64,000 nucleotides of DNA from contig JADZDM010000001.1 of NCBI GenBank assembly GCA_020851035.1, positions 62,001 to 126,000 of the forward strand. Reading direction: 5' to 3'. Each line of letters opens with the position of its first letter. The stretch's first letter is position 1. Origin of the DNA: Gemmatimonadaceae bacterium (GTDB lineage Bacteria; Gemmatimonadota; Gemmatimonadetes; Gemmatimonadales; Gemmatimonadaceae). The notes beneath the pieces are model-generated. The model had not been told where the DNA came from. It saw only the letters and a list, made by a program, of their open reading frames with translations, and made no database searches. Shown one piece after another: positions 1-64,000 of the stretch. Position numbers and translations under genes: made by a program.

Positions 1-367
1 TCAGCTCACGCAACTGCCGGACCTGCGCCTCCGCCTGCCGCACCTGGCCATCCGCCTGCAGTGCCAATGCGCGGGTCTCGGTCGCATCGAGCACGATGAG
101 CGTGTCGCCGGCGCGTACGGTCTGCCCCTCGCGCACGGGCACGCGCACCACCACGCCGCTGGCGAGTGTGCCGATCTCGGAGCGGAAGAGCGTGGCCACG
201 TGACCACTGGCGACGAGCGTGCGCACCAGCGCCACCCGCACCACCGGGGACGGCACCACCACGGGACCGAGCAGCCACGGGCGCACCAGCACCACAGCCA
301 GCACGCTCGCGCCGACCGCACCTGCCGCCCAGAGCCACCGCGACCGGTGTGACGCTGCCACTGCCAC
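1..367 (-). CDS. RND/HlyD-type efflux periplasmic adaptor (partial, N-terminal part)
   Basis: Only the N-terminal part lies in the window; the gene runs off the left edge. Read on the minus strand, the frame gives a Pro/Ala-rich lead, one membrane anchor (around WLWAAGAVGASVLAVVLV), then SEIGTLASGVVVRVPVREG and AGDTLIVLDA, the lipoyl-like hairpin start of membrane-fusion proteins, followed by a coiled-coil-like QADGQVRQAEAQVRQLREL. Such adaptors link inner-membrane pumps to outer-membrane channels. No ATG is available; GTG at 367 or 361 is the likely start, though the open frame extends to a stop near 491. Family assignment is good; pump type is unknown because the partner genes are outside the window. 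Confidence 0.6.
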   Translation of the reverse strand, partial: MAVAASHRSRWLWAAGAVGASVLAVVLVRPWLLGPVVVPSPVVRVALVRTLVASGHVATLFRSEIGTLASGVVVRVPVREGQTVRAGDTLIVLDATETRALALQADGQVRQAEAQVRQLREL

Positions 368-499
368 CGGTGGCCCCGGTCCTGGGGGTGGGGTCGTCGC
401 TGGGTCCGGCGGGCGGCGTGGCGCGGGCGCCGGCGCCGGGCGTGGTGGAACTGGTGCTGGCGCTGGCTCTCGTGTGAGTGTCGGTGTCACCGTGCCGCG

Positions 500-1087
500 C
501 TACGCCGCGACCGTCAGTTCCGGCCGGTACTGCTGGCTGCGCGGACCGAGTGTGTCGCGGATCGCCCCCAGTTCGTGCGCCGTGCCGTGTGCGATCACGA
601 CGAAGCGGCCCGCGGTGAGGTGTGCCTCGTACTCGATGATGCTGTCCTTCGGGATGCCGATGCTCACCAGTGCTGCGCCGATCACGCTCGCGCTGCCGAG
701 CAGGACGGCGCCCTCGAGCGTGGCGATGATCCACGTGAGCAGCGGGCCCGCCACCAGCAGTGGTCCGACGCCGGGAATGACGAAGAAGGCGGAACCGAAC
801 AGCATGCCCCAGAGTCCGCCCCAGAATGCCCCGGACTTGCCCCATGCCTTCATCCGGCCGCCGGTGGAATAGTACCCCACCACCTCCTCCTCCGTCTGGT
901 AGTCCTTCGCGACGATGGAGAGCTTCCGCATGTCGAATCCGGCCTTCTGCACGTCACGCACCGCCTTCTCGGCGGCCTCATGTGAGTCGTAGACGGCGAC
1001 GACGGCCTCGATCACCCCGGTGTCCAGCTGCTTCAGCGGAGCGTGCGCCGCGACGGATGGTGCGTCCATGTGCATTCCTGTGGTCAT
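500..1087 (-). CDS. general stress protein 17M-like membrane-associated protein
   Basis: A 195-residue protein. Residues about 25-70 (AVVAVYDSHEAAEKAVRDVQ onward) match the ferredoxin-like N-terminal module of general stress protein 17M/YflT-type proteins. A Gly-rich hydrophobic hairpin at about 85-140 (GGLWGMLFGSAFFVIPGVGP, then GAVLLGSASVIGAALVSIGI) could insert in or lie on the membrane. A C-terminal part (KDSIIEYEAHLTAGRFVVIAHG) returns to an alpha/beta fold. In the known family these proteins accumulate under stress; the biochemical role is unknown. Two further in-frame ATGs lie within the first seven codons, so the start is uncertain by a few residues. Confidence 0.7.
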   Translation of the reverse strand: MTTGMHMDAPSVAAHAPLKQLDTGVIEAVVAVYDSHEAAEKAVRDVQKAGFDMRKLSIVAKDYQTEEEVVGYYSTGGRMKAWGKSGAFWGGLWGMLFGSAFFVIPGVGPLLVAGPLLTWIIATLEGAVLLGSASVIGAALVSIGIPKDSIIEYEAHLTAGRFVVIAHGTAHELGAIRDTLGPRSQQYRPELTVAA

Positions 1088-1234
1088 GGGGGGCGGCGCG
1101 TGCGGCGGGCCGCTGCACCGGACCGGGGGTGCGGCGGACAGTGTCGCGCACGCCCGGACACCATGACGCTACGTCTTCGGTGCCCTGACGCGGAGGTTCG
1201 GAAACTACGTACGGACTGTCATCGCATCCCGGCG

Positions 1235-4177
1235 TCAGTGGCCTCCGGTCGCGCCGTCCACATCCGTGGCGAGGAAAGCAGCCGCCTGCGCGTCGCCGTC
1301 GGCCGCCGCCTGGCGCAGCAGTCGTTCCCCCCGCGCCCGGTCCTGCTTCACTCCCGTCCCATGCCAGTACAGGCGACCGAGCTCGCCGTTCGCCGCCGCG
1401 ACGATGTCCGGTGCATCGCACCCGGTGGCGCGCTGCAGGTGATACACCGCCTGCTTCGTGGCACCGGCATCACCGCCGGCGAGCAGCACCCGCGCGATGT
1501 TGTACTCCGCGCTCAGGTCGCCGCCCTTCGCGGCGGCGGTGTAGTGCTTGGCCGCTGCCGCCAGGTCCACCGCCGTGCCGCGACCGAATTCATGGATGAG
1601 GCCGAGGTTGTAGCTGGCGGTCGTGTTCCCGAGCTTCACGGCCTGCAGGCTGAGTTGCCGCGCGCGCGCCTCGTCGATCGGGCCGCCGATGCCCTCGAGC
1701 AGCAGGAATCCCAGCAGCATGTGCGCATCGGCGCGGCCGCGCTCACGACCCGTTCCCCGGGTGATCGCGAGTTCCATCCACGCACGCGCCGCGGCATGAT
1801 CGGTCTCGTCCTGCGAATTGGACGACAGGTCACGCGCGAGCTCCACCATCGCCGCCACGTCGCCCCGCGGATCCGGATCGGAGGGCAGAACGGGTGACGG
1901 CGGCCTCGCGCCGAGCAGGCGACGGAAGAGTCCCGGCGCCGGCGCCTCGAACACCGACTCCGGCTGGCCTGCCGCCAGCAGCATCCACCGCCGTGACAGC
2001 GCGGCATCCTGCGGAACACCGTCGCCGTCCCGGTACTGGCAGGCGATGGCGTACGCGGCGGTGAAGTCGCCCGCGCGGAATTGCGCGGTGCGCATGTCGA
2101 GGTCACTGTCGACACGCCCGTCGCGGTGCAGCCACACGTAGAAGTCCTCGGTGGACAGCGCCGCCTGCACCGGCGTTCCCTTCGACCATGCTGTCGAGAT
2201 CGCACGCGCCACGAGCATCGCGTCCATGTACTCGGTGACATGATGGCGCTCGGCGATCCAGGCGTACCGCGGGTCGTGCAGGACGCTCCCGTCGGCGCGC
2301 AGCAGTCCCACGCGGAGTGGCTCGGTGTCACCGCGGCGGTCGCCCGGTGCGTGCATCACGGCGAGATACCCGGGCACCGCCTCCGTGCCGGAGCGGTGGA
2401 GGGTGATGGCGTAGAGGTGGTCGTACTCGCAGGGGATGATCTCCCGCTGCAGCGCCAGGCTCCACGCGCCGCAACGCCGGCCCGCCGGCGTGCCGCGCTG
2501 CACGAGCAGGGTACCACCGAAGGCCTGCGCGCTGGACTCGCTGTCCGTCGTGCCCGGGAAGCTCTCCACCGCATCGTACTGCGGCGGGATCAGTTCGCGC
2601 CCGCGACCATCCAGCAGTCCGAACCTTCCGTCCCGGCCGGCGATGACCTCGTCCAGATGGCCGGGAATCGGGGGCGACGATGGCTCGGTGCGGGGCGCGA
2701 GTGACGTCCACGTCGGTGGGATGCACTCGCGATCGTCACGGTCACGCACACCCGACAGCCCGTTGCGCTCCACGCGCACCAGCCACGGTTTCTCCTGCAG
2801 CAGTTCGATGCCGTCCCACTGTGCCGCAATGAGCACCGTCCCGTCGGCGCGCCACCAGCCGGTGCTGCCCGCGTCATCCTGTCGACCCTCGAACACCCCG
2901 GGCCAGACCAACCACTGGAGGTCGGCCTGCGGTGACGACACGACCTCGCCGCGGCGCACGTCCACCAGTTGCGCACGGTCGCCGTCACGCGCGATCGCGA
3001 CGCCACTCTCCTGCAGTTCGTCGATCGAGTCGAAGGTCGGCAGCACGGTCCACGCGCCGTCGGCGCCGATCACACCCTGCCGGTCGCCGGACGCGGCGAT
3101 CGCATGCGTGCCGGTGAACTGCCACACCTCCGTGAGCGGCGGCGAGACCGCGTCGGGTCGGGCGATCCACGACCCGTCATCCGCGAGCAGCCCGAGGGTC
3201 TCGCCGAGCTTCACGACGGCCACCTGCCGCGCGCCGGCACGCTCGAAGCTCCACGCGTCGTCGAGCTCGCAGTCGTGCAGCAGGACCGTGCCCGACGCAT
3301 CGGCGCGCAGCAGCCCTGCGCGTCCGCCACGACGGACCCAGAACAGCGGCTGCTTGTTGTGGCCCGCAGTGTCGATCGCGTCCCATTCCGGCGGGATGAG
3401 CACGGTGCGCCGCGTTTCCTTCATGCGAAAGCCCACCACCTCGGCGGTCTTCACCACACCCGTCAGCCCGTTCTCGCGAACCCGTTCCAGCCCGCCGCCA
3501 AGATACGAGTCGCGCTCGCCGTCGTCGTCGTCATCATCGTCCTGGAAGTCCGCGAAGGGAATCGTCCGGGGCTCGTCCCGCATGGCGAAGTACGGATGGT
3601 CGATGCCCCCGAAGCCGAAGTTCCAGGCCCAGCTCGGCCAGTCGCCGAAGCCAGCGCCGAAGCTGTCGATCTCGAGCAGGTGATCGAGCGTCGGGAAGTC
3701 CTGCGCCTCGAGCGCCGCGGCCACGCCGGCGGCCAGGGCGTTGCAGGCGTCCCGCTCCCTGCTGATGAAGTCGTCGGGCTGGTCGCCGTCCAGCCAGCTC
3801 AACTCGTCGAGGTTGGCCGAGAACCAGGCCTCGTCGGGGGTCGGCGGGGCGAGGGCGGCGATCTGCGCTTCGCAGTGTGTCAGCAGCGCCTCGAAGTGGA
3901 GGTCGAGATACGGCTGCGAGCCGTGCAGCGGGTGGTTGCGGATGCCCTCGGCGAGGTGCCGGAGCCGGGCGATGCCCAGTGACGCGCGGCTGCCGAGGTT
4001 CCTGGTGCCTGCATCCCCGAAGACGCGCTGGTCCGTGTTCGGGGCCGTGGGCTCACCGTCGGCCAGCAGCAGGCGCCAGAGTGTCGGGAAGTTGTTATTG
4101 GCATCGGCGAACGGCTGGCCGTCACCGCCTTCGATCTGGTCGCGGGTGCCGAGGTAGAGAAAGGAGCGATTGCCCAT
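1235..4177 (-). CDS. WG-repeat and Sel1-repeat protein
   Basis: About 980 residues. The start MGNRSFLYLGTR at 4177 is preferred because similar WG-repeat proteins begin with an M(A/G)NRS(Y/F)LYL block; the open frame continues upstream to 4369 but would overlap the divergent peptidase gene. Residues 1-220 form an acidic N-terminal domain ending in an Asp run (DDDDDDDGE). The middle (about 230-640) contains degenerate WG-type units such as GLLRADGSVLHDPRYAWI and GVIGADGAWTVLPTFDSI. The C-terminal 290 residues are Sel1/TPR-like helical repeats (YNLGLIHEFGRGTAVDLAAA; LGRLYWHGTGVKQDRARGER). No signal peptide or catalytic motif is seen, so a cytoplasmic scaffold role is inferred. Confidence 0.75.
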   Translation of the reverse strand: MGNRSFLYLGTRDQIEGGDGQPFADANNNFPTLWRLLLADGEPTAPNTDQRVFGDAGTRNLGSRASLGIARLRHLAEGIRNHPLHGSQPYLDLHFEALLTHCEAQIAALAPPTPDEAWFSANLDELSWLDGDQPDDFISRERDACNALAAGVAAALEAQDFPTLDHLLEIDSFGAGFGDWPSWAWNFGFGGIDHPYFAMRDEPRTIPFADFQDDDDDDDGERDSYLGGGLERVRENGLTGVVKTAEVVGFRMKETRRTVLIPPEWDAIDTAGHNKQPLFWVRRGGRAGLLRADASGTVLLHDCELDDAWSFERAGARQVAVVKLGETLGLLADDGSWIARPDAVSPPLTEVWQFTGTHAIAASGDRQGVIGADGAWTVLPTFDSIDELQESGVAIARDGDRAQLVDVRRGEVVSSPQADLQWLVWPGVFEGRQDDAGSTGWWRADGTVLIAAQWDGIELLQEKPWLVRVERNGLSGVRDRDDRECIPPTWTSLAPRTEPSSPPIPGHLDEVIAGRDGRFGLLDGRGRELIPPQYDAVESFPGTTDSESSAQAFGGTLLVQRGTPAGRRCGAWSLALQREIIPCEYDHLYAITLHRSGTEAVPGYLAVMHAPGDRRGDTEPLRVGLLRADGSVLHDPRYAWIAERHHVTEYMDAMLVARAISTAWSKGTPVQAALSTEDFYVWLHRDGRVDSDLDMRTAQFRAGDFTAAYAIACQYRDGDGVPQDAALSRRWMLLAAGQPESVFEAPAPGLFRRLLGARPPSPVLPSDPDPRGDVAAMVELARDLSSNSQDETDHAAARAWMELAITRGTGRERGRADAHMLLGFLLLEGIGGPIDEARARQLSLQAVKLGNTTASYNLGLIHEFGRGTAVDLAAAAKHYTAAAKGGDLSAEYNIARVLLAGGDAGATKQAVYHLQRATGCDAPDIVAAANGELGRLYWHGTGVKQDRARGERLLRQAAADGDAQAAAFLATDVDGATGGH

Positions 4178-4357
4178 GTGCCGCGCGTTCGGTGTGGAGG
4201 GAGCGGGCGGCGTCGCCGGCATGGCGTGCGGAGGTGCGCGTGGAACCCGTGACCCGCCGCCGCGCTGGCGGATGGCGTCGCGGTATCGTACGCTACTGAG
4301 AGCGCAATCGCATCCGGTTGCAAGAAGCGTCCCACCGTCCGTCAACCACCCGTCCAG

Positions 4358-6265
4358 ATGAGCCTCCACCGTGTGATCGTGCGCCTGCTGGCCGTCAGCG
4401 CCGCGCTGTCGTCTTCACTCACGGCCCAGGTGCCCGGCCCTGATCCCACCCTCGCGGCGCGCATCCGCGAACGCTACGAGAAGCGCGAAGTGCGCATCAC
4501 GGTCCGGGATGGCACGAAGCTGTTCACGTCGATCTACGTGCCGCGGGATACCAGCCGCCGGTATGCGATCCTGCTGTCGCGGACGCCGTATTCCGTGTCA
4601 CCGTACGGCGCGGACTACAAGCCGGCGCTCGGGCCATCCGGCAACCCGAAGTGGGTGGACGACGGCTACATCTTCGTCTACCAGGACGTGCGGGGACGGC
4701 ACTTCTCGGAGGGCAACTTCCGTGACATGACGCCGATCCTCGATCGCCACGACACCCCCGACCAGGTGGACGAGGGCACCGACACGTTCGACTCGATCGA
4801 ATGGATGCTCAAGAACCTCCCCACCACCGGGAAGGTCGGGATCTACGGCACGTCGTATCCCGGCTTCTACGCCAGTGCGAGCTGCCTGTCGCGGCACCCG
4901 GCACTCGTCGCCTGCTCGCCGCAGGCGCCGATGACGGACATCTGGATGGGTGACGACAACTTCCATGGCGGCGGCTTCCTGCTGGCGCACAACTTCGGGT
5001 TCTACACGCGGTTCGGCCGCGGACCGCGCACCGAGCCGGGGTTCGACAAGGCTTATCCCTTCACGATGGGCACGCGTGACGCCTTCCAGTTCTACCTGAA
5101 CCTCGGCCCGCTGGGACCGGGCACGCGACGCGTGCTCGACTCGGCCACCGCGCCCCTCTGGCAGTCCATCCTCACGCACCCCGCCTACGACGACTTCTGG
5201 AAGGCGCGCGACGTGCGCCCGCACCTGGTGAACGTGAAGGCCGCCGTGCTCACGGTGGGTGGCTTCTACGACACGGAGGACCTGCACGGACCGTGGTGGG
5301 TGTACGGCAGCATCGAGAAGCAGAGCCCCGGCACCAACAACCGGCTGGTGATGGGACCGTGGTCGCACGGGGGCTGGAGCCGCGGCGACGGCGATGTGCT
5401 CGGGACCCTGCGGTGGCAGTACAAGACCGGGCCGTTCTACCGCGACTCGGTGGAGTATCCCTTCTTCGCGCATCACCTCGCCGGTGCGGCGGATCCCCGG
5501 CTGCCCGATGTGCTGGTGTTCCGCACCGGTGCCGACCGGTGGGATCGTTACGATGCCTGGCCGGCGCCGGCCGCCGCGCCGGCGGCGCTGTACCTGCACC
5601 CCGGTGGCCGGCTGGCGTTCACTCCACCCGCCGCGACCGGCGGCTTCGACGCCTACGTGAGTGACCCGGCGAAGCCGGTGCCACTGGTGGAGCGGATCGA
5701 GTCGAACGGCATGCCGCGCGACTACATCACGGCCGACCAGCGGTTCGCCTCGCGTCGCACCGACGTGCTCACCTACCAGACCGAGGTGCTGACGGAGGGC
5801 GTGACACTCACCGGACCCGTGTCACCGCTGCTCCACGTGAGCACCTCAGGTACCGATGCCGACTTCATCGTGAAGCTGATCGACGTGTTCCCGGACACGT
5901 CCAGCAACTGGCCGGGTGACCAGAGCGGGTTCACGGTGGGTGGCTACCAGCAGCTGGTGCGCGGCGAACCCTTCCGCGCGCGCTACCGCCGTTCGTTCGA
6001 GCGGCCGCTGCCGATGGTGGCCAACCGTCCCGACTCGGTGCACTTCGAGATGCCGTCGATCCATCACACGTTCCGGGCCGGACACCGCATCATGGTGCAG
6101 GTGCAGAGCACCTGGTTCCCGCACATCGACCGCAACCCGCAGGTGTTCGTGCCGAACATCTTCGAGGCCAAGCCGGGTGACTTCCGGGCGGCGACGATGC
6201 GCGTGTACCACTCGGCGGCGAAGCCGACGCGACTCGAGCTCCGTCGACTGCCGGCAGGGCAGTAG
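4358..6265 (+). CDS. secreted CocE/NonD-family (X-Pro dipeptidyl-peptidase type, S15) hydrolase
   Basis: 635 residues with a signal peptide ending ...SSSLTAQ. The alpha/beta-hydrolase domain carries the nucleophile elbow GIYGTSYPGFY (Ser166), with Asp305 in GGFYDTEDLHG and His337 in MGPWSHGGWS as the probable triad. The C-terminal jelly-roll (from about residue 480, LTGPVSPLLHVSTSGTDADF) is the PepX_C domain of this family. The family includes X-Pro peptidases, alpha-amino-acid ester hydrolases and cocaine esterase; substrate cannot be decided from sequence. The precursor would be exported to the periplasm. The gene is divergent from the WG-repeat gene and ends at a GC-rich hairpin. Confidence 0.9.
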   Translation: MSLHRVIVRLLAVSAALSSSLTAQVPGPDPTLAARIRERYEKREVRITVRDGTKLFTSIYVPRDTSRRYAILLSRTPYSVSPYGADYKPALGPSGNPKWVDDGYIFVYQDVRGRHFSEGNFRDMTPILDRHDTPDQVDEGTDTFDSIEWMLKNLPTTGKVGIYGTSYPGFYASASCLSRHPALVACSPQAPMTDIWMGDDNFHGGGFLLAHNFGFYTRFGRGPRTEPGFDKAYPFTMGTRDAFQFYLNLGPLGPGTRRVLDSATAPLWQSILTHPAYDDFWKARDVRPHLVNVKAAVLTVGGFYDTEDLHGPWWVYGSIEKQSPGTNNRLVMGPWSHGGWSRGDGDVLGTLRWQYKTGPFYRDSVEYPFFAHHLAGAADPRLPDVLVFRTGADRWDRYDAWPAPAAAPAALYLHPGGRLAFTPPAATGGFDAYVSDPAKPVPLVERIESNGMPRDYITADQRFASRRTDVLTYQTEVLTEGVTLTGPVSPLLHVSTSGTDADFIVKLIDVFPDTSSNWPGDQSGFTVGGYQQLVRGEPFRARYRRSFERPLPMVANRPDSVHFEMPSIHHTFRAGHRIMVQVQSTWFPHIDRNPQVFVPNIFEAKPGDFRAATMRVYHSAAKPTRLELRRLPAGQ

Positions 6266-6277
6266 GGGGCAGCGGGA

Positions 6278-6306
6278 CGCTGGCGGCGTGGCGCGCGCCG
6301 CCAGCG
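6278..6306. terminator. hairpin between convergent genes
   Basis: Perfect 11-bp inverted repeat (CGCTGGCGGCG / CGCCGCCAGCG) with a 7-nt loop, lying in the 43 bp between two convergent stop codons. There is no T-tract on either side, so it may block transcription by structure alone or only protect 3' ends. Confidence 0.5.
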
Positions 6307-6308
6307 CG

Positions 6309-6860
6309 TCAGAACGGGTTGAACGTGAACCCTTCGGCCGCGAGGCGGGCCTGCGCCATGGTGGCCGCGCGACTCACCAGCACGAACGGGGGGTAGCCCT
6401 CGCGCGGCAGCTTGCGGCCCACCATCGTCTGCCCGCAGATGATCAGGCGCACGCCCTGCGCGGACAGCAGGCGCAGGATCGGCAGGTTCGGGTTGTCGCG
6501 GCCCTTCAGGGCGCGGTACGCGTCGTTGTCGAGCATGTCCACGGCCGCCGGCCCGCGTGCCACGATGGCGAGCTGGATGTGATCCCGCGGGACGCCGTCG
6601 GCCACGAGGGTGTTGAGCACCCGCGCCGCAGCGAGGAAGCCCGGGGTGACGTGACCGGCCGAATCCGCGGACTCGGCGATCGCCCACGCGAATCGGTACG
6701 TCAGCGCGGCATCGCCGGCGAACGTGACGCCCGGCACCGGTCCGTAGGTCGTTCCCGGGTGCGTGATCACGGGCGCCGCACCGGGCGCCCCCTGGGCGTG
6801 GAGTGTGGCGGCGAGGCTGGCGGCAATCACCAGCAACGCCAGTCGGCGAGTGCGGGGCAT
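6309..6860 (-). CDS. secreted DsrE-family protein
   Basis: 183 residues from MPRTRRLALLVIAASLAATL; this start has GGAG 6 nt upstream, whereas the longer open frame to 6908 lacks a ribosome site. A signal peptide ends near LHAQ. The remainder (HIQLAIVARGPAAVDMLDND, then LLSAQGVRLIICGQTMVGRK) fits the DsrE/DsrF-like sulfur-relay fold, with a Cys in RLIICGQT at the position used by many family members. Periplasmic DsrE-like proteins are common but rarely characterised. It converges on the peptidase gene. Confidence 0.75.
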   Translation of the reverse strand: MPRTRRLALLVIAASLAATLHAQGAPGAAPVITHPGTTYGPVPGVTFAGDAALTYRFAWAIAESADSAGHVTPGFLAAARVLNTLVADGVPRDHIQLAIVARGPAAVDMLDNDAYRALKGRDNPNLPILRLLSAQGVRLIICGQTMVGRKLPREGYPPFVLVSRAATMAQARLAAEGFTFNPF

Positions 6861-7021
6861 GGTCGGCTCCGATGGATGTGTGTCGTACGGCCTGACGCGA
6901 ACTTGCACCGCCGCCCGTCACCGTGCGATGGCGCGGGGGGCCGCCGAGCCCGTGTACAGCTGCCCGATCCCTTCCCGCGCTGGGAGTTCGAGACCGTGGC
7001 GGAGACCAGTAGCTTTCCGGG

Positions 7022-7546
7022 ATGACGCTTCCCGCAGGCACCACCGAACACCGCGCCGCCGGCGCCACGCAGCGTCCGGCGCGGGTCGCGGTCACGGTGG
7101 TGAGCGATCGGCGCACGATCGACACCGACGAGTCCGGCCCGCTCGCCCGCCGTCTGCTGGAGCAGGCGGGCCACACGGTGGCAGCCTTCGCGCTGATTCC
7201 CAACGACGAGCAGGGCACGCGCACCCATGTCTCGGGGCTGGTCGGCCGCGACGACGTCGACGTGGTGCTGCTCTGCGGCGGCACGGGGCTGGGCACGAAG
7301 GACCGCACGATCGAGGCGATACGCCCGCTGCTGGAGAAGGAGCTGCCGGGATTCGGCGAGCTGTTCCGCCTCATCTCGTATCAGGAGCAGATCGGCACCG
7401 CGGCGATTCTGACCCGCGCGACGGCGGGCAGCGCGGACGGCACGCTGATCGTGTCATTGCCCGGCTCGACGGCGGCGGTGGAGCTCGCGCTGACGAAGGT
7501 GCTCCTGCCGGAACTGCAGCACCTGCTGCACGAACTGCGGCGCTGA
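7022..7546 (+). CDS. moaB: molybdopterin adenylyltransferase / MoaB-MogA family protein
   Basis: 174 residues. VAVTVVSDRR, LLCGGTGLGTKDRTIEAI and ELPGFGELFRLISYQEQIGT are the MoCF-fold nucleotide- and molybdopterin-binding signatures of MoaB/MogA. The enzyme adenylates molybdopterin before MoeA inserts molybdate; MoeA and MobA homologues lie at 48.7-52.2 kb, so the pathway is spread over at least two loci. It is followed 4 nt downstream by the metal-transporter fusion, suggesting co-transcription. An N-terminal extension of about 20 residues before the beta strand is unusual for short MoaB proteins, and a later start cannot be excluded. Confidence 0.9.
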   Translation: MTLPAGTTEHRAAGATQRPARVAVTVVSDRRTIDTDESGPLARRLLEQAGHTVAAFALIPNDEQGTRTHVSGLVGRDDVDVVLLCGGTGLGTKDRTIEAIRPLLEKELPGFGELFRLISYQEQIGTAAILTRATAGSADGTLIVSLPGSTAAVELALTKVLLPELQHLLHELRR

Positions 7547-7550
7547 CGGC

Positions 7551-9356
7551 ATGACCGCGATGCTCCTGCCTGCGGCGCTGCTCGCCCTCGCCGCCGGCCC
7601 GGTGTTGATGATGGCCGCCCGCACCCGCGAACGGATTCTGGGGCTGATGGATGGCTTCATGCTCGTCACCATCGGGGGCCTCGTGCTGCTCGAGGTGGTG
7701 CCGCACGCCCTGGCCGAACGGGACCTGCGGGCCGGGTTGTTCCTGCTGGCCGGCTTCGCGTTGCCGACGCTCGCGGAACGCCTGCTGCACTTCGGCATCC
7801 GGCAGACGCACGCGGTGGTGCTGGTGTTCGCGCTGGCCGGCCTGGTCGTGCATTCGATGCTCGACGGGAGCGCGCTGGCGCGATCCGCCGCCGGCGGCTC
7901 GCAGCTCGTCGGTATCGGGGTGCTGCTGCACCAGGTGCCCGTGAGCCTGATGATCTGGCAGCTGCTCAGCGACCGCGTGCGCGGCTGGTCGTGGGCGGTG
8001 CTCGCGCTGATGGCGATCTTCACCGTCGTCGGCTACGTGGGTGAACCGGCGATGCTTCGCCTGCTCCCGCCGCGGGCGGGGCTGTGGTTTGCCGCCGTCG
8101 TCGGCGGGTCGCTGCTGCACGTGATCGCGCATCCGGCCGGCGCACACGACCATGGTGCCCATGCGCACGATCACGATCACGATCACGACCACGCGCACGG
8201 CCACGGTCACGCCCATGGTGACGCGCCGCACGCGCCACCGGTGCCCGCGTGGTACAGCGGCGTAGGGGCGCTGCTCGGCCTCGCGCTGCTGTACCTGCTG
8301 CAGCAGTCACGCGGCGTCGGCGAGCGGGTCGCGGCGCTGACCCTGGCGGTGGACACCTTCACCGACCTCGCGCTCGAGAGTGCGCCGCCAATCCTGCTGG
8401 CCTTCCTGGTGGCGGGGCTCGTGTCGGCATACGCCTCACCCGCCAGCGTGGGCTGGATGGGGCGCGGCTCGCGGTTGCGGCAGGCGCTGTCGGGCATGGC
8501 GGTCGGCTTGCCGTTGCCGATCTGTTCGTGCGGTGTCGTCCCGCTCTATCAGAGCCTGGTCACGCGCGGCGCCTCCACCACCGCCGCCGTGGCGTTCCTC
8601 GTCGCCACCCCGGAACTGGGCATCGATGCGATCCTGCTGTCGGTGCCGTTGCTGGGCATGAAGTTCGCCGTCGTGCGCGTGGTCGCCGCCGCGCTGGTGG
8701 CGACGATCGTGGCGCTGGTCCTCGGCGCCATGACGGCGCAGTTGGCCACGAAGCGCGTGCTGCCACTCGCCGCCGAGGTGGCGCGCCCGCATCGTGACCG
8801 GCTCCGCGCGGCGCTGCAGACGGGATTGGGCGAGATGGTGGACCACACCGCACCGTGGATCCTGCTCGGCCTGGTCGTCGCCGCGCTGGCGGCCCCTGCG
8901 CTGCAGGGGTCGTGGGTGGCACGCATCGATCCGGTCGGCGGCGTGGTGATCTTCGCCCTGCTCGGCCTGCCGCTCTACATCTGCGCCTCCGCCAGCACGC
9001 CGCTGGTGGCGGTGCTGGTGGCGGCCGGGGTCTCGCCGGGGGCGGGGCTCGCGCTGCTGATCACCGGGCCGGCCACCAACGTCGCCACCCTCGGCATCCT
9101 GACCCGCATGCACGGTCGCCGCTTCGCGCTGGCGTTCGCGGTGACGATGTCCATCGCGGCCATCGCCGCGGGCCTCACCGCCAACGCCGTGATGCCGTCG
9201 CTGCCGCTGGCCGAGTCGGTGCGCGGCCACGCCGCCGAGGGCACGTCGCTGCAGCTGTTCTCGCTGGTGGTGCTGGCGCTCCTCTTCGCCGCCTCCGTGG
9301 TGCGCCGCGGGGCGCGGGCGTTCCTCTCGGAGCTGCGATTCGCCGAAGCGGGCTGA
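7551..9356 (+). CDS. ZIP-like transporter domain fused to SO_0444/ArsP-type Cu/Zn permease
   Basis: 601 residues in three parts. Residues 1-190 are a multi-pass ZIP-like domain with LLEVVPHAL, VVHSMLDGSALA and GVLLHQVPVSLMIWQLL, resembling the metal-coordinating helices IV and V of ZIP proteins. Residues about 195-226 are a His/Asp-rich stretch (HDHDHDHDHAHGHGHAHGD), typical of a Zn/Cu-sensing loop. Residues about 250-600 are a permease with PICSCGVVPLYQSLVTRG (Cys325 and Cys327) and GPATNVATLGILTRMHGR, signatures of the DUF318/ArsP-like group that includes SO_0444 Cu/Zn exporters. Likely an inner-membrane metal transporter. The gene follows moaB by 4 nt. Direction of transport is undetermined. 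Confidence 0.8.
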   Translation: MTAMLLPAALLALAAGPVLMMAARTRERILGLMDGFMLVTIGGLVLLEVVPHALAERDLRAGLFLLAGFALPTLAERLLHFGIRQTHAVVLVFALAGLVVHSMLDGSALARSAAGGSQLVGIGVLLHQVPVSLMIWQLLSDRVRGWSWAVLALMAIFTVVGYVGEPAMLRLLPPRAGLWFAAVVGGSLLHVIAHPAGAHDHGAHAHDHDHDHDHAHGHGHAHGDAPHAPPVPAWYSGVGALLGLALLYLLQQSRGVGERVAALTLAVDTFTDLALESAPPILLAFLVAGLVSAYASPASVGWMGRGSRLRQALSGMAVGLPLPICSCGVVPLYQSLVTRGASTTAAVAFLVATPELGIDAILLSVPLLGMKFAVVRVVAAALVATIVALVLGAMTAQLATKRVLPLAAEVARPHRDRLRAALQTGLGEMVDHTAPWILLGLVVAALAAPALQGSWVARIDPVGGVVIFALLGLPLYICASASTPLVAVLVAAGVSPGAGLALLITGPATNVATLGILTRMHGRRFALAFAVTMSIAAIAAGLTANAVMPSLPLAESVRGHAAEGTSLQLFSLVVLALLFAASVVRRGARAFLSELRFAEAG

Positions 9357-9496
9357 TGGTGCGTGGGAGTGGTCGGGGCTCACGCACAGCTGCAGCGCGC
9401 CGCTGACGAATCGTTTTCGTGTGATCCTGACCCTGACCTTCCTGTCGGGCCACCGCACTGCGTGATCGGAGCCAGCGATACGAGCTGCCGACGCCG

Positions 9497-11206
9497 TCAG
9501 CCGTCCAGCGCCGTCACGCGCGTCTCGGCCTTGAGCAGCCAGAAGACCGTCAGCCCCGAACAGAGCACCAGCGCGAACACGGCGCCGCGCAGGAACCGGA
9601 ACCAGTTCAGCGGCTCGTGATACGCCAGGCTGCGCGCGTACCAGTACATCGCGGGGGCCAGCGCCAGCGCCACGACCATCGTCAGCAGGCCGGCCGAGAG
9701 CAGGAAGAGGATGCCCTGCCACGACACCGTCTGGTTCACCGCCGTCTCGGCGTCGAAGCGCGGGTCGATGGCCCCGATGTAGAGCGCCAGCGCCGCCTGC
9801 GCGAACATGAGCGCCGCGACGGTCACCATCGACAGCAGCATGATCATCGGCGCGGTGCCGAGCAGCAGTGACGTGAGGCCCACGATGCCGACGGCCACCA
9901 GCGCCAGCGGGCCGGTCGCGGCCCAGTACTTCGCGAACAGGATGTCGCGGATCCGCACCGGCGCTGCCCGCAGCAGCCACCACATCGTCCCTTCGGCGGC
10001 GATCGTCGGCAGCACCAGGCGCGACGTCACCGCCGCGAGCACCATGCCCGCGAGGCCGACGTTCACCACCGGCAGGATGCTCGTCACCAATTGTGGCATC
10101 GCCCCCCCGCCGGTGGGCAGCACGCTCACGCCCACCACGTACACCAGCACCAGCGGGATCAGCAGCACGAACTGCGACCACTGTGCCGCATCGCGCCCGA
10201 TCAGCCGCATCTCCTTCAGCAGCAGCTCGCGGCGGGCCGGAGAGAGGGGCGACAGCAGCAGGTGGAACGGTCGCGTGAGCAGCGACGGCGGATGGTCGCT
10301 GCGGCCGGCCGAGCGCACCGCCGAGATGCCGCGGGAGTAGAGCAGCCGGAAGCTGCCGTAGGCCACGCCGAGTGACGTGACCGCCAGCAGCCAGAGCCAC
10401 GCCAGCGGCTCGGGATCCCAGAAGCCGTCCAGCCAGTTCTTGAGCACCCGGGCCGCCCACTCCGTCGGCAACCACGGCGACAGCGGCACGTCGAGCATCT
10501 TCACCACCTCGCCGATCGCCTTGGTGCCGAGCTGCGTGAGGTGCGCCGGCTCCATGCGCTGCATCACCCAGATCGCACCGACGCAGAGTCCGAGGCCGAT
10601 GAGCCGGAAGGTGAACTGGGCGCGCTGCGGCGGCACCAGCGCCACCAGCAGGTACACCGCCACGCACCCCAGCGCCGTCGCCGTGATCCAGAGGGGCAGC
10701 CAGGCGGCGAAGGCCACCACCGGCCAGAGCACGCCGCCGCCGAACGCCAGGCCGTACCCCGCCAGCAGCGGCACCACCAGCAGCAGCGCGATCGCGCCAC
10801 CCTCCGCCACCACCTGCACGAAGCGCGACGCGAAGAACACCCGCGGCGGGATCGGCGCGGCGGCCAGCATCTCCAGGTCGCGCGAGAGGAAGAACGCCGG
10901 CAGCGCCGTCACGATGCAGCTGAGCACCAGCACCGAGCCGATGCTGAGCAGCGAGAACGCCAGCACGCGGCCGGCGATGGCGGTGCCGATCGCATCCACG
11001 CCATTGAGGTAGTTGAGCACCAGCAGCACGATCGCCGTGCCGCCGGCCCAGGTCAGCAGCAGCGCGGTCAGGATCCCGATCGGCCCGATCGCGCCCTGCA
11101 CCTGCCGCTGGCGCCAGAGCGGCTTGAGCAGTGCCCCGAGCGAGACGGCGTGGAACGACGGCAGCACCGGGGGGTCCGGCACCGGCACCGGCACGACGTC
11201 AGACAC
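9497..11206 (-). CDS. ABC-2-type exporter permease
   Basis: 569 residues with about 14-16 hydrophobic segments, such as AFSLLSIGSVLVLSCIVTAL, LLLVVPLLAGYGLAFGGGVL and PLALVAVGIVGLTSLLLGTA. The N-terminal cytoplasmic region holds FHAVSLGALLKPLWRQRQVQ, the usual lead-in of large exporter permeases without substrate signature. Its start overlaps the end of the ATPase gene by 8 nt, so the two subunits are translationally coupled. Substrate unknown. The 140 bp beyond its 3' end, facing the metal-transporter gene, contain nothing beyond a weak stem (GTGCGTG/CACGCAC). Confidence 0.85.
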   Translation of the reverse strand: MSDVVPVPVPDPPVLPSFHAVSLGALLKPLWRQRQVQGAIGPIGILTALLLTWAGGTAIVLLVLNYLNGVDAIGTAIAGRVLAFSLLSIGSVLVLSCIVTALPAFFLSRDLEMLAAAPIPPRVFFASRFVQVVAEGGAIALLLVVPLLAGYGLAFGGGVLWPVVAFAAWLPLWITATALGCVAVYLLVALVPPQRAQFTFRLIGLGLCVGAIWVMQRMEPAHLTQLGTKAIGEVVKMLDVPLSPWLPTEWAARVLKNWLDGFWDPEPLAWLWLLAVTSLGVAYGSFRLLYSRGISAVRSAGRSDHPPSLLTRPFHLLLSPLSPARRELLLKEMRLIGRDAAQWSQFVLLIPLVLVYVVGVSVLPTGGGAMPQLVTSILPVVNVGLAGMVLAAVTSRLVLPTIAAEGTMWWLLRAAPVRIRDILFAKYWAATGPLALVAVGIVGLTSLLLGTAPMIMLLSMVTVAALMFAQAALALYIGAIDPRFDAETAVNQTVSWQGILFLLSAGLLTMVVALALAPAMYWYARSLAYHEPLNWFRFLRGAVFALVLCSGLTVFWLLKAETRVTALDG

Positions 11207-11957
11207 TCAGCACCTCGGCCACGTCGCGGGTGGCCGGTTCGCCGGTGAGGAGCAGGAAGATCTGTTCGAGCGGGGCATCCGGCATGCGCATCCAGGTGCG
11301 CAGCTCCGGCACCGTGCCGGACGCCACCAGCTTGCCGCGCTTCATGATGCCGATGCGGTCGCAGGTGCCCTCCACGGTCTCCAGCGTGTGGGTGGACATC
11401 AGCACCGAGTTGCCGCGGGCGGCGTAGGCGCGCAGCATGTCCTTCAGCACGCGGGCGCCGCGCGGATCGAGGCCGACCAGCGGCTCGTCCACCATCAGCA
11501 CCTTCGGCCGGTGCAGCACCGCCGCCGAGAGCAGCAGCTTCTGCCGCATGCCGTGGCTGTACTGCTCCACCAGCTCGTGCTGCCAGGAGCTCAGCTCGAA
11601 GAGGTCGAGCAGTTCCCGCGCCCGTTCCTCGACGGCCTTCCACTGCAGCCCGTAGAGCGAGGCGGAGAAGCGCAGGAACTCGGTGCCGGTGAGCTTGTCG
11701 TAGACGTACGGCCGGTCGGGGACGAAGGCGAGGTGCCGCTTGGCGTCCACCGAGTGCGTCCGCATGTCGATCCCGGCCACGCGGACCAGGCCGGCGTCGG
11801 CCCGGAGGATTCCGGCCAGCATCTTGAGGGTCGTCGTCTTGCCGGCGCCGTTCGCACCGAGGAACCCGAAGACCTCACCGGCCTGCACGGTGAGGTCCAG
11901 GCCCTCGACCGCGGTGAAGTCGCCGTACCGCTTCGTGACGCCCTGCAGTTCGATCAT
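11199..11957 (-). CDS. ABC transporter ATP-binding protein
   Basis: 252 residues from MIELQGVTKRYGDFTAVEGL. Walker A is GANGAGKTT at about 34-42, the signature is the SHGMRQ variant of LSGGQ, Walker B with the catalytic Glu is VLMVDEPLVGLD, and the switch His is in LMSTHTLE. These are features of the drug/antibiotic-exporter ABC-2 ATPase group. It pairs with the overlapping permease gene. The frame continues upstream of 11957, but homology begins at this ATG. Confidence 0.9.
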   Translation of the reverse strand: MIELQGVTKRYGDFTAVEGLDLTVQAGEVFGFLGANGAGKTTTLKMLAGILRADAGLVRVAGIDMRTHSVDAKRHLAFVPDRPYVYDKLTGTEFLRFSASLYGLQWKAVEERARELLDLFELSSWQHELVEQYSHGMRQKLLLSAAVLHRPKVLMVDEPLVGLDPRGARVLKDMLRAYAARGNSVLMSTHTLETVEGTCDRIGIMKRGKLVASGTVPELRTWMRMPDAPLEQIFLLLTGEPATRDVAEVLSV

Positions 11958-12137
11958 GCGTCGCACTCGGGTAGATGGGTGGTGACCCGTTCCGGCCACC
12001 GGCTCCGGTGCCCCCGCCGCCGGAGCGAGGGACATCGCACAAGGACGGCCCAGCCGTCCCGGCGGTCACGGTCCCGCGCGACCGCGGGGGCTGCGCGACG
12101 GGCGTTCCCGGAACTGGATGACCGGGCGGGTTGAATG

Positions 12138-12151
12138 CGGTCCGCGGACCG
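12138..12151. promoter_or_regulatory. 14-bp perfect palindrome upstream of uvrA
   Basis: CGGTCCGCGGACCG sits 17 nt before the uvrA ATG. A dimeric repressor or damage-response regulator could bind it, but no LexA-type consensus for this phylum can be matched from the sequence, and short GC palindromes are not rare at this base composition. Confidence 0.25.
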
Positions 12152-12168
12152 GCGAGCTTCAGTGGCTT

Positions 12169-15108
12169 ATGGCTGAAGATGCACTGATCATTCGCGGGGC
12201 CCGGGAGCACAACCTCCGGAACATCGACGTGACGATCCCCCGGAACAAGCTGACGGTCATCACTGGCCTGTCGGGTTCCGGGAAGTCGTCGCTCGCCTTC
12301 GACACGATCTACGCCGAGGGCCAGCGGCGCTACGTGGAGAGCCTCTCCGCCTACGCGCGGCAGTTCCTCGGGCTGATGGAGAAGCCCGACGTCGACTCGA
12401 TCGAGGGGCTGAGCCCGGCCATCTCCATCGAGCAGAAGACGGCCGGCCACAACCCGCGCTCCACCGTGGGCACGGTCACGGAGGTGTACGACTACCTCCG
12501 GCTCCTCTGGGCCCGGGCCGGCGTGCCGCACTGCCCGAACTGCAGCCGGCCGGTGCAGCGGCAGAGTGCCGCGCAGATCACCGACGTGGTGCTCACCGGC
12601 ACGTCCGGCACGAAGCTCGAGGTGCTCGCGCCGCTGGTGCGCGGGCGCAAGGGCGAGTTCCGCGAGCTGTTCGAGGCCGCCCGCAAGCAGGGCTTCGTGC
12701 GGGCCTGGGTGGACGGCGAGGTGATCGAGCTGGCCGATCCGCCGAAGCTCAACCGCCGCATGAACCATGACGTGAGCGTGATCGTCGACCGCCTGGTGCT
12801 CAAGGCCGACGATCGCGGTCGCCTCGCCGACTCGATCGAGACGGCGCTGAAGCTCGCCGACGGCATGGTCGAGGTGGTGTCGCTGGTGGGCGGCGTGCGC
12901 GAGAGCGCGATGTTCAGCGAGCGGTACGGCTGTCCGCACTGCGGCATCTCGCTGCCCGAAATGGAACCGCGCCACTTCTCGTTCAACTCGCCCTTCGGCG
13001 CCTGCCCCACTTGCAGCGGCCTTGGCGTGAAGCGCATGGTGAACGAGGAGCTGATCCTCGGCGACCCGTCGCTCACGCTGCTGGAAGGGGTGGTGCTGCC
13101 GTGGGGTGAGCCGGACGGGTACCTGCGCAAGGTGATCCTGCCCGGGCTGGCCGAGTCGCTGCAGTTCGAGCTGAAGACGCCGTGGGGCGAGCTGCCGCAG
13201 TACGTGCGCCATGCGCTGCTGCACGGGCTCGACGCGCTGACAGCCCCCGCCGAGGCGGTGAAGGCGGTGCGGAAGACGGTGGTGCGGAAGGCGGCCGCGA
13301 AGGCGGTGCCGAAGGCCGCCGTGAAGCCGGTGCTCAAGTGGGACGGCATCCTGGCCACGATCCAGCGACGCTTCGACGAGACCGACAGCGACGCGATCCG
13401 CGTGGAGCTGGAGGCGTTCATGCTGGCCACGCCCTGCCCGTCGTGCCACGGCACCCGCCTCAAGCCGGAGTCGCTGGCGGTCACCATCGAGCAGCGCAAC
13501 CTGGGCGAGGTGGTGGCGATGTCGGTCGCCGAGTCGCTGGCGTTCTTCCGCGGCGTGCCGGTGCGCGGCCCGGGCCGCCCGCTCGGCCTGGATGCCGAGA
13601 TCGCCGGCCCGATCCTCAAGGAGGTCACCGAACGGCTCGGCTTCCTGGTGGACGTGGGGCTGGACTACCTGACGATGAACCGCAGCGCGGAGAGCCTGAG
13701 CGGCGGCGAGGCGCAACGCATCCGGCTGGCGACGCCGATCGGCAGCAAGCTCTGTGGCGTGCTGTACATCCTGGACGAGCCGAGCATCGGGCTCCACTCG
13801 CGGGACAACGAGCGGCTGCTGCACACCCTCACGCAGCTGCGCGACCTGGGCAACACGGTGATCGTGGTGGAGCACGACGAGGAGACGATGCGCCTCGCCG
13901 ACCACGTGCTGGACATGGGCCCCGGGGCGGGGAAGCACGGCGGGATGCTGATCGCCGAAGGTACGGTGGACGACATCCGGAAGACGAAGGGGTCGCTCAC
14001 CGGCGACTACCTGTCCGGCCGGCGCAGCGTGCCGGTGCCGGCCTCGCGCCGCCCGGTGGATCCGGCGCGCGTGATCCACATCGCGAACGCGCGCGAGCAC
14101 AACCTGCGCAACATCTCGGTGGACATCCCGCTCGGCGTGTTCGTGGCGGTGACGGGGGTGTCTGGCAGCGGCAAGTCCACGCTGGTGAGTGACATCCTGC
14201 AGCGCGCACTCTCGCGGCACTTCTTCCGTGCGCGCGTGATCCCGGGCATGCACGACCGCATCACCGGGCTGCAGCACCTCGACAAGCTGATCGACATCGA
14301 CCAGAGCCCGATCGGCCGCACGCCGCGCAGCAACCCCGCGACGTACACAGGGCTGTTCACGCCGATCCGCGAGCTGTTCGCCGAGATGCCGGAGGCGAAG
14401 ATCCGTGGCTACGGGCCGGGCCGCTTCAGCTTCAACGTGAAGGGCGGGCGCTGCGAGGCGTGCCAGGGCGACGGGCTGGTGAAGATCGAGATGCACTTCC
14501 TGCCCGACGTGTTCGTGCCCTGTGACGTGTGCAAGGGGAAGCGCTTCAACCGCGAGACGCTCGAGGTGCGCTTCCGCGGCATGAACATCGCCGACGTGCT
14601 GGACCTGACGGTCGAGGACGCGGTGACGGTGTTCGAGAACCAGCCGCGCATCGCGCAGAAACTGGTGACGCTGGCCGACGTGGGCCTGGGCTACGTGCAC
14701 CTGGGCCAGAGCGCAACCACGCTGTCGGGCGGCGAGGCGCAGCGCGTGAAGCTCGCCACGGAGCTCAGCAAGCGCGACACCGGCCGCACCCTCTACATCC
14801 TCGACGAGCCCACCACGGGCCTGCACTTCGAGGACGTGCGGGTGCTGCTCGAGGTGCTGCACAAGCTGGTGGACAAGGGCAACACGGTGCTGGTGATCGA
14901 GCACAACCTCGACGTGATCAAGACCGCCGACTGGATCGTGGACCTCGGCCCCGACGGCGGCATCAACGGTGGCCAGCTCGTGGCCTCCGGCACCCCCGAA
15001 GCCGTCGCCGCCACCGCCGCCTCCTACACCGGCCAGTTTCTGGCGCCCATCCTTGCCGCGGCGCGCAAGCCGTCGCGTTCTGCGAAGTCCGGGCAAGGAA
15101 CGGCATGA
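12169..15108 (+). CDS. uvrA: excinuclease ABC subunit A
   Basis: 979 residues from [20 protein letters not shown]. The DNA-damage recognition ATPase of nucleotide excision repair, acting with UvrB as a dimer. Both ABC modules are present: Walker [21 protein letters not shown] and [15 protein letters not shown], signatures [14 protein letters not shown] and [14 protein letters not shown], and zinc-finger cysteines ([32 protein letters not shown]). Two oddities: a Lys/Ala/Val-rich run at about residues 358-390 ([20 protein letters not shown]) in a region that is normally short and varied, and LATPIGSKL where LATQIGSGL is usual. The stop codon lies inside the left arm of a long palindromic element. 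Confidence 0.97.
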
Positions 15109-15315
15109 CGCAAAGGCGCAAAGGGCGCTGAGGACGCAAAGGGGTCTGCGCCGACCTCAAACCTTTGCGCCCATCGCAACTGAAAATGCTGTAGGAACTG
15201 CGTGATCGTGCGCGCAGTTCCTACAGCACTCTTCGTTGCCGCAAAGGACGCAGAGGCCTGCCGTGTTCACCGACCCCTTTGCGTCCTCAGCGCCCTTTGC
15301 GCCTTTGCGTCATGC
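15103..15315. repeat. 213-bp nested palindromic intergenic element, copy 1
   Basis: Outer arms 15103-15146 and 15272-15315 are a perfect 44-bp inverted repeat rich in (G)ACGCAAAGG units (for example TGACGCAAAGGCGCAAAGGG). Inside are a looser pair, CCTTTGCGCCCATCGCAAC (about 15162) and GTTGCCGCAAAGG (about 15235), and a perfect 16-bp hairpin 15187-15202 / 15213-15228 (core GTAGGAACTGCG, 10-nt loop). It fills the space between the convergent uvrA and moxR-type genes and contains the uvrA stop codon. No open frame of its own is credible. It resembles a non-autonomous palindromic or REP-like element; a second copy lies at 47.8 kb. Confidence 0.85.
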
Positions 15316-15332
15316 AGTTGCTCTTGAACGAG

Positions 15333-16337
15333 CTACTGAGTCTTCGCAAGCATCGGCGCCAGGATGCGCTCGAGTGACACACCCTCGGCTTCGCCCTGGA
15401 AGTTCAGCACCATGCGGTGACGCAGCACCGGGAGTGCCATGTCGCGCAGGTCGTCGAGGTCGGGGACGGCGCGGCCGGCGAGTGCGGCGCGGGCCTTGGC
15501 CCCGAGCACGAGGTATTGCGATGCGCGCGGACCGGCGCCCCAGCGGACGTACTTGTTGACGTCGGCCGAGGCCTCGTCGCTGCCGGGACGGGTGCCGCGC
15601 GCGAGGCGCACCGCGTGCTGGATCAGCGTCGGCGGGGCGGGGAGGCGACGGACGAGTTGCTGCATGGCGACGAGTTCCGCGGCGCCGAGCACGGCGCGCA
15701 CGGGACCCTGCGCACCACCGGTGGTGGCGAGCACGATGCGCTCCTCCTCGTCCCGCGTCGGGTAGCCGATGCGCAGCTCCACCATGAAGCGGTCGAGCTG
15801 CGCTTCCGGCAGCGGATACGTGCCTTCCTGCTCGATCGGGTTCTGGGTCGCGAGCACGAAATACGGCTTCGGCAGCGGGTGCGTCTGGCCGGAGACCGTC
15901 ACCTCGCGCTCCTGCATCGCCTGCAGCAGCGCGGCCTGCGTCTTGGGCGGGGCGCGGTTGATCTCGTCGGCGAGGACGATGTTGGCGAACACCGGGCCGG
16001 GCACGAACATGAAGTGCCGGCGCCCGGTCGCCTCGTCATCCTGCAGCAGCTCGGTGCCGGTGATGTCACTCGGCATCAGGTCGGGCGTGAACTGGATGCG
16101 GTTGAAGCTGAGGTCCAGTGCCTGCGCGACGGTCTGCACGAGCAGCGTCTTGGCGAGGCCCGGCACGCCGACGAGCAGCGCGTGGCCGCCGGCGAGCATG
16201 GTGGCCACGAGGTTCTCGACGATCGCCTCCTGGCCCACGATGCGCTGGCCGATCTGCGAGACGAGCGCGGTGCGCGCGACGCCGAGGCGCTCGAGGAGCG
16301 CGATGTCGTCGTGCGTTGCTGCCGGTTGTGCTGTCAT
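15333..16337 (-). CDS. MoxR-family AAA+ ATPase
   Basis: 334 residues from MTAQPAATHDDIALLERLGV. Walker A is GVPGLAKT, Walker B is IVLADEINRAPPKTQAALLQ, sensor 1 is FVLATQNPIEQEGTYPLPEA, followed by the C-terminal lid domain. MoxR proteins act as chaperone-like ATPases that mature von Willebrand-domain partners. The usual DUF58/VWA partners are absent: a lipoprotein gene lies upstream and convergent uvrA downstream. An upstream extension to 16604 is open but lacks family similarity. Confidence 0.92.
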   Translation of the reverse strand: MTAQPAATHDDIALLERLGVARTALVSQIGQRIVGQEAIVENLVATMLAGGHALLVGVPGLAKTLLVQTVAQALDLSFNRIQFTPDLMPSDITGTELLQDDEATGRRHFMFVPGPVFANIVLADEINRAPPKTQAALLQAMQEREVTVSGQTHPLPKPYFVLATQNPIEQEGTYPLPEAQLDRFMVELRIGYPTRDEEERIVLATTGGAQGPVRAVLGAAELVAMQQLVRRLPAPPTLIQHAVRLARGTRPGSDEASADVNKYVRWGAGPRASQYLVLGAKARAALAGRAVPDLDDLRDMALPVLRHRMVLNFQGEAEGVSLERILAPMLAKTQ

Positions 16338-16398
16338 TGCCTGCGGGTGACGCGCGGAGAAGGAAAGAACGACGGCGACAGCATCGCCGTCGCACGCG

Positions 16399-16935
16399 TC
16401 ACGGAAGGGTGAAACTGACCTGCGTCGTCGCCGGGTGATTCTCGCTGCGGAAGCGGGCGATCGCCACAAAGGTGCCATGCGGCAGCGCCTCCTGCCACGT
16501 CGCGGCATAGTCGCGCGACTCATGCTCTTCCAGCAGATGTGTCCGCATCGGCTGCGTGAACAGCCGGCCATCGCTCCACGTCCACACGTCGCGGCCGCGG
16601 GCATCGCGCACGACGAAGTCCACTTCCTGCCCGTCGCTGAAGCGCAGCTCGTGCCGCTTCTCGCTGCCGTTGTTCGCGGTGAGCTCGAAGTTCACCGCGT
16701 CCGGACCGGGCGTCACGCGCAGGCTGAGCGTGATCGGCGCCCCGGCCGAGGCCCGCCGCGCCATCGCCTCGCCGCTGGGCGGGAGTGACGGCGCGTTCCG
16801 CTGTCCATCCACCCCCGCATAGGCCAGCACCTGACCCGAGGCACCCGTCCGCGTCAGCGGGGACGAGTGGTCGGAACAGGCGGCGCAGCTGAGGGCTGCG
16901 GCGACGATCGCGCCGAGGGCGCGGGGGCGGGGCAT
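16399..16935 (-). CDS. BsuPI-like lipoprotein
   Basis: 178 residues. The N-terminus (LGAIVAAALSCAACSDHSS) has a signal peptide and a lipobox-like SCAAC ending in Cys20, predicting a lipid-anchored periplasmic protein. Residues about 68-178 (ITLSLRVTPGPDAVNFELTA; FSDGQEVDFVVRDARGRDVW; ARFRSENHPATTQVSFTLP) form the beta-sandwich pattern of the intracellular proteinase inhibitor BsuPI family. Function in lipoproteins is unproven. Encoded 61 nt upstream of the MoxR gene on the same strand. Confidence 0.7.
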   Translation of the reverse strand: MPRPRALGAIVAAALSCAACSDHSSPLTRTGASGQVLAYAGVDGQRNAPSLPPSGEAMARRASAGAPITLSLRVTPGPDAVNFELTANNGSEKRHELRFSDGQEVDFVVRDARGRDVWTWSDGRLFTQPMRTHLLEEHESRDYAATWQEALPHGTFVAIARFRSENHPATTQVSFTLP

Positions 16936-17180
16936 GCGAAAACGGCTCAGGAAACGGGAAGCGAACTGATATATGATGTCACTCTAACGCCGATCCATCC
17001 TCAACGTCAACACGATCAAGGTAGAGATTGGCAACGGGTAAGTGTTGGTCAATTCGTGAGTTAAGGCAAGCAAGCGGGGCCGTTGGGCCACCCCCAGCCG
17101 AGAGGCCATGCAAAGAGCGGTCCAGCCTGTCGGGATTTCGCTTGCGAAATTTTTCACAAGCCAATAGCCTTCCCCCCTGA
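16936..17180. other. divergent intergenic region upstream of the ATP synthase genes
   Basis: 245 bp between the BsuPI-like gene and atpZ, less GC-rich than its surroundings, with AT-rich islands around 16968-16985 (CTGATATATGATG) and 17138-17162 (TTGCGAAATTTTTCACAAGC). Promoters for both genes should lie here, but no hexamer pair at proper spacing and distance is convincing. Confidence 0.5.
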
Positions 17181-17411
17181 ATGACAGGCACAGCCGGCAA
17201 GAGCGGCCTCCGGTTGGCGGGGGCCGGCGTGCAGTTCGCCGCCACGCTGCTGGCGGGCCTGTTTGGCGGTCAATGGCTCGACCGGCGCGTCGGCTCTGCG
17301 CCGGTCTTCCTGTATCTCGGTGTCGCCGTCGGCGCCATCGTCGGCATGACGATGCTCTACCGGCAGCTCATGCAGCTCACCCGCGAGGAAGAGGAGGCAC
17401 GCAAGTCATGA
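17181..17411 (+). CDS. atpZ: AtpZ/AtpI-type small membrane protein of ATP synthase operon
   Basis: 76 residues with two transmembrane helices (GVQFAATLLAGLFGGQWLDR and VFLYLGVAVGAIVGMTMLYR) and a charged C-terminus, matching the AtpZ/AtpI family that precedes F0 genes and aids c-ring assembly or Mg2+ transport. First gene of the F0 operon. Its TGA overlaps the next ATG (ATGA), indicating coupled translation. Confidence 0.8.
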   Translation: MTGTAGKSGLRLAGAGVQFAATLLAGLFGGQWLDRRVGSAPVFLYLGVAVGAIVGMTMLYRQLMQLTREEEEARKS

Positions 17412-17758
17412 TCCGCGCAGTGTTCCTCTACCTCGTCGTCGCCGCCCTCGTGACGGCCGCCGCGGGCTGGGTGCTTCTCCTCGTCTATCCCGGCACCGCC
17501 GGCCAGCAGGCGATCCTGACCAGTGCCGTCATCGCCCTTGCCGTCCAGCTGGTCGCCTTCATCGTGCTCCAGCTCTTCAAGGGGCGCAATGTCATCGCCG
17601 GCTGGGGCATCGGGGCCCTCCTGCGCTTCGCGGCCCTTGGCCTCTACGCCGCCTTCTCGCAGAAGGTCCTGGGCCTCGACATGAACACCGCCCTCGTCAG
17701 CCTGGCCTGCTTTCTCTTCCTCTCGATGCTGATCGAACCGCTGCTGGTCAACGTATGA
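17408..17758 (+). CDS. atpI: ATP synthase subunit I
   Basis: 116 residues with four hydrophobic helices (VFLYLVVAALVTAAAGWVLL; AILTSAVIALAVQLVAFIVL; IGALLRFAALGLYAAFSQ; ALVSLACFLFLSMLIEPLLV). Topology and position between atpZ and atpB fit the ATP synthase I family, an assembly factor for the c-ring. Overlaps by 4 nt at both ends. Sequence conservation in this family is weak, so the call relies partly on context. Confidence 0.8.
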   Translation: MIRAVFLYLVVAALVTAAAGWVLLLVYPGTAGQQAILTSAVIALAVQLVAFIVLQLFKGRNVIAGWGIGALLRFAALGLYAAFSQKVLGLDMNTALVSLACFLFLSMLIEPLLVNV

Positions 17759-18681
17759 CGATGCGCCGACTCCTCCGCACCCTGGCCGCCGCTGCCGCCC
17801 TGCTGCTGTTCGCCCTCCCGGCGCAGGCGCAGGCCGCCGCCGCCGAGGTGGACATCATCACCCCGCACATCACCGACGCCCACGAGATCGAGATCCCGTG
17901 GCCGACGTGGCCCACGCTGCACAAGGTCGTGCACCTGCCGCGGTGGGAACCGTTCCACGTGGCCGGCATCGAGGTCGACATGTCGCCCACCAAGCACGTG
18001 GTGTGGATGCTGATCGCGGCGATGACCATCCTCGGGCTGCTGCTCTACGCCGCTGGCGCACAGGGCCGGCAGACGAAGGCGATCGGGCACTCGAAGGGCT
18101 TTGCCGGCGGCATCGAGGCGATGGTCCTCTACATCCGCAACGAAGTCATCATCCCGAACGTAGGCCACCACGGCAACGGGTTCGTGCCGTTCCTGCTCAC
18201 GCTCTTCTTCTTCATCCTGGCCTGCAACCTCTGGGGCATCTTCCCCTGGGGCAGCACCGCCACCGGCAACATCGCCGTCACCGCGACGCTGGCGCTCTGC
18301 ACGTTCTTCGTGGTGGAAGCGGCCGGCATGCGCGCGCAGGGCCTCGGCTACCTCGGCACGATCTTCTACTGGAACAAGGACCTGAACATCGTCCTGCGCG
18401 TGCTGCTGTTCCTGATCCTCTCGCCGATCGAGTTCATCGGCAAGCTGACCAAGCCCTTCGCACTGACCATCCGCCTGTTCGCGAACATGACGGCCGGCCA
18501 CATCGTGGTCCTGGCACTCATCGGCATGATCTTCTCGTTCAAGAGCATTGCGTCCGGCGCGCCGTTCCTGATGGCGGTCGCGATCAACATGCTCGAGCTG
18601 TTCGTGGCGTTCCTGCAGGCCTTCATCTTCACGCTCCTCTCCAGCGTGTTCATCGGCCAGATCCGCGAGGCGCACCACTAG
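17755..18681 (+). CDS. atpB: F-type ATP synthase F0 subunit a
   Basis: 308 residues. An N-terminal signal-like peptide ending LPAQAQA precedes a periplasmic segment of about 70 residues; such extensions occur in Bacteroidota-type a subunits. The proton-channel helix holds the essential Arg in LTIRLFANMTAGHIVVLALI, and ILSPIEFIGKLTKPFAL is the preceding conserved block. It forms the half-channels beside the c-ring. The 167 bp before atpE contain no recognised gene. Confidence 0.96.
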   Translation: MTMRRLLRTLAAAAALLLFALPAQAQAAAAEVDIITPHITDAHEIEIPWPTWPTLHKVVHLPRWEPFHVAGIEVDMSPTKHVVWMLIAAMTILGLLLYAAGAQGRQTKAIGHSKGFAGGIEAMVLYIRNEVIIPNVGHHGNGFVPFLLTLFFFILACNLWGIFPWGSTATGNIAVTATLALCTFFVVEAAGMRAQGLGYLGTIFYWNKDLNIVLRVLLFLILSPIEFIGKLTKPFALTIRLFANMTAGHIVVLALIGMIFSFKSIASGAPFLMAVAINMLELFVAFLQAFIFTLLSSVFIGQIREAHH

Positions 18682-18785
18682 GACTGTCGTACGGCGCCGG
18701 TGGGCTCGCGTGCACCGGTGCCGGTTCGTAGCCGGTCGGATGACCGGCGAAGCCCGCTGAGCCCCGGCTCGCACGCGGGCCGTGA

Positions 18786-19130
<345 letters not shown>

Positions 19131-19259
19131 GTGGGACAGGTGGTGCGGACCGGGGTCGCCGGTCCGCGCCACCGCACGACGCTGCACGTTCCCTGCAGGG
19201 CCACGGCGCCGGTTGGCGCCACGGCCCACGCAGGTTCCAACTCTATCGCTGCCTGACAC

Positions 19260-19847
19260 ATGCGCCGCATTCTCGCATCCCTGACCCTCTCGCTCCTCTC
19301 GGCCACCTCCCTGCTCGCGCAGGAGGAGCATGCTGCCGGCGGTGACGTGAACCTGCTCGACCCGAAGGCCGGCCTGATGGTCTGGACCCTGCTGATCTTC
19401 GTGTTCCTGCTGGTCGTGCTGTCGAAGTTCGCCTACAAGCCGCTGCTGGCCGCCGTCGAGGCGCGTGAGGCGGCGCTGGAGAAGGCGATCGGCGATGCGA
19501 AGCGCGATCGTGAGGAGGCCGCGAAGCTCCTCGCCGAGCAGCAGAAGGCGCTGGCCGAGGCGCGCACGGAGGTCCAGAAGGCGATGAACGACGGCCGCGC
19601 CGCCGCCGAGGCGCTGCGCAGCGAGATGCTCGAGAAGGTCAAGGCGGAAGGCGCCGACATGCTCGACCGCACCCGCCGCGAGATGCAGGCCGAGAAGGAG
19701 AAGGCGGTCGCCGAGCTGCGCCGCGAGGCCGTGGACCTGGCCATCACCGGCGCCAGCAAGGTGATCGGCCGCAACCTCGACAGCGCCACCGACCGCTCGC
19801 TCGTGGAGTCGTTTCTCGCCGGCATCGACGCCCCGAAGGGCCGCTGA
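19260..19847 (+). CDS. atpF: F-type ATP synthase F0 subunit b
   Basis: 195 residues. An N-terminal signal-peptide-like segment (LSLLSATSLLAQEEHA) precedes the single membrane helix GLMVWTLLIFVFLLVVLSKF, followed by a long charged Ala/Glu/Lys coiled coil from about residue 60 (ALEKAIGDAKRDREEAAKLL). This is the peripheral stalk that docks delta. The stop and the atpH start share a base (TGATG), so translation is coupled. Confidence 0.95.
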   Translation: MRRILASLTLSLLSATSLLAQEEHAAGGDVNLLDPKAGLMVWTLLIFVFLLVVLSKFAYKPLLAAVEAREAALEKAIGDAKRDREEAAKLLAEQQKALAEARTEVQKAMNDGRAAAEALRSEMLEKVKAEGADMLDRTRREMQAEKEKAVAELRREAVDLAITGASKVIGRNLDSATDRSLVESFLAGIDAPKGR

Positions 19848-20392
19848 TGCGCGACACCACCATCGCCCGCAACTACGCCGAGGTCCTCGTCACCTTGGCG
19901 CAGCGCGCCGGTGACCTCGACGGCTGGGGCCGCATGATCGACGACGTCGGCCAGCTCGTCGAGAAGGACCTGCGCGTCCGCCGGTTCCTCGAGTCGCCCC
20001 GCGTGCCGGTGGCGGCGAAGAAGGAGATCCTCACCAAGGCGTTCCAGGACAAGCTGCCGCACCTGATGGTCCGGTTCCTCGAGGCGCTGCTGCAGAACCG
20101 CCGGCAGCTCCTGGTGCCGGTCATCGCCAGCGAGTACGCCAGCCTGGTGGACGAGTCGCTGGGACGCGTCCGCGCCGAGGTGACCCTCGCCCGCGAGCCG
20201 GAGCCTGGCGAAGTCGAGGCCATCGCGGCCTCGCTCAGCAAGACCCTCGGCCGCACGGCGGTGGCGCACGTGCGGGTGAACCCCGACATCATCGGTGGCG
20301 TGATCGTGCGCGTCGGTGACTTCGTGAAGGACGGCTCGGTGCGCCGGCGGCTGGGTGTGCTCAAATCCAAGCTCGTGCAGCAGGCCCGCTGA
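19847..20392 (+). CDS. atpH: F-type ATP synthase F1 subunit delta
   Basis: 181 residues. RNYAEVLVTLAQRAGDLDGW at the N-terminus and VNPDIIGGVIVRVGDFVKDG at the C-terminus are OSCP/delta signatures. Delta joins the b stalk to the top of F1. It is the last ATP synthase gene here: no alpha, gamma, beta or epsilon genes follow, and the next gene is a peptidase after 270 bp containing a hairpin repeat. Confidence 0.95.
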   Translation: MRDTTIARNYAEVLVTLAQRAGDLDGWGRMIDDVGQLVEKDLRVRRFLESPRVPVAAKKEILTKAFQDKLPHLMVRFLEALLQNRRQLLVPVIASEYASLVDESLGRVRAEVTLAREPEPGEVEAIAASLSKTLGRTAVAHVRVNPDIIGGVIVRVGDFVKDGSVRRRLGVLKSKLVQQAR

Positions 20393-20458
20393 CCCTCCAG
20401 TGGACTGGAACCGAAGTTCGGGATGCCGTCGGTCGCCGTGACAGCCCACCCCGCCGAC

Positions 20459-20501
20459 GTTGGAAACCCTCGCAACAGCGCTGGTATTGCTGCGGTTTCC
20501 G
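20459..20501. repeat. imperfect palindromic repeat, mosaic family copy A
   Basis: GGAAACC (20462-20468) pairs with GGTTTCC (20494-20500), enclosing a second short stem. The sequence CGTTGGAAACCCTCGCAACA..GCTGCGG..TCCGCC is clearly related to the palindrome at 23070-23117, including the following GGGCGCC block. It lies between atpH and the M1 peptidase gene and may act as a transcription or RNA-end boundary. Confidence 0.55.
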
Positions 20502-20666
20502 CCCTGGCGGCTGGGCGCCACGATGCCCTGCATGCCATCCCAACGGCATTTCCGATCCACTAGAATCCGCATCGACGCGCGACGCCTGCCGGCACCGGGG
20601 GCCGGCGCCGCGGAGGGTCACCCCCCACCTCCCCACCCGTCGATGCCGTCGCGGCACTTCCGTCCC

Positions 20667-22586
20667 ATGCCACTCCTCCGGCCCGCCACCCTTCTGGCCG
20701 CGGCAATGCTGGCGACAGCGGCCGCCAGCGCCCAGCGCATCGGCACCACGCCCGCCAGCGGTGACACCACCGGCTACTGGCAGCAGCGCGCGAACTACGA
20801 CATCATCGCGCGCCTCGACGAGGCGAAGCAGGCCGTCGTCGCCACCGGCACGCTGAAGTACACGAACAACTCCGGTGACGTGCTCACCGAGCTGTACTTC
20901 CACCAGCACCTCAATGCGTTCCGGCCGTACTCCAAGTGGAGCGACCGCGACGACCGTGAAGGGCGCACGCGCTTCCAGAACCTGGAGGAGCCGGCGTTCG
21001 CCTACGAGCGCTTCACGGCGCGGCCCACCGTGGACGGCGTGTCTGTCACGGTGGACTACCCCGGCGCGCCGGACAGCACCGTCGCGCGCATCGCGCTCCC
21101 GACGCCGCTGCGGCCTGGCCAGACGGTGACGGTGGCCTTCGCCTGGGAGGCACGGCCCAGCACCACCTTCCGGCGGCAGGGGCGCCGCGGGCGCCATTAC
21201 GACTTCGCCCAGTGGTACCCGAAGGTGGCCGTCTACGACCGCGGCGGCTGGCAGCCGAACGCGCTGGTGCCGGCGGGAGAGTTCTATGGCGAGTTCGGCG
21301 ACTTCCGCGTCACGCTGGTGCTGGCGCAGGACCAGGTGGTCGGGGCCACCGGTGTGCCGGTGTCGGGTGATCCCGGGTGGGAACGCGCGCGCCGCGGTGG
21401 CCAGTCTTCCGTGAACCTGCAGCGCACCGCCTACGGCGTGGCGCCGACGACCGCCATCGTGCCCGAGGCGCCGCCGGCGATGAAGACGGTGGTGTTCGAG
21501 GCGCGGAACGTGCACCACTTCGCCTGGAGCACCGATCCCGACTTCCGCTACGAGGGCGCCAGCCATGTGCGCCCTGCGGCGGGCCGTGGCCGCGCGACGG
21601 ATGCCCGCAGCCGTGACACCGTCGCCGTGCACGTGTTGTATCGTCCCGGCGCCGACAGCACGTGGGGCGGTGGCATCGTGGCCCAGCGCACCACCGATGC
21701 GCTCACCTGGCTCGAGCAGATGTACGGGCCGTACGCGTACCCGCAGGTCACGATCCTGCACCGCCTCGACAACAGCGGCACCGAGTTCCCGATGCTGGTG
21801 ATGAACGGCAGCGCCTCGTACGAGCTGATCCTGCACGAGGTGGGGCACATCTACACGTATGGCATCCTCGCCAACAACGAGTGGCGCTCGGGATGGCTGG
21901 ACGAGGGGCTCACCAGCTACCAGACGTCGTGGCGGCTGGGCGACACGCCGCAGGAGCGTGCCGCTGCGGCGCTCTCGCGCGACCCACGCTGGGTGGCCCC
22001 GCGACTGGACGGCGCGGCGTTGCAGCGGCGGGACCGCTTCATCCAGTCCGCCGAGCCGGTGAGCACCAATGCGGAGGTGTTCTCCTCGTTCAACGTGTAC
22101 AACAACATGGTCTACGAGCGCGCGGAGCAGATGTACGGCGCGTTGCGCGACGTGGTGGGCGAGGATGGCTTCCGGCGCGTCTGGCCGGAGTACTACGGCC
22201 GGTGGGCGCTGCGGCACGTGGACCGCCTGGCGCTGCAGAAGAGCGTCGAGCGCGTGACCGGCACGTCGCTGGGCTGGTTCTTCGACCAGTGGCTGGACAG
22301 CGTGGGTGAGGTCCGGTACGAGTTGAAGGACGTGGCCACCACCCAGCGCCGCACCGAGTGGGTGACCACGGCCCGGCTGGTTCGTATAGGAGCATATCGG
22401 CATCCGATGCCGGTGGGGGTCCGCACGGCCACCGGCTGGACCTTCGTGCGCGGCGATGCCCTGAAGGACGACCAGCGGATCACGGTCACGACGCCGGAGC
22501 AGCCCGACCTCGTGCGCCTGGATCCGCTCGCGCTCACCGACGACGTGCGGGCCGGCAGCCAGCAGTGGCCGCCCCCGATTCCCTGA
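20667..22586 (+). CDS. secreted M1-family zinc metallopeptidase
   Basis: 639 residues from MPLLRPATLLAAAMLATAAA, giving a clean signal peptide ending ASAQ; in-frame ATGs upstream (20643, 20460) would bury it. Zinc site: HEVGH at 390-394 and Glu413 in WLDEGLTSYQ, the HExxH-(18)-E spacing of gluzincins. The upstream LVMNGSASYELI replaces the canonical GAMEN-type exopeptidase motif, so substrate is uncertain. The N-terminal beta domain (YDIIARLDEAKQAVVATGTL) is typical of M1. Probably a periplasmic or cell-surface peptidase. Ends 20 bp before the cupin gene. Confidence 0.9.
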   Translation: MPLLRPATLLAAAMLATAAASAQRIGTTPASGDTTGYWQQRANYDIIARLDEAKQAVVATGTLKYTNNSGDVLTELYFHQHLNAFRPYSKWSDRDDREGRTRFQNLEEPAFAYERFTARPTVDGVSVTVDYPGAPDSTVARIALPTPLRPGQTVTVAFAWEARPSTTFRRQGRRGRHYDFAQWYPKVAVYDRGGWQPNALVPAGEFYGEFGDFRVTLVLAQDQVVGATGVPVSGDPGWERARRGGQSSVNLQRTAYGVAPTTAIVPEAPPAMKTVVFEARNVHHFAWSTDPDFRYEGASHVRPAAGRGRATDARSRDTVAVHVLYRPGADSTWGGGIVAQRTTDALTWLEQMYGPYAYPQVTILHRLDNSGTEFPMLVMNGSASYELILHEVGHIYTYGILANNEWRSGWLDEGLTSYQTSWRLGDTPQERAAAALSRDPRWVAPRLDGAALQRRDRFIQSAEPVSTNAEVFSSFNVYNNMVYERAEQMYGALRDVVGEDGFRRVWPEYYGRWALRHVDRLALQKSVERVTGTSLGWFFDQWLDSVGEVRYELKDVATTQRRTEWVTTARLVRIGAYRHPMPVGVRTATGWTFVRGDALKDDQRITVTTPEQPDLVRLDPLALTDDVRAGSQQWPPPIP

Positions 22587-22606
22587 CCCTGACCTCACGA
22601 CTCATC

Positions 22607-22978
22607 ATGAGTGGACCTTTCGACATCCGCACCGTCCCGAAGCCCTGGGGCCACGAGACGATCTGGGCGCTGACCGATCGTTATTGCGGGAAGATCCTGC
22701 ACATCACGGCCGGCGAGGCGCTGAGCGTGCAGTACCACAACGTCAAGGATGAGACCGTCCACCTGCTCAGCGGCCACCTGCTGTACCGGGTCCAGATCGA
22801 CGGCCAGCTCACCGACGTGCACCTGAAGCAGGGCGAGAGCTACCGCATCACGCCGGGCACCATCCACCAGATGGAGGCGGTGACCGACTGCGACGTGCTC
22901 GAGGTCTCGACCCCGGATCTCGACGACGTGGTCCGGCTCACGGACCGGTACGGCCGCGAAGGGACCAGCGCGGCGTAA
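22607..22978 (+). CDS. cupin-domain protein (mannose-6-phosphate isomerase type II-like)
   Basis: 123 residues. VPKPWGHETIWALTDRYCGK and ILHITAGEALSVQYHNVKDE are the opening motifs of the type II phosphomannose isomerase cupin; TPGTIHQMEAVTDCDVLEVS supplies the second cupin motif. The metal-binding pattern appears as Q-Y-H...E and H-Q. It lies upstream of a sugar-phosphate nucleotidyltransferase, consistent with activated-sugar synthesis. Its final codons and stop fall within the first unit of a 68-bp tandem repeat. Confidence 0.85.
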   Translation: MSGPFDIRTVPKPWGHETIWALTDRYCGKILHITAGEALSVQYHNVKDETVHLLSGHLLYRVQIDGQLTDVHLKQGESYRITPGTIHQMEAVTDCDVLEVSTPDLDDVVRLTDRYGREGTSAA

Positions 22979-23117
22979 CCGGCCGGGGCATCCCCGGGGG
23001 GCGGCGTTGGACATCCTCGCCGTCGCGCTGGACCAGCGCCCCGTAACCAGCCGGGGCATCCCGGGGGGCGGCGTTGGACATCCTCGCCGTAGCGCTGCTA
23101 CGGCTGCGGTGTCCGCC
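22962..23117. repeat. 68-bp tandem duplication plus palindrome (mosaic family copy B)
   Basis: Two direct units with a 68-bp period (22962-23029 and 23030-23097) begin GGACCAGCGC and share CCGGGGCATCCC and GGCGTTGGACATCCTCGCCG with only a few differences. Unit 1 includes the last codons and stop of the cupin gene, so the duplication copied a gene end. Unit 2 runs into an imperfect 48-bp palindrome at 23070-23117 (GGACATCCTCGCCGTAGC against GCTACGGCTGCGGTGTCC). A shorter relative (CGGGGCATCCCGGCTGGCGTTG) lies near 24306. Confidence 0.8.
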
Positions 23118-23284
23118 TTGCCCGCCGGGCGCCTCGGCCGGTTTCGGGGCACTTGTCACCTACAAGGAAGGTCCGCAGGCAGTTGTCGAGTAGGAACTGC
23201 GTGTGCAGAAGGTGATTTTTCCGCGTACCACCGGCGCGCTGCGCGCCATGAAGAAGCTGGCCACCCTCCAGTTCATAAAGACAC
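23118..23284. other. rest of the cupin/nucleotidyltransferase intergenic region with an AACTGC hairpin
   Basis: Contains GCAGTT (23179-23184) facing AACTGC (23195-23200) with a 10-nt loop. The right side carries GTAGGAACTGCGTG, identical over 14 nt to the innermost hairpin of the 15.1-kb palindromic element, so it may be a remnant of that family. Short open frames here are not supported by any protein similarity. Confidence 0.5.
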
Positions 23285-24271
23285 ATGAAGGTCATAATTC
23301 CGCTGGCCGGGAAGGGGACGCGGCTGCGTCCACACACGCACCGTGTGCCGAAGCCGATGCTCAAGGTCGCGGGACGCCCCGTCATGAGCTACGTGATGGA
23401 TGACGTGATGAAGCTCGGTGGCGTGGAGCAGGTGGTCTACATCACCGGGCACCTCAAGGAGGCGGTCGAGGCCTACGCCCGCCGCAGCTACCCGGTGCCG
23501 AGCGTGTTCGTGGAGCAGGCGGTGCAGGACGGCACCGCCGGCGCCGTCAACCTCGCGCTGCCGTACGTCGACGCGCCGGTGCTGATCATCTTCGTGGACA
23601 CGATCTTCGACACCGACCTGTCGATCATCAACACCACCGACGCCGACGGCATCATCTGGGTGAAGGAAGTCGAGGACTACCAGCGCTTCGGCGTGGTGGT
23701 GACCGATGCGGACGGCCACATGACGCGCATCGTCGAGAAGCCGAGCACGCCGATCTCGAAGCGCGCCAACATCGGCCTGTACTACATCCGCAACTGGCAG
23801 CTGCTGGCCGAGGGCATCGCACACACGCTGCAGCAGCCGGCGAACAAGGGCGAGTTCTACCTCACCGACGCGTTCCAGTACATGATCGAGCACGGCGCGA
23901 AGATCAGGGTCGTGGACGTCGAGGGCTGGTATGACGCGGGCAAGCTCGACACGCTGCTGGAGACGAACCAGGCGATGCTCGAGACGCGGCACCTCGCGCG
24001 CGTGCCCGAGGGCTTCGCCGGTGCGACCATCATCCCGCCGGTCTACATCGAGGATGGCGTCACCGCCGACAGCGCCACCATCGGGCCCAACGTCTCCATC
24101 GGCAAGGGCACGACCGTCACCGGCAGCACCATCCGGAACTCGGTGATCGGCGACGCCTGCATCATCACCAACAGCGCCCTGCACGACTCGATGCTCGGCG
24201 ACACGGTGACGGTGCACGGATTCACCGGCGCGCTGTCACTCGGCGACAACTCCGAGCTCAGCGCGGACTAG
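23285..24271 (+). CDS. sugar-phosphate nucleotidyltransferase with left-handed beta-helix domain
   Basis: 328 residues. The N-terminal domain has the nucleotide-binding GKGTRLRPHTHRVPKPMLKV and the metal-ligand region IIFVDTIFDTDLS; YQRFGVVVTDADGHMTRIVE and NIGLYYIRN are typical of glucose-1-phosphate thymidylyl- and mannose-1-phosphate guanylyltransferases. The C-terminal ~85 residues (IIPPVYIEDGVTADSATIGP; VSIGKGTTVTGSTIRNSVIG) are hexapeptide repeats. It makes an NDP-sugar for cell-surface polysaccharide; the exact sugar is not determined. The upstream cupin gene fits the same pathway. Confidence 0.88.
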   Translation: MKVIIPLAGKGTRLRPHTHRVPKPMLKVAGRPVMSYVMDDVMKLGGVEQVVYITGHLKEAVEAYARRSYPVPSVFVEQAVQDGTAGAVNLALPYVDAPVLIIFVDTIFDTDLSIINTTDADGIIWVKEVEDYQRFGVVVTDADGHMTRIVEKPSTPISKRANIGLYYIRNWQLLAEGIAHTLQQPANKGEFYLTDAFQYMIEHGAKIRVVDVEGWYDAGKLDTLLETNQAMLETRHLARVPEGFAGATIIPPVYIEDGVTADSATIGPNVSIGKGTTVTGSTIRNSVIGDACIITNSALHDSMLGDTVTVHGFTGALSLGDNSELSAD

Positions 24272-24360
24272 GGTCGCGTAACCGAAGTCACGGAAGCAGT
24301 CGCCGGTCGGGGCATCCCGGCTGGCGTTGTGCTATCTGAACGTCGATTGCACGCCACTCG

Positions 24361-24380
24361 CAGCGCCGGCGCCGGCGCTG
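24361..24380. other. 20-bp perfect palindrome between convergent genes
   Basis: CAGCGCCGGCGCCGGCGCTG lies in the 172 bp between the nucleotidyltransferase and the convergent M20 peptidase. No T-tract follows. It could form a tight GC hairpin that limits read-through; otherwise this stretch holds only a fragment of the 22.96-kb repeat near 24306. Confidence 0.35.
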
Positions 24381-24443
24381 GCGTCGCTGTGGCCCGGGCA
24401 TCGGGAACCCGCGTGCGACGTCCGAGACGTGCGTGACCCGGGA

Positions 24444-25655
24444 TCAGCGCAGTCCAGCAGCCCCAGCGACGATCAACCACGCCCGCTGCAGCCCCCGGAC
24501 ACCGCCCTCGTCGTCGTACCACTCGGCCGGCGTGTGCGTGCCGCCGCCGCGGCCGCCGGCGCCGATGGCGATCGCGGGAATGCCCATCGCGATCGGGATG
24601 CTGGCGTCGGTGCTGCCGATCGAGAGGCGTGGCGTGACCCCGATCGCCGTCGTCGCCTGCCGCGCGATGCGCACCAGCGCCGACTCCTCACTCAGCGCCC
24701 CCGATGGCCGGCTGCCGAGGTGCTCGACGGTGGTGGTGAGCGGGGCGGTGTCGGTGAGGCGGCGGTTGTTCTCGCTGCGCTCCACCCGAGACACCGCCTG
24801 CCGCAGCGTGCGCTCGACGTCGGCCAGCACCTCGGCGCTGGTGCTGCGCAGGTCCAGGTCGAACCACGCCGCCAGCGGCACGCTGTTGATCCCCTCGCCG
24901 CCGCCGATGCGCGCCACCGTGAGCGTGGTGCGCGGGTCGCGCGGCAGGAGGATGGCCTGCAGGGCGCTCACCATCGCGGCGGCGGCGTGCACGGGATTCG
25001 CGACCCCGTAGTCGGCCCAGCTGTGCCCGCCCGGCCCCTGCACGGTCACGCGCAGCCGCGTGCTGCCGAGTGCGGCGTGCACGATGCGGTCGTCGCCGGC
25101 GCCATCGATCGCGATCACGGCGTGCGGCGCCGGTGAGGCCTCGCGCATCAGGGCGCGCATCCCGCGCAGGTCACCCAGGCCCTCTTCCCCCACCGTGCAG
25201 GCCAGCACCACCTCGTGCGGCGGCGAGAGCGCTGCGGCCTCCATCGCGGTGCCGATGGCCAGCAGCGCGGCGAGGCCGCGGCCGTTGTCTCCGATGCCAG
25301 GCCCCGAATAGCGCGTGCCCTGCACCTGCACCGCGGGGGCCGGCTCGTCGAAAACCGTGTCCAGGTGCGAGCAGCACCACACGGCAGCGCGCGAGCCGGC
25401 CGCCCCCGGGCGCCGCGCGATGACGTTGCCGGTGGCATCAACCCGCACGTCGCGCCAGCCGATCGCCGCGAAACGCTCCGCCATCCACGCCGCGCGCGCG
25501 CCCTCCGAACCGGTCGGCGCCGGCACGCGGGTCACGTCGCACTGCCAGGCCAGCACCTGCGCATTGATCGCCTCGAGGTGTGAACAGGCGGCCTGGAGCA
25601 CCGGCGCGACGCTGCCACGCAGCGAGGTGGGGCGGGGGGCGAAACGGGACGGCAT
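24444..25655 (-). CDS. M20-family metallopeptidase
   Basis: 403 residues from MPSRFAPRPTSLRGSVAPVL. M20/dapE-type metal sites: CSHLDTVF (first His and catalytic Asp), GPGIGDNGRGLAALL (bridging Asp), VGEEGLGDLRG (catalytic Glu-Glu) and a C-terminal GAGGRGGGTHTPAEW His. The dimerisation/lid segment holds GPGGHSWADYGVANPVHA. Family members are tripeptidases, carboxypeptidases or desuccinylases; the sequence resembles PepT-like and YgeY-like enzymes but substrate cannot be fixed. No signal peptide. Divergent from the LeuA-like gene. Confidence 0.88.
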   Translation of the reverse strand: MPSRFAPRPTSLRGSVAPVLQAACSHLEAINAQVLAWQCDVTRVPAPTGSEGARAAWMAERFAAIGWRDVRVDATGNVIARRPGAAGSRAAVWCCSHLDTVFDEPAPAVQVQGTRYSGPGIGDNGRGLAALLAIGTAMEAAALSPPHEVVLACTVGEEGLGDLRGMRALMREASPAPHAVIAIDGAGDDRIVHAALGSTRLRVTVQGPGGHSWADYGVANPVHAAAAMVSALQAILLPRDPRTTLTVARIGGGEGINSVPLAAWFDLDLRSTSAEVLADVERTLRQAVSRVERSENNRRLTDTAPLTTTVEHLGSRPSGALSEESALVRIARQATTAIGVTPRLSIGSTDASIPIAMGIPAIAIGAGGRGGGTHTPAEWYDDEGGVRGLQRAWLIVAGAAGLR

Positions 25656-25739
25656 GGCGCAAGGAAGCGGGTCCGTGGGCAACTCGGCAAGCACGTGATG
25701 GCAAGCACGACAGGAGGTCGCGTTGTATGTTTGCGTTCT

Positions 25740-26993
25740 ATGACTGTCCCGGGCGACTCGCCGTCCTCCCTCTACGACTGGAACACTCCCTCGCTGCGAC
25801 GGAGTGTGATCGACGTGGCCGACTCCACTCTCAGCGACGGGCCGCAAAGCCCGTCGGTGGTGGATCCGGGCCAGCGGGAGAAGCGCCGCCTCCTGTCGCT
25901 GATGGCGGACCTCGGGCTGCGCACCGCGTCGCTCGGCACGCCCGGCTCGGGCCCGCGGCAGTATGCCGACACGCTGGACCTCGCGCGTGAGCTGATGCGG
26001 GCGCAGTGGCCCATCGATGCCTCGTGTGGCGCACGGGCCACCGTGAAGGACGTGGCCACGGGACTCGACGTGCGGGAGCGCAGCGGGCTGGATCTCGAGA
26101 TCGCCATCGGGCTGCCGGTCTCGCCGATCCGGCTCGAGGCGGAGGGGATCAACGTCGAGCGGCTGCACGAGGTGGCCGAGACGTCGATCGGGTTCGCCGT
26201 CTGTGCCGGCGCACGAGCGGTGGCGGTGCTGGAGGATGCTTCGCGCACCCCGCCCGAGCTGCTGGCGGTGATCATCCGGCACGCCCTGTCGCTCGGCGTG
26301 AGCGCCATCCGCATCTGCGACAGTGTGGGGCACGCGACCCCCGAGGGCACCCGCACCCTGGTGCGATTCGCGATGGACCAGGTGCGGTCGCGCGGGGGAC
26401 GGCAGGTGCGCGTGGAGTGGCACGGCCAGGATGACCGCGGCCTGGCGCTCGCGAACGCGCTCGCGGCCGTGGACGCCGGCGTGCATCGCGTGCTGGCGAG
26501 TGCGCTCGGGCTGGGCGAGCGGTGCGGGACGGTGTCGATGGAGCAGCTGCTGGTGAACCTGCGCCTGGCGGGCCGCTGGCCGCACACGCTCGGCTCACTG
26601 GCCGAGTACTGCGACTCGGCGGCGGTGTCGTTCGGCATGGCGATTCCCGCGTCGTCGCCGGTGGTGGGGCGTGATGCCTTCCGGACCGGCGCCGGCGCTC
26701 GCGCCACGGCGCTGGTGAAGGCGCTCCGGGCCGGTGACCGGGCGCTGGCCGACAACGTCGTCTCCGGCGTGCCGGCGAGCCTGATCGGTGCCGAGAACCG
26801 GATCGACGTGAGCCCGGTGTCGGGGCTGTCGAACGTGCGCTGGTGGCTGTCGCAGCACGGCTACGACGCCGGCGACCTGGTGCTGATGCGCGAGCTGCTG
26901 CTGGCGGTGAAGCAGACGCAGCGTGCCGCCACCGACGAGGAGTTGTGCGAGCTGGCCGATGGCCTGCTGGCGGCCCGCGCTGCGCGGACCTGA
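25740..26993 (+). CDS. LeuA/HMG-CoA-lyase-like protein with altered active site
   Basis: 417 residues. Overall fold and order match the DRE-TIM metallolyase family (2-isopropylmalate, homocitrate and citramalate synthases): an opening DSTLSDGPQSP at 28-38, AIRICDSVGHATPEGTRTLV, and LALANALAAVDAGVHRVLAS with LGLGERCGT. However, the catalytic Arg of the usual DTTLRDGEQ is Ser32, and the metal-binding HxHND is His228-Gly-Gln230-Asp-Asp. The LeuA C-terminal regulatory domain is not obvious. It may be a regulatory or repurposed paralogue. The start is uncertain: AGGAGG at 25712 is closer to an in-frame TTG at 25731 than to ATG 25740. Confidence 0.75.
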   Translation: MTVPGDSPSSLYDWNTPSLRRSVIDVADSTLSDGPQSPSVVDPGQREKRRLLSLMADLGLRTASLGTPGSGPRQYADTLDLARELMRAQWPIDASCGARATVKDVATGLDVRERSGLDLEIAIGLPVSPIRLEAEGINVERLHEVAETSIGFAVCAGARAVAVLEDASRTPPELLAVIIRHALSLGVSAIRICDSVGHATPEGTRTLVRFAMDQVRSRGGRQVRVEWHGQDDRGLALANALAAVDAGVHRVLASALGLGERCGTVSMEQLLVNLRLAGRWPHTLGSLAEYCDSAAVSFGMAIPASSPVVGRDAFRTGAGARATALVKALRAGDRALADNVVSGVPASLIGAENRIDVSPVSGLSNVRWWLSQHGYDAGDLVLMRELLLAVKQTQRAATDEELCELADGLLAARAART

Positions 26994-27022
26994 GCGCGGC
27001 GATCGATCGCGGTGGCCATACG

Positions 27023-27062
27023 CACGAAGGGCATCCTGACGACGGATGCCCTTCGTGGTTTT
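27023..27062. terminator. rho-independent terminator between convergent genes
   Basis: Perfect 14-bp stem (CACGAAGGGCATCC / GGATGCCCTTCGTG) with a 7-nt loop, followed on the plus strand by GTTTT. It lies between the LeuA-like gene and the convergent small partner of the SusCD operon, and can serve the plus strand; the minus-strand side has no T-run. Confidence 0.85.
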
Positions 27063-27090
27063 CCCGGGTGGTGCGGGTGAAACGCGGTTC

Positions 27091-27594
27091 CTACGGAGGC
27101 GTCGTGCCGCCGCCAGGAGGAGGGGCGTTCCCACCGCCGGCCGCGACGGATGCTGCACCGCCGATGCCCAGGGCGAGCGCGCCGAGCGCCGTCAGCACGG
27201 TGCGCTTCCGCGAGAAGGTGCGGACCTGCACCTCCTCGATCATGCCGCGCGGAATCGACGTGGTGGTGCCACTCGACTCGAATTGCTGCCTGGTGGTGGT
27301 GTACATCTTCGCCACCGAGACGACCAGCGAGTCGGGGGAGGACCGGAGCACGGCACCCTCGACCTCATTCACGTTCTGGCCCAGCGCGGACTGGAGCGCC
27401 ACCGACCCTGCAGCGGTGAGGCGGACCGTGACCGGTGTCGCCTCGGGGAGTGCCGTGTTGGTGGTGGGCACGAAGGCATAGCAGGCCGTGGTGGCGAGTT
27501 GCCCCACGGCGAGCAGTGCCCCACAGGCCAGACGCCGGGCCGCGATGTTCCGCGGCCCGGCGCTGGAGGAGCGGTGAGGCTCCACGGTCATCAC
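27091..27594 (-). CDS. hypothetical secreted protein at the end of the SusCD operon
   Basis: 167 residues. A hydrophobic N-terminal segment ends ..LATTACYAFVPTT, giving a possible lipobox Cys near residue 38. The body (VTVRLTAAGSVALQSALGQN; EGAVLRSSPDSLVVSVAKMY) looks like a beta-rich domain, then a hydrophobic helix (VLTALGALALGIGGAASVAA) and a Gly/Pro tail. It overlaps the susD stop by 4 nt, so it belongs to the uptake operon; function is not known. Confidence 0.7.
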   Translation of the reverse strand: MMTVEPHRSSSAGPRNIAARRLACGALLAVGQLATTACYAFVPTTNTALPEATPVTVRLTAAGSVALQSALGQNVNEVEGAVLRSSPDSLVVSVAKMYTTTRQQFESSGTTTSIPRGMIEEVQVRTFSRKRTVLTALGALALGIGGAASVAAGGGNAPPPGGGTTPP

Positions 27595-28988
27595 TTGCAG
27601 GCCGTGGGACGATCCTGTGCGGCCACGCCCGGGTTCGCATCCTTGAGCACCTGGTTCTGCGTGCGCTCGTCGAAGCTGATCGGGAAGAAGCAGGGCCGCT
27701 TGGTGGCTGCGTTGATCGGCAGCCAGCGATCGGCCGGCAGGTTGAAGCGGTAGTGATCATGCAGGCGACGGCCCTGCATGAAGAGCCCGACGCGGCGCTC
27801 GTGGATCAGGATCTCCTGCGCGGCCGGCGTGCCGGCCCATGCCGGCTTGCTGTCGATCGCACGGGCGAGGTTGATGTTCGTCGTGAAGTCCGGCGTGTTG
27901 CCGGCCGCCAGCGCCGCCTCGGCGAGGATGAGGTACATCTCGCGGGCCGAGGTGAGCGTGTAGCCGAGGAACTGCCCCGACGACTGGCGGCAGCACTCGT
28001 TGATCATCGTCGCCAGTGTGGCATCCGGCGCCCCGCCGACCGGATCGGTCAGCTTGATGCCCGCGATGCCGGCGTCGACGACCGTGGCGGTGCCGTTCAC
28101 GTACGGCGCGCCGGCGCGCAGCTCGAGACGCTGGTTCATCTCGAAGCCGGTGTTGAAGTATCCACCGTTGTTCTGCGCGGTCGACGTGAGCTTGAAGCGG
28201 TACGAGCCCGCACCCATCGCGGTCAGCGCCGCCGCAGCGTCGGCGGAGGCGCCGGCGTCGTTGACGAGCGGGGCGGACGGGAACCCGCGCGGGGCGCGGA
28301 GCTTCGTCCAGACGGCCTTGCTGAACTTCGCCCGCGCCCGCATGCCGAGCGCCTGGCGCTGCAACTCGGCGTTCGAGAGCGTGGCGGCCAGCGTGGCCGC
28401 CTTGGTGAAGTACGCGACCGCCGAGTCCAGCGTGACCTGCATGTTCGCCTCACCGACCGACACCCCGGAATTCGTCCGGTCGGAGGCGATGATGAAGTCC
28501 TCGTAGTTCTCGCCGATCACCAGGTAGGCGGTCCCTGCGAAGATGTAGGCGCGTGCCAGGTCCTCGCGCTTCGGCAGTGCCGTGCCGAAGGCCTCGAGCT
28601 TCGCGACGGTGAAGTCACCCTGCCAGCGCGCCTGGCTGACGTACGGGTAGGTGCCGTTGCTGTACTCGTTGACCGGGTCGCCGATGTCACCACCGTCGAG
28701 CAGGTTCCAGTACTCGCGTGAGCCCGCCCACTGCAGTTCGTCGGAGGCGGCACCGGAGATGCCGACCAGGCCGTTGACCGCGTTCTGGAGCGCACCACCG
28801 AGGCCGTTCACCATCGAGGTGGCGGCCGCCGGATCGGCGAGCGCCTCCTCGGTGACCGCGTTGACGTTCGAGACGTCGGTGTTGAAGAGACCACATCCGG
28901 CCAGCGTGGCACTGGCGCCCAGGAGCAGGGCGCCGGCACGGAGCTGACGGGAGCGGTGCATCAGGTACTGCGCGATGCGTGTGTGCAT
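27591..28988 (-). CDS. RagB/SusD-family outer-membrane nutrient-binding lipoprotein
   Basis: 465 residues from MHTRIAQYLMHRSRQLRAGA; the lipobox TLAGC gives Cys32 as lipidation site. Family blocks are visible: DVSNVNAVTEEALADPAAAT at the mature N-terminus, the helical TPR-like core (LARAYIFAGTAYLVIGENYE) and near the C-terminus ILIHERRVGLFMQGRRLHDH. SusD proteins cap the paired SusC barrel and deliver oligosaccharides or peptides to it. The substrate is unknown: no glycosidase or peptidase lies in the operon. It ends overlapping the downstream small gene. Confidence 0.93.
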   Translation of the reverse strand: MHTRIAQYLMHRSRQLRAGALLLGASATLAGCGLFNTDVSNVNAVTEEALADPAAATSMVNGLGGALQNAVNGLVGISGAASDELQWAGSREYWNLLDGGDIGDPVNEYSNGTYPYVSQARWQGDFTVAKLEAFGTALPKREDLARAYIFAGTAYLVIGENYEDFIIASDRTNSGVSVGEANMQVTLDSAVAYFTKAATLAATLSNAELQRQALGMRARAKFSKAVWTKLRAPRGFPSAPLVNDAGASADAAAALTAMGAGSYRFKLTSTAQNNGGYFNTGFEMNQRLELRAGAPYVNGTATVVDAGIAGIKLTDPVGGAPDATLATMINECCRQSSGQFLGYTLTSAREMYLILAEAALAAGNTPDFTTNINLARAIDSKPAWAGTPAAQEILIHERRVGLFMQGRRLHDHYRFNLPADRWLPINAATKRPCFFPISFDERTQNQVLKDANPGVAAQDRPTACK

Positions 28989-29007
28989 GAGTCTGTCCGC
29001 TCTCCGA

Positions 29008-32000
29008 TTAGAAGCCGAAGTTGACCGAGAAGGCAAAGCGACGATACACCGGCACGCCGAAGGCTTCGGTGCTCGTCAGGAAGTTCTGGTCGAGCGTCGA
29101 GGCGGAGCGGTCGATGGCGTTCACCTCCGGATCCACGCCCGGGTACTTGGTCCAGATGAGCAGGTTGCGGCCGGAGGCCGTGATGCTCATGGTGCGGGCA
29201 CCGAGCTTCGAGGCGAGCGTCGGGCTCACGTCGTAGGTCATGGCCAGCTCGCGCAGGCGCAGGAAGGTGCCGTCCTGGCCCTGGTTCAGGCCCGGCTCCA
29301 GCAGGCGACGGTACTTCGTCACGTAGAGCTGGGCCGCTGCCAGGCGCTGTTCCGGCGTGGACGCCGGATTCAGCAGCGTGGAGTGGATCGCCGTGAACTC
29401 GGCCCGGTTGGAGCCGATCGACGGGTGCTGCGACAGGCGGAAGCCGTCGGTCAGGTTCTGGACCTGGAAGCCGGTGCGGTACTCGAACAGCGTCTGCACC
29501 TTCCAGTTCTTGCGGAAACGGTACGAGCCGCCGAGGGCGCCGGTCCAGTCGGGGAACACGTCACCGTTGCGCTGCTCGAACAGGATGCCCGTGCCCTGGT
29601 AGTCGGCCAGGAGCGGCTGCAGCGTGCTCTGGACACCCGAGTTGAGCAGGTCGCGCGGGGTGGCGAAGTAGGCGAGCAGTTCCGCCTGCGTCGCGGCGGT
29701 GCCGCGGCCGTTGAAGTTGATCGGGGCTTCGGTCGCCGGGTTGTAGCAGGCGATCGGCTTGTTGGCCGAGTTCGTGGCCGGGCCGCCCGCCGGGCAGGCG
29801 GTGGCCAGCAGCGGCTCATACAGCGAGCCGAGCGGATCGCCTTCCTTCAGGAAGCCACGGTAGCGGAAGTAACCGACCTTGATCGGCGGCGCACCGCCCA
29901 GGCTGGTGAGCGTCTGCTTCAGGTACGCCGCGTTCGCGAACAGCTCGAGTGCGCTGGTGGCGGTGCGGATCGGGAAGAAGCGGACGTTGAGTTCCAGGCC
30001 GTTGGCCGAGATCTCGCCGATGTTCGTCAGCTGCGTGTTGCGGAAGCCGCCGGACGTCGGGAACTGCCGGGAGACGAGGGCGTCGCGGACCTTGCGATCC
30101 CAGGCCGTGAACTCGAAGGCGAGGCGGTTGTCGAAGAAGCCGGCCTCGAAGCCACCCTCGATCTCGGTGGAGATCTCGGGCTTCAGGTCCTCGCTGCCGA
30201 GGTTCTGCGGTGCCAGGCCGGCGCCGAACTCCGACGTCAGCGGCTGGAACGTGGTGAACTTGTCGAAGGCGCCCGGCTGGCGGCCCGACTGGCCCCAGGC
30301 CGCGCGGAAGCGCAGGGTGGAGAGGCGGGTGCTGCTCCACGACTTGCGATCCGACGGCACGATGGAGAGCGAGGCCTTCGGGTAGAACACACCGGGCGAG
30401 TTCTCGCCGAACGCGCTCGAGAAGTCGTAGCGGCCGCCGACGGTGCCGAAGATCCAGTCGTTCCAGCCGATCTGGCTCTGGCCGAAATAGCCACCGTTGA
30501 TGGTGGTCAGGAGCGACTCGCCGTTGGTGATGGCGGTGCCGCCGGCCCCGACGACCTCGATGCCCGGGCCCGGGAAGGCCTGGGAGTTGGCGCTGGTGGT
30601 CTTCTGGTTGGTGTTGAAGACCTGCACACCGCCGACGGTGGCGGTGCTCCAGCTGGAGCCGAAGTTGCGGTTGTACGCGACCTTGGCGTCGAGGGTGCCG
30701 ACGCGGGTGTTGTCGTTGAACACGCTGCGGGCGCCGGTCACGGTCTGCGACGTGAACAGGTCCACGTTGTAGCCGAAGCGCGAGAACCCGATGTCACGGC
30801 CGGCCGTGTAGTCGTAGCCGAGCGTGGCGCTGTAGGTGAGGTTCGTGGTCTGGTTGTACGACATGTCCAGCGAGCCCACATAGCGCGACACGGCCGTCTC
30901 GTTGATCTGGCCCATCGACTCACGCACGGTCATGAACGCCTGGTTGCCGAACATGTTGCCGGGACCGGTGCAGGTGCCATCACCGACGTTGGCCGAGGCG
31001 TTGCAGTTCGCACGCTCCGGGCGGGCCATGTAGGCCAGCGAGTTCACGCCGTAGATGTTGTTGTTCGTTTCCGGCGACTTCTGCGCGATGTTGTAGTAGT
31101 TGTTGTTGAAGCGCATCCGGAAGTTCTTGAACGGCGTCAGCGTCAGGTTGGCCGACGTCTGGATGCGGCGGATCTCGTCCGACGCCACGCCGAGCTGCTT
31201 GCCGCCGAACGGGCCGTCCTCGCTGTACACGCGGCCGCTGGCGAAGTACGTCACGGCGTTGCCGCCGCCGGTGACGTTGGCGCCGACCGTCGTGCCCATG
31301 CCCGTCTCGGTGAGGTTGTCACGGAAGACGTTGGTGGAGATGGTCTCGAAGGGCCTGATGGTGCGGCCGTAGAACGCGGTCAGCGAGTCGGCCTGGCCCT
31401 GCGTCCGGGCGAAGCCGGTGTTGGCCGCCACGCGGTCCGGGAAGCGCATCGCCGACTGCTCGGCGTTGAACGACCAGCGCGGGGCGCCCTGCGAGCCGAC
31501 CTTGGTGAAGATCTGGATCACGCCGTTGGACGCCTCGGTGCCGTAGAGCGTGGCCGCCGCGGCGCCCTTCAGGACCTCGACGCGCTCGATGGTGTTCGGG
31601 TCGATGTCGTCGAGACGGGTGGTGGCACCGCCACCGCCGCCGCCGCCGCTCGCCCCGTTGTTCATGCGGACGCCGTCGATGAAGATGATCGGCTCGTTCG
31701 ACTGCGAGAGCGACGAGTTGCCGCGGATGCGGATCGAGGCGCCCTGGCCGGCGAGGCCGCCGCCGAGCACGCCCACCAGGCCCGGCTCTCGCGCCGTGAG
31801 CAGGTTGGAGATGTCGGCCACCGGCGCATTGGCCGGCGGGGCGATCACCGCCACGGTGTTGCCGAGGCGCTTGGTCTCGGTCTTCTGGCCAGACCCGGTC
31901 ACGACGACCTGGTTGAGCTGGATCGCCGAGGTGCTGAGGGTGAAGTCCGCGCGGGCGGTCTGCCCTGCGGTGAGCGACACCGACTTGGACGCCGGGGTAT

Positions 32001-32280
32001 AGCCGAGCGCACGCACCCGCACGAGCACTGTCCGTGACCCACCCGTCACGGGCACACCGACGATGCGGTAGGTGCCCTGCGCATTCGTGAGCGCGCCCAG
32101 ACGCGTCTGGTCGATGAAGACCGAGACCGCCTCCAGGGCGCGCGTCGTTGCGCCGTCCGAGACCTTCCCTTCAATGATCGCTGTGGCGTTCTGCGCCTGT
32201 GCCGAGGTCGCCATCACGGCGAGTCCTCCGGCCAGACCAGCTGCCCACAACGCACGTCCTACCCACGCGACACGTCGCAT
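29008..32280 (-). CDS. SusC/RagA-family TonB-linked outer-membrane receptor
   Basis: 1090 residues from MRRVAWVGRALWAAGLAGGL, preceded by GGAGGT at 4 nt. A signal peptide ends TSAQA. Residues about 30-110 are a carboxypeptidase-regulatory-like domain (IIEGKVSDGATTRALEAVSV), then a plug (SIRIRGNSSLSQSNEPIIFI; GVLGGGLAGQGA) with a Gly-rich insertion, then a TonB-dependent beta-barrel ending YRRFAFSVNFGF with the usual terminal Phe. It imports ligand captured by the SusD partner using TonB energy. A promoter match lies about 80 nt upstream. Confidence 0.95.
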   Translation of the reverse strand: MRRVAWVGRALWAAGLAGGLAVMATSAQAQNATAIIEGKVSDGATTRALEAVSVFIDQTRLGALTNAQGTYRIVGVPVTGGSRTVLVRVRALGYTPASKSVSLTAGQTARADFTLSTSAIQLNQVVVTGSGQKTETKRLGNTVAVIAPPANAPVADISNLLTAREPGLVGVLGGGLAGQGASIRIRGNSSLSQSNEPIIFIDGVRMNNGASGGGGGGGATTRLDDIDPNTIERVEVLKGAAAATLYGTEASNGVIQIFTKVGSQGAPRWSFNAEQSAMRFPDRVAANTGFARTQGQADSLTAFYGRTIRPFETISTNVFRDNLTETGMGTTVGANVTGGGNAVTYFASGRVYSEDGPFGGKQLGVASDEIRRIQTSANLTLTPFKNFRMRFNNNYYNIAQKSPETNNNIYGVNSLAYMARPERANCNASANVGDGTCTGPGNMFGNQAFMTVRESMGQINETAVSRYVGSLDMSYNQTTNLTYSATLGYDYTAGRDIGFSRFGYNVDLFTSQTVTGARSVFNDNTRVGTLDAKVAYNRNFGSSWSTATVGGVQVFNTNQKTTSANSQAFPGPGIEVVGAGGTAITNGESLLTTINGGYFGQSQIGWNDWIFGTVGGRYDFSSAFGENSPGVFYPKASLSIVPSDRKSWSSTRLSTLRFRAAWGQSGRQPGAFDKFTTFQPLTSEFGAGLAPQNLGSEDLKPEISTEIEGGFEAGFFDNRLAFEFTAWDRKVRDALVSRQFPTSGGFRNTQLTNIGEISANGLELNVRFFPIRTATSALELFANAAYLKQTLTSLGGAPPIKVGYFRYRGFLKEGDPLGSLYEPLLATACPAGGPATNSANKPIACYNPATEAPINFNGRGTAATQAELLAYFATPRDLLNSGVQSTLQPLLADYQGTGILFEQRNGDVFPDWTGALGGSYRFRKNWKVQTLFEYRTGFQVQNLTDGFRLSQHPSIGSNRAEFTAIHSTLLNPASTPEQRLAAAQLYVTKYRRLLEPGLNQGQDGTFLRLRELAMTYDVSPTLASKLGARTMSITASGRNLLIWTKYPGVDPEVNAIDRSASTLDQNFLTSTEAFGVPVYRRFAFSVNFGF

Positions 32281-32358
32281 CCTGACCTCCGCCTGCTGGG
32301 TGGGTAATGCCTGCGCGACACCGGCTTCGGTCCGCATGAACCTGAGGTTCTACGGTTG

Positions 32359-32387
32359 GTTTTACCTGACGCGGAAACATTTCGCAA
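32359..32387 (-). promoter_or_regulatory. candidate sigma70 promoter of the SusCD operon
   Basis: On the minus strand TTGCGA (-35) is followed after 17 nt by TAAAAC (-10), in an AT-richer island. It would give a leader of about 70 nt before the SusC ATG at 32280. Matches are 4/6 at each hexamer; there is no TTTG-type Bacteroidota -7 element. Confidence 0.5.
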
Positions 32388-32557
32388 CTGCAGGGGTAAG
32401 CAACCGGCCGATCCCTTGAGTGCAGCAGCCGGGACGGCGCGGGGGCGTGGCCGCGGCAAGCGGGCCCGGCCGGGAATAATCCGCGGGAGTCGCATCGCGT
32501 GATCCCTGACATGCCACGCCACGATCCAGCGCGGCCGGCGTGTGGCCGGCGACGAAC
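32388..32557. other. intergenic between SusC and YbdD genes, no gene seen
   Basis: About 170 bp upstream of the SusC promoter candidate and downstream of the ybdD stop. GC-rich with several short inverted repeats; no open frame with credible composition and no terminator with a T-tract. Confidence 0.4.
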
Positions 32558-32743
32558 TCAGCAGCAGCGCGAGCCCGGCCGGCTGTACCTGGCCTCGAGT
32601 CGTGCCTTGGCGAACTCGGCCTGACACATGACGGGCTCGTCAGGATGCTGCGTGCGCATGTGCCGGACGTACCGATCGTAGTCCGGCACGCCGATCACGG
32701 TGCGCAGGACATGGATCCACTTCCGGACGATTGCGTGTGACAT
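32558..32743 (-). CDS. ybdD: YbdD/YjiX-family small protein
   Basis: 61 residues. VLRTVIGVPDYDRYVRHMRT and EPVMCQAEFAKARLEARYSR match the YbdD/DUF466 family, a small Cys-containing protein nearly always encoded next to CstA and needed with it for pyruvate uptake in E. coli. It starts 5 nt downstream of the CstA stop, in the same operon. An upstream start would run into cstA. Confidence 0.88.
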   Translation of the reverse strand: MSHAIVRKWIHVLRTVIGVPDYDRYVRHMRTQHPDEPVMCQAEFAKARLEARYSRPGSRCC

Positions 32744-32748
32744 ATGGA

Positions 32749-34815
<2,067 letters not shown>

Positions 34816-34933
34816 GGGTCGGGAGGCGGGGAACCGGCGAGTGCGAGGCGCCGTGACGGTACCCGGCGGTGCAGCATCGGGGCAAGGCGTGCGGGCCGCG
34901 CGCGTGGCTCTCGCGCGCGACTATCTTGGGCGC

Positions 34934-35680
34934 ATGTCCAAGTGCACAGACTTCCCGCGATGGCACGCCGCGGCGTGGCCGGCTGCCGCGCTGCTGGTCG
35001 CGGCCTGCGGTGGCACGCCGGCCCCCGCGCCCTCTCCGGCCCCGGCGCCGGCTGCCGCACCGTCCGCACCGGTGGCGGCCGAGCCTGCGCCGATGCCGAC
35101 GCCGACGCCGACGCCGCCACCACCCGCAGCGGCACCGGTGTTCGGGGCGTTCGCGTCGCAGAAGGTCGTGGTCTTCCCGCTGCAGCGCTATGCGGTGAGT
35201 GATTCGGCCTGGATGCCGGCCTCCGGTGCCGTCGGGCGTGCCCGCGCCGCGGTCTTCGATTCCACGCTCACGGCGGCATTGCGCGACCGCGGCCTGGGGG
35301 CGTCCTGGTCGCTGCCGCCGAACACCTCGCGCGTGGCGCAGGGTGACGTGATGAACCGGACCGATCCCCGCGCGCTGCCCACGGTGGGCCTGGCACCGAG
35401 CCGCCGCCCCAACGATCTCGACCTGCGCGAGCCGCTGGCCACGCAGCTCCGCGCGATCGTGGCGCTGGTGCCCGACGGACGGATGGTGCTGGTGCCGCTC
35501 GAGGCGCGGGTGACCGGGGGCGCCGGCGCCCGGCAGGCGACGCTGCGCCTCGCCTTTCTCGACGCCCGTCAGTCGTCGGTGGTGTCGTTCCCCGACGTGA
35601 CGGGACCGGCCGCGTCCGATGAACGGGCCGCGCTCCGCGCCGCCGTCGAGAAGTTCGCGGACATGGTCGTCGTCCCGTAG
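34934..35680 (+). CDS. Pro/Ala-rich lipoprotein of unknown function
   Basis: 248 residues from MSKCTDFPRWHAAAWPAAAL. Lipobox LVAAC gives Cys25. Residues 26-75 are a Pro/Ala/Thr linker (PTPTPTPPPPAAAPVFGAF), suggesting a spacer through the periplasm. The globular part (QKVVVFPLQRYAVSDSAW; LVPDGRMVLVPLEARVTG; TLRLAFLDARQSSVVSFPDV) resembles proteins that compute a stress or curli-secretion-type periplasmic fold, but no family is recognised with confidence. Confidence 0.65.
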   Translation: MSKCTDFPRWHAAAWPAAALLVAACGGTPAPAPSPAPAPAAAPSAPVAAEPAPMPTPTPTPPPPAAAPVFGAFASQKVVVFPLQRYAVSDSAWMPASGAVGRARAAVFDSTLTAALRDRGLGASWSLPPNTSRVAQGDVMNRTDPRALPTVGLAPSRRPNDLDLREPLATQLRAIVALVPDGRMVLVPLEARVTGGAGARQATLRLAFLDARQSSVVSFPDVTGPAASDERAALRAAVEKFADMVVVP

Positions 35681-35766
35681 CCGCGGAGCCGACACTCTTC
35701 CCGGGTCCGCGCGGCCCCTCGCGCCGCCCGCCCGCGCCTTTCCTGACCACGTTCCCGACGTCTTCC

Positions 35767-36780
35767 ATGTCCACCACAGTCACGCTCATCCCCGGCGACG
35801 GCATCGGCCCCGACATCACCGAGGCCACCATCCGGGTCCTGGCCGCCGCCGGTGCCGACCTGGTCTGGGACCGTCAGATGGCCGGCGCCTCGGCCGCGGC
35901 GCGCTACAACGACCCCATTCCCGAGGCCACGCTCGACTCGATCAAGAAGAACCACGTCGCGCTGAAGGGCCCGCTCGAGACGCCGGTGGGCGAGGGGTAC
36001 CGCAGCGTGAACGTCGCGATGCGGAAGACGTTCGACCTGTATGCGAACGTCCGGCCGGCGCACGTGATCCTGCACGGCGGGCGCTTCGAGAAGGTGGACA
36101 TCGTCATCATCCGCGAGAACCTCGAGGGGCTGTACTACGGGGCCGAGCACTACATCCGCATCGGTGACGACCCCAAGGCGGCGGCCGAGAGCGTCGCGCT
36201 GATCACGCGCTACGGCTCCGAGCGCGCGATCCGCTACGCGTTCGACTACGCGGTGAAGCACAAGCGGAAGAAGGTGACGCTCGTCCACAAGGCGAACATC
36301 CTGAAGTACACGCAGGGGCTGTTCCTGGACGTGGGGCGCGAGATCGCGAAGGAGTACGCCGGCCGCGTGCAGTTCGAGGACCGCATCATCGACGCCATGG
36401 CGATGCAACTGGTGCTGCGGCCCGAGAACTTCGACGTGATCGTGACCACGAACCTCTTCGGCGACATCCTCTCCGACCTCGTCTCGGGGCTGGTCGGTGG
36501 GCTGGGCCTGGCCCCGGGCGCGAACATCGGGCCCACGGCCGCGATCTTCGAGGCGGTGCACGGCACGGCACCGGACATCGCCGGCAAGGGCGTCGCGAAT
36601 CCCGGCGCGCTCATCCTCGCGTCGTGCCTGATGCTGGACCACCTGGGGGACACGGTGCGTGCGGAGCGCATCCGCACCGCCCTGCACGCGGCGATCGACG
36701 CACGGGAATCCCTCACGCGCGACCTTGGCGGCAGCGGCACGACGCAGCAGTTTGCGGATGCGATCATCGCCCGGCTCTGA
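35767..36780 (+). CDS. isocitrate/isopropylmalate-type dehydrogenase (NAD-IDH-like)
   Basis: 337 residues. TLIPGDGIGPDITEATIRVL starts the family. Substrate-binding and catalytic blocks: ETPVGEGYRSVNVAMRKTFD, IIRENLEGLYYGAEHY with its Tyr, VTLVHKANILKYTQGLF with the catalytic Lys, NLFGDILSDLVSGLVGGLGL with metal-ligand Asp residues, and HGTAPDIAGKGVANPGALIL. These fit NAD-dependent isocitrate dehydrogenase (about 330-340 residues) better than LeuB, which has a different signature at the Glu-Asn-Leu-Glu-Gly loop; tartrate or homoisocitrate forms remain possible. Probably a TCA-cycle enzyme. Confidence 0.85.
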   Translation: MSTTVTLIPGDGIGPDITEATIRVLAAAGADLVWDRQMAGASAAARYNDPIPEATLDSIKKNHVALKGPLETPVGEGYRSVNVAMRKTFDLYANVRPAHVILHGGRFEKVDIVIIRENLEGLYYGAEHYIRIGDDPKAAAESVALITRYGSERAIRYAFDYAVKHKRKKVTLVHKANILKYTQGLFLDVGREIAKEYAGRVQFEDRIIDAMAMQLVLRPENFDVIVTTNLFGDILSDLVSGLVGGLGLAPGANIGPTAAIFEAVHGTAPDIAGKGVANPGALILASCLMLDHLGDTVRAERIRTALHAAIDARESLTRDLGGSGTTQQFADAIIARL

Positions 36781-36841
36781 GTGATCGCGGTCCTGCGACG
36801 CATGGGGAAGCACGGCATTGGGACGGACTGAGGAGTCTCGC

Positions 36842-37663
36842 GTGACCCGGATCCTGCACGTCTCCGACCTGCACTTCGGCCGGCCCGCGGTGCCGCTGCA
36901 GATCGACGCCATCGAGGCGCTCATCCAGGATGAGCAGTTCGACGTGGTGGCGGTCAGCGGTGACGTGAGCCAGCGGTCGCGCTCCGGCGAGTTCCAGCGT
37001 GCGCAGGCCTTCCTGCGCGACGCCCGCAAGGTGAGCGAGACGATCGTGGTGCCCGGCAACCATGACGTGGCCTGGTGGAACGCCCCGCTCGGCCTCGGTG
37101 ACACCGAGGCGCTCTACGCGGACTTCCGCCGCTACATCAGCCCGGAGATCGAGCCGGTGCTGGACGTGGCCGGTGCGCGGCTCTGCGGGCTGAACACCAG
37201 CCACGGCATCACGCGGCGCACCCTCACGTGGAACATGCGCGACCTGAGCGTGATGGGTGACGTGACCCGCACGCAGCTCGAACGCCTGCGCGGGCGGTTC
37301 GAGGCGGCGCCCGCCGATGCCGCGCGCGTGGTGGTGATGCACCACAACCCCGTGCGCGGCGAGTTGAGCCAGCGCCACGGACTGAAGCAAACGAAGAAGG
37401 TGCTCGGCGCCTTCGCCGAGATGGGGGTGGACCTCGTGCTCTGCGGCCACGATCACCAGGAAGCCGTGCACTTCGTCGAGCACACGAAGAAGGGCACGGT
37501 GATCTCGACCGCCGGCACCGTCAGCAGCCGGTCGCGGGGCGGGCGACCGTCGAGCGTGAACTGCATCGACATCAGCACCGACGAGATCCACATCGTGACC
37601 TGGATCTGGGAACCGGCGGCGCGCCGGTTCGGCCCGGGACCGGTGAAGGTGTTCCAGCGGTGA
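36842..37663 (+). CDS. calcineurin-like metallophosphoesterase
   Basis: 273 residues. GTG at 36842 is chosen because GAGGAG lies 7 nt before it; the TTG at 36818 lacks support. Ligand motifs in order: HVSDLHFGRP, VVAVSGDVSQRS, VVPGNHDVAWW, VVVMHHNPV and LVLCGHDHQ, the five blocks of the class III cAMP phosphodiesterase-type calcineurin fold. Its substrate is not fixed; CpdA-like cAMP cleavage or general phosphodiesterase activity is possible. The next gene starts on its stop (GTGA), so the two are coupled. Confidence 0.9.
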   Translation: MTRILHVSDLHFGRPAVPLQIDAIEALIQDEQFDVVAVSGDVSQRSRSGEFQRAQAFLRDARKVSETIVVPGNHDVAWWNAPLGLGDTEALYADFRRYISPEIEPVLDVAGARLCGLNTSHGITRRTLTWNMRDLSVMGDVTRTQLERLRGRFEAAPADAARVVVMHHNPVRGELSQRHGLKQTKKVLGAFAEMGVDLVLCGHDHQEAVHFVEHTKKGTVISTAGTVSSRSRGGRPSSVNCIDISTDEIHIVTWIWEPAARRFGPGPVKVFQR

Positions 37664-38469
37664 TCCAGTGGCTGACGCGCCGGTTCTCGCGGGACCCGGG
37701 GCAGCTGGGGTTGTTCGAGGTGACGCAGCCGGTGGCAGGGCCGGGCGTGCGTCCCGTGCCGCCACGCGATGCGCCGACGTCCGTCCGCGCGCCCGATGCA
37801 GCCCCGGGGGCCCCGGGCAGCACCGCGCGCACCGTGGATCCGGTGGCGTTCCTGGCGCTGCTGCGCGCGCGCGGCATGCGCGGCGTGGAGCAGCTCGTGT
37901 TCACGCGCAACCGGCGCACGATGGTGAGCCTGGCAGGTGGTGTGATGCGCGTGCACGAGGGGTTCGCTGCCGCGCCGGCGCCGGTGCTCGATGCGATCGC
38001 GACCTTCGCCACCACCCGCAACCGCGCCCGCCGCAGTGCGGCGCGCGAGGTGATCGTGGCGTTCCCGGTGCCGATCCGGCCACCCACACGCCGGCCGGCG
38101 GCGGCCCACTACGCCGATGCACCGCTGGCGGCACGCCTCACCCACCTGCATCAGCAGCTCAACCGGCGGCACTTCGCAGGGGCGCTGGCACCGCTGGAGA
38201 TCCAGGTGTCCCGCCGACTCGCACGCCGCCTCGGGCACTACACGCCGCGTGCGCAGACGGGCCTGCCGGCTGGCGAAATCGTGCTCTCGCAGCGGCACAT
38301 CAAGCGCGACGGGTGGGTGGAGGCGGAGCACACGCTGCTGCACGAGATGGTGCACCAGTGGCAGGACGAGACCGGGCGGCCCGTGGATCACGGCACGGGG
38401 TTCAGGGTCAAGTGCCGCGAAGTCGGCATCGAACCGGCGGCCACGCGGTTGATCCGCCACTCGTCGTGA
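37660..38469 (+). CDS. SprT-like metallopeptidase-domain protein
   Basis: 269 residues, GTG start coupled to the phosphoesterase stop. A Pro/Arg-rich N-terminal half (about 30-140) precedes a SprT-like domain: LTHLHQQLNRRHFAGALAPL, then EIVLSQRHIKRDGWVEAEHT and HEMVHQWQDETG at 228-239, with the HExxH zinc site and a later HGTGFRVKCREVG. SprT/Spartan domains cleave DNA-protein crosslinks or act in protein quality control; the basic N-terminus could contact nucleic acid (inference). No signal peptide. Confidence 0.82.
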   Translation: MIQWLTRRFSRDPGQLGLFEVTQPVAGPGVRPVPPRDAPTSVRAPDAAPGAPGSTARTVDPVAFLALLRARGMRGVEQLVFTRNRRTMVSLAGGVMRVHEGFAAAPAPVLDAIATFATTRNRARRSAAREVIVAFPVPIRPPTRRPAAAHYADAPLAARLTHLHQQLNRRHFAGALAPLEIQVSRRLARRLGHYTPRAQTGLPAGEIVLSQRHIKRDGWVEAEHTLLHEMVHQWQDETGRPVDHGTGFRVKCREVGIEPAATRLIRHSS

Positions 38470-38553
38470 TGCCAGCCCGGCGCGATTGACCGCGGCATCG
38501 CCAGGGCGCTGATTGCAGCTGCAGCAGCCGACAACAGCGATAAGGAGCGAGTG

Positions 38554-39897
38554 ATGCGACGCATGGCCTGGGTGGGAATGGCCGCGTGCCTGGTGGCAAC
38601 GGGCGCCGGGGCGCAGCGGGTGGTGAACACGGCCCCGCTGCGGGCCGAGATCGAGCGGCGGACGGCCGCGGTGACACCGAAGGTCGTGGCCTGGCGCCGC
38701 GACATCCACGAGCACCCGGAGCTCTCGGGCGAGGAGGTGCGCACGGCGGCGCTGGTGGCGGCGCACCTGCGTGCGCTCGGCATGCAGGTCACCACCGGCG
38801 TGGGCGGGCACGGCGTCGTCGGGGTGCTGCGCGGCGGGCGTCCCGGTCCGGTGGTCGGCCTGCGCGCGGACATGGACGCGTTGCCGGTGGCCGAGCAGGT
38901 GGACATCCCGTTCAAGTCACGCGTCACGAGCACCTACCGCGGGCAGACGGTTGGGGTGATGCACGCCTGCGGGCATGACAACCACGTGGCCATCCTGATG
39001 GGCGCCGCCGAGGTGCTGGCGGGCATGAAGGCGACGCTGCCCGGGACGGTGAAGTTCATCTTCCAGCCGGCCGAGGAAGGGAAGCCGAACGGCGAGGGCG
39101 GTGCGGCACCGATGATCGCGGCCGGCGCGCTCGAGAACCCGCACGTGGATGCGATGTTCGGGCTGCACGTCGGCCCCGGACCGCTCGGATCGCTGGGGTA
39201 CCGGGTGGGGCCGATGCTCGCGGCGGCCAACTCGTGGTCGCTGGTCGTGCACGGGCGGCAGACGCACGGCGCGCTGCCGTGGGGTGGCGTGGACCCGATC
39301 GTGATCGGTTCGCAGATCGTGATGGGGCTGCAGACCGTCATCAGCCGGCAGACGGACATCACCGCGGTGCCCGCGATCGTGACGGTGGGCGCCATCAATG
39401 GCGGGGTGCGCAACAACATCATCCCGGACAGCGTGGTGATGGTCGGCACGATCCGCACCTTCGACCCGCGGCAGCGCACCGACATCTTCGCGCGGATGAA
39501 GCGGACGGCCGAGCAGATCGCGCTGTCGGCGGGGGCGACGGCGTCGTTCAGCGTGGACAGCGGCTATCCCGTGACCATCAACGACACCGCGCTCACCACC
39601 CGGATGGTGCCGACGCTCCGCTGGGCCGCCGGCGAGGCCGGCGCCGGCACGCGGCCGATGAGCACCGGGGCGGAGGACTTCTCGTATTTCCAGGAGAAGG
39701 TGCCGGGGCTGTTCGTGATGATGGGTGTGACGCCGAAGGACAAGGATCCGCGGACGGCGGCGCCGAACCACTCGCCGCTGTTCTTCGCCGACGAGGCCGC
39801 CCTGCCCACCGGGGTGAAGGCGATGGCTGGGCTGGCGGTGGACTGGCTGGCGGCGGGGAAGCCGACCGACGGGGCGACGGGGGCGGGGGGCCGCTGA
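38554..39897 (+). CDS. secreted M20D-family amidohydrolase
   Basis: 447 residues from ATG at 38554 (AAGGAG 6 nt upstream; GTG 38551 is closer but less suited). Signal peptide ends GAGAQR. Metal sites: GLRADMDALP, MHACGHDNHVAILMGAAEVL, FQPAEEGKPNGEGG, and C-terminal PMSTGAEDFSYFQEKVPG with a final NHSPLFF. These are hallmarks of IAA-amino acid/N-acyl amino acid hydrolases (AmiA/HipO type). It cleaves N-acyl amino acids or peptides in the periplasm. No close operon partners. Confidence 0.93.
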   Translation: MRRMAWVGMAACLVATGAGAQRVVNTAPLRAEIERRTAAVTPKVVAWRRDIHEHPELSGEEVRTAALVAAHLRALGMQVTTGVGGHGVVGVLRGGRPGPVVGLRADMDALPVAEQVDIPFKSRVTSTYRGQTVGVMHACGHDNHVAILMGAAEVLAGMKATLPGTVKFIFQPAEEGKPNGEGGAAPMIAAGALENPHVDAMFGLHVGPGPLGSLGYRVGPMLAAANSWSLVVHGRQTHGALPWGGVDPIVIGSQIVMGLQTVISRQTDITAVPAIVTVGAINGGVRNNIIPDSVVMVGTIRTFDPRQRTDIFARMKRTAEQIALSAGATASFSVDSGYPVTINDTALTTRMVPTLRWAAGEAGAGTRPMSTGAEDFSYFQEKVPGLFVMMGVTPKDKDPRTAAPNHSPLFFADEAALPTGVKAMAGLAVDWLAAGKPTDGATGAGGR

Positions 39898-40071
39898 GGC
39901 GTGCGCCGGGCCGGGCACGGTGCGCCGGCCCGGCTCGTTCGTCCCCGGCAGCGGGGCACGGGGTCGGGTGTCGCGTTCCGGCGCTGTGCCGGGTCCGTTA
40001 GCCTTATCAGCTCAGGACGCGCCGCTTGTGGCCGCGCCCCCCCGACGACCTTCCCTGGCGGAGACCGTGCC

Positions 40072-41307
40072 ATGGCCGTGCATATGGATCCCGAAGCCTC
40101 GCTGCTGCCGTCAGGTCACCTGACGGCCCGCGACGGTGACCTGTTCAACATCGATGCCGCGCTGACCGAGGAGGAGCGTGCGATCCGCGACTCGGTCCGC
40201 CGCTTCGTGGACGAGAAGATCTTCCCCATCATCGGCGACTGCTACACCGAGGGCCGGTTCCCGAGGGAGCTGATCCCGGAGATGGCGGCGCTGGGGATGT
40301 TCGGCGCCAACCTGCCCGAGGAGTACGGCTGCGCGGGGCTCAGCAGCGTGGCGTACGGGCTGATCATGCAGGAGCTGGAGCGGGGCGACAGCGGCATCCG
40401 CAGCTTCGCCAGCGTGCAGGGGGCGCTGGTGATGTATCCCATCTTCGCGTTCGGCAGCGAGGCGCAGAAGCGCCAGTACCTGCCGAAGATGGCCACGGGC
40501 GAGATCATCGGCTGCTTCGGCCTGACCGAGCCCGATGCCGGCTCCAACCCGGGCGGGATGATCACGCGTGCGCGCCAGCAGGCCGACGGCAGCTGGGTCA
40601 TCAACGGCGCCAAGATGTGGATCACCAACGGCTCGCAGGCCCACGTCTCGATCATCTGGGCCAAGACGGCCGACGGGGACGAGAACGGCAAGTCGATCCG
40701 CGGCTTCATCGTGCCGACGAACACGCCCGGCTTCACCGCGAAGGACCAGAAGGGGAAGCTCTCGCTGCGCGCCAGCGACACCAGTGAGCTGGTGCTGGTG
40801 GACGTGCACGTGCCGGCGGATGCGATGCTGCCCGAGGTCCAGGGACTGCGTGGTCCGCTGAGCTGACTGACGCATGCGCGCTACGGCATCTCGTGGGGCG
40901 CGATAGGTGCCGCGATGGCCTGCTACGAGGAGGCGCTCAGCTACTCGAAGGAGCGCATGATGTTCGACAAGCCGATCGGCGCCTTCCAGATCCAGCAGGT
41001 GCGCCTGGCCGACATGATCACGGAGATCATCAAGGGCCAGCTACTCTCGCTGCACCTGGGCCGGATGAAGGACCTCGGCACGTTCAACTCGCACCAGGTG
41101 TCGGTGGCGAAGCGCAACAACGTGAACATCGCCACCAACGTCGCGCGCGAGGCGCGGCGGCTGCTGGGCGCCAACGGCATCCTGGCGGAGTACCACAGCA
41201 TGCGGCACATGGCGAACCTCGAGAGCGTGTACACGTACGAAGGCACGCACGACGTGCACTCGCTCATCATCGGCAACGCCGTCACGGGGCTCGCCGCCTT
41301 CAAGTGA
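40072..41307 (+). pseudogene. glutaryl-CoA dehydrogenase-type acyl-CoA dehydrogenase with in-frame TGA
   Basis: An uninterrupted frame of 411 codons except for TGA at codon 265 (40864-40866). Upstream part: ELERGDSGIRSFASVQGALV, GCFGLTEPDAGSNPGGM, WVINGAKMWITNGSQA, LSLRASDTSELVLVDVHVPA. Downstream part: LTHARYGISWGAIGAAMACY, and VYTYEGTHDVHSL holding the catalytic Glu. The TGA falls exactly where related glutaryl-CoA dehydrogenases have Cys in GPFGCLNNARYGI (here GPLS-stop-LTHARYGI). All else is intact, so this is a nonsense mutation, a base-call error or a recoded UGA. GGAG lies 9 nt before the ATG. ETF genes follow nearby, matching its electron acceptor. A strong terminator follows. Confidence 0.85.
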
Positions 41308-41320
41308 CGCGAGGCCGGTG

Positions 41321-41367
41321 ACGGCGCGCGGTGCCGGTCTCGTCGGCACCGCGCGCCGTTCTGTTTT
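41321..41367 (+). terminator. rho-independent terminator after the acyl-CoA dehydrogenase gene
   Basis: Perfect 16-bp stem (ACGGCGCGCGGTGCCG / CGGCACCGCGCGCCGT), 7-nt loop, followed by TCTGTTTT. Starts 13 nt after the TGA stop of the dehydrogenase reading frame, which itself argues that the gene was a functional unit of this length. Confidence 0.92.
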
Positions 41368-41515
41368 CACTGGTGCCATGCACGGCACCGGATGGCACAA
41401 CCCCTGCACCATGCGGCACCCGCCGGCAGTCGCAGGGTATTCCCGCGCGGGACGTCCGCTGCTGCAGCGACGTCCCGCGTGCTGTCGTGCTCAGTTCGAC
41501 CTTCCGGAGTCACCG

Positions 41516-42136
41516 ATGGGTTCGCTCGTGCAGTTCGTCTGCTTCACCACCGCCCTGCCGCAGGACGAGTTCCTGCAGTCGTGGGAACCGTTCGCCTCGG
41601 CCTTCCTGGCGCGTGGCATCCACCGCATCGTGCTGTCGGAGAACGTCGCGCGGTCGGGTGAGCCGGGCTTCGACTACGTCTCGCGCAACCTGTGGGACGA
41701 GAGCCGCTTCGAGCGCGCGTTCCCGCACGGCGTGCGTGGCAGCGGCGGGCTGGGCGCGATCGGCGTGCTGCAGGCGGGGGCCTTCCGCCTGGTGGATCCC
41801 CCCACCTTCGACCTGCAGGCCGGCCCGCGCTCCGACAGCAAGCTGATGGTGTTCCTGATGACACGCGCCGGCCAGCGCGAGCGCACGCGCGCCGCGATCC
41901 GCGCCGCGCTGCAGGACCCTGCGATCACCGGCTGTGCGTTCTACCTGAAGGACGGGGATGCGCGCACCGACCGGTTCGATATGGTGGTGGAGGTGTTCGG
42001 CCGTGACGATGGTGCCTGCGAGGATGCCGTGGCACCGCTGCGTGCGGCAGTGGCGCCGTTCGTGACGGCGGCCGCGGTGATCGTCTCGACGTTCCACGAG
42101 GTGGCGGAGCTGGGCGTCGAGGCGCGCAAGGACTGA
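41516..42136 (+). CDS. hypothetical protein, possible duplicated alpha/beta ferredoxin-like module
   Basis: 206 residues from MGSLVQFVCFTTALPQDEFL, with GGAG 7 nt upstream. Two halves show similar patterns: VQFVCFTTALPQDEFLQSWE (residues 4-23) and LMVFLMTRAGQRERTRAAIR (about 110-130), each a strand followed by a helix, as in dimeric EthD/NIPSNAP-like or monooxygenase-type ferredoxin folds. No catalytic motif is recognised. It lies between the terminator and the convergent SDR gene, alone. Confidence 0.6.
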   Translation: MGSLVQFVCFTTALPQDEFLQSWEPFASAFLARGIHRIVLSENVARSGEPGFDYVSRNLWDESRFERAFPHGVRGSGGLGAIGVLQAGAFRLVDPPTFDLQAGPRSDSKLMVFLMTRAGQRERTRAAIRAALQDPAITGCAFYLKDGDARTDRFDMVVEVFGRDDGACEDAVAPLRAAVAPFVTAAAVIVSTFHEVAELGVEARKD

Positions 42137-42155
42137 GCGGGCACACGGCGCCGCG

Positions 42156-42938
42156 TCAGTCCCGCCGGTACACCCGCCGCGTCGCCAGGGCCTTCACCCA
42201 CGGCGGCAGGTGGCGCGCGAGGAACACTGCCACCTTGTAGTGCGCCCCAGGCACGCAGACCACCGGCCCGTCCCGTTCCAGCTGGCGCAGCGATGCCTCC
42301 ACCACCTGCTCGGCGGTGAGCCACATCCACGCCGGCGCGCGCCCCTCCTGGTCGTCGGACATGCGCTGGTGGAACTCGGTGTGGGTGAAGCCGGGGCAGA
42401 GCGCCTGCACGCGGATCCCCGCCGGCCGGCACTCCAGCGCGAGCCCCTCGCTGAAGCTCCGCTGGTACGCCTTCGTCGCGCAGTAGTTCACGTTCCCGGT
42501 GCTGTTCACGAAGCTGGCGACGCTGGCCACCGTCACCACGGCCCCGCTGCCGGCCTGCGTCATGCGCAGGAGCGCCGCGCGGGTGATGCGGTTCACCGCG
42601 ATCACGTGCAGGTGGAGCATCCGTTCCTGCTGCGCGAGCGGTGAGTCGGCAAGGAGCCCCCGGGTCCCGAAGCCGGCGTTGTTGACCAGCAGGTCCAGCC
42701 GGTCGGCCCCCTGGATCGCGGCCTCGGTGGCGGCGAGGCCGGCATCGGTGGCCAGGTCCGCCACCACCGGGCGCGCGGTCGCGCCCGTCGCCAGCAGCTC
42801 GGTGGCGAGCGTCTGCAGCCGGTCGCCGTCCCGCGCGACGAGCAGGAGGTCGTAGCCCCGGCGGGCGAGGGCGCGGGCATAGACCCTGCCGATACCTGAG
42901 GAGGCGCCGGTGACGAGGGCGAGGGGACGTGTGGGCAT
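42156..42938 (-). CDS. short-chain dehydrogenase/reductase
   Basis: 260 residues. Rossmann motif ALVTGASSGIGRVYARALAR, NNAGFGTRG, and active site NYCATKAYQRSFSEGLALE with Ser-Tyr-Lys context (Ser in VASFVNSTGNVNY). It resembles DltE/YqjQ-like classical SDRs. The C-terminal CVPGAHYKVAVFLARHLPP suggests membrane association. Divergent from etfB; an inverted repeat lies between them. Confidence 0.9.
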   Translation of the reverse strand: MPTRPLALVTGASSGIGRVYARALARRGYDLLLVARDGDRLQTLATELLATGATARPVVADLATDAGLAATEAAIQGADRLDLLVNNAGFGTRGLLADSPLAQQERMLHLHVIAVNRITRAALLRMTQAGSGAVVTVASVASFVNSTGNVNYCATKAYQRSFSEGLALECRPAGIRVQALCPGFTHTEFHQRMSDDQEGRAPAWMWLTAEQVVEASLRQLERDGPVVCVPGAHYKVAVFLARHLPPWVKALATRRVYRRD

Positions 42939-42974
42939 GCCTGTAAGATGATGTCCCGCCCGGGCCCCGTCGCC

Positions 42975-43013
42975 TGCAGACCGGGCCCCGGTTGGCTATT
43001 TTTCTGGTCTGCA
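42975..43013. promoter_or_regulatory. candidate operator between the SDR and etfB genes
   Basis: TGCAGACC (42975-42982) and GGTCTGCA (43006-43013) form an 8-bp inverted repeat with a 23-nt spacer holding an AT island (GGCTATTTTTCTGG), placed in the 117-bp divergent region. It could be a regulator site for the ETF operon; no promoter hexamers are clear. Confidence 0.3.
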
Positions 43014-43055
43014 ACCTTTCCTCGTCTTTCCCCACAGTCTTCGGGAGTGCCAGCG

Positions 43056-43811
43056 GTGAAGATCGCCGTGTGCATCAAGCGCGTCGCCGACATGGGTGCG
43101 CGATTCCAGATCGGCGCCGACGGCGCCTCGGTGTCCGAAACGGGCATCAAGTACGACATGAGCGACTTCGACGAATGGGCCGTCGAGGCCGCCCTGCAGC
43201 TCAACGAGAAGCATGGCGGCGGCGAGGTCACCGTCATCTCGCTCGGTCCCGACGCGGCGCAGGAGACCATCCGCAAGGCGCTCGCGATGGGTGCCGACAA
43301 GGGCGTGCACCTGAAGGCCCCGGCGATCCCGTTCGACGGCTTCGCGATCGCCGAGGCGCTGGCGGCGGAGCTCCGGGATGGCGGCTACGACCTGATCCTC
43401 TTCGGCCGCATCGCGGTGGACAGCGCGGCGGGCGTGACCGGCACGATGGTGGCGGAACTCCTCGGGCTGCCGTGTGTGACCGCCGTCTCGAAGCTCGAGG
43501 TGACGGGCACCAGCGGCACCGGTGAGCGCCAGGTGGAAGGGGGCGTCGAGACGCTGTCGTTCCCGTTGCCGGCGCTGTGCACGATCGACCAGGGGCTGGT
43601 GACGCAGGCGCGCTACCCGAGCCTCAAGGGCATCATGGCGGCGAAGAAGAAGCCGCTCGAGAGCAAGCCGGCGCAGCTCGGCGCGATCTCGGTGAGCGTC
43701 TCGAAGATGGAACTGCCGCCCGAGCGGTCCGCCGGGCGCATCGTGGGTGAAGGTGCCGCTGCCGTGCCGGAGCTCATCCGGCTCCTCCAGACCGAAGCGA
43801 AGGTGCTCTGA
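43056..43811 (+). CDS. etfB: electron transfer flavoprotein beta subunit
   Basis: 251 residues from GTG 43056 (VKIAVCIKRVADMGARFQIG), with GGGAG about 8 nt upstream. EWAVEAALQLNEKHGGGEVT and the AMP-binding ALAMGADKGVHL fit EtfB. GTMVAELLGLPCVTAVSKLE is the signature block with its conserved Leu/Val interface. ETF takes electrons from acyl-CoA dehydrogenases. The next gene, etfA, begins 1 nt after the stop. Confidence 0.93.
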   Translation: MKIAVCIKRVADMGARFQIGADGASVSETGIKYDMSDFDEWAVEAALQLNEKHGGGEVTVISLGPDAAQETIRKALAMGADKGVHLKAPAIPFDGFAIAEALAAELRDGGYDLILFGRIAVDSAAGVTGTMVAELLGLPCVTAVSKLEVTGTSGTGERQVEGGVETLSFPLPALCTIDQGLVTQARYPSLKGIMAAKKKPLESKPAQLGAISVSVSKMELPPERSAGRIVGEGAAAVPELIRLLQTEAKVL

Positions 43812-43812
43812 G

Positions 43813-44802
43813 ATGGCGAACAACATCCTCGTGGTCGCAGAGACCCGGAACGGTGACGTGCGGAAGGTCGCACTCGAAGTGGTGACGGCAGCGCGGGCGC
43901 TGGCGGATGGGCTGGGTGCCGAGGTGCACGCGATGGTGTTCGGTGCCGCCGGCATCGGCAGCGTCGCGGGGCGGCTTGGCGGCGCCGGCGCCGACGTGGT
44001 GCTGGTGGTGGAGCACGACGGGTTCGCGACCTACAACGCGGAGGCGGTGGCGGCGACGGTGGCCGCACAGGTCACCGCCGGCGGCTACCGCGCGGCGCTG
44101 TTCGGGGCCAGCGCGATGGGCCAGGATCTGGCGCCGCGCATCGGTGCCAAGCTGCGGGTGGGCGTGGCGGCCGACGTGGTGGCGGTGTCGGCCGACGGCG
44201 GCAGCATCACGGTCCGTCACCCGATGAACACGAACAAGGTGATCGCCACGATGGTGCTGTCGGCGACGCCGGCGCTGGTGAGCGTGCGGCCTGGCGCGGT
44301 GAGCGTGGGGGGCAGCGCGAAGGCCGGTGCGGTGCAGTCGCTGGCGCCGGCGATGGACCCGGCGGCCGGCCGCGTGAAGGTCACCGGCGTGACGCTCGGC
44401 GGCGGCGCGAAGCTCGACCTCGCGGAGGCCCCGGTGATCGTGAGTGGTGGTCGCGGCCTGAAGGCGGCCGAGCACTTCTCGCTGGTGGAGGACCTGGCGG
44501 CGGCGTTCGGGAACGCAGCCGTGGGGGCCACGCGCGCCGTGACCGACGATGGCTGGCGTCCGCACAGCGACCAGATCGGGCAGACGGGTCGCCAGGTGTC
44601 GCCGGACCTCTACGTCGCGGTGGGCATCAGCGGCGCGATCCAGCACATCGCCGGCATGCGCAACTCGAAGACGATCGTGGCCATCAACAAGGACAAGGAT
44701 GCGCCGATCTTCAAGGTGGCCGACTACGGCATCGTGGGTGACGTGTTCGACGTCATGCCGGCGCTGACGGCGGCGGTGAAGGCCGCCCGCGCACAGCAGT
44801 GA
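43813..44802 (+). CDS. etfA: electron transfer flavoprotein alpha subunit
   Basis: 329 residues. The C-terminal FAD domain shows [40 protein letters not shown], and [20 protein letters not shown], the conserved EtfA block. It carries electrons from the dehydrogenase on to the quinone reductase, here probably the membrane Fe-S protein two genes downstream. GTGA overlap with the next gene. Confidence 0.95.
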
Positions 44803-45602
44803 AGTCGCGGGCACTGGGCGCGGTCGCCGCGACGATCGCGCTCAGCCTGCCCGTCGCCGCCCAGCGCGGCGACAGCACTGCGATCCTCCCCGAGATCCGG
44901 TCGGCGTCGTGGATTGCAGGCGCCCCCGGCGTGCTGCATCGCGCCTTCGTGGGTGACCTGCAGGTCGCGCTGGTGCTGCAGTCCGACGACGGCACCACCA
45001 CGCCGCTGACCAAGGCCGACGTGACGCGCATGCGGCTGACCGAGGCGCGCGCGTTCGTGAACGCGATCCGCAACCTGCGCGCGAAGCTCACGCCGTACTC
45101 GGACGACATCCCCGATCCGTCCCCGGAACTCTCGGGCATGTATCCCACCGAAGGCGCGAGCATCGTCACCAGCCGCCTGCTGCTGCAGGATGACTGGCGT
45201 GCGATCGAGTCGCGACTCGGCGGGCCGATCGTCGCCGTGGCCCCGATGACGGGGTCACTGATCTTCGGTCGTGACACGATCGTGCCGCTGAGCCGCCGCA
45301 AGTCGGCACCGGCGGCGCAGTTCCTGGAACTCGCCGCCGGCGTGCTGATCCCGTACGGCAAGCGCGAGGATGCACTGGGCACCACGGTGCTGCGCTTCAC
45401 GCCCACGGGCTGGCGTGTGGTGCCGCCCATGACCGAGGCCGAGCGCCGGGACCTCAATCGCCAGCCGGCCGAGGGGGCGGATGGTGCCGCCGACCAGACG
45501 GCCCGGACCAGCGTGACGCCACCCGCCGTCCTGCCGCCGTCGGCGGATCCGGTGCCGCCGCCCAGGCCATCGAAGCCGGTCACGAAACCCGCGAAGCCCT
45601 GA
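44799..45602 (+). CDS. hypothetical secreted protein in the ETF cluster
   Basis: 267 residues, GTG start on the etfA stop (GTGA), so translation is coupled. A signal peptide ends VAAQR. The body (SASWIAGAPGVLHRAFVGDL; TRMRLTEARAFVNAIRNLRA; LTPYSDDIPDPSPELSGMYP) has no family recognised. The C-terminal ~55 residues are Pro/Ala-rich (PPAVLPPSADPVPPPRPSKP). Why a secreted protein is coupled to ETF is unclear. Confidence 0.65.
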   Translation: MKSRALGAVAATIALSLPVAAQRGDSTAILPEIRSASWIAGAPGVLHRAFVGDLQVALVLQSDDGTTTPLTKADVTRMRLTEARAFVNAIRNLRAKLTPYSDDIPDPSPELSGMYPTEGASIVTSRLLLQDDWRAIESRLGGPIVAVAPMTGSLIFGRDTIVPLSRRKSAPAAQFLELAAGVLIPYGKREDALGTTVLRFTPTGWRVVPPMTEAERRDLNRQPAEGADGAADQTARTSVTPPAVLPPSADPVPPPRPSKPVTKPAKP

Positions 45603-45708
45603 CACACGCGCGGAACGCTGCCTCCGGACCGAGGGGGCGCGTATCTTCCGGCGATCCGGTCGGCGTGCCTGTGCGCCACCACACAGGATCCACTGAATCG
45701 GGCTTGCC

Positions 45709-47781
45709 ATGTCAGGACAGAACGTCGCGTTCCTGATCGTCCTCGTGCTCGCGCTGGGCTTCTTCAGCTACAACATCCAGCGCCTGGTCAGCTACCTCCA
45801 CCTCGGCCACGCCGAGGACCGGCTCGACCATCCGGGCACGCGATCGTGGAACCTGCTGACGATCGGCTTCGCGCAGACGAAGATCCTGCGTGAGCGCGGG
45901 GCGGGCCTCTCGCACGCCTCGGTGTTCTGGGGGTTCCTCGTCCTCTCGGCCGGCACGCTCGAGATGCTGCTGCATGGCGTGTGGCCGGGCTTCAGCCTCG
46001 ACCGCATCCTGCCACGCCCGCTCTGGCAGCTGTTCATGCTGGCGCAGGAGGCGTTCGCGCTGCTGGTGCTGGTGGCGGTGTGCTGGCTGCTGTGGCGCCG
46101 CATCGTGGCCCCGCCGAAGCGGTTGCAGGGCAAGGAGATCCACAATGCCGAGGCGATCATCATCCTCTGCGTGATCGCGGGGCTGATGAAGTCGATGTAC
46201 TGGACCGGCGCGTTCGAGTATGCCGCCGACGAGGCGCTCCGCGCGACGCAGTTCGGGTGGTTCCGGCCGATCTCCACCGCGCTGGGCGGCCTGCTCACGG
46301 GCTGGTCGGCGGGCGCGCTCAGCGTGGGCCACGCGGTCAGCTGGTGGCTGCACGCGCTGCTGATGCTCGGCTTCCTGAACTTCCTGCCGTATTCCAAGCA
46401 CCTGCACGTGGTGAGCTCGCTGATCAACGTCTGGTTCAGCAACACCAGCGGGCCGGCGAAGATCGGCGTGATGCGCCCGATGGACCTCGAGGCGGAGGTG
46501 GAGCAGTTCGGCGCCAGCGACGTGGATCACCTGAGCTGGAAGAACCTGCTCGACGGCTACTCGTGCACGGAGTGCGGCCGGTGCACGGCGGCCTGCCCGG
46601 CGAACATCACCGGCAAGCCGCTCAGCCCGCGCAAGATCGTGGTGGACACGCGCCGGCGGCTGATGGAGAAGGCGCCGCTGCTGGTGGGGGAGCTGGACGT
46701 GCCGGGCAGCGCCGCGGCGCTGATGGCGGAGGAGGGGGCCGACACGCGCCTCGCGAACCAGCTCCTCGACAACTACATCACCGAGGACGAGCTCTGGGCC
46801 TGCACCAGCTGCCGCGCCTGCGTGACGGAGTGCCCGGTGAGCATCGACCAGCTCGACATCATCAACGAGCTGCGGCGAGGGCTGGTGCTGAACGAGGGGC
46901 GCTTCCCCGAGGAGGTACAGCCGACGTTCGAGTCGCTGGAGACGAACGCGTCCCCGTGGGCCTTCAGTCCGGCCGACCGTGCGCTGTGGGCGGAGGGGAT
47001 GCACATCCCGACGATGGCCGAGGCGTTCGCCGAGGGGCGTCGCCCGGAGCTGCTGTTCTGGGTGGGGTGCATGGGCAGCTTCGACGACCGGGCGAAGAAG
47101 ATCACGGTCGCCTTCGCGCGCATCCTGCAGGCGGCGAACGTGGACTTCGCGATCCTGGGCCAGGAGGAAACCTGCCACGGCGATCCTGCGCGCCGCCTGG
47201 GCAACGAGTACCTGTACCAGACGCTGGCCAAGGGCACCATCGAGACGCTGGACCGCTACGAAGTGAAGACGGTGGTGACGTTCTGTCCGCACTGCTTCCA
47301 CCAGATCGGCAACGAGTTCCCGCAGCTCGGCGGCAACTACGAGGTGATCCACCACACCACGTACATCGAGCGGCTGCTGGACGCCGGCCAGGTGCCGCTG
47401 GACACGGAGCATGGCCAGCGCCTGAAGATGACGTACCACGACAGCTGCTACCTGGGCCGCTACAACGACGTGTACGACGCCCCGCGCAATGCGCTCAGGC
47501 GCGCGCTGCCGGTCATGACGCTGGTGGAACCGGCGCGCACCGAAAGCCGCGGCCTCTGCTGCGGCGCCGGCGGCGGCCGCATGTTCGTGGACGAGAAGGT
47601 CGGAAAGCGCATCAACGTCGAGCGCACCGAGGAACTCGTCGCGACGGGCGCGGACGTGATCGCGGTGGCGTGCCCGTTCTGCATGACCATGATGACCGAT
47701 GGCGTCGCGAAGCTCGAATCATCCGCCGAGGTGCTGGACGTCTCCGAAGTCGTCGCGCGGCAGCTTTCTACACGCTCGTGA
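45709..47781 (+). CDS. membrane Fe-S oxidoreductase, ETF:quinone oxidoreductase type (FadF/EMO-like)
   Basis: 690 residues. N-terminal ~240 residues hold about five to six helices like a NarI-type cytochrome b domain ([40 protein letters not shown]). Then two 4Fe-4S ferredoxin motifs, [12 protein letters not shown] from Cys286 and [14 protein letters not shown] from Cys365. The C-terminal half contains two CCG (heterodisulfide reductase) domains: [16 protein letters not shown] and [20 protein letters not shown] with [10 protein letters not shown]. This architecture is that of FadF and EMO proteins, which take electrons from ETF and reduce menaquinone. Its position just after etfBA supports that role. 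Confidence 0.9.
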
Positions 47782-47795
47782 GATCCTGAACGGCG

Positions 47796-48010
47796 TGACG
47801 CAAAGGAGCCAAGGGCGCGAAGGACGCAAAGACAGCGGCCGTGCGCTTCAGGCGACGGTCGCTGCAGGCGAGGACGAACGTACTCGAGGGAAACTGCGGT
47901 GGCTGTTGCAGTTCCCATCAACCACTTGGACATTCGTGCGGGCCGAGCATCGCAGAGCGCGCAGGGCCGCCGTTCTTTGCGTCCTTCGCGCCCTTTGCGC
48001 CTTTGCGTCA
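47796..48010. repeat. 215-bp nested palindromic intergenic element, copy 2
   Basis: Left arm 47796-47840 and right arm 47965-48010 match with few mismatches (TGACGCAAAGG, GGGCGCGAAGGACGCAAAGA). Inside, GGGAAACTGC (47888-47897) faces GCAGTTCCC (47908-47916). Same order and same arm consensus as the copy at 15.1 kb, and again between convergent genes (the Fe-S oxidoreductase and the methyltransferase). No credible gene within. Confidence 0.8.
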
Positions 48011-48033
48011 AAGCTGTTCAAGATGCCCGAACA

Positions 48034-48711
48034 TCACCGAGTGATGCGATACAAGGTGATCGTGTGAATGTGCGCGCCTGCCTCGATGGGCACCTTGGCC
48101 ACGGTCTCGCAGCCGAGCGCGTGGGACGCACACCAGTCGGGGAGGGAGGCGGCGCCGACGCGGCCGGGGTCGGCGATCCAGCCTTCGCCCCTGGGGCCGA
48201 GTGACTGCGCCATCACGCGGGCGATGAGCGGCGCGTTGCGCTGCTCGTAGAGCACGTCGCTGGCGACGATCAGGTCGTAGCCGCGCAGGTCGGACGGCCA
48301 GGCGTTCCAGTCTGCACAGCGCACCGTGATGTCCACCTGCGCGTTGCGCCAGCAGTTGGCGCGGGCGAAGAGGGGACTGTCGGCGTAGTAGTCGGTGGCC
48401 GTGACCGTGAAGCCGGCGCGCACCGCCGCCGTGGCCACCGCGCCGCTGCCGCAGCCCAGCTCCAGCAGGGTTCGCCCCTCGCCGCGCAGGCCGCGGAGGA
48501 AACGCGCCAGCACCACCGCCGAGGGCCAGAGGTCGGCCCAGTAGGGCAGCCGGTCGTCGATCGCGAAGTCCTGCTCCGAGATCAGGTCGTCGGCGTTGGC
48601 GGGGTGCAGGATCTGCACGACCTCCTCGGCCGCGATCGTGACCGGCGACTCGATCGTGCGGAACCGCTCGCGCAGGTCGGTCTCGAGCTCGTTCACGGTC
48701 AATACGTCCAC
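48034..48711 (-). CDS. class I SAM-dependent methyltransferase
   Basis: 225 residues from GTG 48711 (VDVLTVNELETDLRERFRTI), overlapping the moeA end by 13 nt. The motif I loop LLELGCGSGAVATAAVRAGF binds SAM, and VTATDYYADSP and DLIVASDVLYEQRNAPLIAR follow, as in the METTL21/ prmA-like lysine methyltransferase group. Substrate likely a protein or small molecule. Last gene of the minus-strand operon; its end is bordered by a palindromic element. Confidence 0.85.
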   Translation of the reverse strand: MDVLTVNELETDLRERFRTIESPVTIAAEEVVQILHPANADDLISEQDFAIDDRLPYWADLWPSAVVLARFLRGLRGEGRTLLELGCGSGAVATAAVRAGFTVTATDYYADSPLFARANCWRNAQVDITVRCADWNAWPSDLRGYDLIVASDVLYEQRNAPLIARVMAQSLGPRGEGWIADPGRVGAASLPDWCASHALGCETVAKVPIEAGAHIHTITLYRITR

Positions 48712-49967
48712 GGCACCGCCCGTTGCGGGAAGAATCCTGGCACGAGCAGCAGTGCGCGCACCGTGGCCCCGGCCGGAAGATACGACACATCGTGCGGCAC
48801 GATCAGCAGCGCGGTCGCCGCGACCATCGAGGTCAGCATCCCCGACCCCTGCGGCCCGGTGAGGTGTGCCACGCCGTCCTCGTCCACCACCGCCCGCAGG
48901 AAGTGCGTGAGGCCGCCCGCGGTGGTCACCGGCGAGGCGAGTCGCACCGCCACCGCACTCCGCTCGGTCACCCCGTGGCGCCCCATGATGCGCAGCGCCG
49001 GCCGCACGAATACCTCGAACGTCACCAGCGCCGAGACCGGGTTGCCCGGCAGCCCGAACCAGGGCCGGCCGCCCAGCAGGCCGAAGCCGAAGGGCCCGCC
49101 GGGCCGCATCCGCACCCGCCAGAAGTCGAGCGTCGCGCCGAGCCGCTGCACCACGTCGCGCGTGTAGTCGAAGGCCCCGACGCTGATGCCGCCGCACGTC
49201 ACCAGGGCATCGAACGGCGGCGCGCCCGTGATCCGCTCGGCGATGGCCGCCGGGTCGTCGCGGGCGATGCCAAGGTCCACCGGCTCGCCACCCGCCTCCT
49301 CGATCGCGGCCGCCAGCGCATAGCCGTTGGTGTCGATGATCCGCTGCCCTGCCAGCACCTCGTCGAAGCGGTCCACGTCCACCAGCTCGTTGCCCGACGT
49401 GAGGATCGCGATGCGGGGACGTCGTGCCACGCGCACCGCGCTGCGGCCCGCGGCAGCGGCGATGGCCACGTGTGGTGCCCGCAGCGTGTCTCCGGCCGAG
49501 AGCAGCGGCTGGCCCTGCATGAAGTCCTCGCCGCGCGGCCGGATGTTCGCACCGGCATCGCGGTCGCTGCGGATGGTGACCTGCAGCGCGCCGGCATCGG
49601 TGTCCTCCACCCGCACCACGCTGTCGATGCCGTCGGGCACCGGCGCACCGGTCATGATCCGCCACGCGGTGCCGCGCGGCACCGCGCCTGGCGCGCGGTC
49701 GCCGGCCGCGATCGTCCCCGCCACCGGTAGCGTGACCGGCGACTCCGCCGTCGCGCCGCGCACGTCGTCGGCGTGCACCGCATAGCCATCCATGGCACTG
49801 TTGCGCCACGCCGGGTGCGTGTGGCGTGCCTCGATCGTCTCCTGCAGCACGCGGCCGGCCGCCTCCCGCACCGGCACGGACTCCCACGCCACCGCGCAGT
49901 CCTCGGCCGTGCGCAGGATCCGCGCGACGGCCTCCTCCACCGGAAGGCGCGGCCCGCGCGCCGTCAC
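48699..49967 (-). CDS. moeA: molybdopterin molybdotransferase
   Basis: 422 residues. The N-terminal domain has WRNSAMDGYAVHADDV, IMTGAPVPDGIDSVVRVEDT and RPRGEDFMQGQ; the central MoCF domain has RIAILTSGNELVD, IDTNGYALAAAIEEAGGEPV and VTCGGISVGAFDYTRDVV; and GFGLLGGRPWFGLPGNPVSA completes the MoeA signature. It inserts molybdate into adenylated molybdopterin. It is encoded in the same operon as MobA. The moeA start overlaps the end of dacB by 4 nt. Confidence 0.95.
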   Translation of the reverse strand: MTARGPRLPVEEAVARILRTAEDCAVAWESVPVREAAGRVLQETIEARHTHPAWRNSAMDGYAVHADDVRGATAESPVTLPVAGTIAAGDRAPGAVPRGTAWRIMTGAPVPDGIDSVVRVEDTDAGALQVTIRSDRDAGANIRPRGEDFMQGQPLLSAGDTLRAPHVAIAAAAGRSAVRVARRPRIAILTSGNELVDVDRFDEVLAGQRIIDTNGYALAAAIEEAGGEPVDLGIARDDPAAIAERITGAPPFDALVTCGGISVGAFDYTRDVVQRLGATLDFWRVRMRPGGPFGFGLLGGRPWFGLPGNPVSALVTFEVFVRPALRIMGRHGVTERSAVAVRLASPVTTAGGLTHFLRAVVDEDGVAHLTGPQGSGMLTSMVAATALLIVPHDVSYLPAGATVRALLLVPGFFPQRAVPWTY

Positions 49968-51520
49968 GGGGCGCTGCGCCGCAGTGTCACCAGCCGCTCC
50001 AGCAGCAGGTCCTGGATCCGGTCGATCTCGCGATTGGGCACCGTGAAGTTGTTGGCGATGAGCGAGATGAGGAGGAGTTCGCCGTCGGCAGTGGTCACGT
50101 ACCCCGACAGCGCACGGGCCTTGTCGATGGTGCCGGTCTTGGCCTGCACGCGCCCCTGCGCAACGCCGCGCATCCGGTTGCGCAGCGTGCCGTCCTGGCC
50201 CGCCACCGGCAGCGCATCGCGGTACACCGCGAACGTGCTGCTCCGCCGCATGGTATCGAGCACCTGCAGGATCGTGCGCGGCGTGACGTAGTCGTGACGC
50301 GAGAGCCCGCTGCCGTCACGCACCACCCGCCCGTCCGGACGGACGCCCCAGGCATCGAGCTGCCGCTCCACCACGCGTCGCGCGCTGTCCGGGGTGCCCG
50401 ACCCGGTCACCTCGAGCCCCAGCGTGCGGTACAGCACCTCGGCGAGCTGGTTCTGCGAGAGTTTCTGCATGGCCGGCAGCACCGCGCTGAGCGGGAGTGA
50501 CCGGAGCACCACCACGGTGTCGGGACCGACATCCTGGCGCCGCGCGGCGCCGCGCCCGCGCACCGTGATCCCGGCCCGGGTCAGCGCCTCGGTCACGGCC
50601 GCGACGTACGTCACGCGGTCGTCCGGCTGCGCCGCGGTGAACGCCAGGCTGTCGCCCGCGGCGATGCTGCCCCGCAACGCGATCCCCGGCACCGCCGCCG
50701 AGTCGCGCCACCACTCGACGTGCGGTGCGCCGCTGCCTGCCGCACGCACGGTGACGGTGGAACGCAGCACGGGTGTCGTGCGCGCCGGCGCCGTGACCAC
50801 GCACGCCGCGCGCCCGGGCCGCGCACACCCGGTGACGTGCACCTCGGTGAAGCCCTCGTTGAACAGCAGCTCCGTCACGCCGGCGCCGTAGTCTTCGGCC
50901 AGGTCGTCCCAGTCCCAGCCGTAGCCGTGGGGGCTGCCCGGAAAGGCCTGCGTCGGCGAAGGACGCACACGGCCGGTGATGTGGCGCACACCGGCCGTGC
51001 GCAGTGCCGCGACCAGCGGGTCGAAGCCGCCCAGTGCGGCGCCGCGCAGCGCGGTCGAGATGCTCGGATCGCCGGTGCCGGTCACGACCAGGTCACCGCG
51101 CAGTTCGCCGCGCACGATCGGCCCCGTGCGCGTGAACGTGGTGCGCCACTGGTAGCCGGGGCCGAGCGTCGCGAGGGCGACGGCTGCCGTGAGCAGCTTC
51201 TGGTTCGACGCCGGCATCACCAGCCGGTCGGCGTGCACGCTGGCGAGCGTGTCACCACGCTGCGGCGCGACGACGAGGATCCCCCAGTGTGCATTGGCGA
51301 ACTGCGGCAGCGCCACCAGCGAGTCGACGAACGGCTGCAGCAAGAACGGCGCGGACGGGGATGGCGGTGCGGCCGGTACCGGTGCGGCGGGTACCGGTGC
51401 GGCGACCGGCGACGGGATGGCCGCCGGCGCGGGCGCCGTCGCAGCCACGGGCACGCTGCGGCTGCTGCAGCCCGCCAGCAGCAGCACGGGTGCCGTGAGG
51501 AGGCAACGCAGTCGGGGCAT
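49964..51520 (-). CDS. dacB: D-alanyl-D-alanine carboxypeptidase/endopeptidase (PBP4, S13)
   Basis: 518 residues from MPRLRCLLTAPVLLLAGCSS; lipobox LLAGC (Cys18) and a Pro/Ala linker suggest a lipid-anchored periplasmic protein. Active-site motifs: Ser105-x-x-Lys in VMPASNQKLLTAAVA, SxN in KLSQNQLAEVLY, and KTG in VQAKTGTIDKARALSGYV. The family trims or cleaves peptidoglycan peptides. It lies inside an operon of cofactor genes. An upstream extension to 51574 is open but contains no secretion signal. Confidence 0.93.
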   Translation of the reverse strand: MPRLRCLLTAPVLLLAGCSSRSVPVAATAPAPAAIPSPVAAPVPAAPVPAAPPSPSAPFLLQPFVDSLVALPQFANAHWGILVVAPQRGDTLASVHADRLVMPASNQKLLTAAVALATLGPGYQWRTTFTRTGPIVRGELRGDLVVTGTGDPSISTALRGAALGGFDPLVAALRTAGVRHITGRVRPSPTQAFPGSPHGYGWDWDDLAEDYGAGVTELLFNEGFTEVHVTGCARPGRAACVVTAPARTTPVLRSTVTVRAAGSGAPHVEWWRDSAAVPGIALRGSIAAGDSLAFTAAQPDDRVTYVAAVTEALTRAGITVRGRGAARRQDVGPDTVVVLRSLPLSAVLPAMQKLSQNQLAEVLYRTLGLEVTGSGTPDSARRVVERQLDAWGVRPDGRVVRDGSGLSRHDYVTPRTILQVLDTMRRSSTFAVYRDALPVAGQDGTLRNRMRGVAQGRVQAKTGTIDKARALSGYVTTADGELLLISLIANNFTVPNREIDRIQDLLLERLVTLRRSAP

Positions 51521-51524
51521 CACG

Positions 51525-52172
51525 TCAGGGCGAAGTCCGGGGCAGCCAGGCCAGCGCGCGGCGCAGGTCGTCACGCGTGTTCACGTTGTGGAAGATGCGC
51601 TCCGCCTCGGCGTCGCGCAGGTGCTCCGCCACCGGCCAGCGCACGCCACGCACGGCGTGCAGGAGTGCGTGGCCGGCACGTTCGTTCGCCGCGAGCAGCG
51701 TGGCCGCGCTGGCGGCGCATGACGGCGCCCAGGCGGCGCAGAGCGGCTCGGCGGTGCCGTCGGGGTGCACGGGCACGCAGGCCGTGGCGCCGGCTTCCAC
51801 CACCCGGGCCAGTGCCGCGAGGAGTGCGGTGGTCACGAACGGCAGGTCCCACGCGCAGACGATCACCGTCGCATCGCCGGCAGCCTGGAACGCAGCGGCG
51901 AGCGCGGCGAGCGCGCCACGCCCCGGCACCGCGTCCGGCACCGCGTCCGGCACCACCCGTAACGCGGGGAACCAGCCCACGGCGTCCGGATCGTTCGCCG
52001 CCACGATCACCTCGTCGCCGTTCCGGTCGCAGCAACCCTGCAGTGCGGCCAGGGCGCCGTCACACAGGCGGCCGTCGCCGAATGGCGCGAGGCCCTTTGG
52101 CGCGCCGCCGAACCGCGTGCCGGCACCGCCGGCGAGGAGGACACCGCACCGCCGGCGACGCCCGCTGGTCAC
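51525..52172 (-). CDS. mobA: molybdenum cofactor guanylyltransferase
   Basis: 215 residues, GTG start on the queD stop. CGVLLAGGAGTRFGGAPKGL is the nucleotide-binding signature of MobA-like NTP transferases; IVCAWDLPFVT supplies the catalytic Asp region, and NVNTRDDLRRALAWL is the typical end. The enzyme adds GMP to Mo-molybdopterin. A PDAVPDAV duplication (two repeats of a 12-bp unit) sits in the middle. Confidence 0.88.
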   Translation of the reverse strand: MTSGRRRRCGVLLAGGAGTRFGGAPKGLAPFGDGRLCDGALAALQGCCDRNGDEVIVAANDPDAVGWFPALRVVPDAVPDAVPGRGALAALAAAFQAAGDATVIVCAWDLPFVTTALLAALARVVEAGATACVPVHPDGTAEPLCAAWAPSCAASAATLLAANERAGHALLHAVRGVRWPVAEHLRDAEAERIFHNVNTRDDLRRALAWLPRTSP

Positions 52173-52597
52173 GCCGGCTCGAAGGTCGCGCTGAGCGTGG
52201 AGTCCTCGGCCACCACCACGCGCGTCACCTGCACACCCTCCGGCAGTCGCGCCTGCACGCAGCCGGCGATGAAGCGCGCCAGTTCCTCCCCGGTCGGTAC
52301 GAGCCCCTGCACCTCGTCGAACTCCGGGAGGTCGAGGTTGATGTTGCGGTGGTCGAAGCGCGCGCGGACCTCCTCCTGCAGCACCCGGTCGAGCAGGCCG
52401 AGGTCGACCAGCATGCCGGTGGAGGCATTCACCGCACCGGTCACGCTCACGTCGCAGGTGTAGCTGTGCCCGTGGTAGTTCGGGCGGGCGCAGAGGCCGA
52501 AGGCGGCCTCGTTGGTCGCCTCGTCCCACTGCGGTCGCCGGTAGCGGTGGGCGGCCGCGAACTGCACACGCCGCGTGAGCGTGGTGCGCCCGGTCAT
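52169..52597 (-). CDS. queD: 6-carboxytetrahydropterin synthase-like protein (PTPS/QueD family)
   Basis: 142 residues. Zinc ligands: His in FAAAHRY and HGHSYTCDVSV; the Cys in FGLCARPNYHGHSY and the Asp/His pair in RFDHRNINLDLPEF with GLVPTGEELARFIAG complete the PTPS fold, and the final Glu in VVVAEDSTLSATFE. It belongs to the pterin/7-deazaguanine (queuosine) pathway, or to a tetrahydropterin route. No other queuosine genes are present here, so the pathway call is family-based. Confidence 0.85.
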   Translation of the reverse strand: MTGRTTLTRRVQFAAAHRYRRPQWDEATNEAAFGLCARPNYHGHSYTCDVSVTGAVNASTGMLVDLGLLDRVLQEEVRARFDHRNINLDLPEFDEVQGLVPTGEELARFIAGCVQARLPEGVQVTRVVVAEDSTLSATFEPA

Positions 52598-53304
52598 CGC
52601 CGCCCGATCTGCCGTGTGAGGCCGAGCGTGAGCAGGGTGTTGCGCGTCCAGCTGCTCTTCGCCGTGGTGATGCGCGGCACGCCGACGGTACTGTCGCGGA
52701 AGGTCTGCGGGTACGGCACGCTGTAGAAGTGGTTCGACAGGTCGGCCCGCAGCGTCCACCGCGACGTGAGCGGGGCGTACTTCACGCCGAATCCGAGCAC
52801 GGGGCTGAAGCGGGTGCCGAACCGGAACTGCGACGAGTCGCTGACTTCGCGGTTGTCGGTCACGAGCCCGACACCGGCCGTCACGCTCGGGATCAGCGAG
52901 CGCCAGCTCCGGTTGCCGGTGAGCAGCAGCGTGAAGGCGGCATCCCACATCCACAGCGGCTGCGACACGTGCCCGCCGATGCGTTGTGCGGCCGGGAGGC
53001 CGGGTTGCAGGATGTCGCGGCCGGCCGACTGGCGCAGCACGGTGGAGGTGAAGGCGAGCGGGCTGGCGCCAAGGTTCACGTCGTAGCGGAGGCCGTACAC
53101 CATGCCGCCACGCGGGGCGGCGCCGACCTTGTCCTTGCCGCCGAGCGACTGCCCGACGATGAGCGACACGTCCTGGCGCTTCTCGACGTCACGGAACGGG
53201 CTGTTCTCGGGCAGGTTGCCCACCTGTGCGCGCAGCGCCGGCGCGCAGGTGGCGAGGGCGACGAGGGCGCCGGCGACGAGGGTGCGACTGCGGCGAGCCG
53301 TCAT
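52594..53304 (-). CDS. hypothetical outer-membrane beta-barrel-like protein
   Basis: 236 residues. Signal peptide ends APALRAQ. Alternating aromatic strands (GLRYDVNLGASPLAFTSTVL; GFGVKYAPLTSRWTLRADLS; LLTLGLTRQIGRR) fit an eight-to-ten-stranded OmpA/OmpW-like barrel. No closer family recognised. ATGA overlaps on both sides tie it to gpmI and queD, although the functions do not obviously relate. Confidence 0.65.
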   Translation of the reverse strand: MTARRSRTLVAGALVALATCAPALRAQVGNLPENSPFRDVEKRQDVSLIVGQSLGGKDKVGAAPRGGMVYGLRYDVNLGASPLAFTSTVLRQSAGRDILQPGLPAAQRIGGHVSQPLWMWDAAFTLLLTGNRSWRSLIPSVTAGVGLVTDNREVSDSSQFRFGTRFSPVLGFGVKYAPLTSRWTLRADLSNHFYSVPYPQTFRDSTVGVPRITTAKSSWTRNTLLTLGLTRQIGRR

Positions 53305-54869
53305 GCCGGCACCGCGGCAGCGCGGAGGGAGCGCCCGGACATCTCGGGCGGCACGGCCAGGCCGAGCAGGTCGAGCACGGTGGGTCCGACATCACAGAGG
53401 GCACCACCCGCACGCAGCGGGACGGCACCGGCAGCATCGACGATGAGCAATGGAACGGGATTGGTGGTGTGTGCCGTGTGCGGGGCGCCCGTGAGCGGGT
53501 CCACCATCACGTCGGCGTTGCCGTGGTCGGCGGTGAAGATCACGATCGCATTGCCGGCGTCTGCCGCGACGAGGATGCGGCCGATGCACTCGTCCACGGC
53601 CTCCACCGCCGCGATCGCCGCGGGGAGCGAACCGGTGTGCCCGACCATGTCGCAGTTGGCGAAGTTGCAGAGCATGAAGTCGTAGGTCCGGTGCGCCAGC
53701 GCGTCGACGAGCCCGTCGCAGATGCCGCGCGCGCTCATCTCCGGCTGGAGGTCGTAGGTCGCGACCTTCGGACTCGGCACCATGCGGCGCTCCTCCCCGG
53801 CGAACGGCGTCTCGCGCCCGCCGTTGAAGAAGAACGTCACGTGCGGGTACTTCTCGGTCTCGGCGGTGCGGAGCTGCGACATGCCGGCGGCCGCGATCAC
53901 CTCGCCCACCATGTTCGTGAGCTGGGCCGACGGGAACGCGACGGGGTACGTGAAGGTGGGGTCGTACTCCATCATCGTCGTGACCGAGAGTCGCGGCCGG
54001 CCGTCGATGGAGAAGCCGGTGAAGGCCGGCGATGTCAGCGCGTCGCAGAGCTGCCGCATGCGGTCGCTGCGGAAGTTGAAGCAGATCACCACGTCACCGT
54101 CGGCGAGACGGGGGGCGGCGGCACCGGAGGCATCGTGGAGCACGAAGGGTTCGATGAACTCGTCGGTGGTGCCGGCGGCATAGGCCGCCGCGAGCGCGGG
54201 GCCGACACCATCGGCGGTCACCGCGGTGCCGATCCCGGCCACCATGGCCTGGTACCACTTGCCGGTGCGCTCCCATCGGTGATCACGGTCCATGCCGAAG
54301 TACCGCCCGCCGAGCGTGGCGAGTACGGCGCGCCCCGGATACTTCGCGATCTCCGCCTGCGTGTCGGCCAGGAATCCCCGCCCCGAGGTGGGTGGCGTGT
54401 CTCGCCCGTCGAGCAGGCCGTGCACCGCCACGCGGCCCACCTGCTCCCGGCTGGCGAGGTCGAGCAGGGCGAAGAGGTGCTTGTCCAGCGCGTGCACCCC
54501 ACCGTGACCAAGCAGCCCGATCAGGTGCAGGGTGACACCACGGGTGGCGGCGTCACGGCATGCGGCCACCAGGGCCGGGTTGTGGAAGAACGCCCCGGTC
54601 TCGATCGCGGCGCCGATGCGGACGAGGTCCTGCTCCACCACGCGGCCGGCGCCGAGGTTCATGTGGCCGACCTCGCTGTTCCCCATCTGCCCTTCCGGCA
54701 GTCCCACCCGGCGGCCGCTCGCTTCCAGCAGGGTGTGGGGCACCGATCCCATCAGCCGGTCCCAGTTCGGGGTGTCGGCGAGCGCGATGGCGTTGGCGGT
54801 GGTTTCGTCGCGGTACCCCCAGCCGTCGAGCACGACGAGGGCGACGGGGCGGGCGGAAGGCGAGGGCAT
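53301..54869 (-). CDS. gpmI: 2,3-bisphosphoglycerate-independent phosphoglycerate mutase
   Basis: 522 residues. ALVVLDGWGYRDETTANAIA provides the first Mn ligand Asp, PEGQMGNSEVGHMNLGAGRV contains the phosphorylated Ser65, and IVIFTADHGNADVMVDPLTG, HTGSLPAAIAAVE and PVPLLIVD complete the metal sites. A glycolytic enzyme interconverting 3- and 2-phosphoglycerate. First gene of the seven-gene operon; only 36 bp separate it from the divergent SH3-like gene. Confidence 0.97.
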   Translation of the reverse strand: MPSPSARPVALVVLDGWGYRDETTANAIALADTPNWDRLMGSVPHTLLEASGRRVGLPEGQMGNSEVGHMNLGAGRVVEQDLVRIGAAIETGAFFHNPALVAACRDAATRGVTLHLIGLLGHGGVHALDKHLFALLDLASREQVGRVAVHGLLDGRDTPPTSGRGFLADTQAEIAKYPGRAVLATLGGRYFGMDRDHRWERTGKWYQAMVAGIGTAVTADGVGPALAAAYAAGTTDEFIEPFVLHDASGAAAPRLADGDVVICFNFRSDRMRQLCDALTSPAFTGFSIDGRPRLSVTTMMEYDPTFTYPVAFPSAQLTNMVGEVIAAAGMSQLRTAETEKYPHVTFFFNGGRETPFAGEERRMVPSPKVATYDLQPEMSARGICDGLVDALAHRTYDFMLCNFANCDMVGHTGSLPAAIAAVEAVDECIGRILVAADAGNAIVIFTADHGNADVMVDPLTGAPHTAHTTNPVPLLIVDAAGAVPLRAGGALCDVGPTVLDLLGLAVPPEMSGRSLRAAAVPA

Positions 54870-54905
54870 GGATACTGGGTGGGGCGGGGTAGTAATGTCG
54901 TCACC

Positions 54906-55586
54906 ATGACGTCTGCTGAATGTACCCCCCGCCGATGGGCGCTACCATCGACCGTCCGGCCACTCGTGGCTGGCTACACGCTGGCATGCCTGATGTTTCT
55001 TCCGGTGCGGGCGCAGGCACAGGTTCCGGCGCCGGTGGTCCGGCCGGCGGACTCGACGGCGGTGAAGTTCGTGAGCCCCGCGACCATTCCGCTCCGTCCC
55101 GCCACCCGCGCCGACATCCGCACGTCCCCGGACGGCGCGGTGATGGGGACCGTGGTGAATCCCGGCACGATCATCCCGCTGGCCCGGGAGCGCGGCTGGG
55201 TCCGGGTGCGGATGGAGGGGTGGGTGCGGGAGGCCGACCTCCTGCCCGTCGACTCGTCGCTCCGTACGGCCCTCAGCGCCGCCGACCTGCGCGCGGATCC
55301 GGAAGGGTCCCGCGGCAAGCTCGTGCGCTGGAAGGTGGAGGTGCTGGCGTTCCAGCGCGCCGACGCGCTCCGCCGCGAGCTGAGCGTGGGTGAGCCGTAC
55401 CTGCTGGCGAGGGGTCCGGCGGGGGAGAACGCGATGCTCTACCTTGCCCTCCCCGCGGCCCTGGTGGAGGAGGCACGGAGCCTCGCCCCGCTCGCCGTCA
55501 TCCAGGTCACGGCCCGCGTGCGGAGTGGCCGCTCCGCCCCCACGAACGTGCCGATCCTCGACGTCGAGTCGATCACCACGCCATGA
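54906..55586 (+). CDS. secreted SH3-like-domain protein
   Basis: 226 residues. A hydrophobic segment (LVAGYTLACLMFLPVRAQAQ) acts as signal peptide. RTSPDGAVMGTVVNPGTIIP followed by RGWVRVRMEGWVREADLLPV is a bacterial SH3b-type fold used to bind cell-wall peptides. The C-terminal LREVKFQ-like region (KLVRWKVEVLAFQRADALRR) has no family. Stop overlaps the next ATG (ATGA). First gene of a cell-wall run, 36 bp from divergent gpmI. Confidence 0.72.
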   Translation: MTSAECTPRRWALPSTVRPLVAGYTLACLMFLPVRAQAQVPAPVVRPADSTAVKFVSPATIPLRPATRADIRTSPDGAVMGTVVNPGTIIPLARERGWVRVRMEGWVREADLLPVDSSLRTALSAADLRADPEGSRGKLVRWKVEVLAFQRADALRRELSVGEPYLLARGPAGENAMLYLALPAALVEEARSLAPLAVIQVTARVRSGRSAPTNVPILDVESITTP

Positions 55587-56224
55587 CGGACCTGCCCCGC
55601 ACGCCCGCGACCCGCCCGGTGGCCGGCTTCGTCATCGCCGGCGTGCTGCTGCTGGGTGCCGGTGCCGCCGTGCCCGTGCTCCGGGCCCAGCGGGAGTCGC
55701 TGGCGGCCGAGGCGGCCGCGCTGCGCGCGGCGCAGGCAGGCGCCGTGCAGCTCCGCGACTCGCTGCAGGGGCTGACCGGCACGGCCCGCGCGACGCTCGC
55801 GCTGGAACGTGCCCGTGCCGGCGCCCGCGCGGAGCCGAAGCTCCATCTCGTGATCGCCGTGGACAGCGGCACGGTGGCCCTGGTGCGTGACGGCATCACA
55901 CTGCGGTCCATGCCGGCACGCTTTCGCGGCGGCGCACCGGCCACCGGTTCCCAGACGATCGCCCGGATGATCGAGACGGCACCCGAGGTGGCGGCACCGA
56001 CCGTGGATTCGCTCGGCAACCGGATCGCCGCGCCGCCGGCCGAGCGGAAGGTGCAGCGGGTGGCACTCTCCGATGGCACACACCTCGAGGGGGGCGATGC
56101 CGCCGCCGCGCTGCTCGGCGGCACCGAGCCTGGCTCCGGGCCGCGCACCATCATCATCTCGCGCCGCGACTTCAACGCGATCCGGCCGAACCTGGTGCGT
56201 GGGATGCCCGTGGTGCTGTTCTGA
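55583..56224 (+). CDS. hypothetical single-pass protein with coiled coil
   Basis: 213 residues. An N-terminal helix (VAGFVIAGVLLLGAGAAVPV) anchors it, followed by a short Ala/Arg coiled coil (LAAEAAALRAAQAGAVQLRD) and a periplasmic domain (HLVIAVDSGTVALVRDGITL; TIIISRRDFNAIRPNLVRGM) with no recognised family. Note that LHLVIAVDSGTVALVRDG resembles the opening strand of the neighbouring L,D-transpeptidase domain. Start and end overlap adjacent genes (ATGA, TGATG). Confidence 0.65.
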   Translation: MTDLPRTPATRPVAGFVIAGVLLLGAGAAVPVLRAQRESLAAEAAALRAAQAGAVQLRDSLQGLTGTARATLALERARAGARAEPKLHLVIAVDSGTVALVRDGITLRSMPARFRGGAPATGSQTIARMIETAPEVAAPTVDSLGNRIAAPPAERKVQRVALSDGTHLEGGDAAAALLGGTEPGSGPRTIIISRRDFNAIRPNLVRGMPVVLF

Positions 56225-57078
56225 TGCACGCCGTGTCCCGGTTCCTCACGCAGGGCGGATGGGCGGCGTGGTGCGTGAGTGCCCTCGCGCTCGGCGCCAC
56301 CGGCGCCGCCGGCTTCGAGGGGGTGCGCACGGCGCAGGCGGCACAGGTGCGCAACGCCGCGCGCGACGATGGCGCGCGGGATGCCGCAGCGATCACCCGG
56401 ATGCGCGCCGGCCTCACCGCGCTCGGGGACTCGGTGCGTGTGGCGCAGCGCAGCGGCCTGCCGTCCGATGGCCGGCCCGTCATCATCGTGAGCCTCACCG
56501 ACAACCGGCTCTGGGTGCGCGACGCCGGCGTGGAGCTCTTCACCACGCGCGTGGCGAGCGGCAGCGGCCGCACGCTGATCGGGCAGGGGCGCAACCAGAA
56601 GTTCAAGTTCGACACGCCGCGCGGCATGCTCACGGTCAAGAGCAAGGAGACGGCACTGGCCTGGGTGCCACCGGACTGGCACTTCGTGGAACAGGCGGGC
56701 AAGCGGGGACTCGGCATCCTGCGCATGAAGCGCGGGCAGGTGATTCCGGTGTCGGATGGCGTGATCACCACGCGCGGCAGCGAGGTGGTCAAGCGGCATC
56801 GTGACGGGAGCGTCCGGGCGCTCACGGCCAGCGACGGGCGTGAGCTCGCCGCGGGCGGCCGCATCATCATCCCGCCGTTCGGCACCAACGCGCGCCGCTA
56901 CAAGGAGATCCTCGGCACCCATCGCCTCAACCTCGGCGACGGCTACGCGCTGCACGGCACGAATGCCCCGAACACCATCGGGCGCAGCGTGAGCCACGGC
57001 TGCGTGCGACTGCGCAACGAGGACATCGAGACGCTGTACCGCATGATTCCCGTCGGCACCGCGGTGTACATCTATTGA
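56224..57078 (+). CDS. L,D-transpeptidase (YkuD-fold)
   Basis: 284 residues with an N-terminal hydrophobic stretch (WAAWCVSALALGATGAAGFE). The catalytic motif HGTNAPNTIGRSVSHGCVRL with Cys260 and R-L-R-N ending is the YkuD signature; VIIVSLTDNRLWVRD and FDTPRGMLTVKSKETALAWV form the domain. Such enzymes form 3-3 peptidoglycan cross-links or tether lipoprotein. Between the usual strands it has an extended region. Overlaps the preceding gene by one base and the next by TTGA. Confidence 0.92.
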   Translation: MHAVSRFLTQGGWAAWCVSALALGATGAAGFEGVRTAQAAQVRNAARDDGARDAAAITRMRAGLTALGDSVRVAQRSGLPSDGRPVIIVSLTDNRLWVRDAGVELFTTRVASGSGRTLIGQGRNQKFKFDTPRGMLTVKSKETALAWVPPDWHFVEQAGKRGLGILRMKRGQVIPVSDGVITTRGSEVVKRHRDGSVRALTASDGRELAAGGRIIIPPFGTNARRYKEILGTHRLNLGDGYALHGTNAPNTIGRSVSHGCVRLRNEDIETLYRMIPVGTAVYIY

Positions 57079-57716
57079 GGTCGATCCACTGGTGCCGTGC
57101 CGTCGGGCTGGCTGCACTCGTCACCGCGGCGACCGCCTGCGTCTCGACCGGGCGTCGCAGCTGTGGTGACGTGAATGCCGGCATCGCCCTGCTGCATCTG
57201 CGCAGCGTGACCGATTCCGTGGCCGACGCCGTCGGGCGCGCCGGCGACTCGTCCGCTACCGTGCTGCGCTCGACGCTGCAGGATGCCGTGGACCGCACCG
57301 CCGCGCTCGATGCGTGCGGCAGGCTGTCGACGGCGGCGCTCCTCCGTGAGGCGGGGGCCATCGCACTCACCGCGTCGCGGGCCGGGACCGGATCGCTCGA
57401 GCAGGCCTACCGGTGGGCGCGCCGTGCGGTGGTGCTCGACGGGTCGGACCGCGGCTCGTGGCGCGTGCTCGCCGAGAGCTGGGATGAGCTGCAGGTCGCG
57501 GAGAACCGCCCCCAGTGGTTCGGCACCGTCATCGCCTGCGCGCCCGGCGCCACCGGCCGCTGCGAGCTGGCGCCGCTGGACAGCGCGCGGGTGAGCGAGG
57601 CGCAGCGGGTGGAACTCGGGTTGCGCACGGTGCAGCAGCAGCGTGAGCGCCTCGACGTGCTCAATCGCGAGCGCCGTGGCCCCGAACGGCGCCCGCCGTC
57701 ACGCCGCGGGTCCTGA
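57075..57716 (+). CDS. hypothetical secreted protein, DUF6624-like C-terminus (tentative)
   Basis: 213 residues, TTG start on the previous TGA (TTGA). A signal peptide with a Cys (AALVTAATACVSTGRRSC) may lipidate it. The helical body includes AYRWARRAVVLDGSDRGSWR, and NRPQWFGTVIACAPGATGRC plus VEAQRVELGLRTVQQQRE resemble the end of DUF6624 proteins, but this is weak. It sits between an L,D-transpeptidase and an M15-like peptidase. Confidence 0.6.
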   Translation: MRSIHWCRAVGLAALVTAATACVSTGRRSCGDVNAGIALLHLRSVTDSVADAVGRAGDSSATVLRSTLQDAVDRTAALDACGRLSTAALLREAGAIALTASRAGTGSLEQAYRWARRAVVLDGSDRGSWRVLAESWDELQVAENRPQWFGTVIACAPGATGRCELAPLDSARVSEAQRVELGLRTVQQQRERLDVLNRERRGPERRPPSRRGS

Positions 57717-57816
57717 TCGGGCGTTCAGGCTCCTGACCCCTCGCGCCACGGTTCAGGTCAGGACGTGACCCCGGCCGTCCGACACTCGTGTAGCAACTGC
57801 GACACGGGAGGCGCGG

Positions 57817-58713
57817 ATGATGACACGGACATGGATGCTGGGAATCGCGGCGGCGGCACTCGTCGCCGGCCACGAGGCTGCCACGGCGCACGCGGCGGCA
57901 CGGCCGGTGTTGCGCCTGCGCCGCCTGGTTCCACTGGTCGACGACTCCCTCCTCGGCCACAGCCGCAAGCTGCGCGCGCGATTCCTGCCCGCGCCCGCCG
58001 CCCGTGAGCTGACGGCGGCACTGGATGAGATCCGTGCCGATCTCGCGGCCGATGCGCCGCGTGATGGCGTCGCCTCGCTCCAGGTCCTGCCGATCGTCCC
58101 CTTCCACTCGAAGGTGGATGGGTGGATGGGGATGTACCGCATGGGCTTCTGGCCCGGCGAACAGGGCACCGTGCGTGGCGCGGCATACGGCAATCCGTCC
58201 GGCTTCATCGAGGTCACGCCGGCGAATCGCGACCTGCGCGTGTCGGAGCACTTCCGCCTGCGTGACTTCGTGACGAAGGACCAGGCCGCCGTGTGGCCGA
58301 AGTACCTCGTGCTCCGCGAACCGCTGCTGGACAAGCTGGAACTGGTGATCGACGAGCTCCAGTCGATGGGCTATCCCGCGCGTCGACTGCAGGTGATGAG
58401 CGGCTTCCGTCATCCGTTCTACAACGACCAGGGCGTGGGACGTGGCGGCCGGGCACGTGAGAGCAGGCACCAGTACGGCGACGCGTCCGACGTGTTCGTG
58501 GACGACGATGGCGACGGCCGGATGGACGACCTCGACGGAGATGGACGCATCACGGTACTCGATGCCGACCTGCTGGTCCTGGCGGTCGAACGCGTCGAAA
58601 TGGCACATCCCGAGTTGACGGGCGGTATGGGGCGTTATCATGCAACACATGCGCACGGACCATTCGTCCACATCGACGTCCGCGGAAACCCGTCCCGATG
58701 GGGTGGGGCGTAA
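57817..58713 (+). CDS. M15-like D-Ala-D-Ala carboxypeptidase-type protein with EF-hand-like loops
   Basis: 298 residues. Signal peptide ends ..GHEAATAHA. Peptidase M15/VanX-type zinc motifs: SRHQYGDASDV (His218, Asp225) and FVHIDVRG (His285), after the substrate region VMSGFRHPFYNDQ. Between these, DDDGDGRMDDLDGDGRITVL provides two Dx(D/N)xDG calcium-type loops, unusual in M15. A domain before the zinc site (KVDGWMGMYRMGFWPGEQG) is shared with the next gene. Probably trims peptidoglycan peptides in the periplasm. 100 bp separate it from the preceding gene. Confidence 0.8.
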   Translation: MMTRTWMLGIAAAALVAGHEAATAHAAARPVLRLRRLVPLVDDSLLGHSRKLRARFLPAPAARELTAALDEIRADLAADAPRDGVASLQVLPIVPFHSKVDGWMGMYRMGFWPGEQGTVRGAAYGNPSGFIEVTPANRDLRVSEHFRLRDFVTKDQAAVWPKYLVLREPLLDKLELVIDELQSMGYPARRLQVMSGFRHPFYNDQGVGRGGRARESRHQYGDASDVFVDDDGDGRMDDLDGDGRITVLDADLLVLAVERVEMAHPELTGGMGRYHATHAHGPFVHIDVRGNPSRWGGA

Positions 58714-60265
58714 GCCCACGCAGATCGGCCTGATCGGGCTCACACACGCCGATCCGGTCCACGATGACAACCGCCCGCTGCAGGCCGCGCCACCGGGCAA
58801 CGACCGGCGGCGCGTGGCGAAGCTGGCGGCGCTCGTGCTGGTGCCCTGTGCGATCGCGTTCGCGGTGCACCGCGGCAGCGAACCCGAGGGGCTCGAGATG
58901 GCCGAGGCACGGGCCTCGGGGTTCGGGCCGGCGCCGGTGAGCGGCGCCCCCGGCACCGCGCTGCCCGCGGGCCAGGGCCTCCCGCGCCGCGCCTTCGCCG
59001 CCGGCAGTTTCGGGCACAGCAACGCGGTCCGGATCCGGACCTCTCTGCCCGGCGAACTGATCGCGATGCCACTGTCGTTCGCCGGCGAGACCGACGGCGT
59101 CCAGAGCCAGTGGATCTCGTTCGACGGCAAGCCGAACGACGGGGTGGTGCCGTGGCGGCAGGATGGCGCCGTGCGCACACCAACGCGGCCGGGGGCGTAC
59201 TGGCTCGTGCTCTCGCGTGGTGGCGCGAGTGACACGGTGGCCGACCTCGCGCTCTTCGTCGAGGTGCCGATGCCGAACAAGATGGCCACCGGCATCAACG
59301 GCTATCACCTGGGGCGCTGGCCGAAGGCGGCGGAGAACATCGTGCCGCCCGGCTTCATCGAGGTGAACCAGCGCATCGCCGACTTCCCGCTGTCGCCCCA
59401 CCTGAAGATGAGCGACTTCGTGGTGCACGACGCGCAGGAAGGGTTCCCGAAGTACCTGCACGTGCGCGGCCGGCTGCTGGACAAGCTCGAGCTGACGATC
59501 GCGGAGATCGCGCAGATGCGCGGGCGTCCGGTCTCGGCGCTCACGCTGCACGTGGCCAGCGGGTTCCGCAGCCCGGCGCACAACGGCGGCCTCTCGGGCA
59601 GCGCGCAGGACAGTCGTCACATGTATGGTGACGCCGCCGACATCGCCATCGACGCCAACAGCGATGGCGCGCTGAGCGAGATCGATGCCCGCCTGGTGGC
59701 CGCTGCCGCCGAGGCGGTCGAGCGGAAGTATCCGGACCTGGTCGGCGGCATCGGGCTCTACATCACGCCGGATGGTGGTGGGTGGCCGTACGTGCACATC
59801 GACACCCGCGGGGTGCGCGCGCGGTGGCGCGGCGGCGCGCGGCGCGGAGCGCCGGTCGACTCGCTCCCGGCCGACGCCACCTTCGACTCGGTGCCGGTGG
59901 TCGTGCCGCCGGTGGCTGCGGTGCCCGCGCGCACCGATTCCGCAGGCCGGCCCGCCGGAGGCCTGCCCGCCGGGACGCCGCCGGCGCAGCGTGTGCCGGC
60001 CTCGACAGATCCGAAGGGAGTCGCGCCACCGTCCGGAGCCGCGACCCAGCCGACCCCCGTCGCAGCGGCGACACCGGCCGCGACACCGGCGTCGACACCA
60101 GCGGCACCCGCTGCGCGTAGGAAGGGGGCCAGCCCGACCGGTGCGGTGCGCAGCGGCAGCGCCGCCGCTCGCAACGGCCGCCGGAAGCCCTCGGCGTCGC
60201 CGCGACCGGCAGCCGACGACCCGTTCTCCAGCGCCGCGCGACGGTTCCGGGCCACGCGGCCCTGA
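58640..60265 (+). CDS. paralogous membrane-anchored M15-like peptidase with Pro/Ala-rich tail
   Basis: Up to 541 residues; ATG 58640 overlaps the preceding gene by 74 nt in another frame, while GTG 58703 (VGRKPTQIGLIGL) would reduce this. A membrane helix (VAKLAALVLVPCAIAFAVHR) anchors it. A beta domain (about 120-240) precedes the M15-like domain: LHVASGFRSPAHNGG, SRHMYGDAADIAID (His327, Asp334), a single EF-hand-like DANSDGALSEID, then YVHIDTRG (His386). Homologous to its neighbour over PGFIEVNQRIADF and KYLHVRGRLLDKLELTI. A 140-residue Pro/Ala/Arg-rich tail ends the protein, probably a wall-spanning or binding region. Confidence 0.8.
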   Translation: MQHMRTDHSSTSTSAETRPDGVGRKPTQIGLIGLTHADPVHDDNRPLQAAPPGNDRRRVAKLAALVLVPCAIAFAVHRGSEPEGLEMAEARASGFGPAPVSGAPGTALPAGQGLPRRAFAAGSFGHSNAVRIRTSLPGELIAMPLSFAGETDGVQSQWISFDGKPNDGVVPWRQDGAVRTPTRPGAYWLVLSRGGASDTVADLALFVEVPMPNKMATGINGYHLGRWPKAAENIVPPGFIEVNQRIADFPLSPHLKMSDFVVHDAQEGFPKYLHVRGRLLDKLELTIAEIAQMRGRPVSALTLHVASGFRSPAHNGGLSGSAQDSRHMYGDAADIAIDANSDGALSEIDARLVAAAAEAVERKYPDLVGGIGLYITPDGGGWPYVHIDTRGVRARWRGGARRGAPVDSLPADATFDSVPVVVPPVAAVPARTDSAGRPAGGLPAGTPPAQRVPASTDPKGVAPPSGAATQPTPVAAATPAATPASTPAAPAARRKGASPTGAVRSGSAAARNGRRKPSASPRPAADDPFSSAARRFRATRP

Positions 60266-60328
60266 ACGGCGGCGCGCGGACGGGGTAGCATTCGTCGCAC
60301 TGCCACGTACCTCCCGCCACCTGTCGTC

Positions 60329-60727
60329 ATGCCGCTGAGTCCCTACCTGCGCGATCGCCTGCTCGCCCGCTTCGAGACCATGTCCGACGAGCGCGCCTTC
60401 CAGGTGCTCGACTACGTCGAGTTCCTCGAGTCGAAGTACAGCCGGATCGAGGCACCGACCGGCGCCGCCGGCCTGCTCGCCAAGCTTCAGGAGACCGTCG
60501 AGGACGGGCTGCGCGCCGGCAAGGTGTCCGCCACCAGCGTGGCCGACACTCTCGGCTTCATGCAGAAGGCCGTTGGCGTGCTGAGCGGTGTGGCGGCGGC
60601 CGGGCAGAGCGTCGCGACCGACCTCGCCGGCGCCGCCAGCCGGGCGGCCCGCGCCGCCAGTGGTGAGACGCCGCCGACGCCGCCCACGTCGCCCGCTTCC
60701 GGCGCCGGCGAGGGGCCGGCCCGATGA
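60329..60727 (+). CDS. hypothetical small protein with C-terminal hydrophobic region
   Basis: 132 residues. RDRLLARFETMSDERAFQVL and DYVEFLESKYSRIE form an amphipathic helical lead like those of DUF2281-type proteins. The mid region (ATSVADTLGFMQKAVGVLSG) is mildly hydrophobic and the tail Ala/Pro-rich. Function not known. Stop overlaps the DUF1232 gene by 4 nt. Confidence 0.6.
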   Translation: MPLSPYLRDRLLARFETMSDERAFQVLDYVEFLESKYSRIEAPTGAAGLLAKLQETVEDGLRAGKVSATSVADTLGFMQKAVGVLSGVAAAGQSVATDLAGAASRAARAASGETPPTPPTSPASGAGEGPAR

Positions 60728-61266
60728 CGCCATCGGGGCGGGGGCGCGACGTGCGCGGCGTCGGCTCGGCTGGCGATCGGCGCCTTGGCATTCCGGACGT
60801 GGGCCGCGGCGCACCGCCGGAGTCCGACGCCGGCCGGGCTGCCGGCTGGACGCCGCCGGCGAAGGACCGCCCGGAGGGTGGCCCGCGCACCGGCGCACGC
60901 CGGACGGTGACGTCGGCAATCCGTGAGATCCCGCACTACCTGCGGCTGCTGTGGGGGCTGGCGCGTGATTCCCGGGTGGCGGCGGTGGACAAGCTCCTGG
61001 TCGTGGCGGCGGCGCTGTACATCGTCAGCCCCATCGACGTGATCCCCGACTTCATCCCGTTCCTGGGGCAGGTGGACGATCTCTACCTGCTGATCCTGGC
61101 GCTGCAGCGGATGGTGAGCCGCGCGGGTCGCGGGGTGTTGCGTGATCACTGGACCGGGCATCCCGACGCGCTCGGCGCGCTGAACCTGTCGGCGACGCTG
61201 GCCGCGGCGGCCTTCTTCCTGCCGCCGAGCATCCGGCGCCGGGTGCGGCGCGCGCTGCGGGGCTGA
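60724..61266 (+). CDS. YkvA/DUF1232-domain membrane protein
   Basis: 180 residues. VAAVDKLLVVAAALYIVSPI followed by DVIPDFIPFLGQVDDLYLLI is the DUF1232 (YkvA) signature, with two helices and a Pro/Asp-rich turn. An Arg/Gly/Pro-rich N-terminal 55 residues is likely disordered. The family is widespread and uncharacterised. Coupled by ATGA overlap to the preceding gene. Confidence 0.82.
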   Translation: MTPSGRGRDVRGVGSAGDRRLGIPDVGRGAPPESDAGRAAGWTPPAKDRPEGGPRTGARRTVTSAIREIPHYLRLLWGLARDSRVAAVDKLLVVAAALYIVSPIDVIPDFIPFLGQVDDLYLLILALQRMVSRAGRGVLRDHWTGHPDALGALNLSATLAAAAFFLPPSIRRRVRRALRG

Positions 61267-61341
61267 GGCGACGGGGCAGCGGCGGGCCCGGGTGCGGCGG
61301 CTCCGATACCGGAGTCGGCGGTGCATCCACTAGTTTTCGAG

Positions 61342-62883
61342 ATGGCAACCACGTCTCGCAGCTCCAGCCCGAGTCCCGTCCGCGGCAGCATCGCGCCCGA
61401 CGGACAGTCCACGGCCCCGGTGGGCCGGATGCGCGTCCGCGAGGACGACGCCCTCACCTTCGACGATGTGCTGCTGGTGCCGGCGCACTCGCTGGTCCAC
61501 CCGAAGGAAGTCGTCACGCAGAGCCGGTTCACCACCGGCATCACGCTGAACGTGCCGCTCATCGCCGCGGCGATGGACACGGTCACCGAGAGCGAGATGG
61601 CGATCGCGATGGCGCGGGCGGGCGGCATCGGGGTGGTGCACAAGAACATGTCGATCGACCGGCAGAGTGCCGAGATCGACCGCGTGAAGCGCAGCGAGAG
61701 CGGCATCATCCGCAACCCGATCACGCTCACGCCGGAGGCGTCGCTGCGCGAGGCGGTGAAGCTGATGCAGCGCTTCCGGATCAGCGGCGTGCCGATCGTG
61801 GACAACGAGGGCCGGCTGGTGGGGATCCTGACCAACCGCGACCTGCAGTTCGAGCGTGCGCTGGACCGGCCGGTGGGCGATGCGATGACGCGCGAGCGGC
61901 TGGTGACGGCGGCGCCCGGCACGACGCTGGACGAGGCGGAGCGGATCATGGGCGAGCGCCGCGTCGAGAAGCTGCCGGTGGTGGATGCCGACGGCCTGCT
62001 GCGCGGGTTGATCACGGTGAAGGACATCCACAAGCGCCGCCAGTTCCCGAATGCGAACAAGGATGCCGAGGGCAGCCTGCGGGTGGCGGCGGCAATCGGC
62101 GCAGGTGGCGACTATCTCGAGCGGGCCCGCGCGCTGATCGATGCCGGCGCCGACGTGCTCTGCATCGACACCGCGCATGGGCACAGCGATGCGGTGCTGC
62201 AGGCCACCTCGCGGGTGCGCAACGCCTTCCCCGGCACGCAGCTGGTGGTGGGCAACATCGCCACCCGCGAGGGGGCGGCGGCGCTGGTGGAGCGCGGCGT
62301 GAATGCGGTGAAGGTGGGGGTCGGCCCGGGGTCGATCTGCACCACGCGCGTGGTGACGGGCGTGGGCGTGCCGCAGCTCACCGCCATCTTCGACGCGATC
62401 GAGGGGGCGGGTGACGTGCCCGTGATCGCCGACGGCGGCATCAAGTACTCGGGGGACATCGTGAAGGCGCTGGCGGCGGGTGCGTCGAGCGTGATGATGG
62501 GCTCCATGCTGGCCGGCACCGAGGAGAGCCCGGGGGAGACGATCCTGCTGGAGGGGCGCCGCTTCAAGACCATCCGCGGGATGGGATCGCTCTCGGCGAT
62601 GCAGGACGGCAGTGCCGACCGGTACTTCCAGGACGGCGAGATGAGCGCCCGGAAGCTGGTGCCGGAGGGGATCGAGGGCCGGGTGCCGTACAAGGGCCCG
62701 GTGGCGGACGTGCTGTTCCAGATGGTGGGCGGGCTGCGCAGCGGCATGGGCTACGTGGGGTGCGCGAGCATCGACGCCCTGCGGACGGAGAGCCAGTTCG
62801 TCCGGATCACGTCGGCCGGTCTCCGCGAGAGCCACCCGCACGACGTGACCATCACCCGCGAGTCCCCGAACTACACCAAGTGA
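61342..62883 (+). CDS. guaB: inosine-5'-monophosphate dehydrogenase
   Basis: 513 residues from [23 protein letters not shown] 61321 is an alternative in-frame start. [20 protein letters not shown] opens the barrel; two CBS domains follow (about 115-230, with [20 protein letters not shown]); the catalytic Cys333 is in [33 protein letters not shown] and [20 protein letters not shown] complete the substrate site. It converts IMP to XMP, the first committed step of GMP synthesis, and CBS domains may sense nucleotides. Confidence 0.97.
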
Positions 62884-62952
62884 AGCGTTGATGAGGGTTC
62901 ACCGGCGCGATTGACATACCGGTTACTCGCGTGTGACCTTGCGGCGTCTTTG

Positions 62953-62978
62953 TGCCCCCCGCCCCCCGGCGGGGGGCA
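62953..62978. terminator. GC hairpin between guaB and the permease gene
   Basis: Perfect 11-bp inverted repeat (TGCCCCCCGCC / GGCGGGGGGCA) with a 4-nt C loop, 70 nt after the guaB stop and 27 nt before the next ATG. It has no T-tract; it may be a terminator for guaB or a leader hairpin limiting permease translation. Confidence 0.45.
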
Positions 62979-63005
62979 TCCCTCACACCCTGACGTGCAG
63001 GCCTC

Positions 63006-64000
63006 ATGGGACTCTGGTCCAAGAAGAGCATCACCGCGCTCCAGGCCGAAGCAGGCAATGAAGCCGATGGCCTCAAGCGCACGCTGGGGGCCCTGAACCT
63101 CACGCTGCTCGGCATCGGGGCGATCATCGGCGCCGGCATCTTCGTGCTGACGGGCAATGCGGCGGCGAACTATGCCGGCCCGGCCGTCACCATCTCGTTC
63201 GTGCTGGCCGGCCTGGGCTGCCTGTTCGCGGGCCTCTGCTACGCCGAGTTCGCGAGCATGATCCCGATCGCCGGCTCGGCGTACACGTACAGCTACGCCA
63301 CGATGGGTGAGGGGGTCGCCTGGTTCATCGGCTGGAACCTGATCCTCGAGTACCTGTTCGCGGCATCGACCGTGGCGGTGGGCTGGTCGGGCTACTTCAG
63401 CGCCTTCCTGTCCGAGCTCGGCCTGCACATCCCGGCCTCCCTGGCGGCGGCGCCGCTGACGGTGCAGGGCAGCCACAACGTCGTGCGTGCCTTCACCTGT
63501 GTCGACCCGGTGACGGGGTCCACGGTGATCGACCCCGCGACGAAGGTCGCCCAGGTGTTCGCCGATCGCGCCGCCTGCGTGTCCGGCGGGTACAACGCCA
63601 TCGACGGCCTGATCAACCTGCCGGCCGTGCTGCTCATCGTGGCCATCACGCTGCTGCTGGTGCGCGGCGTGCAGGAGTCGGCGTCGTTCAACAACCTGAT
63701 GGTGATGATCAAGACCACCATCGTGGTGCTGGTCATCGGCTTCGGCTTCTTCTACGTGAAGAAGGAGAACTGGACGCCGTTCATCCCCGACAACACCGGT
63801 GAGTGGGGCAAGTTCGGCTGGTCGGGCGTGCTGCGCGGCGCCTCGGCGGTGTTCTTCGCCTACATCGGCTTCGATGCCGTGAGCACCGCGGCGCAGGAGG
63901 CCAAGAACCCGCAGCGTGACCTGCCCATCGGCATGATCGCCTCGCTGCTGATCTGCACCGTGCTCTACATCCTGATGGCACTGGTCATGACCGGGCTGGC
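63006..64000 (+). CDS. APC-superfamily amino acid permease (partial)
   Basis: At least 331 residues; the C-terminus lies outside the window. The first helix signature LTLLGIGAIIGAGIFVLTGN is the substrate-gripping unwound helix of APC transporters; FVLAGLGCLFAGLCYAEFAS, PIAGSAYTYSYATMGEGVAW and FFAYIGFDAVSTAAQEAKNP follow. This resembles YdiK/cationic amino acid transporter (CAT) types. A periplasmic loop of about 70 residues carrying two Cys (AFTCVDP; AACVSGG) is longer than usual. Confidence 0.9.
   Translation, partial: MGLWSKKSITALQAEAGNEADGLKRTLGALNLTLLGIGAIIGAGIFVLTGNAAANYAGPAVTISFVLAGLGCLFAGLCYAEFASMIPIAGSAYTYSYATMGEGVAWFIGWNLILEYLFAASTVAVGWSGYFSAFLSELGLHIPASLAAAPLTVQGSHNVVRAFTCVDPVTGSTVIDPATKVAQVFADRAACVSGGYNAIDGLINLPAVLLIVAITLLLVRGVQESASFNNLMVMIKTTIVVLVIGFGFFYVKKENWTPFIPDNTGEWGKFGWSGVLRGASAVFFAYIGFDAVSTAAQEAKNPQRDLPIGMIASLLICTVLYILMALVMTGL

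Follow-up and report, generated by a model that had tools for sequence, protein, structure and literature searches.

In methylthioalkylmalate synthase, the metal ligands are Asp90, His288, and His290; the R89A, R89K, and R89Q variants are all inactive, only H388N among five substitutions of His388 retains weak activity, and Y399S is inactive (PMC11532901). The authors of that study term the Arg invariant across DRE-TIM metallolyases and describe it as essential in several subgroups (PMC11532901). Pseudoenzymes in general (for a review, see PMC10211241) have lost a catalytic motif and kept both fold and selection, and the protein described here does likewise. The Arg and the HxH metal pair are regarded as universal in the DRE-TIM superfamily, and the Gemmatimonadaceae genus studied here departs from both. 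A literature search found no paper combining "pseudoenzyme" and "isopropylmalate synthase." Should the protein indeed have taken on a new function, no selected pseudoenzyme (or enzyme lacking the Arg) would, to our knowledge, have been documented before it in the isopropylmalate/homocitrate synthase group.

We analyzed a window of 64,000 nucleotides from a Gemmatimonadaceae bacterium (GCA_020851035.1, contig JADZDM010000001.1, positions 62,001 to 126,000), with the gene order atpB-E-F-H, M1 peptidase, cupin, nucleotidyltransferase, divergent M20 hydrolase, the target gene, SusD, SusC, and CstA. The features of the locus, in window coordinates, are as follows:

22631-22978, forward strand: cupin (mannose-6-phosphate isomerase C-terminal type), a syntenic marker
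23285-24271, forward strand: sugar-1-phosphate nucleotidyltransferase, a syntenic marker
24444-25610, reverse strand: divergent M20-family metallohydrolase, paired divergently with intact orthologues of the target in the same family too
25740-26993, forward strand: target gene, a degenerate HMGL-like (LeuA-like) protein of 417 aa; start codon inferred; orthologues of 72-75% identity in two further species of the genus
35767-36780, forward strand: isocitrate/isopropylmalate dehydrogenase family protein, best match isocitrate dehydrogenase

Possible alternative starts of the target exist at in-frame TTG, GTG, and ATG codons upstream, from position 25695. Scans for promoters, terminators, and Rfam families around the gene found nothing. 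An inverted repeat, GGGCATCC...GGATGCCC, lies downstream of the stop codon at 27029-27051 and is a possible terminator that the terminator scan did not call.

The sole Pfam domain of the target is PF00682 (HMGL-like), the profile of the DRE-TIM fold superfamily, matched at 112.6 bits against a cut-off of 29. The LeuA, NifV, and homocitrate synthase models also match, all far under their cut-offs, with at most 116 bits for the bacterial LeuA NCBIfam equivalogs (cut-offs 517-748), 138.9 bits for the NifV equivalog (462.9), and 99.2 bits for the homocitrate synthase/LysS equivalog (413.6). The LeuA_dimer regulatory domain (PF08502) is absent. The initial annotation had called the protein LeuA-like, which holds for the HMGL-like domain and no further: judged from its sequence, the protein is not LeuA but a member of a separate, unnamed HMGL-like family, because its scores lie far under every LeuA, NifV, and homocitrate cut-off. 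Such proteins should therefore not be annotated as LeuA or homocitrate synthase.

The AlphaFold2 model of the target (pLDDT 93.2, pTM 0.90) grouped in Foldseek with homocitrate synthase 6ktq and methylthioalkylmalate synthase 6e1j, with 6ktq as the best PDB match of the predicted model (TM 0.82/0.86), which places the predicted barrel in the Claisen-condensing subgroup. The model of an intact family member (L008) has the same structural neighbors. The barrel plus lid fold is common to the target and 2-isopropylmalate/methylthioalkylmalate synthases (3rmj, 1sr9, 6e1j; TM-score 0.79-0.82 to 6e1j). Homocitrate synthase (6ktq, 2ztj, NifV) is the best match in both sequence and fold, but the target lacks the Arg of the TLRxG motif and the second metal His and reaches 139 bits against the NifV cut-off of 463. 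In Thermus homocitrate synthase, an Arg133/Ser135 pair binds 2-oxoglutarate, and the intact parental proteins differ in having Met and Val at these sites in our alignment.

The altered motifs lie at the following positions:

25821-25850, forward strand: former DETLRDGLQ motif, now DSTLSDGPQ(S); the invariant Arg is Ser32 and metal Asp33 is kept
26418-26438, forward strand: former WHGHRDR motif (residues 227-233), now WHGQDDR; the second metal His is Gln230 and the first, His228, is kept
26502-26531, forward strand: GERxGN motif (residues 255-264), now ALGLGERCGT; Asn264 is Thr
26694-26762, forward strand: lid segment (residues 319-341) with the His of GVHAAA (R321) and a Tyr (V341), from alignment and mutant data (PMC11532901)

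The window protein thus reads D28-STL-S32-D33-GPQ, H228-G-Q230-D-D, and ALGLGERCGT at 255-264. The DSTLSDGPQ and HGQDD motifs, with the Ser32 and Gln230 numbering, had been read in the same way in the initial annotation. That reading also took LGLGERCGT as conserved, which is not fully accurate: all members of the parental family end this motif with Asn, where the genus has Thr. Likewise, the loss at 2 catalytic positions is real and understates the change, since Tyr341, His321 (in the window species), and several barrel-mouth positions are gone as well. Across the 3 species of the genus, the first motif is DSTLSDGPQ, DSTLCDGPL, or DSTFCDAPQ, the second is HGQDD in one and HGQQD in two, and the third is GERCGT in one and GERSGT in two. 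All 3 species have thereby lost Arg32 (Ser/Cys/Cys), His230 (Gln), and Asn264 (Thr), and also Tyr341 (Val/Cys/Gly), a residue invariant throughout the parental family. His321 is replaced by Arg in the window species only, the 2 sister species keeping His. The loss of Asn264 is weak evidence alone, because homocitrate synthases carry Ile there in alignments. The barrel-mouth changes E29S, L35P, N95S, T100A, G126P, and W137I are identical in the 3 species, and of 24 family-conserved positions changed in all of them, 17 carry the same new residue. Asp33 and His228 (3/3 genus members) are retained together with Glu165 and Arg131, and Arg99, Asp166, and Asp194 likewise remain in the altered pocket.

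By alignment, Asp90, His288, His290, Arg89, and His388 of methylthioalkylmalate synthase correspond to Asp33, His228, Gln230, Ser32, and Arg321 of the target. Tyr399 corresponds less surely to Val341, an equivalence that relies on alignment across a variable loop where the HMMER and MAFFT placements differ. Compared with isopropylmalate and methylthioalkylmalate synthases, the target is without the Arg89, His290, and Tyr399 equivalents and the LeuA_dimer domain, and the window protein also lacks that of His388. We strongly infer that the target would be unable to condense acetyl-CoA with a 2-oxo acid, because the equivalent Arg (A, K, Q) and Tyr-to-Ser mutants of methylthioalkylmalate synthase are dead, and published mutants show that condensation requires this Arg together with a partner Tyr and His.

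A search of 60 related genomes returned 2 orthologues from the same genus, 72-74% identical to the target, and a more numerous group with 40-48% identity. The 3 genus species, one of them represented by Gemmatimonadaceae bacterium LF-bin-339 (JACMPK010000002.1), have separate genomes and pairwise protein identities of 72-75%, and 3/3 genomes compared carry both the gene and the motif loss. Outside the genus, DETLRDG (or DESLRDG), HGHxD, GERxGN, and GVHAAA/GVHASA are kept wherever the site is covered, in more than 130 sequence rows that include some genomes met twice and that span Gemmatimonadota, Acidobacteriota, Methylomirabilota, Myxococcota, Planctomycetota, and other phyla. This parental family (DETLRDGLQ...HGHRDRG...GVHAAA; Gemmatimonadota, Acidobacteriota, Methylomirabilota, and others) has 40-48% identity to the target, equal length, and a similar predicted fold, and it shares the locus within the same bacterial family; it keeps the Arg, both metal His, the Asn, the lid His, and the lid Tyr, most of which the genus protein lacks. 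It is present in 187 of 395 sampled Gemmatimonadota genomes, about half of them. No further degenerate members were found among the lowest scorers of the 395 Gemmatimonadota genomes, those fetched being intact or mere fragments, or in other phyla. Within Gemmatimonadaceae, only 16 of the 179 genomes, belonging to 5 of the 35 genera, have the gene at E <= 1e-40, and the parental activity seems dispensable there.

The locus ties the altered gene to the intact ones. An intact target gene follows the same order of cupin, nucleotidyltransferase, and divergent M20 hydrolase in one genome of the same bacterial family (L061), and the divergent pair of M20 hydrolase and intact target recurs in 3 others (L010, L101, L131). 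The window order matches these intact loci, which makes the altered gene equivalent in position to the intact one. A phylogeny of 46 proteins groups the genus in 1 clade, whose stem measures 1.62 changes per site and whose tips measure 0.15-0.24; the tree does not resolve whether the genus joins the intact clade of the same bacterial family, and the AU test does not reject this placement (p = 0.24), so that orthology with that clade is decided by synteny. Target identity to the sister genera is 43-47%, and that of the sister genera among themselves 74-92%. The neighboring CstA shows no such jump, with 71-75% to the sister genera against 73-81% among them. The M20 hydrolase (24444-25610) also diverged on the genus branch (49-53% to the sister genera, at least 62% among those), and its metal residues look intact by eye. 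The isocitrate/isopropylmalate dehydrogenase family gene lies about 9 kb from the target and near some intact orthologues as well. The neighbors of the orthologues, including DUF885, MFS, aldehyde dehydrogenase, nucleotidyltransferase, and other genes, suggested no single pathway.

Pairwise NG86 dN/dS of the target among the 3 species was 0.17-0.22 at dS 0.85-0.93, and neighboring genes gave 0.19-0.21 (nucleotidyltransferase), 0.17-0.21 (M1 peptidase), and 0.29-0.31 (M20). The reading frames are clean, with no stop and almost no indel over 417 codons. Ordinary dN/dS together with clean frames indicates that the protein was maintained after the motif loss, and two marks of a pseudoenzyme under selection, a motif loss shared by 3/3 genus members and purifying selection after it, were observed.

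We compared the distribution of constraint in the genus trio with that in 34 trios of intact members of similar pairwise identity, which overlap and draw on 20 distinct rows. Invariance at the barrel mouth (the pocket) was 0.75 in the genus versus 0.84-0.97 in the intact trios, at other barrel positions 0.61 versus 0.55-0.65, and over residues 280-409 it was 0.67 versus 0.52-0.63. Among 20-residue windows, 31-50 and 51-70 were lower in the genus than in all intact trios, and 2 segments reached 0.80, exceeding every intact trio:

25950-26009, forward strand: residues 71-90 (helix 72-88), candidate new interface; 16/20 invariant in the genus, 0.35-0.65 in intact trios
26850-26909, forward strand: residues 371-390 (helix from 380), candidate new interface; 16/20 invariant in the genus, 0.21-0.55 in intact trios

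Binomial tests against the intact means gave about 0.004 for residues 71-90 and about 0.0006 for residues 371-390, of which only the latter survives correction for 20 windows, and this shift is drawn from few sequences because the genus has only 3 members. Pocket positions in the genus nevertheless remain slightly better conserved than other barrel positions (0.75 vs 0.61, p = 0.03), which leaves room for ligand binding or new chemistry.

The explanation that we favor and consider probable is that the protein is a selectively kept pseudoenzyme, found within the present data in a single Gemmatimonadaceae genus, that evolved in place and acts by binding or regulation. Its ancestor would have been an intact alkylmalate-synthase-like enzyme of the Claisen-condensing DRE-TIM metallolyase subgroup at the same locus. 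The 3 species share the loss of the Arg that binds substrate, of one of the metal His, and of the Tyr in the lid; the predicted fold, the position, and the reading frame are kept, dN/dS is ordinary, and constraint has moved from the barrel mouth to 2 segments elsewhere. On these sequence comparisons, the most likely mode would be binding or regulation through altered surfaces, either by contact with a partner through the 2 newly constrained helices or as a sensor whose altered pocket, which retains Asp33, His228, Glu165, Arg131, and Arg99, still binds a small ligand. In plain terms, a genus of soil bacteria carries a member of a carbon-chain-building enzyme family whose catalytic residues are gone and which probably has a new, noncatalytic job. 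Only tentatively do we propose the broader statement that a DRE-TIM barrel lacking the invariant Arg of its superfamily and bearing a D-H-Q site took on a new function in one genus, whether as a sensor or regulator acting via 2 helices or as an enzyme of new chemistry. Sister genera that carry an intact orthologue at this locus, 3 changed species, and clear selection on the altered protein amount to a natural experiment and a concrete case for studying how a barrel of central metabolism becomes something else.

The main rival, which we regard as unlikely though a serious contender, is that the altered barrel (Asp33/His228/Gln230, no Arg) catalyzes another reaction, metal-dependent or not, for instance that of an aldolase, a lyase, or a hydrolase acting on a related acid. 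The retention of Asp33, His228, Glu165, Asp166, Asp194, and Arg131, the many new pocket residues identical across the 3 species, as new chemistry would predict, and the higher conservation of the pocket than of other barrel positions are consistent with it. However, pocket constraint is lower than in every intact trio of similar divergence, key positions (32 Ser/Cys, 341 Val/Cys/Gly, and 321, which varies by species) lack the fixity expected of a catalytic set, and several DRE-TIM subgroups cannot function without the Arg (PMC11532901). The initial annotation had named a pseudoenzyme, a regulator, or a different chemistry, which was the right frame, and the outcome that it named as refuting did not arise, since all 3 genus species share the change; the wider family retains Arg and His.

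Family relatives among the isopropylmalate and homocitrate synthases are dimers, and the target might be the inactive subunit of a mixed oligomer that tunes a catalytic protein such as LeuA, like paralogous dead subunits elsewhere. LeuA is the sole other PF00682 protein of the genome and constraint rose in 2 segments outside the barrel mouth, but the target has no LeuA_dimer domain, is about 30% identical to LeuA, and is not linked to the leu cluster, which makes this reading rather improbable. A slowly decaying remnant of a lost pathway, which this genus would simply not have shed yet, would fit the scarcity of the gene in Gemmatimonadaceae, where most genera are without it and the parental activity would be dispensable; it is largely refuted and very improbable, since dN/dS equals that of neighboring genes at dS of about 0.9, the frame is intact, and short tips follow the long stem, and a decaying pseudogene is rejected on dN/dS and frame. 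That relatives with Arg and His would imply a sequence error, as had been suggested, does not follow: relatives beyond the genus do have both residues, but the pattern is that of a derived loss in 1 genus. A sequencing or assembly artefact is scarcely credible and is rejected, because 3 separate genomes share the loss and agree in protein with many synonymous differences.

The only other PF00682 protein in the window genome is an ordinary LeuA that has the LeuA_dimer domain, the second gene that the initial annotation had thought worth seeking, encoded elsewhere in a cluster of ilvD, acetolactate synthase large and small subunits, ilvC, leuA, leuC, and leuB. A role of the target as the leucine-supply LeuA is rejected on this ground, and leucine supply is not at stake. 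The homocitrate synthase of the LysW lysine pathway is likewise rejected, the LysW profile having no match in the 3 genus genomes (G000-G002) and exceeding its cut-off in 1/60 relatives. A Re-citrate synthase replacing a missing citrate synthase is rejected, as ordinary citrate synthase occurs in 57/60 relatives and in the window genome.

The parental HMGL-like family (e.g., L008 and L045-L123; Gemmatimonadota and Acidobacteriota) is widespread and fits no NCBIfam equivalog. An intact homologue of it was found on a linear plasmid of Streptomyces sp. KN37 (L185:11884-13155; NZ_CP139046.1) within an NRPS/PKS cluster, next to an aconitase-family gene and an isopropylmalate-dehydrogenase-like gene and together with 2 crotonyl-CoA carboxylase/reductases. 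These genes probably form a module for 2-oxo acid elongation within a natural-product cluster and give a hint to the parental chemistry.
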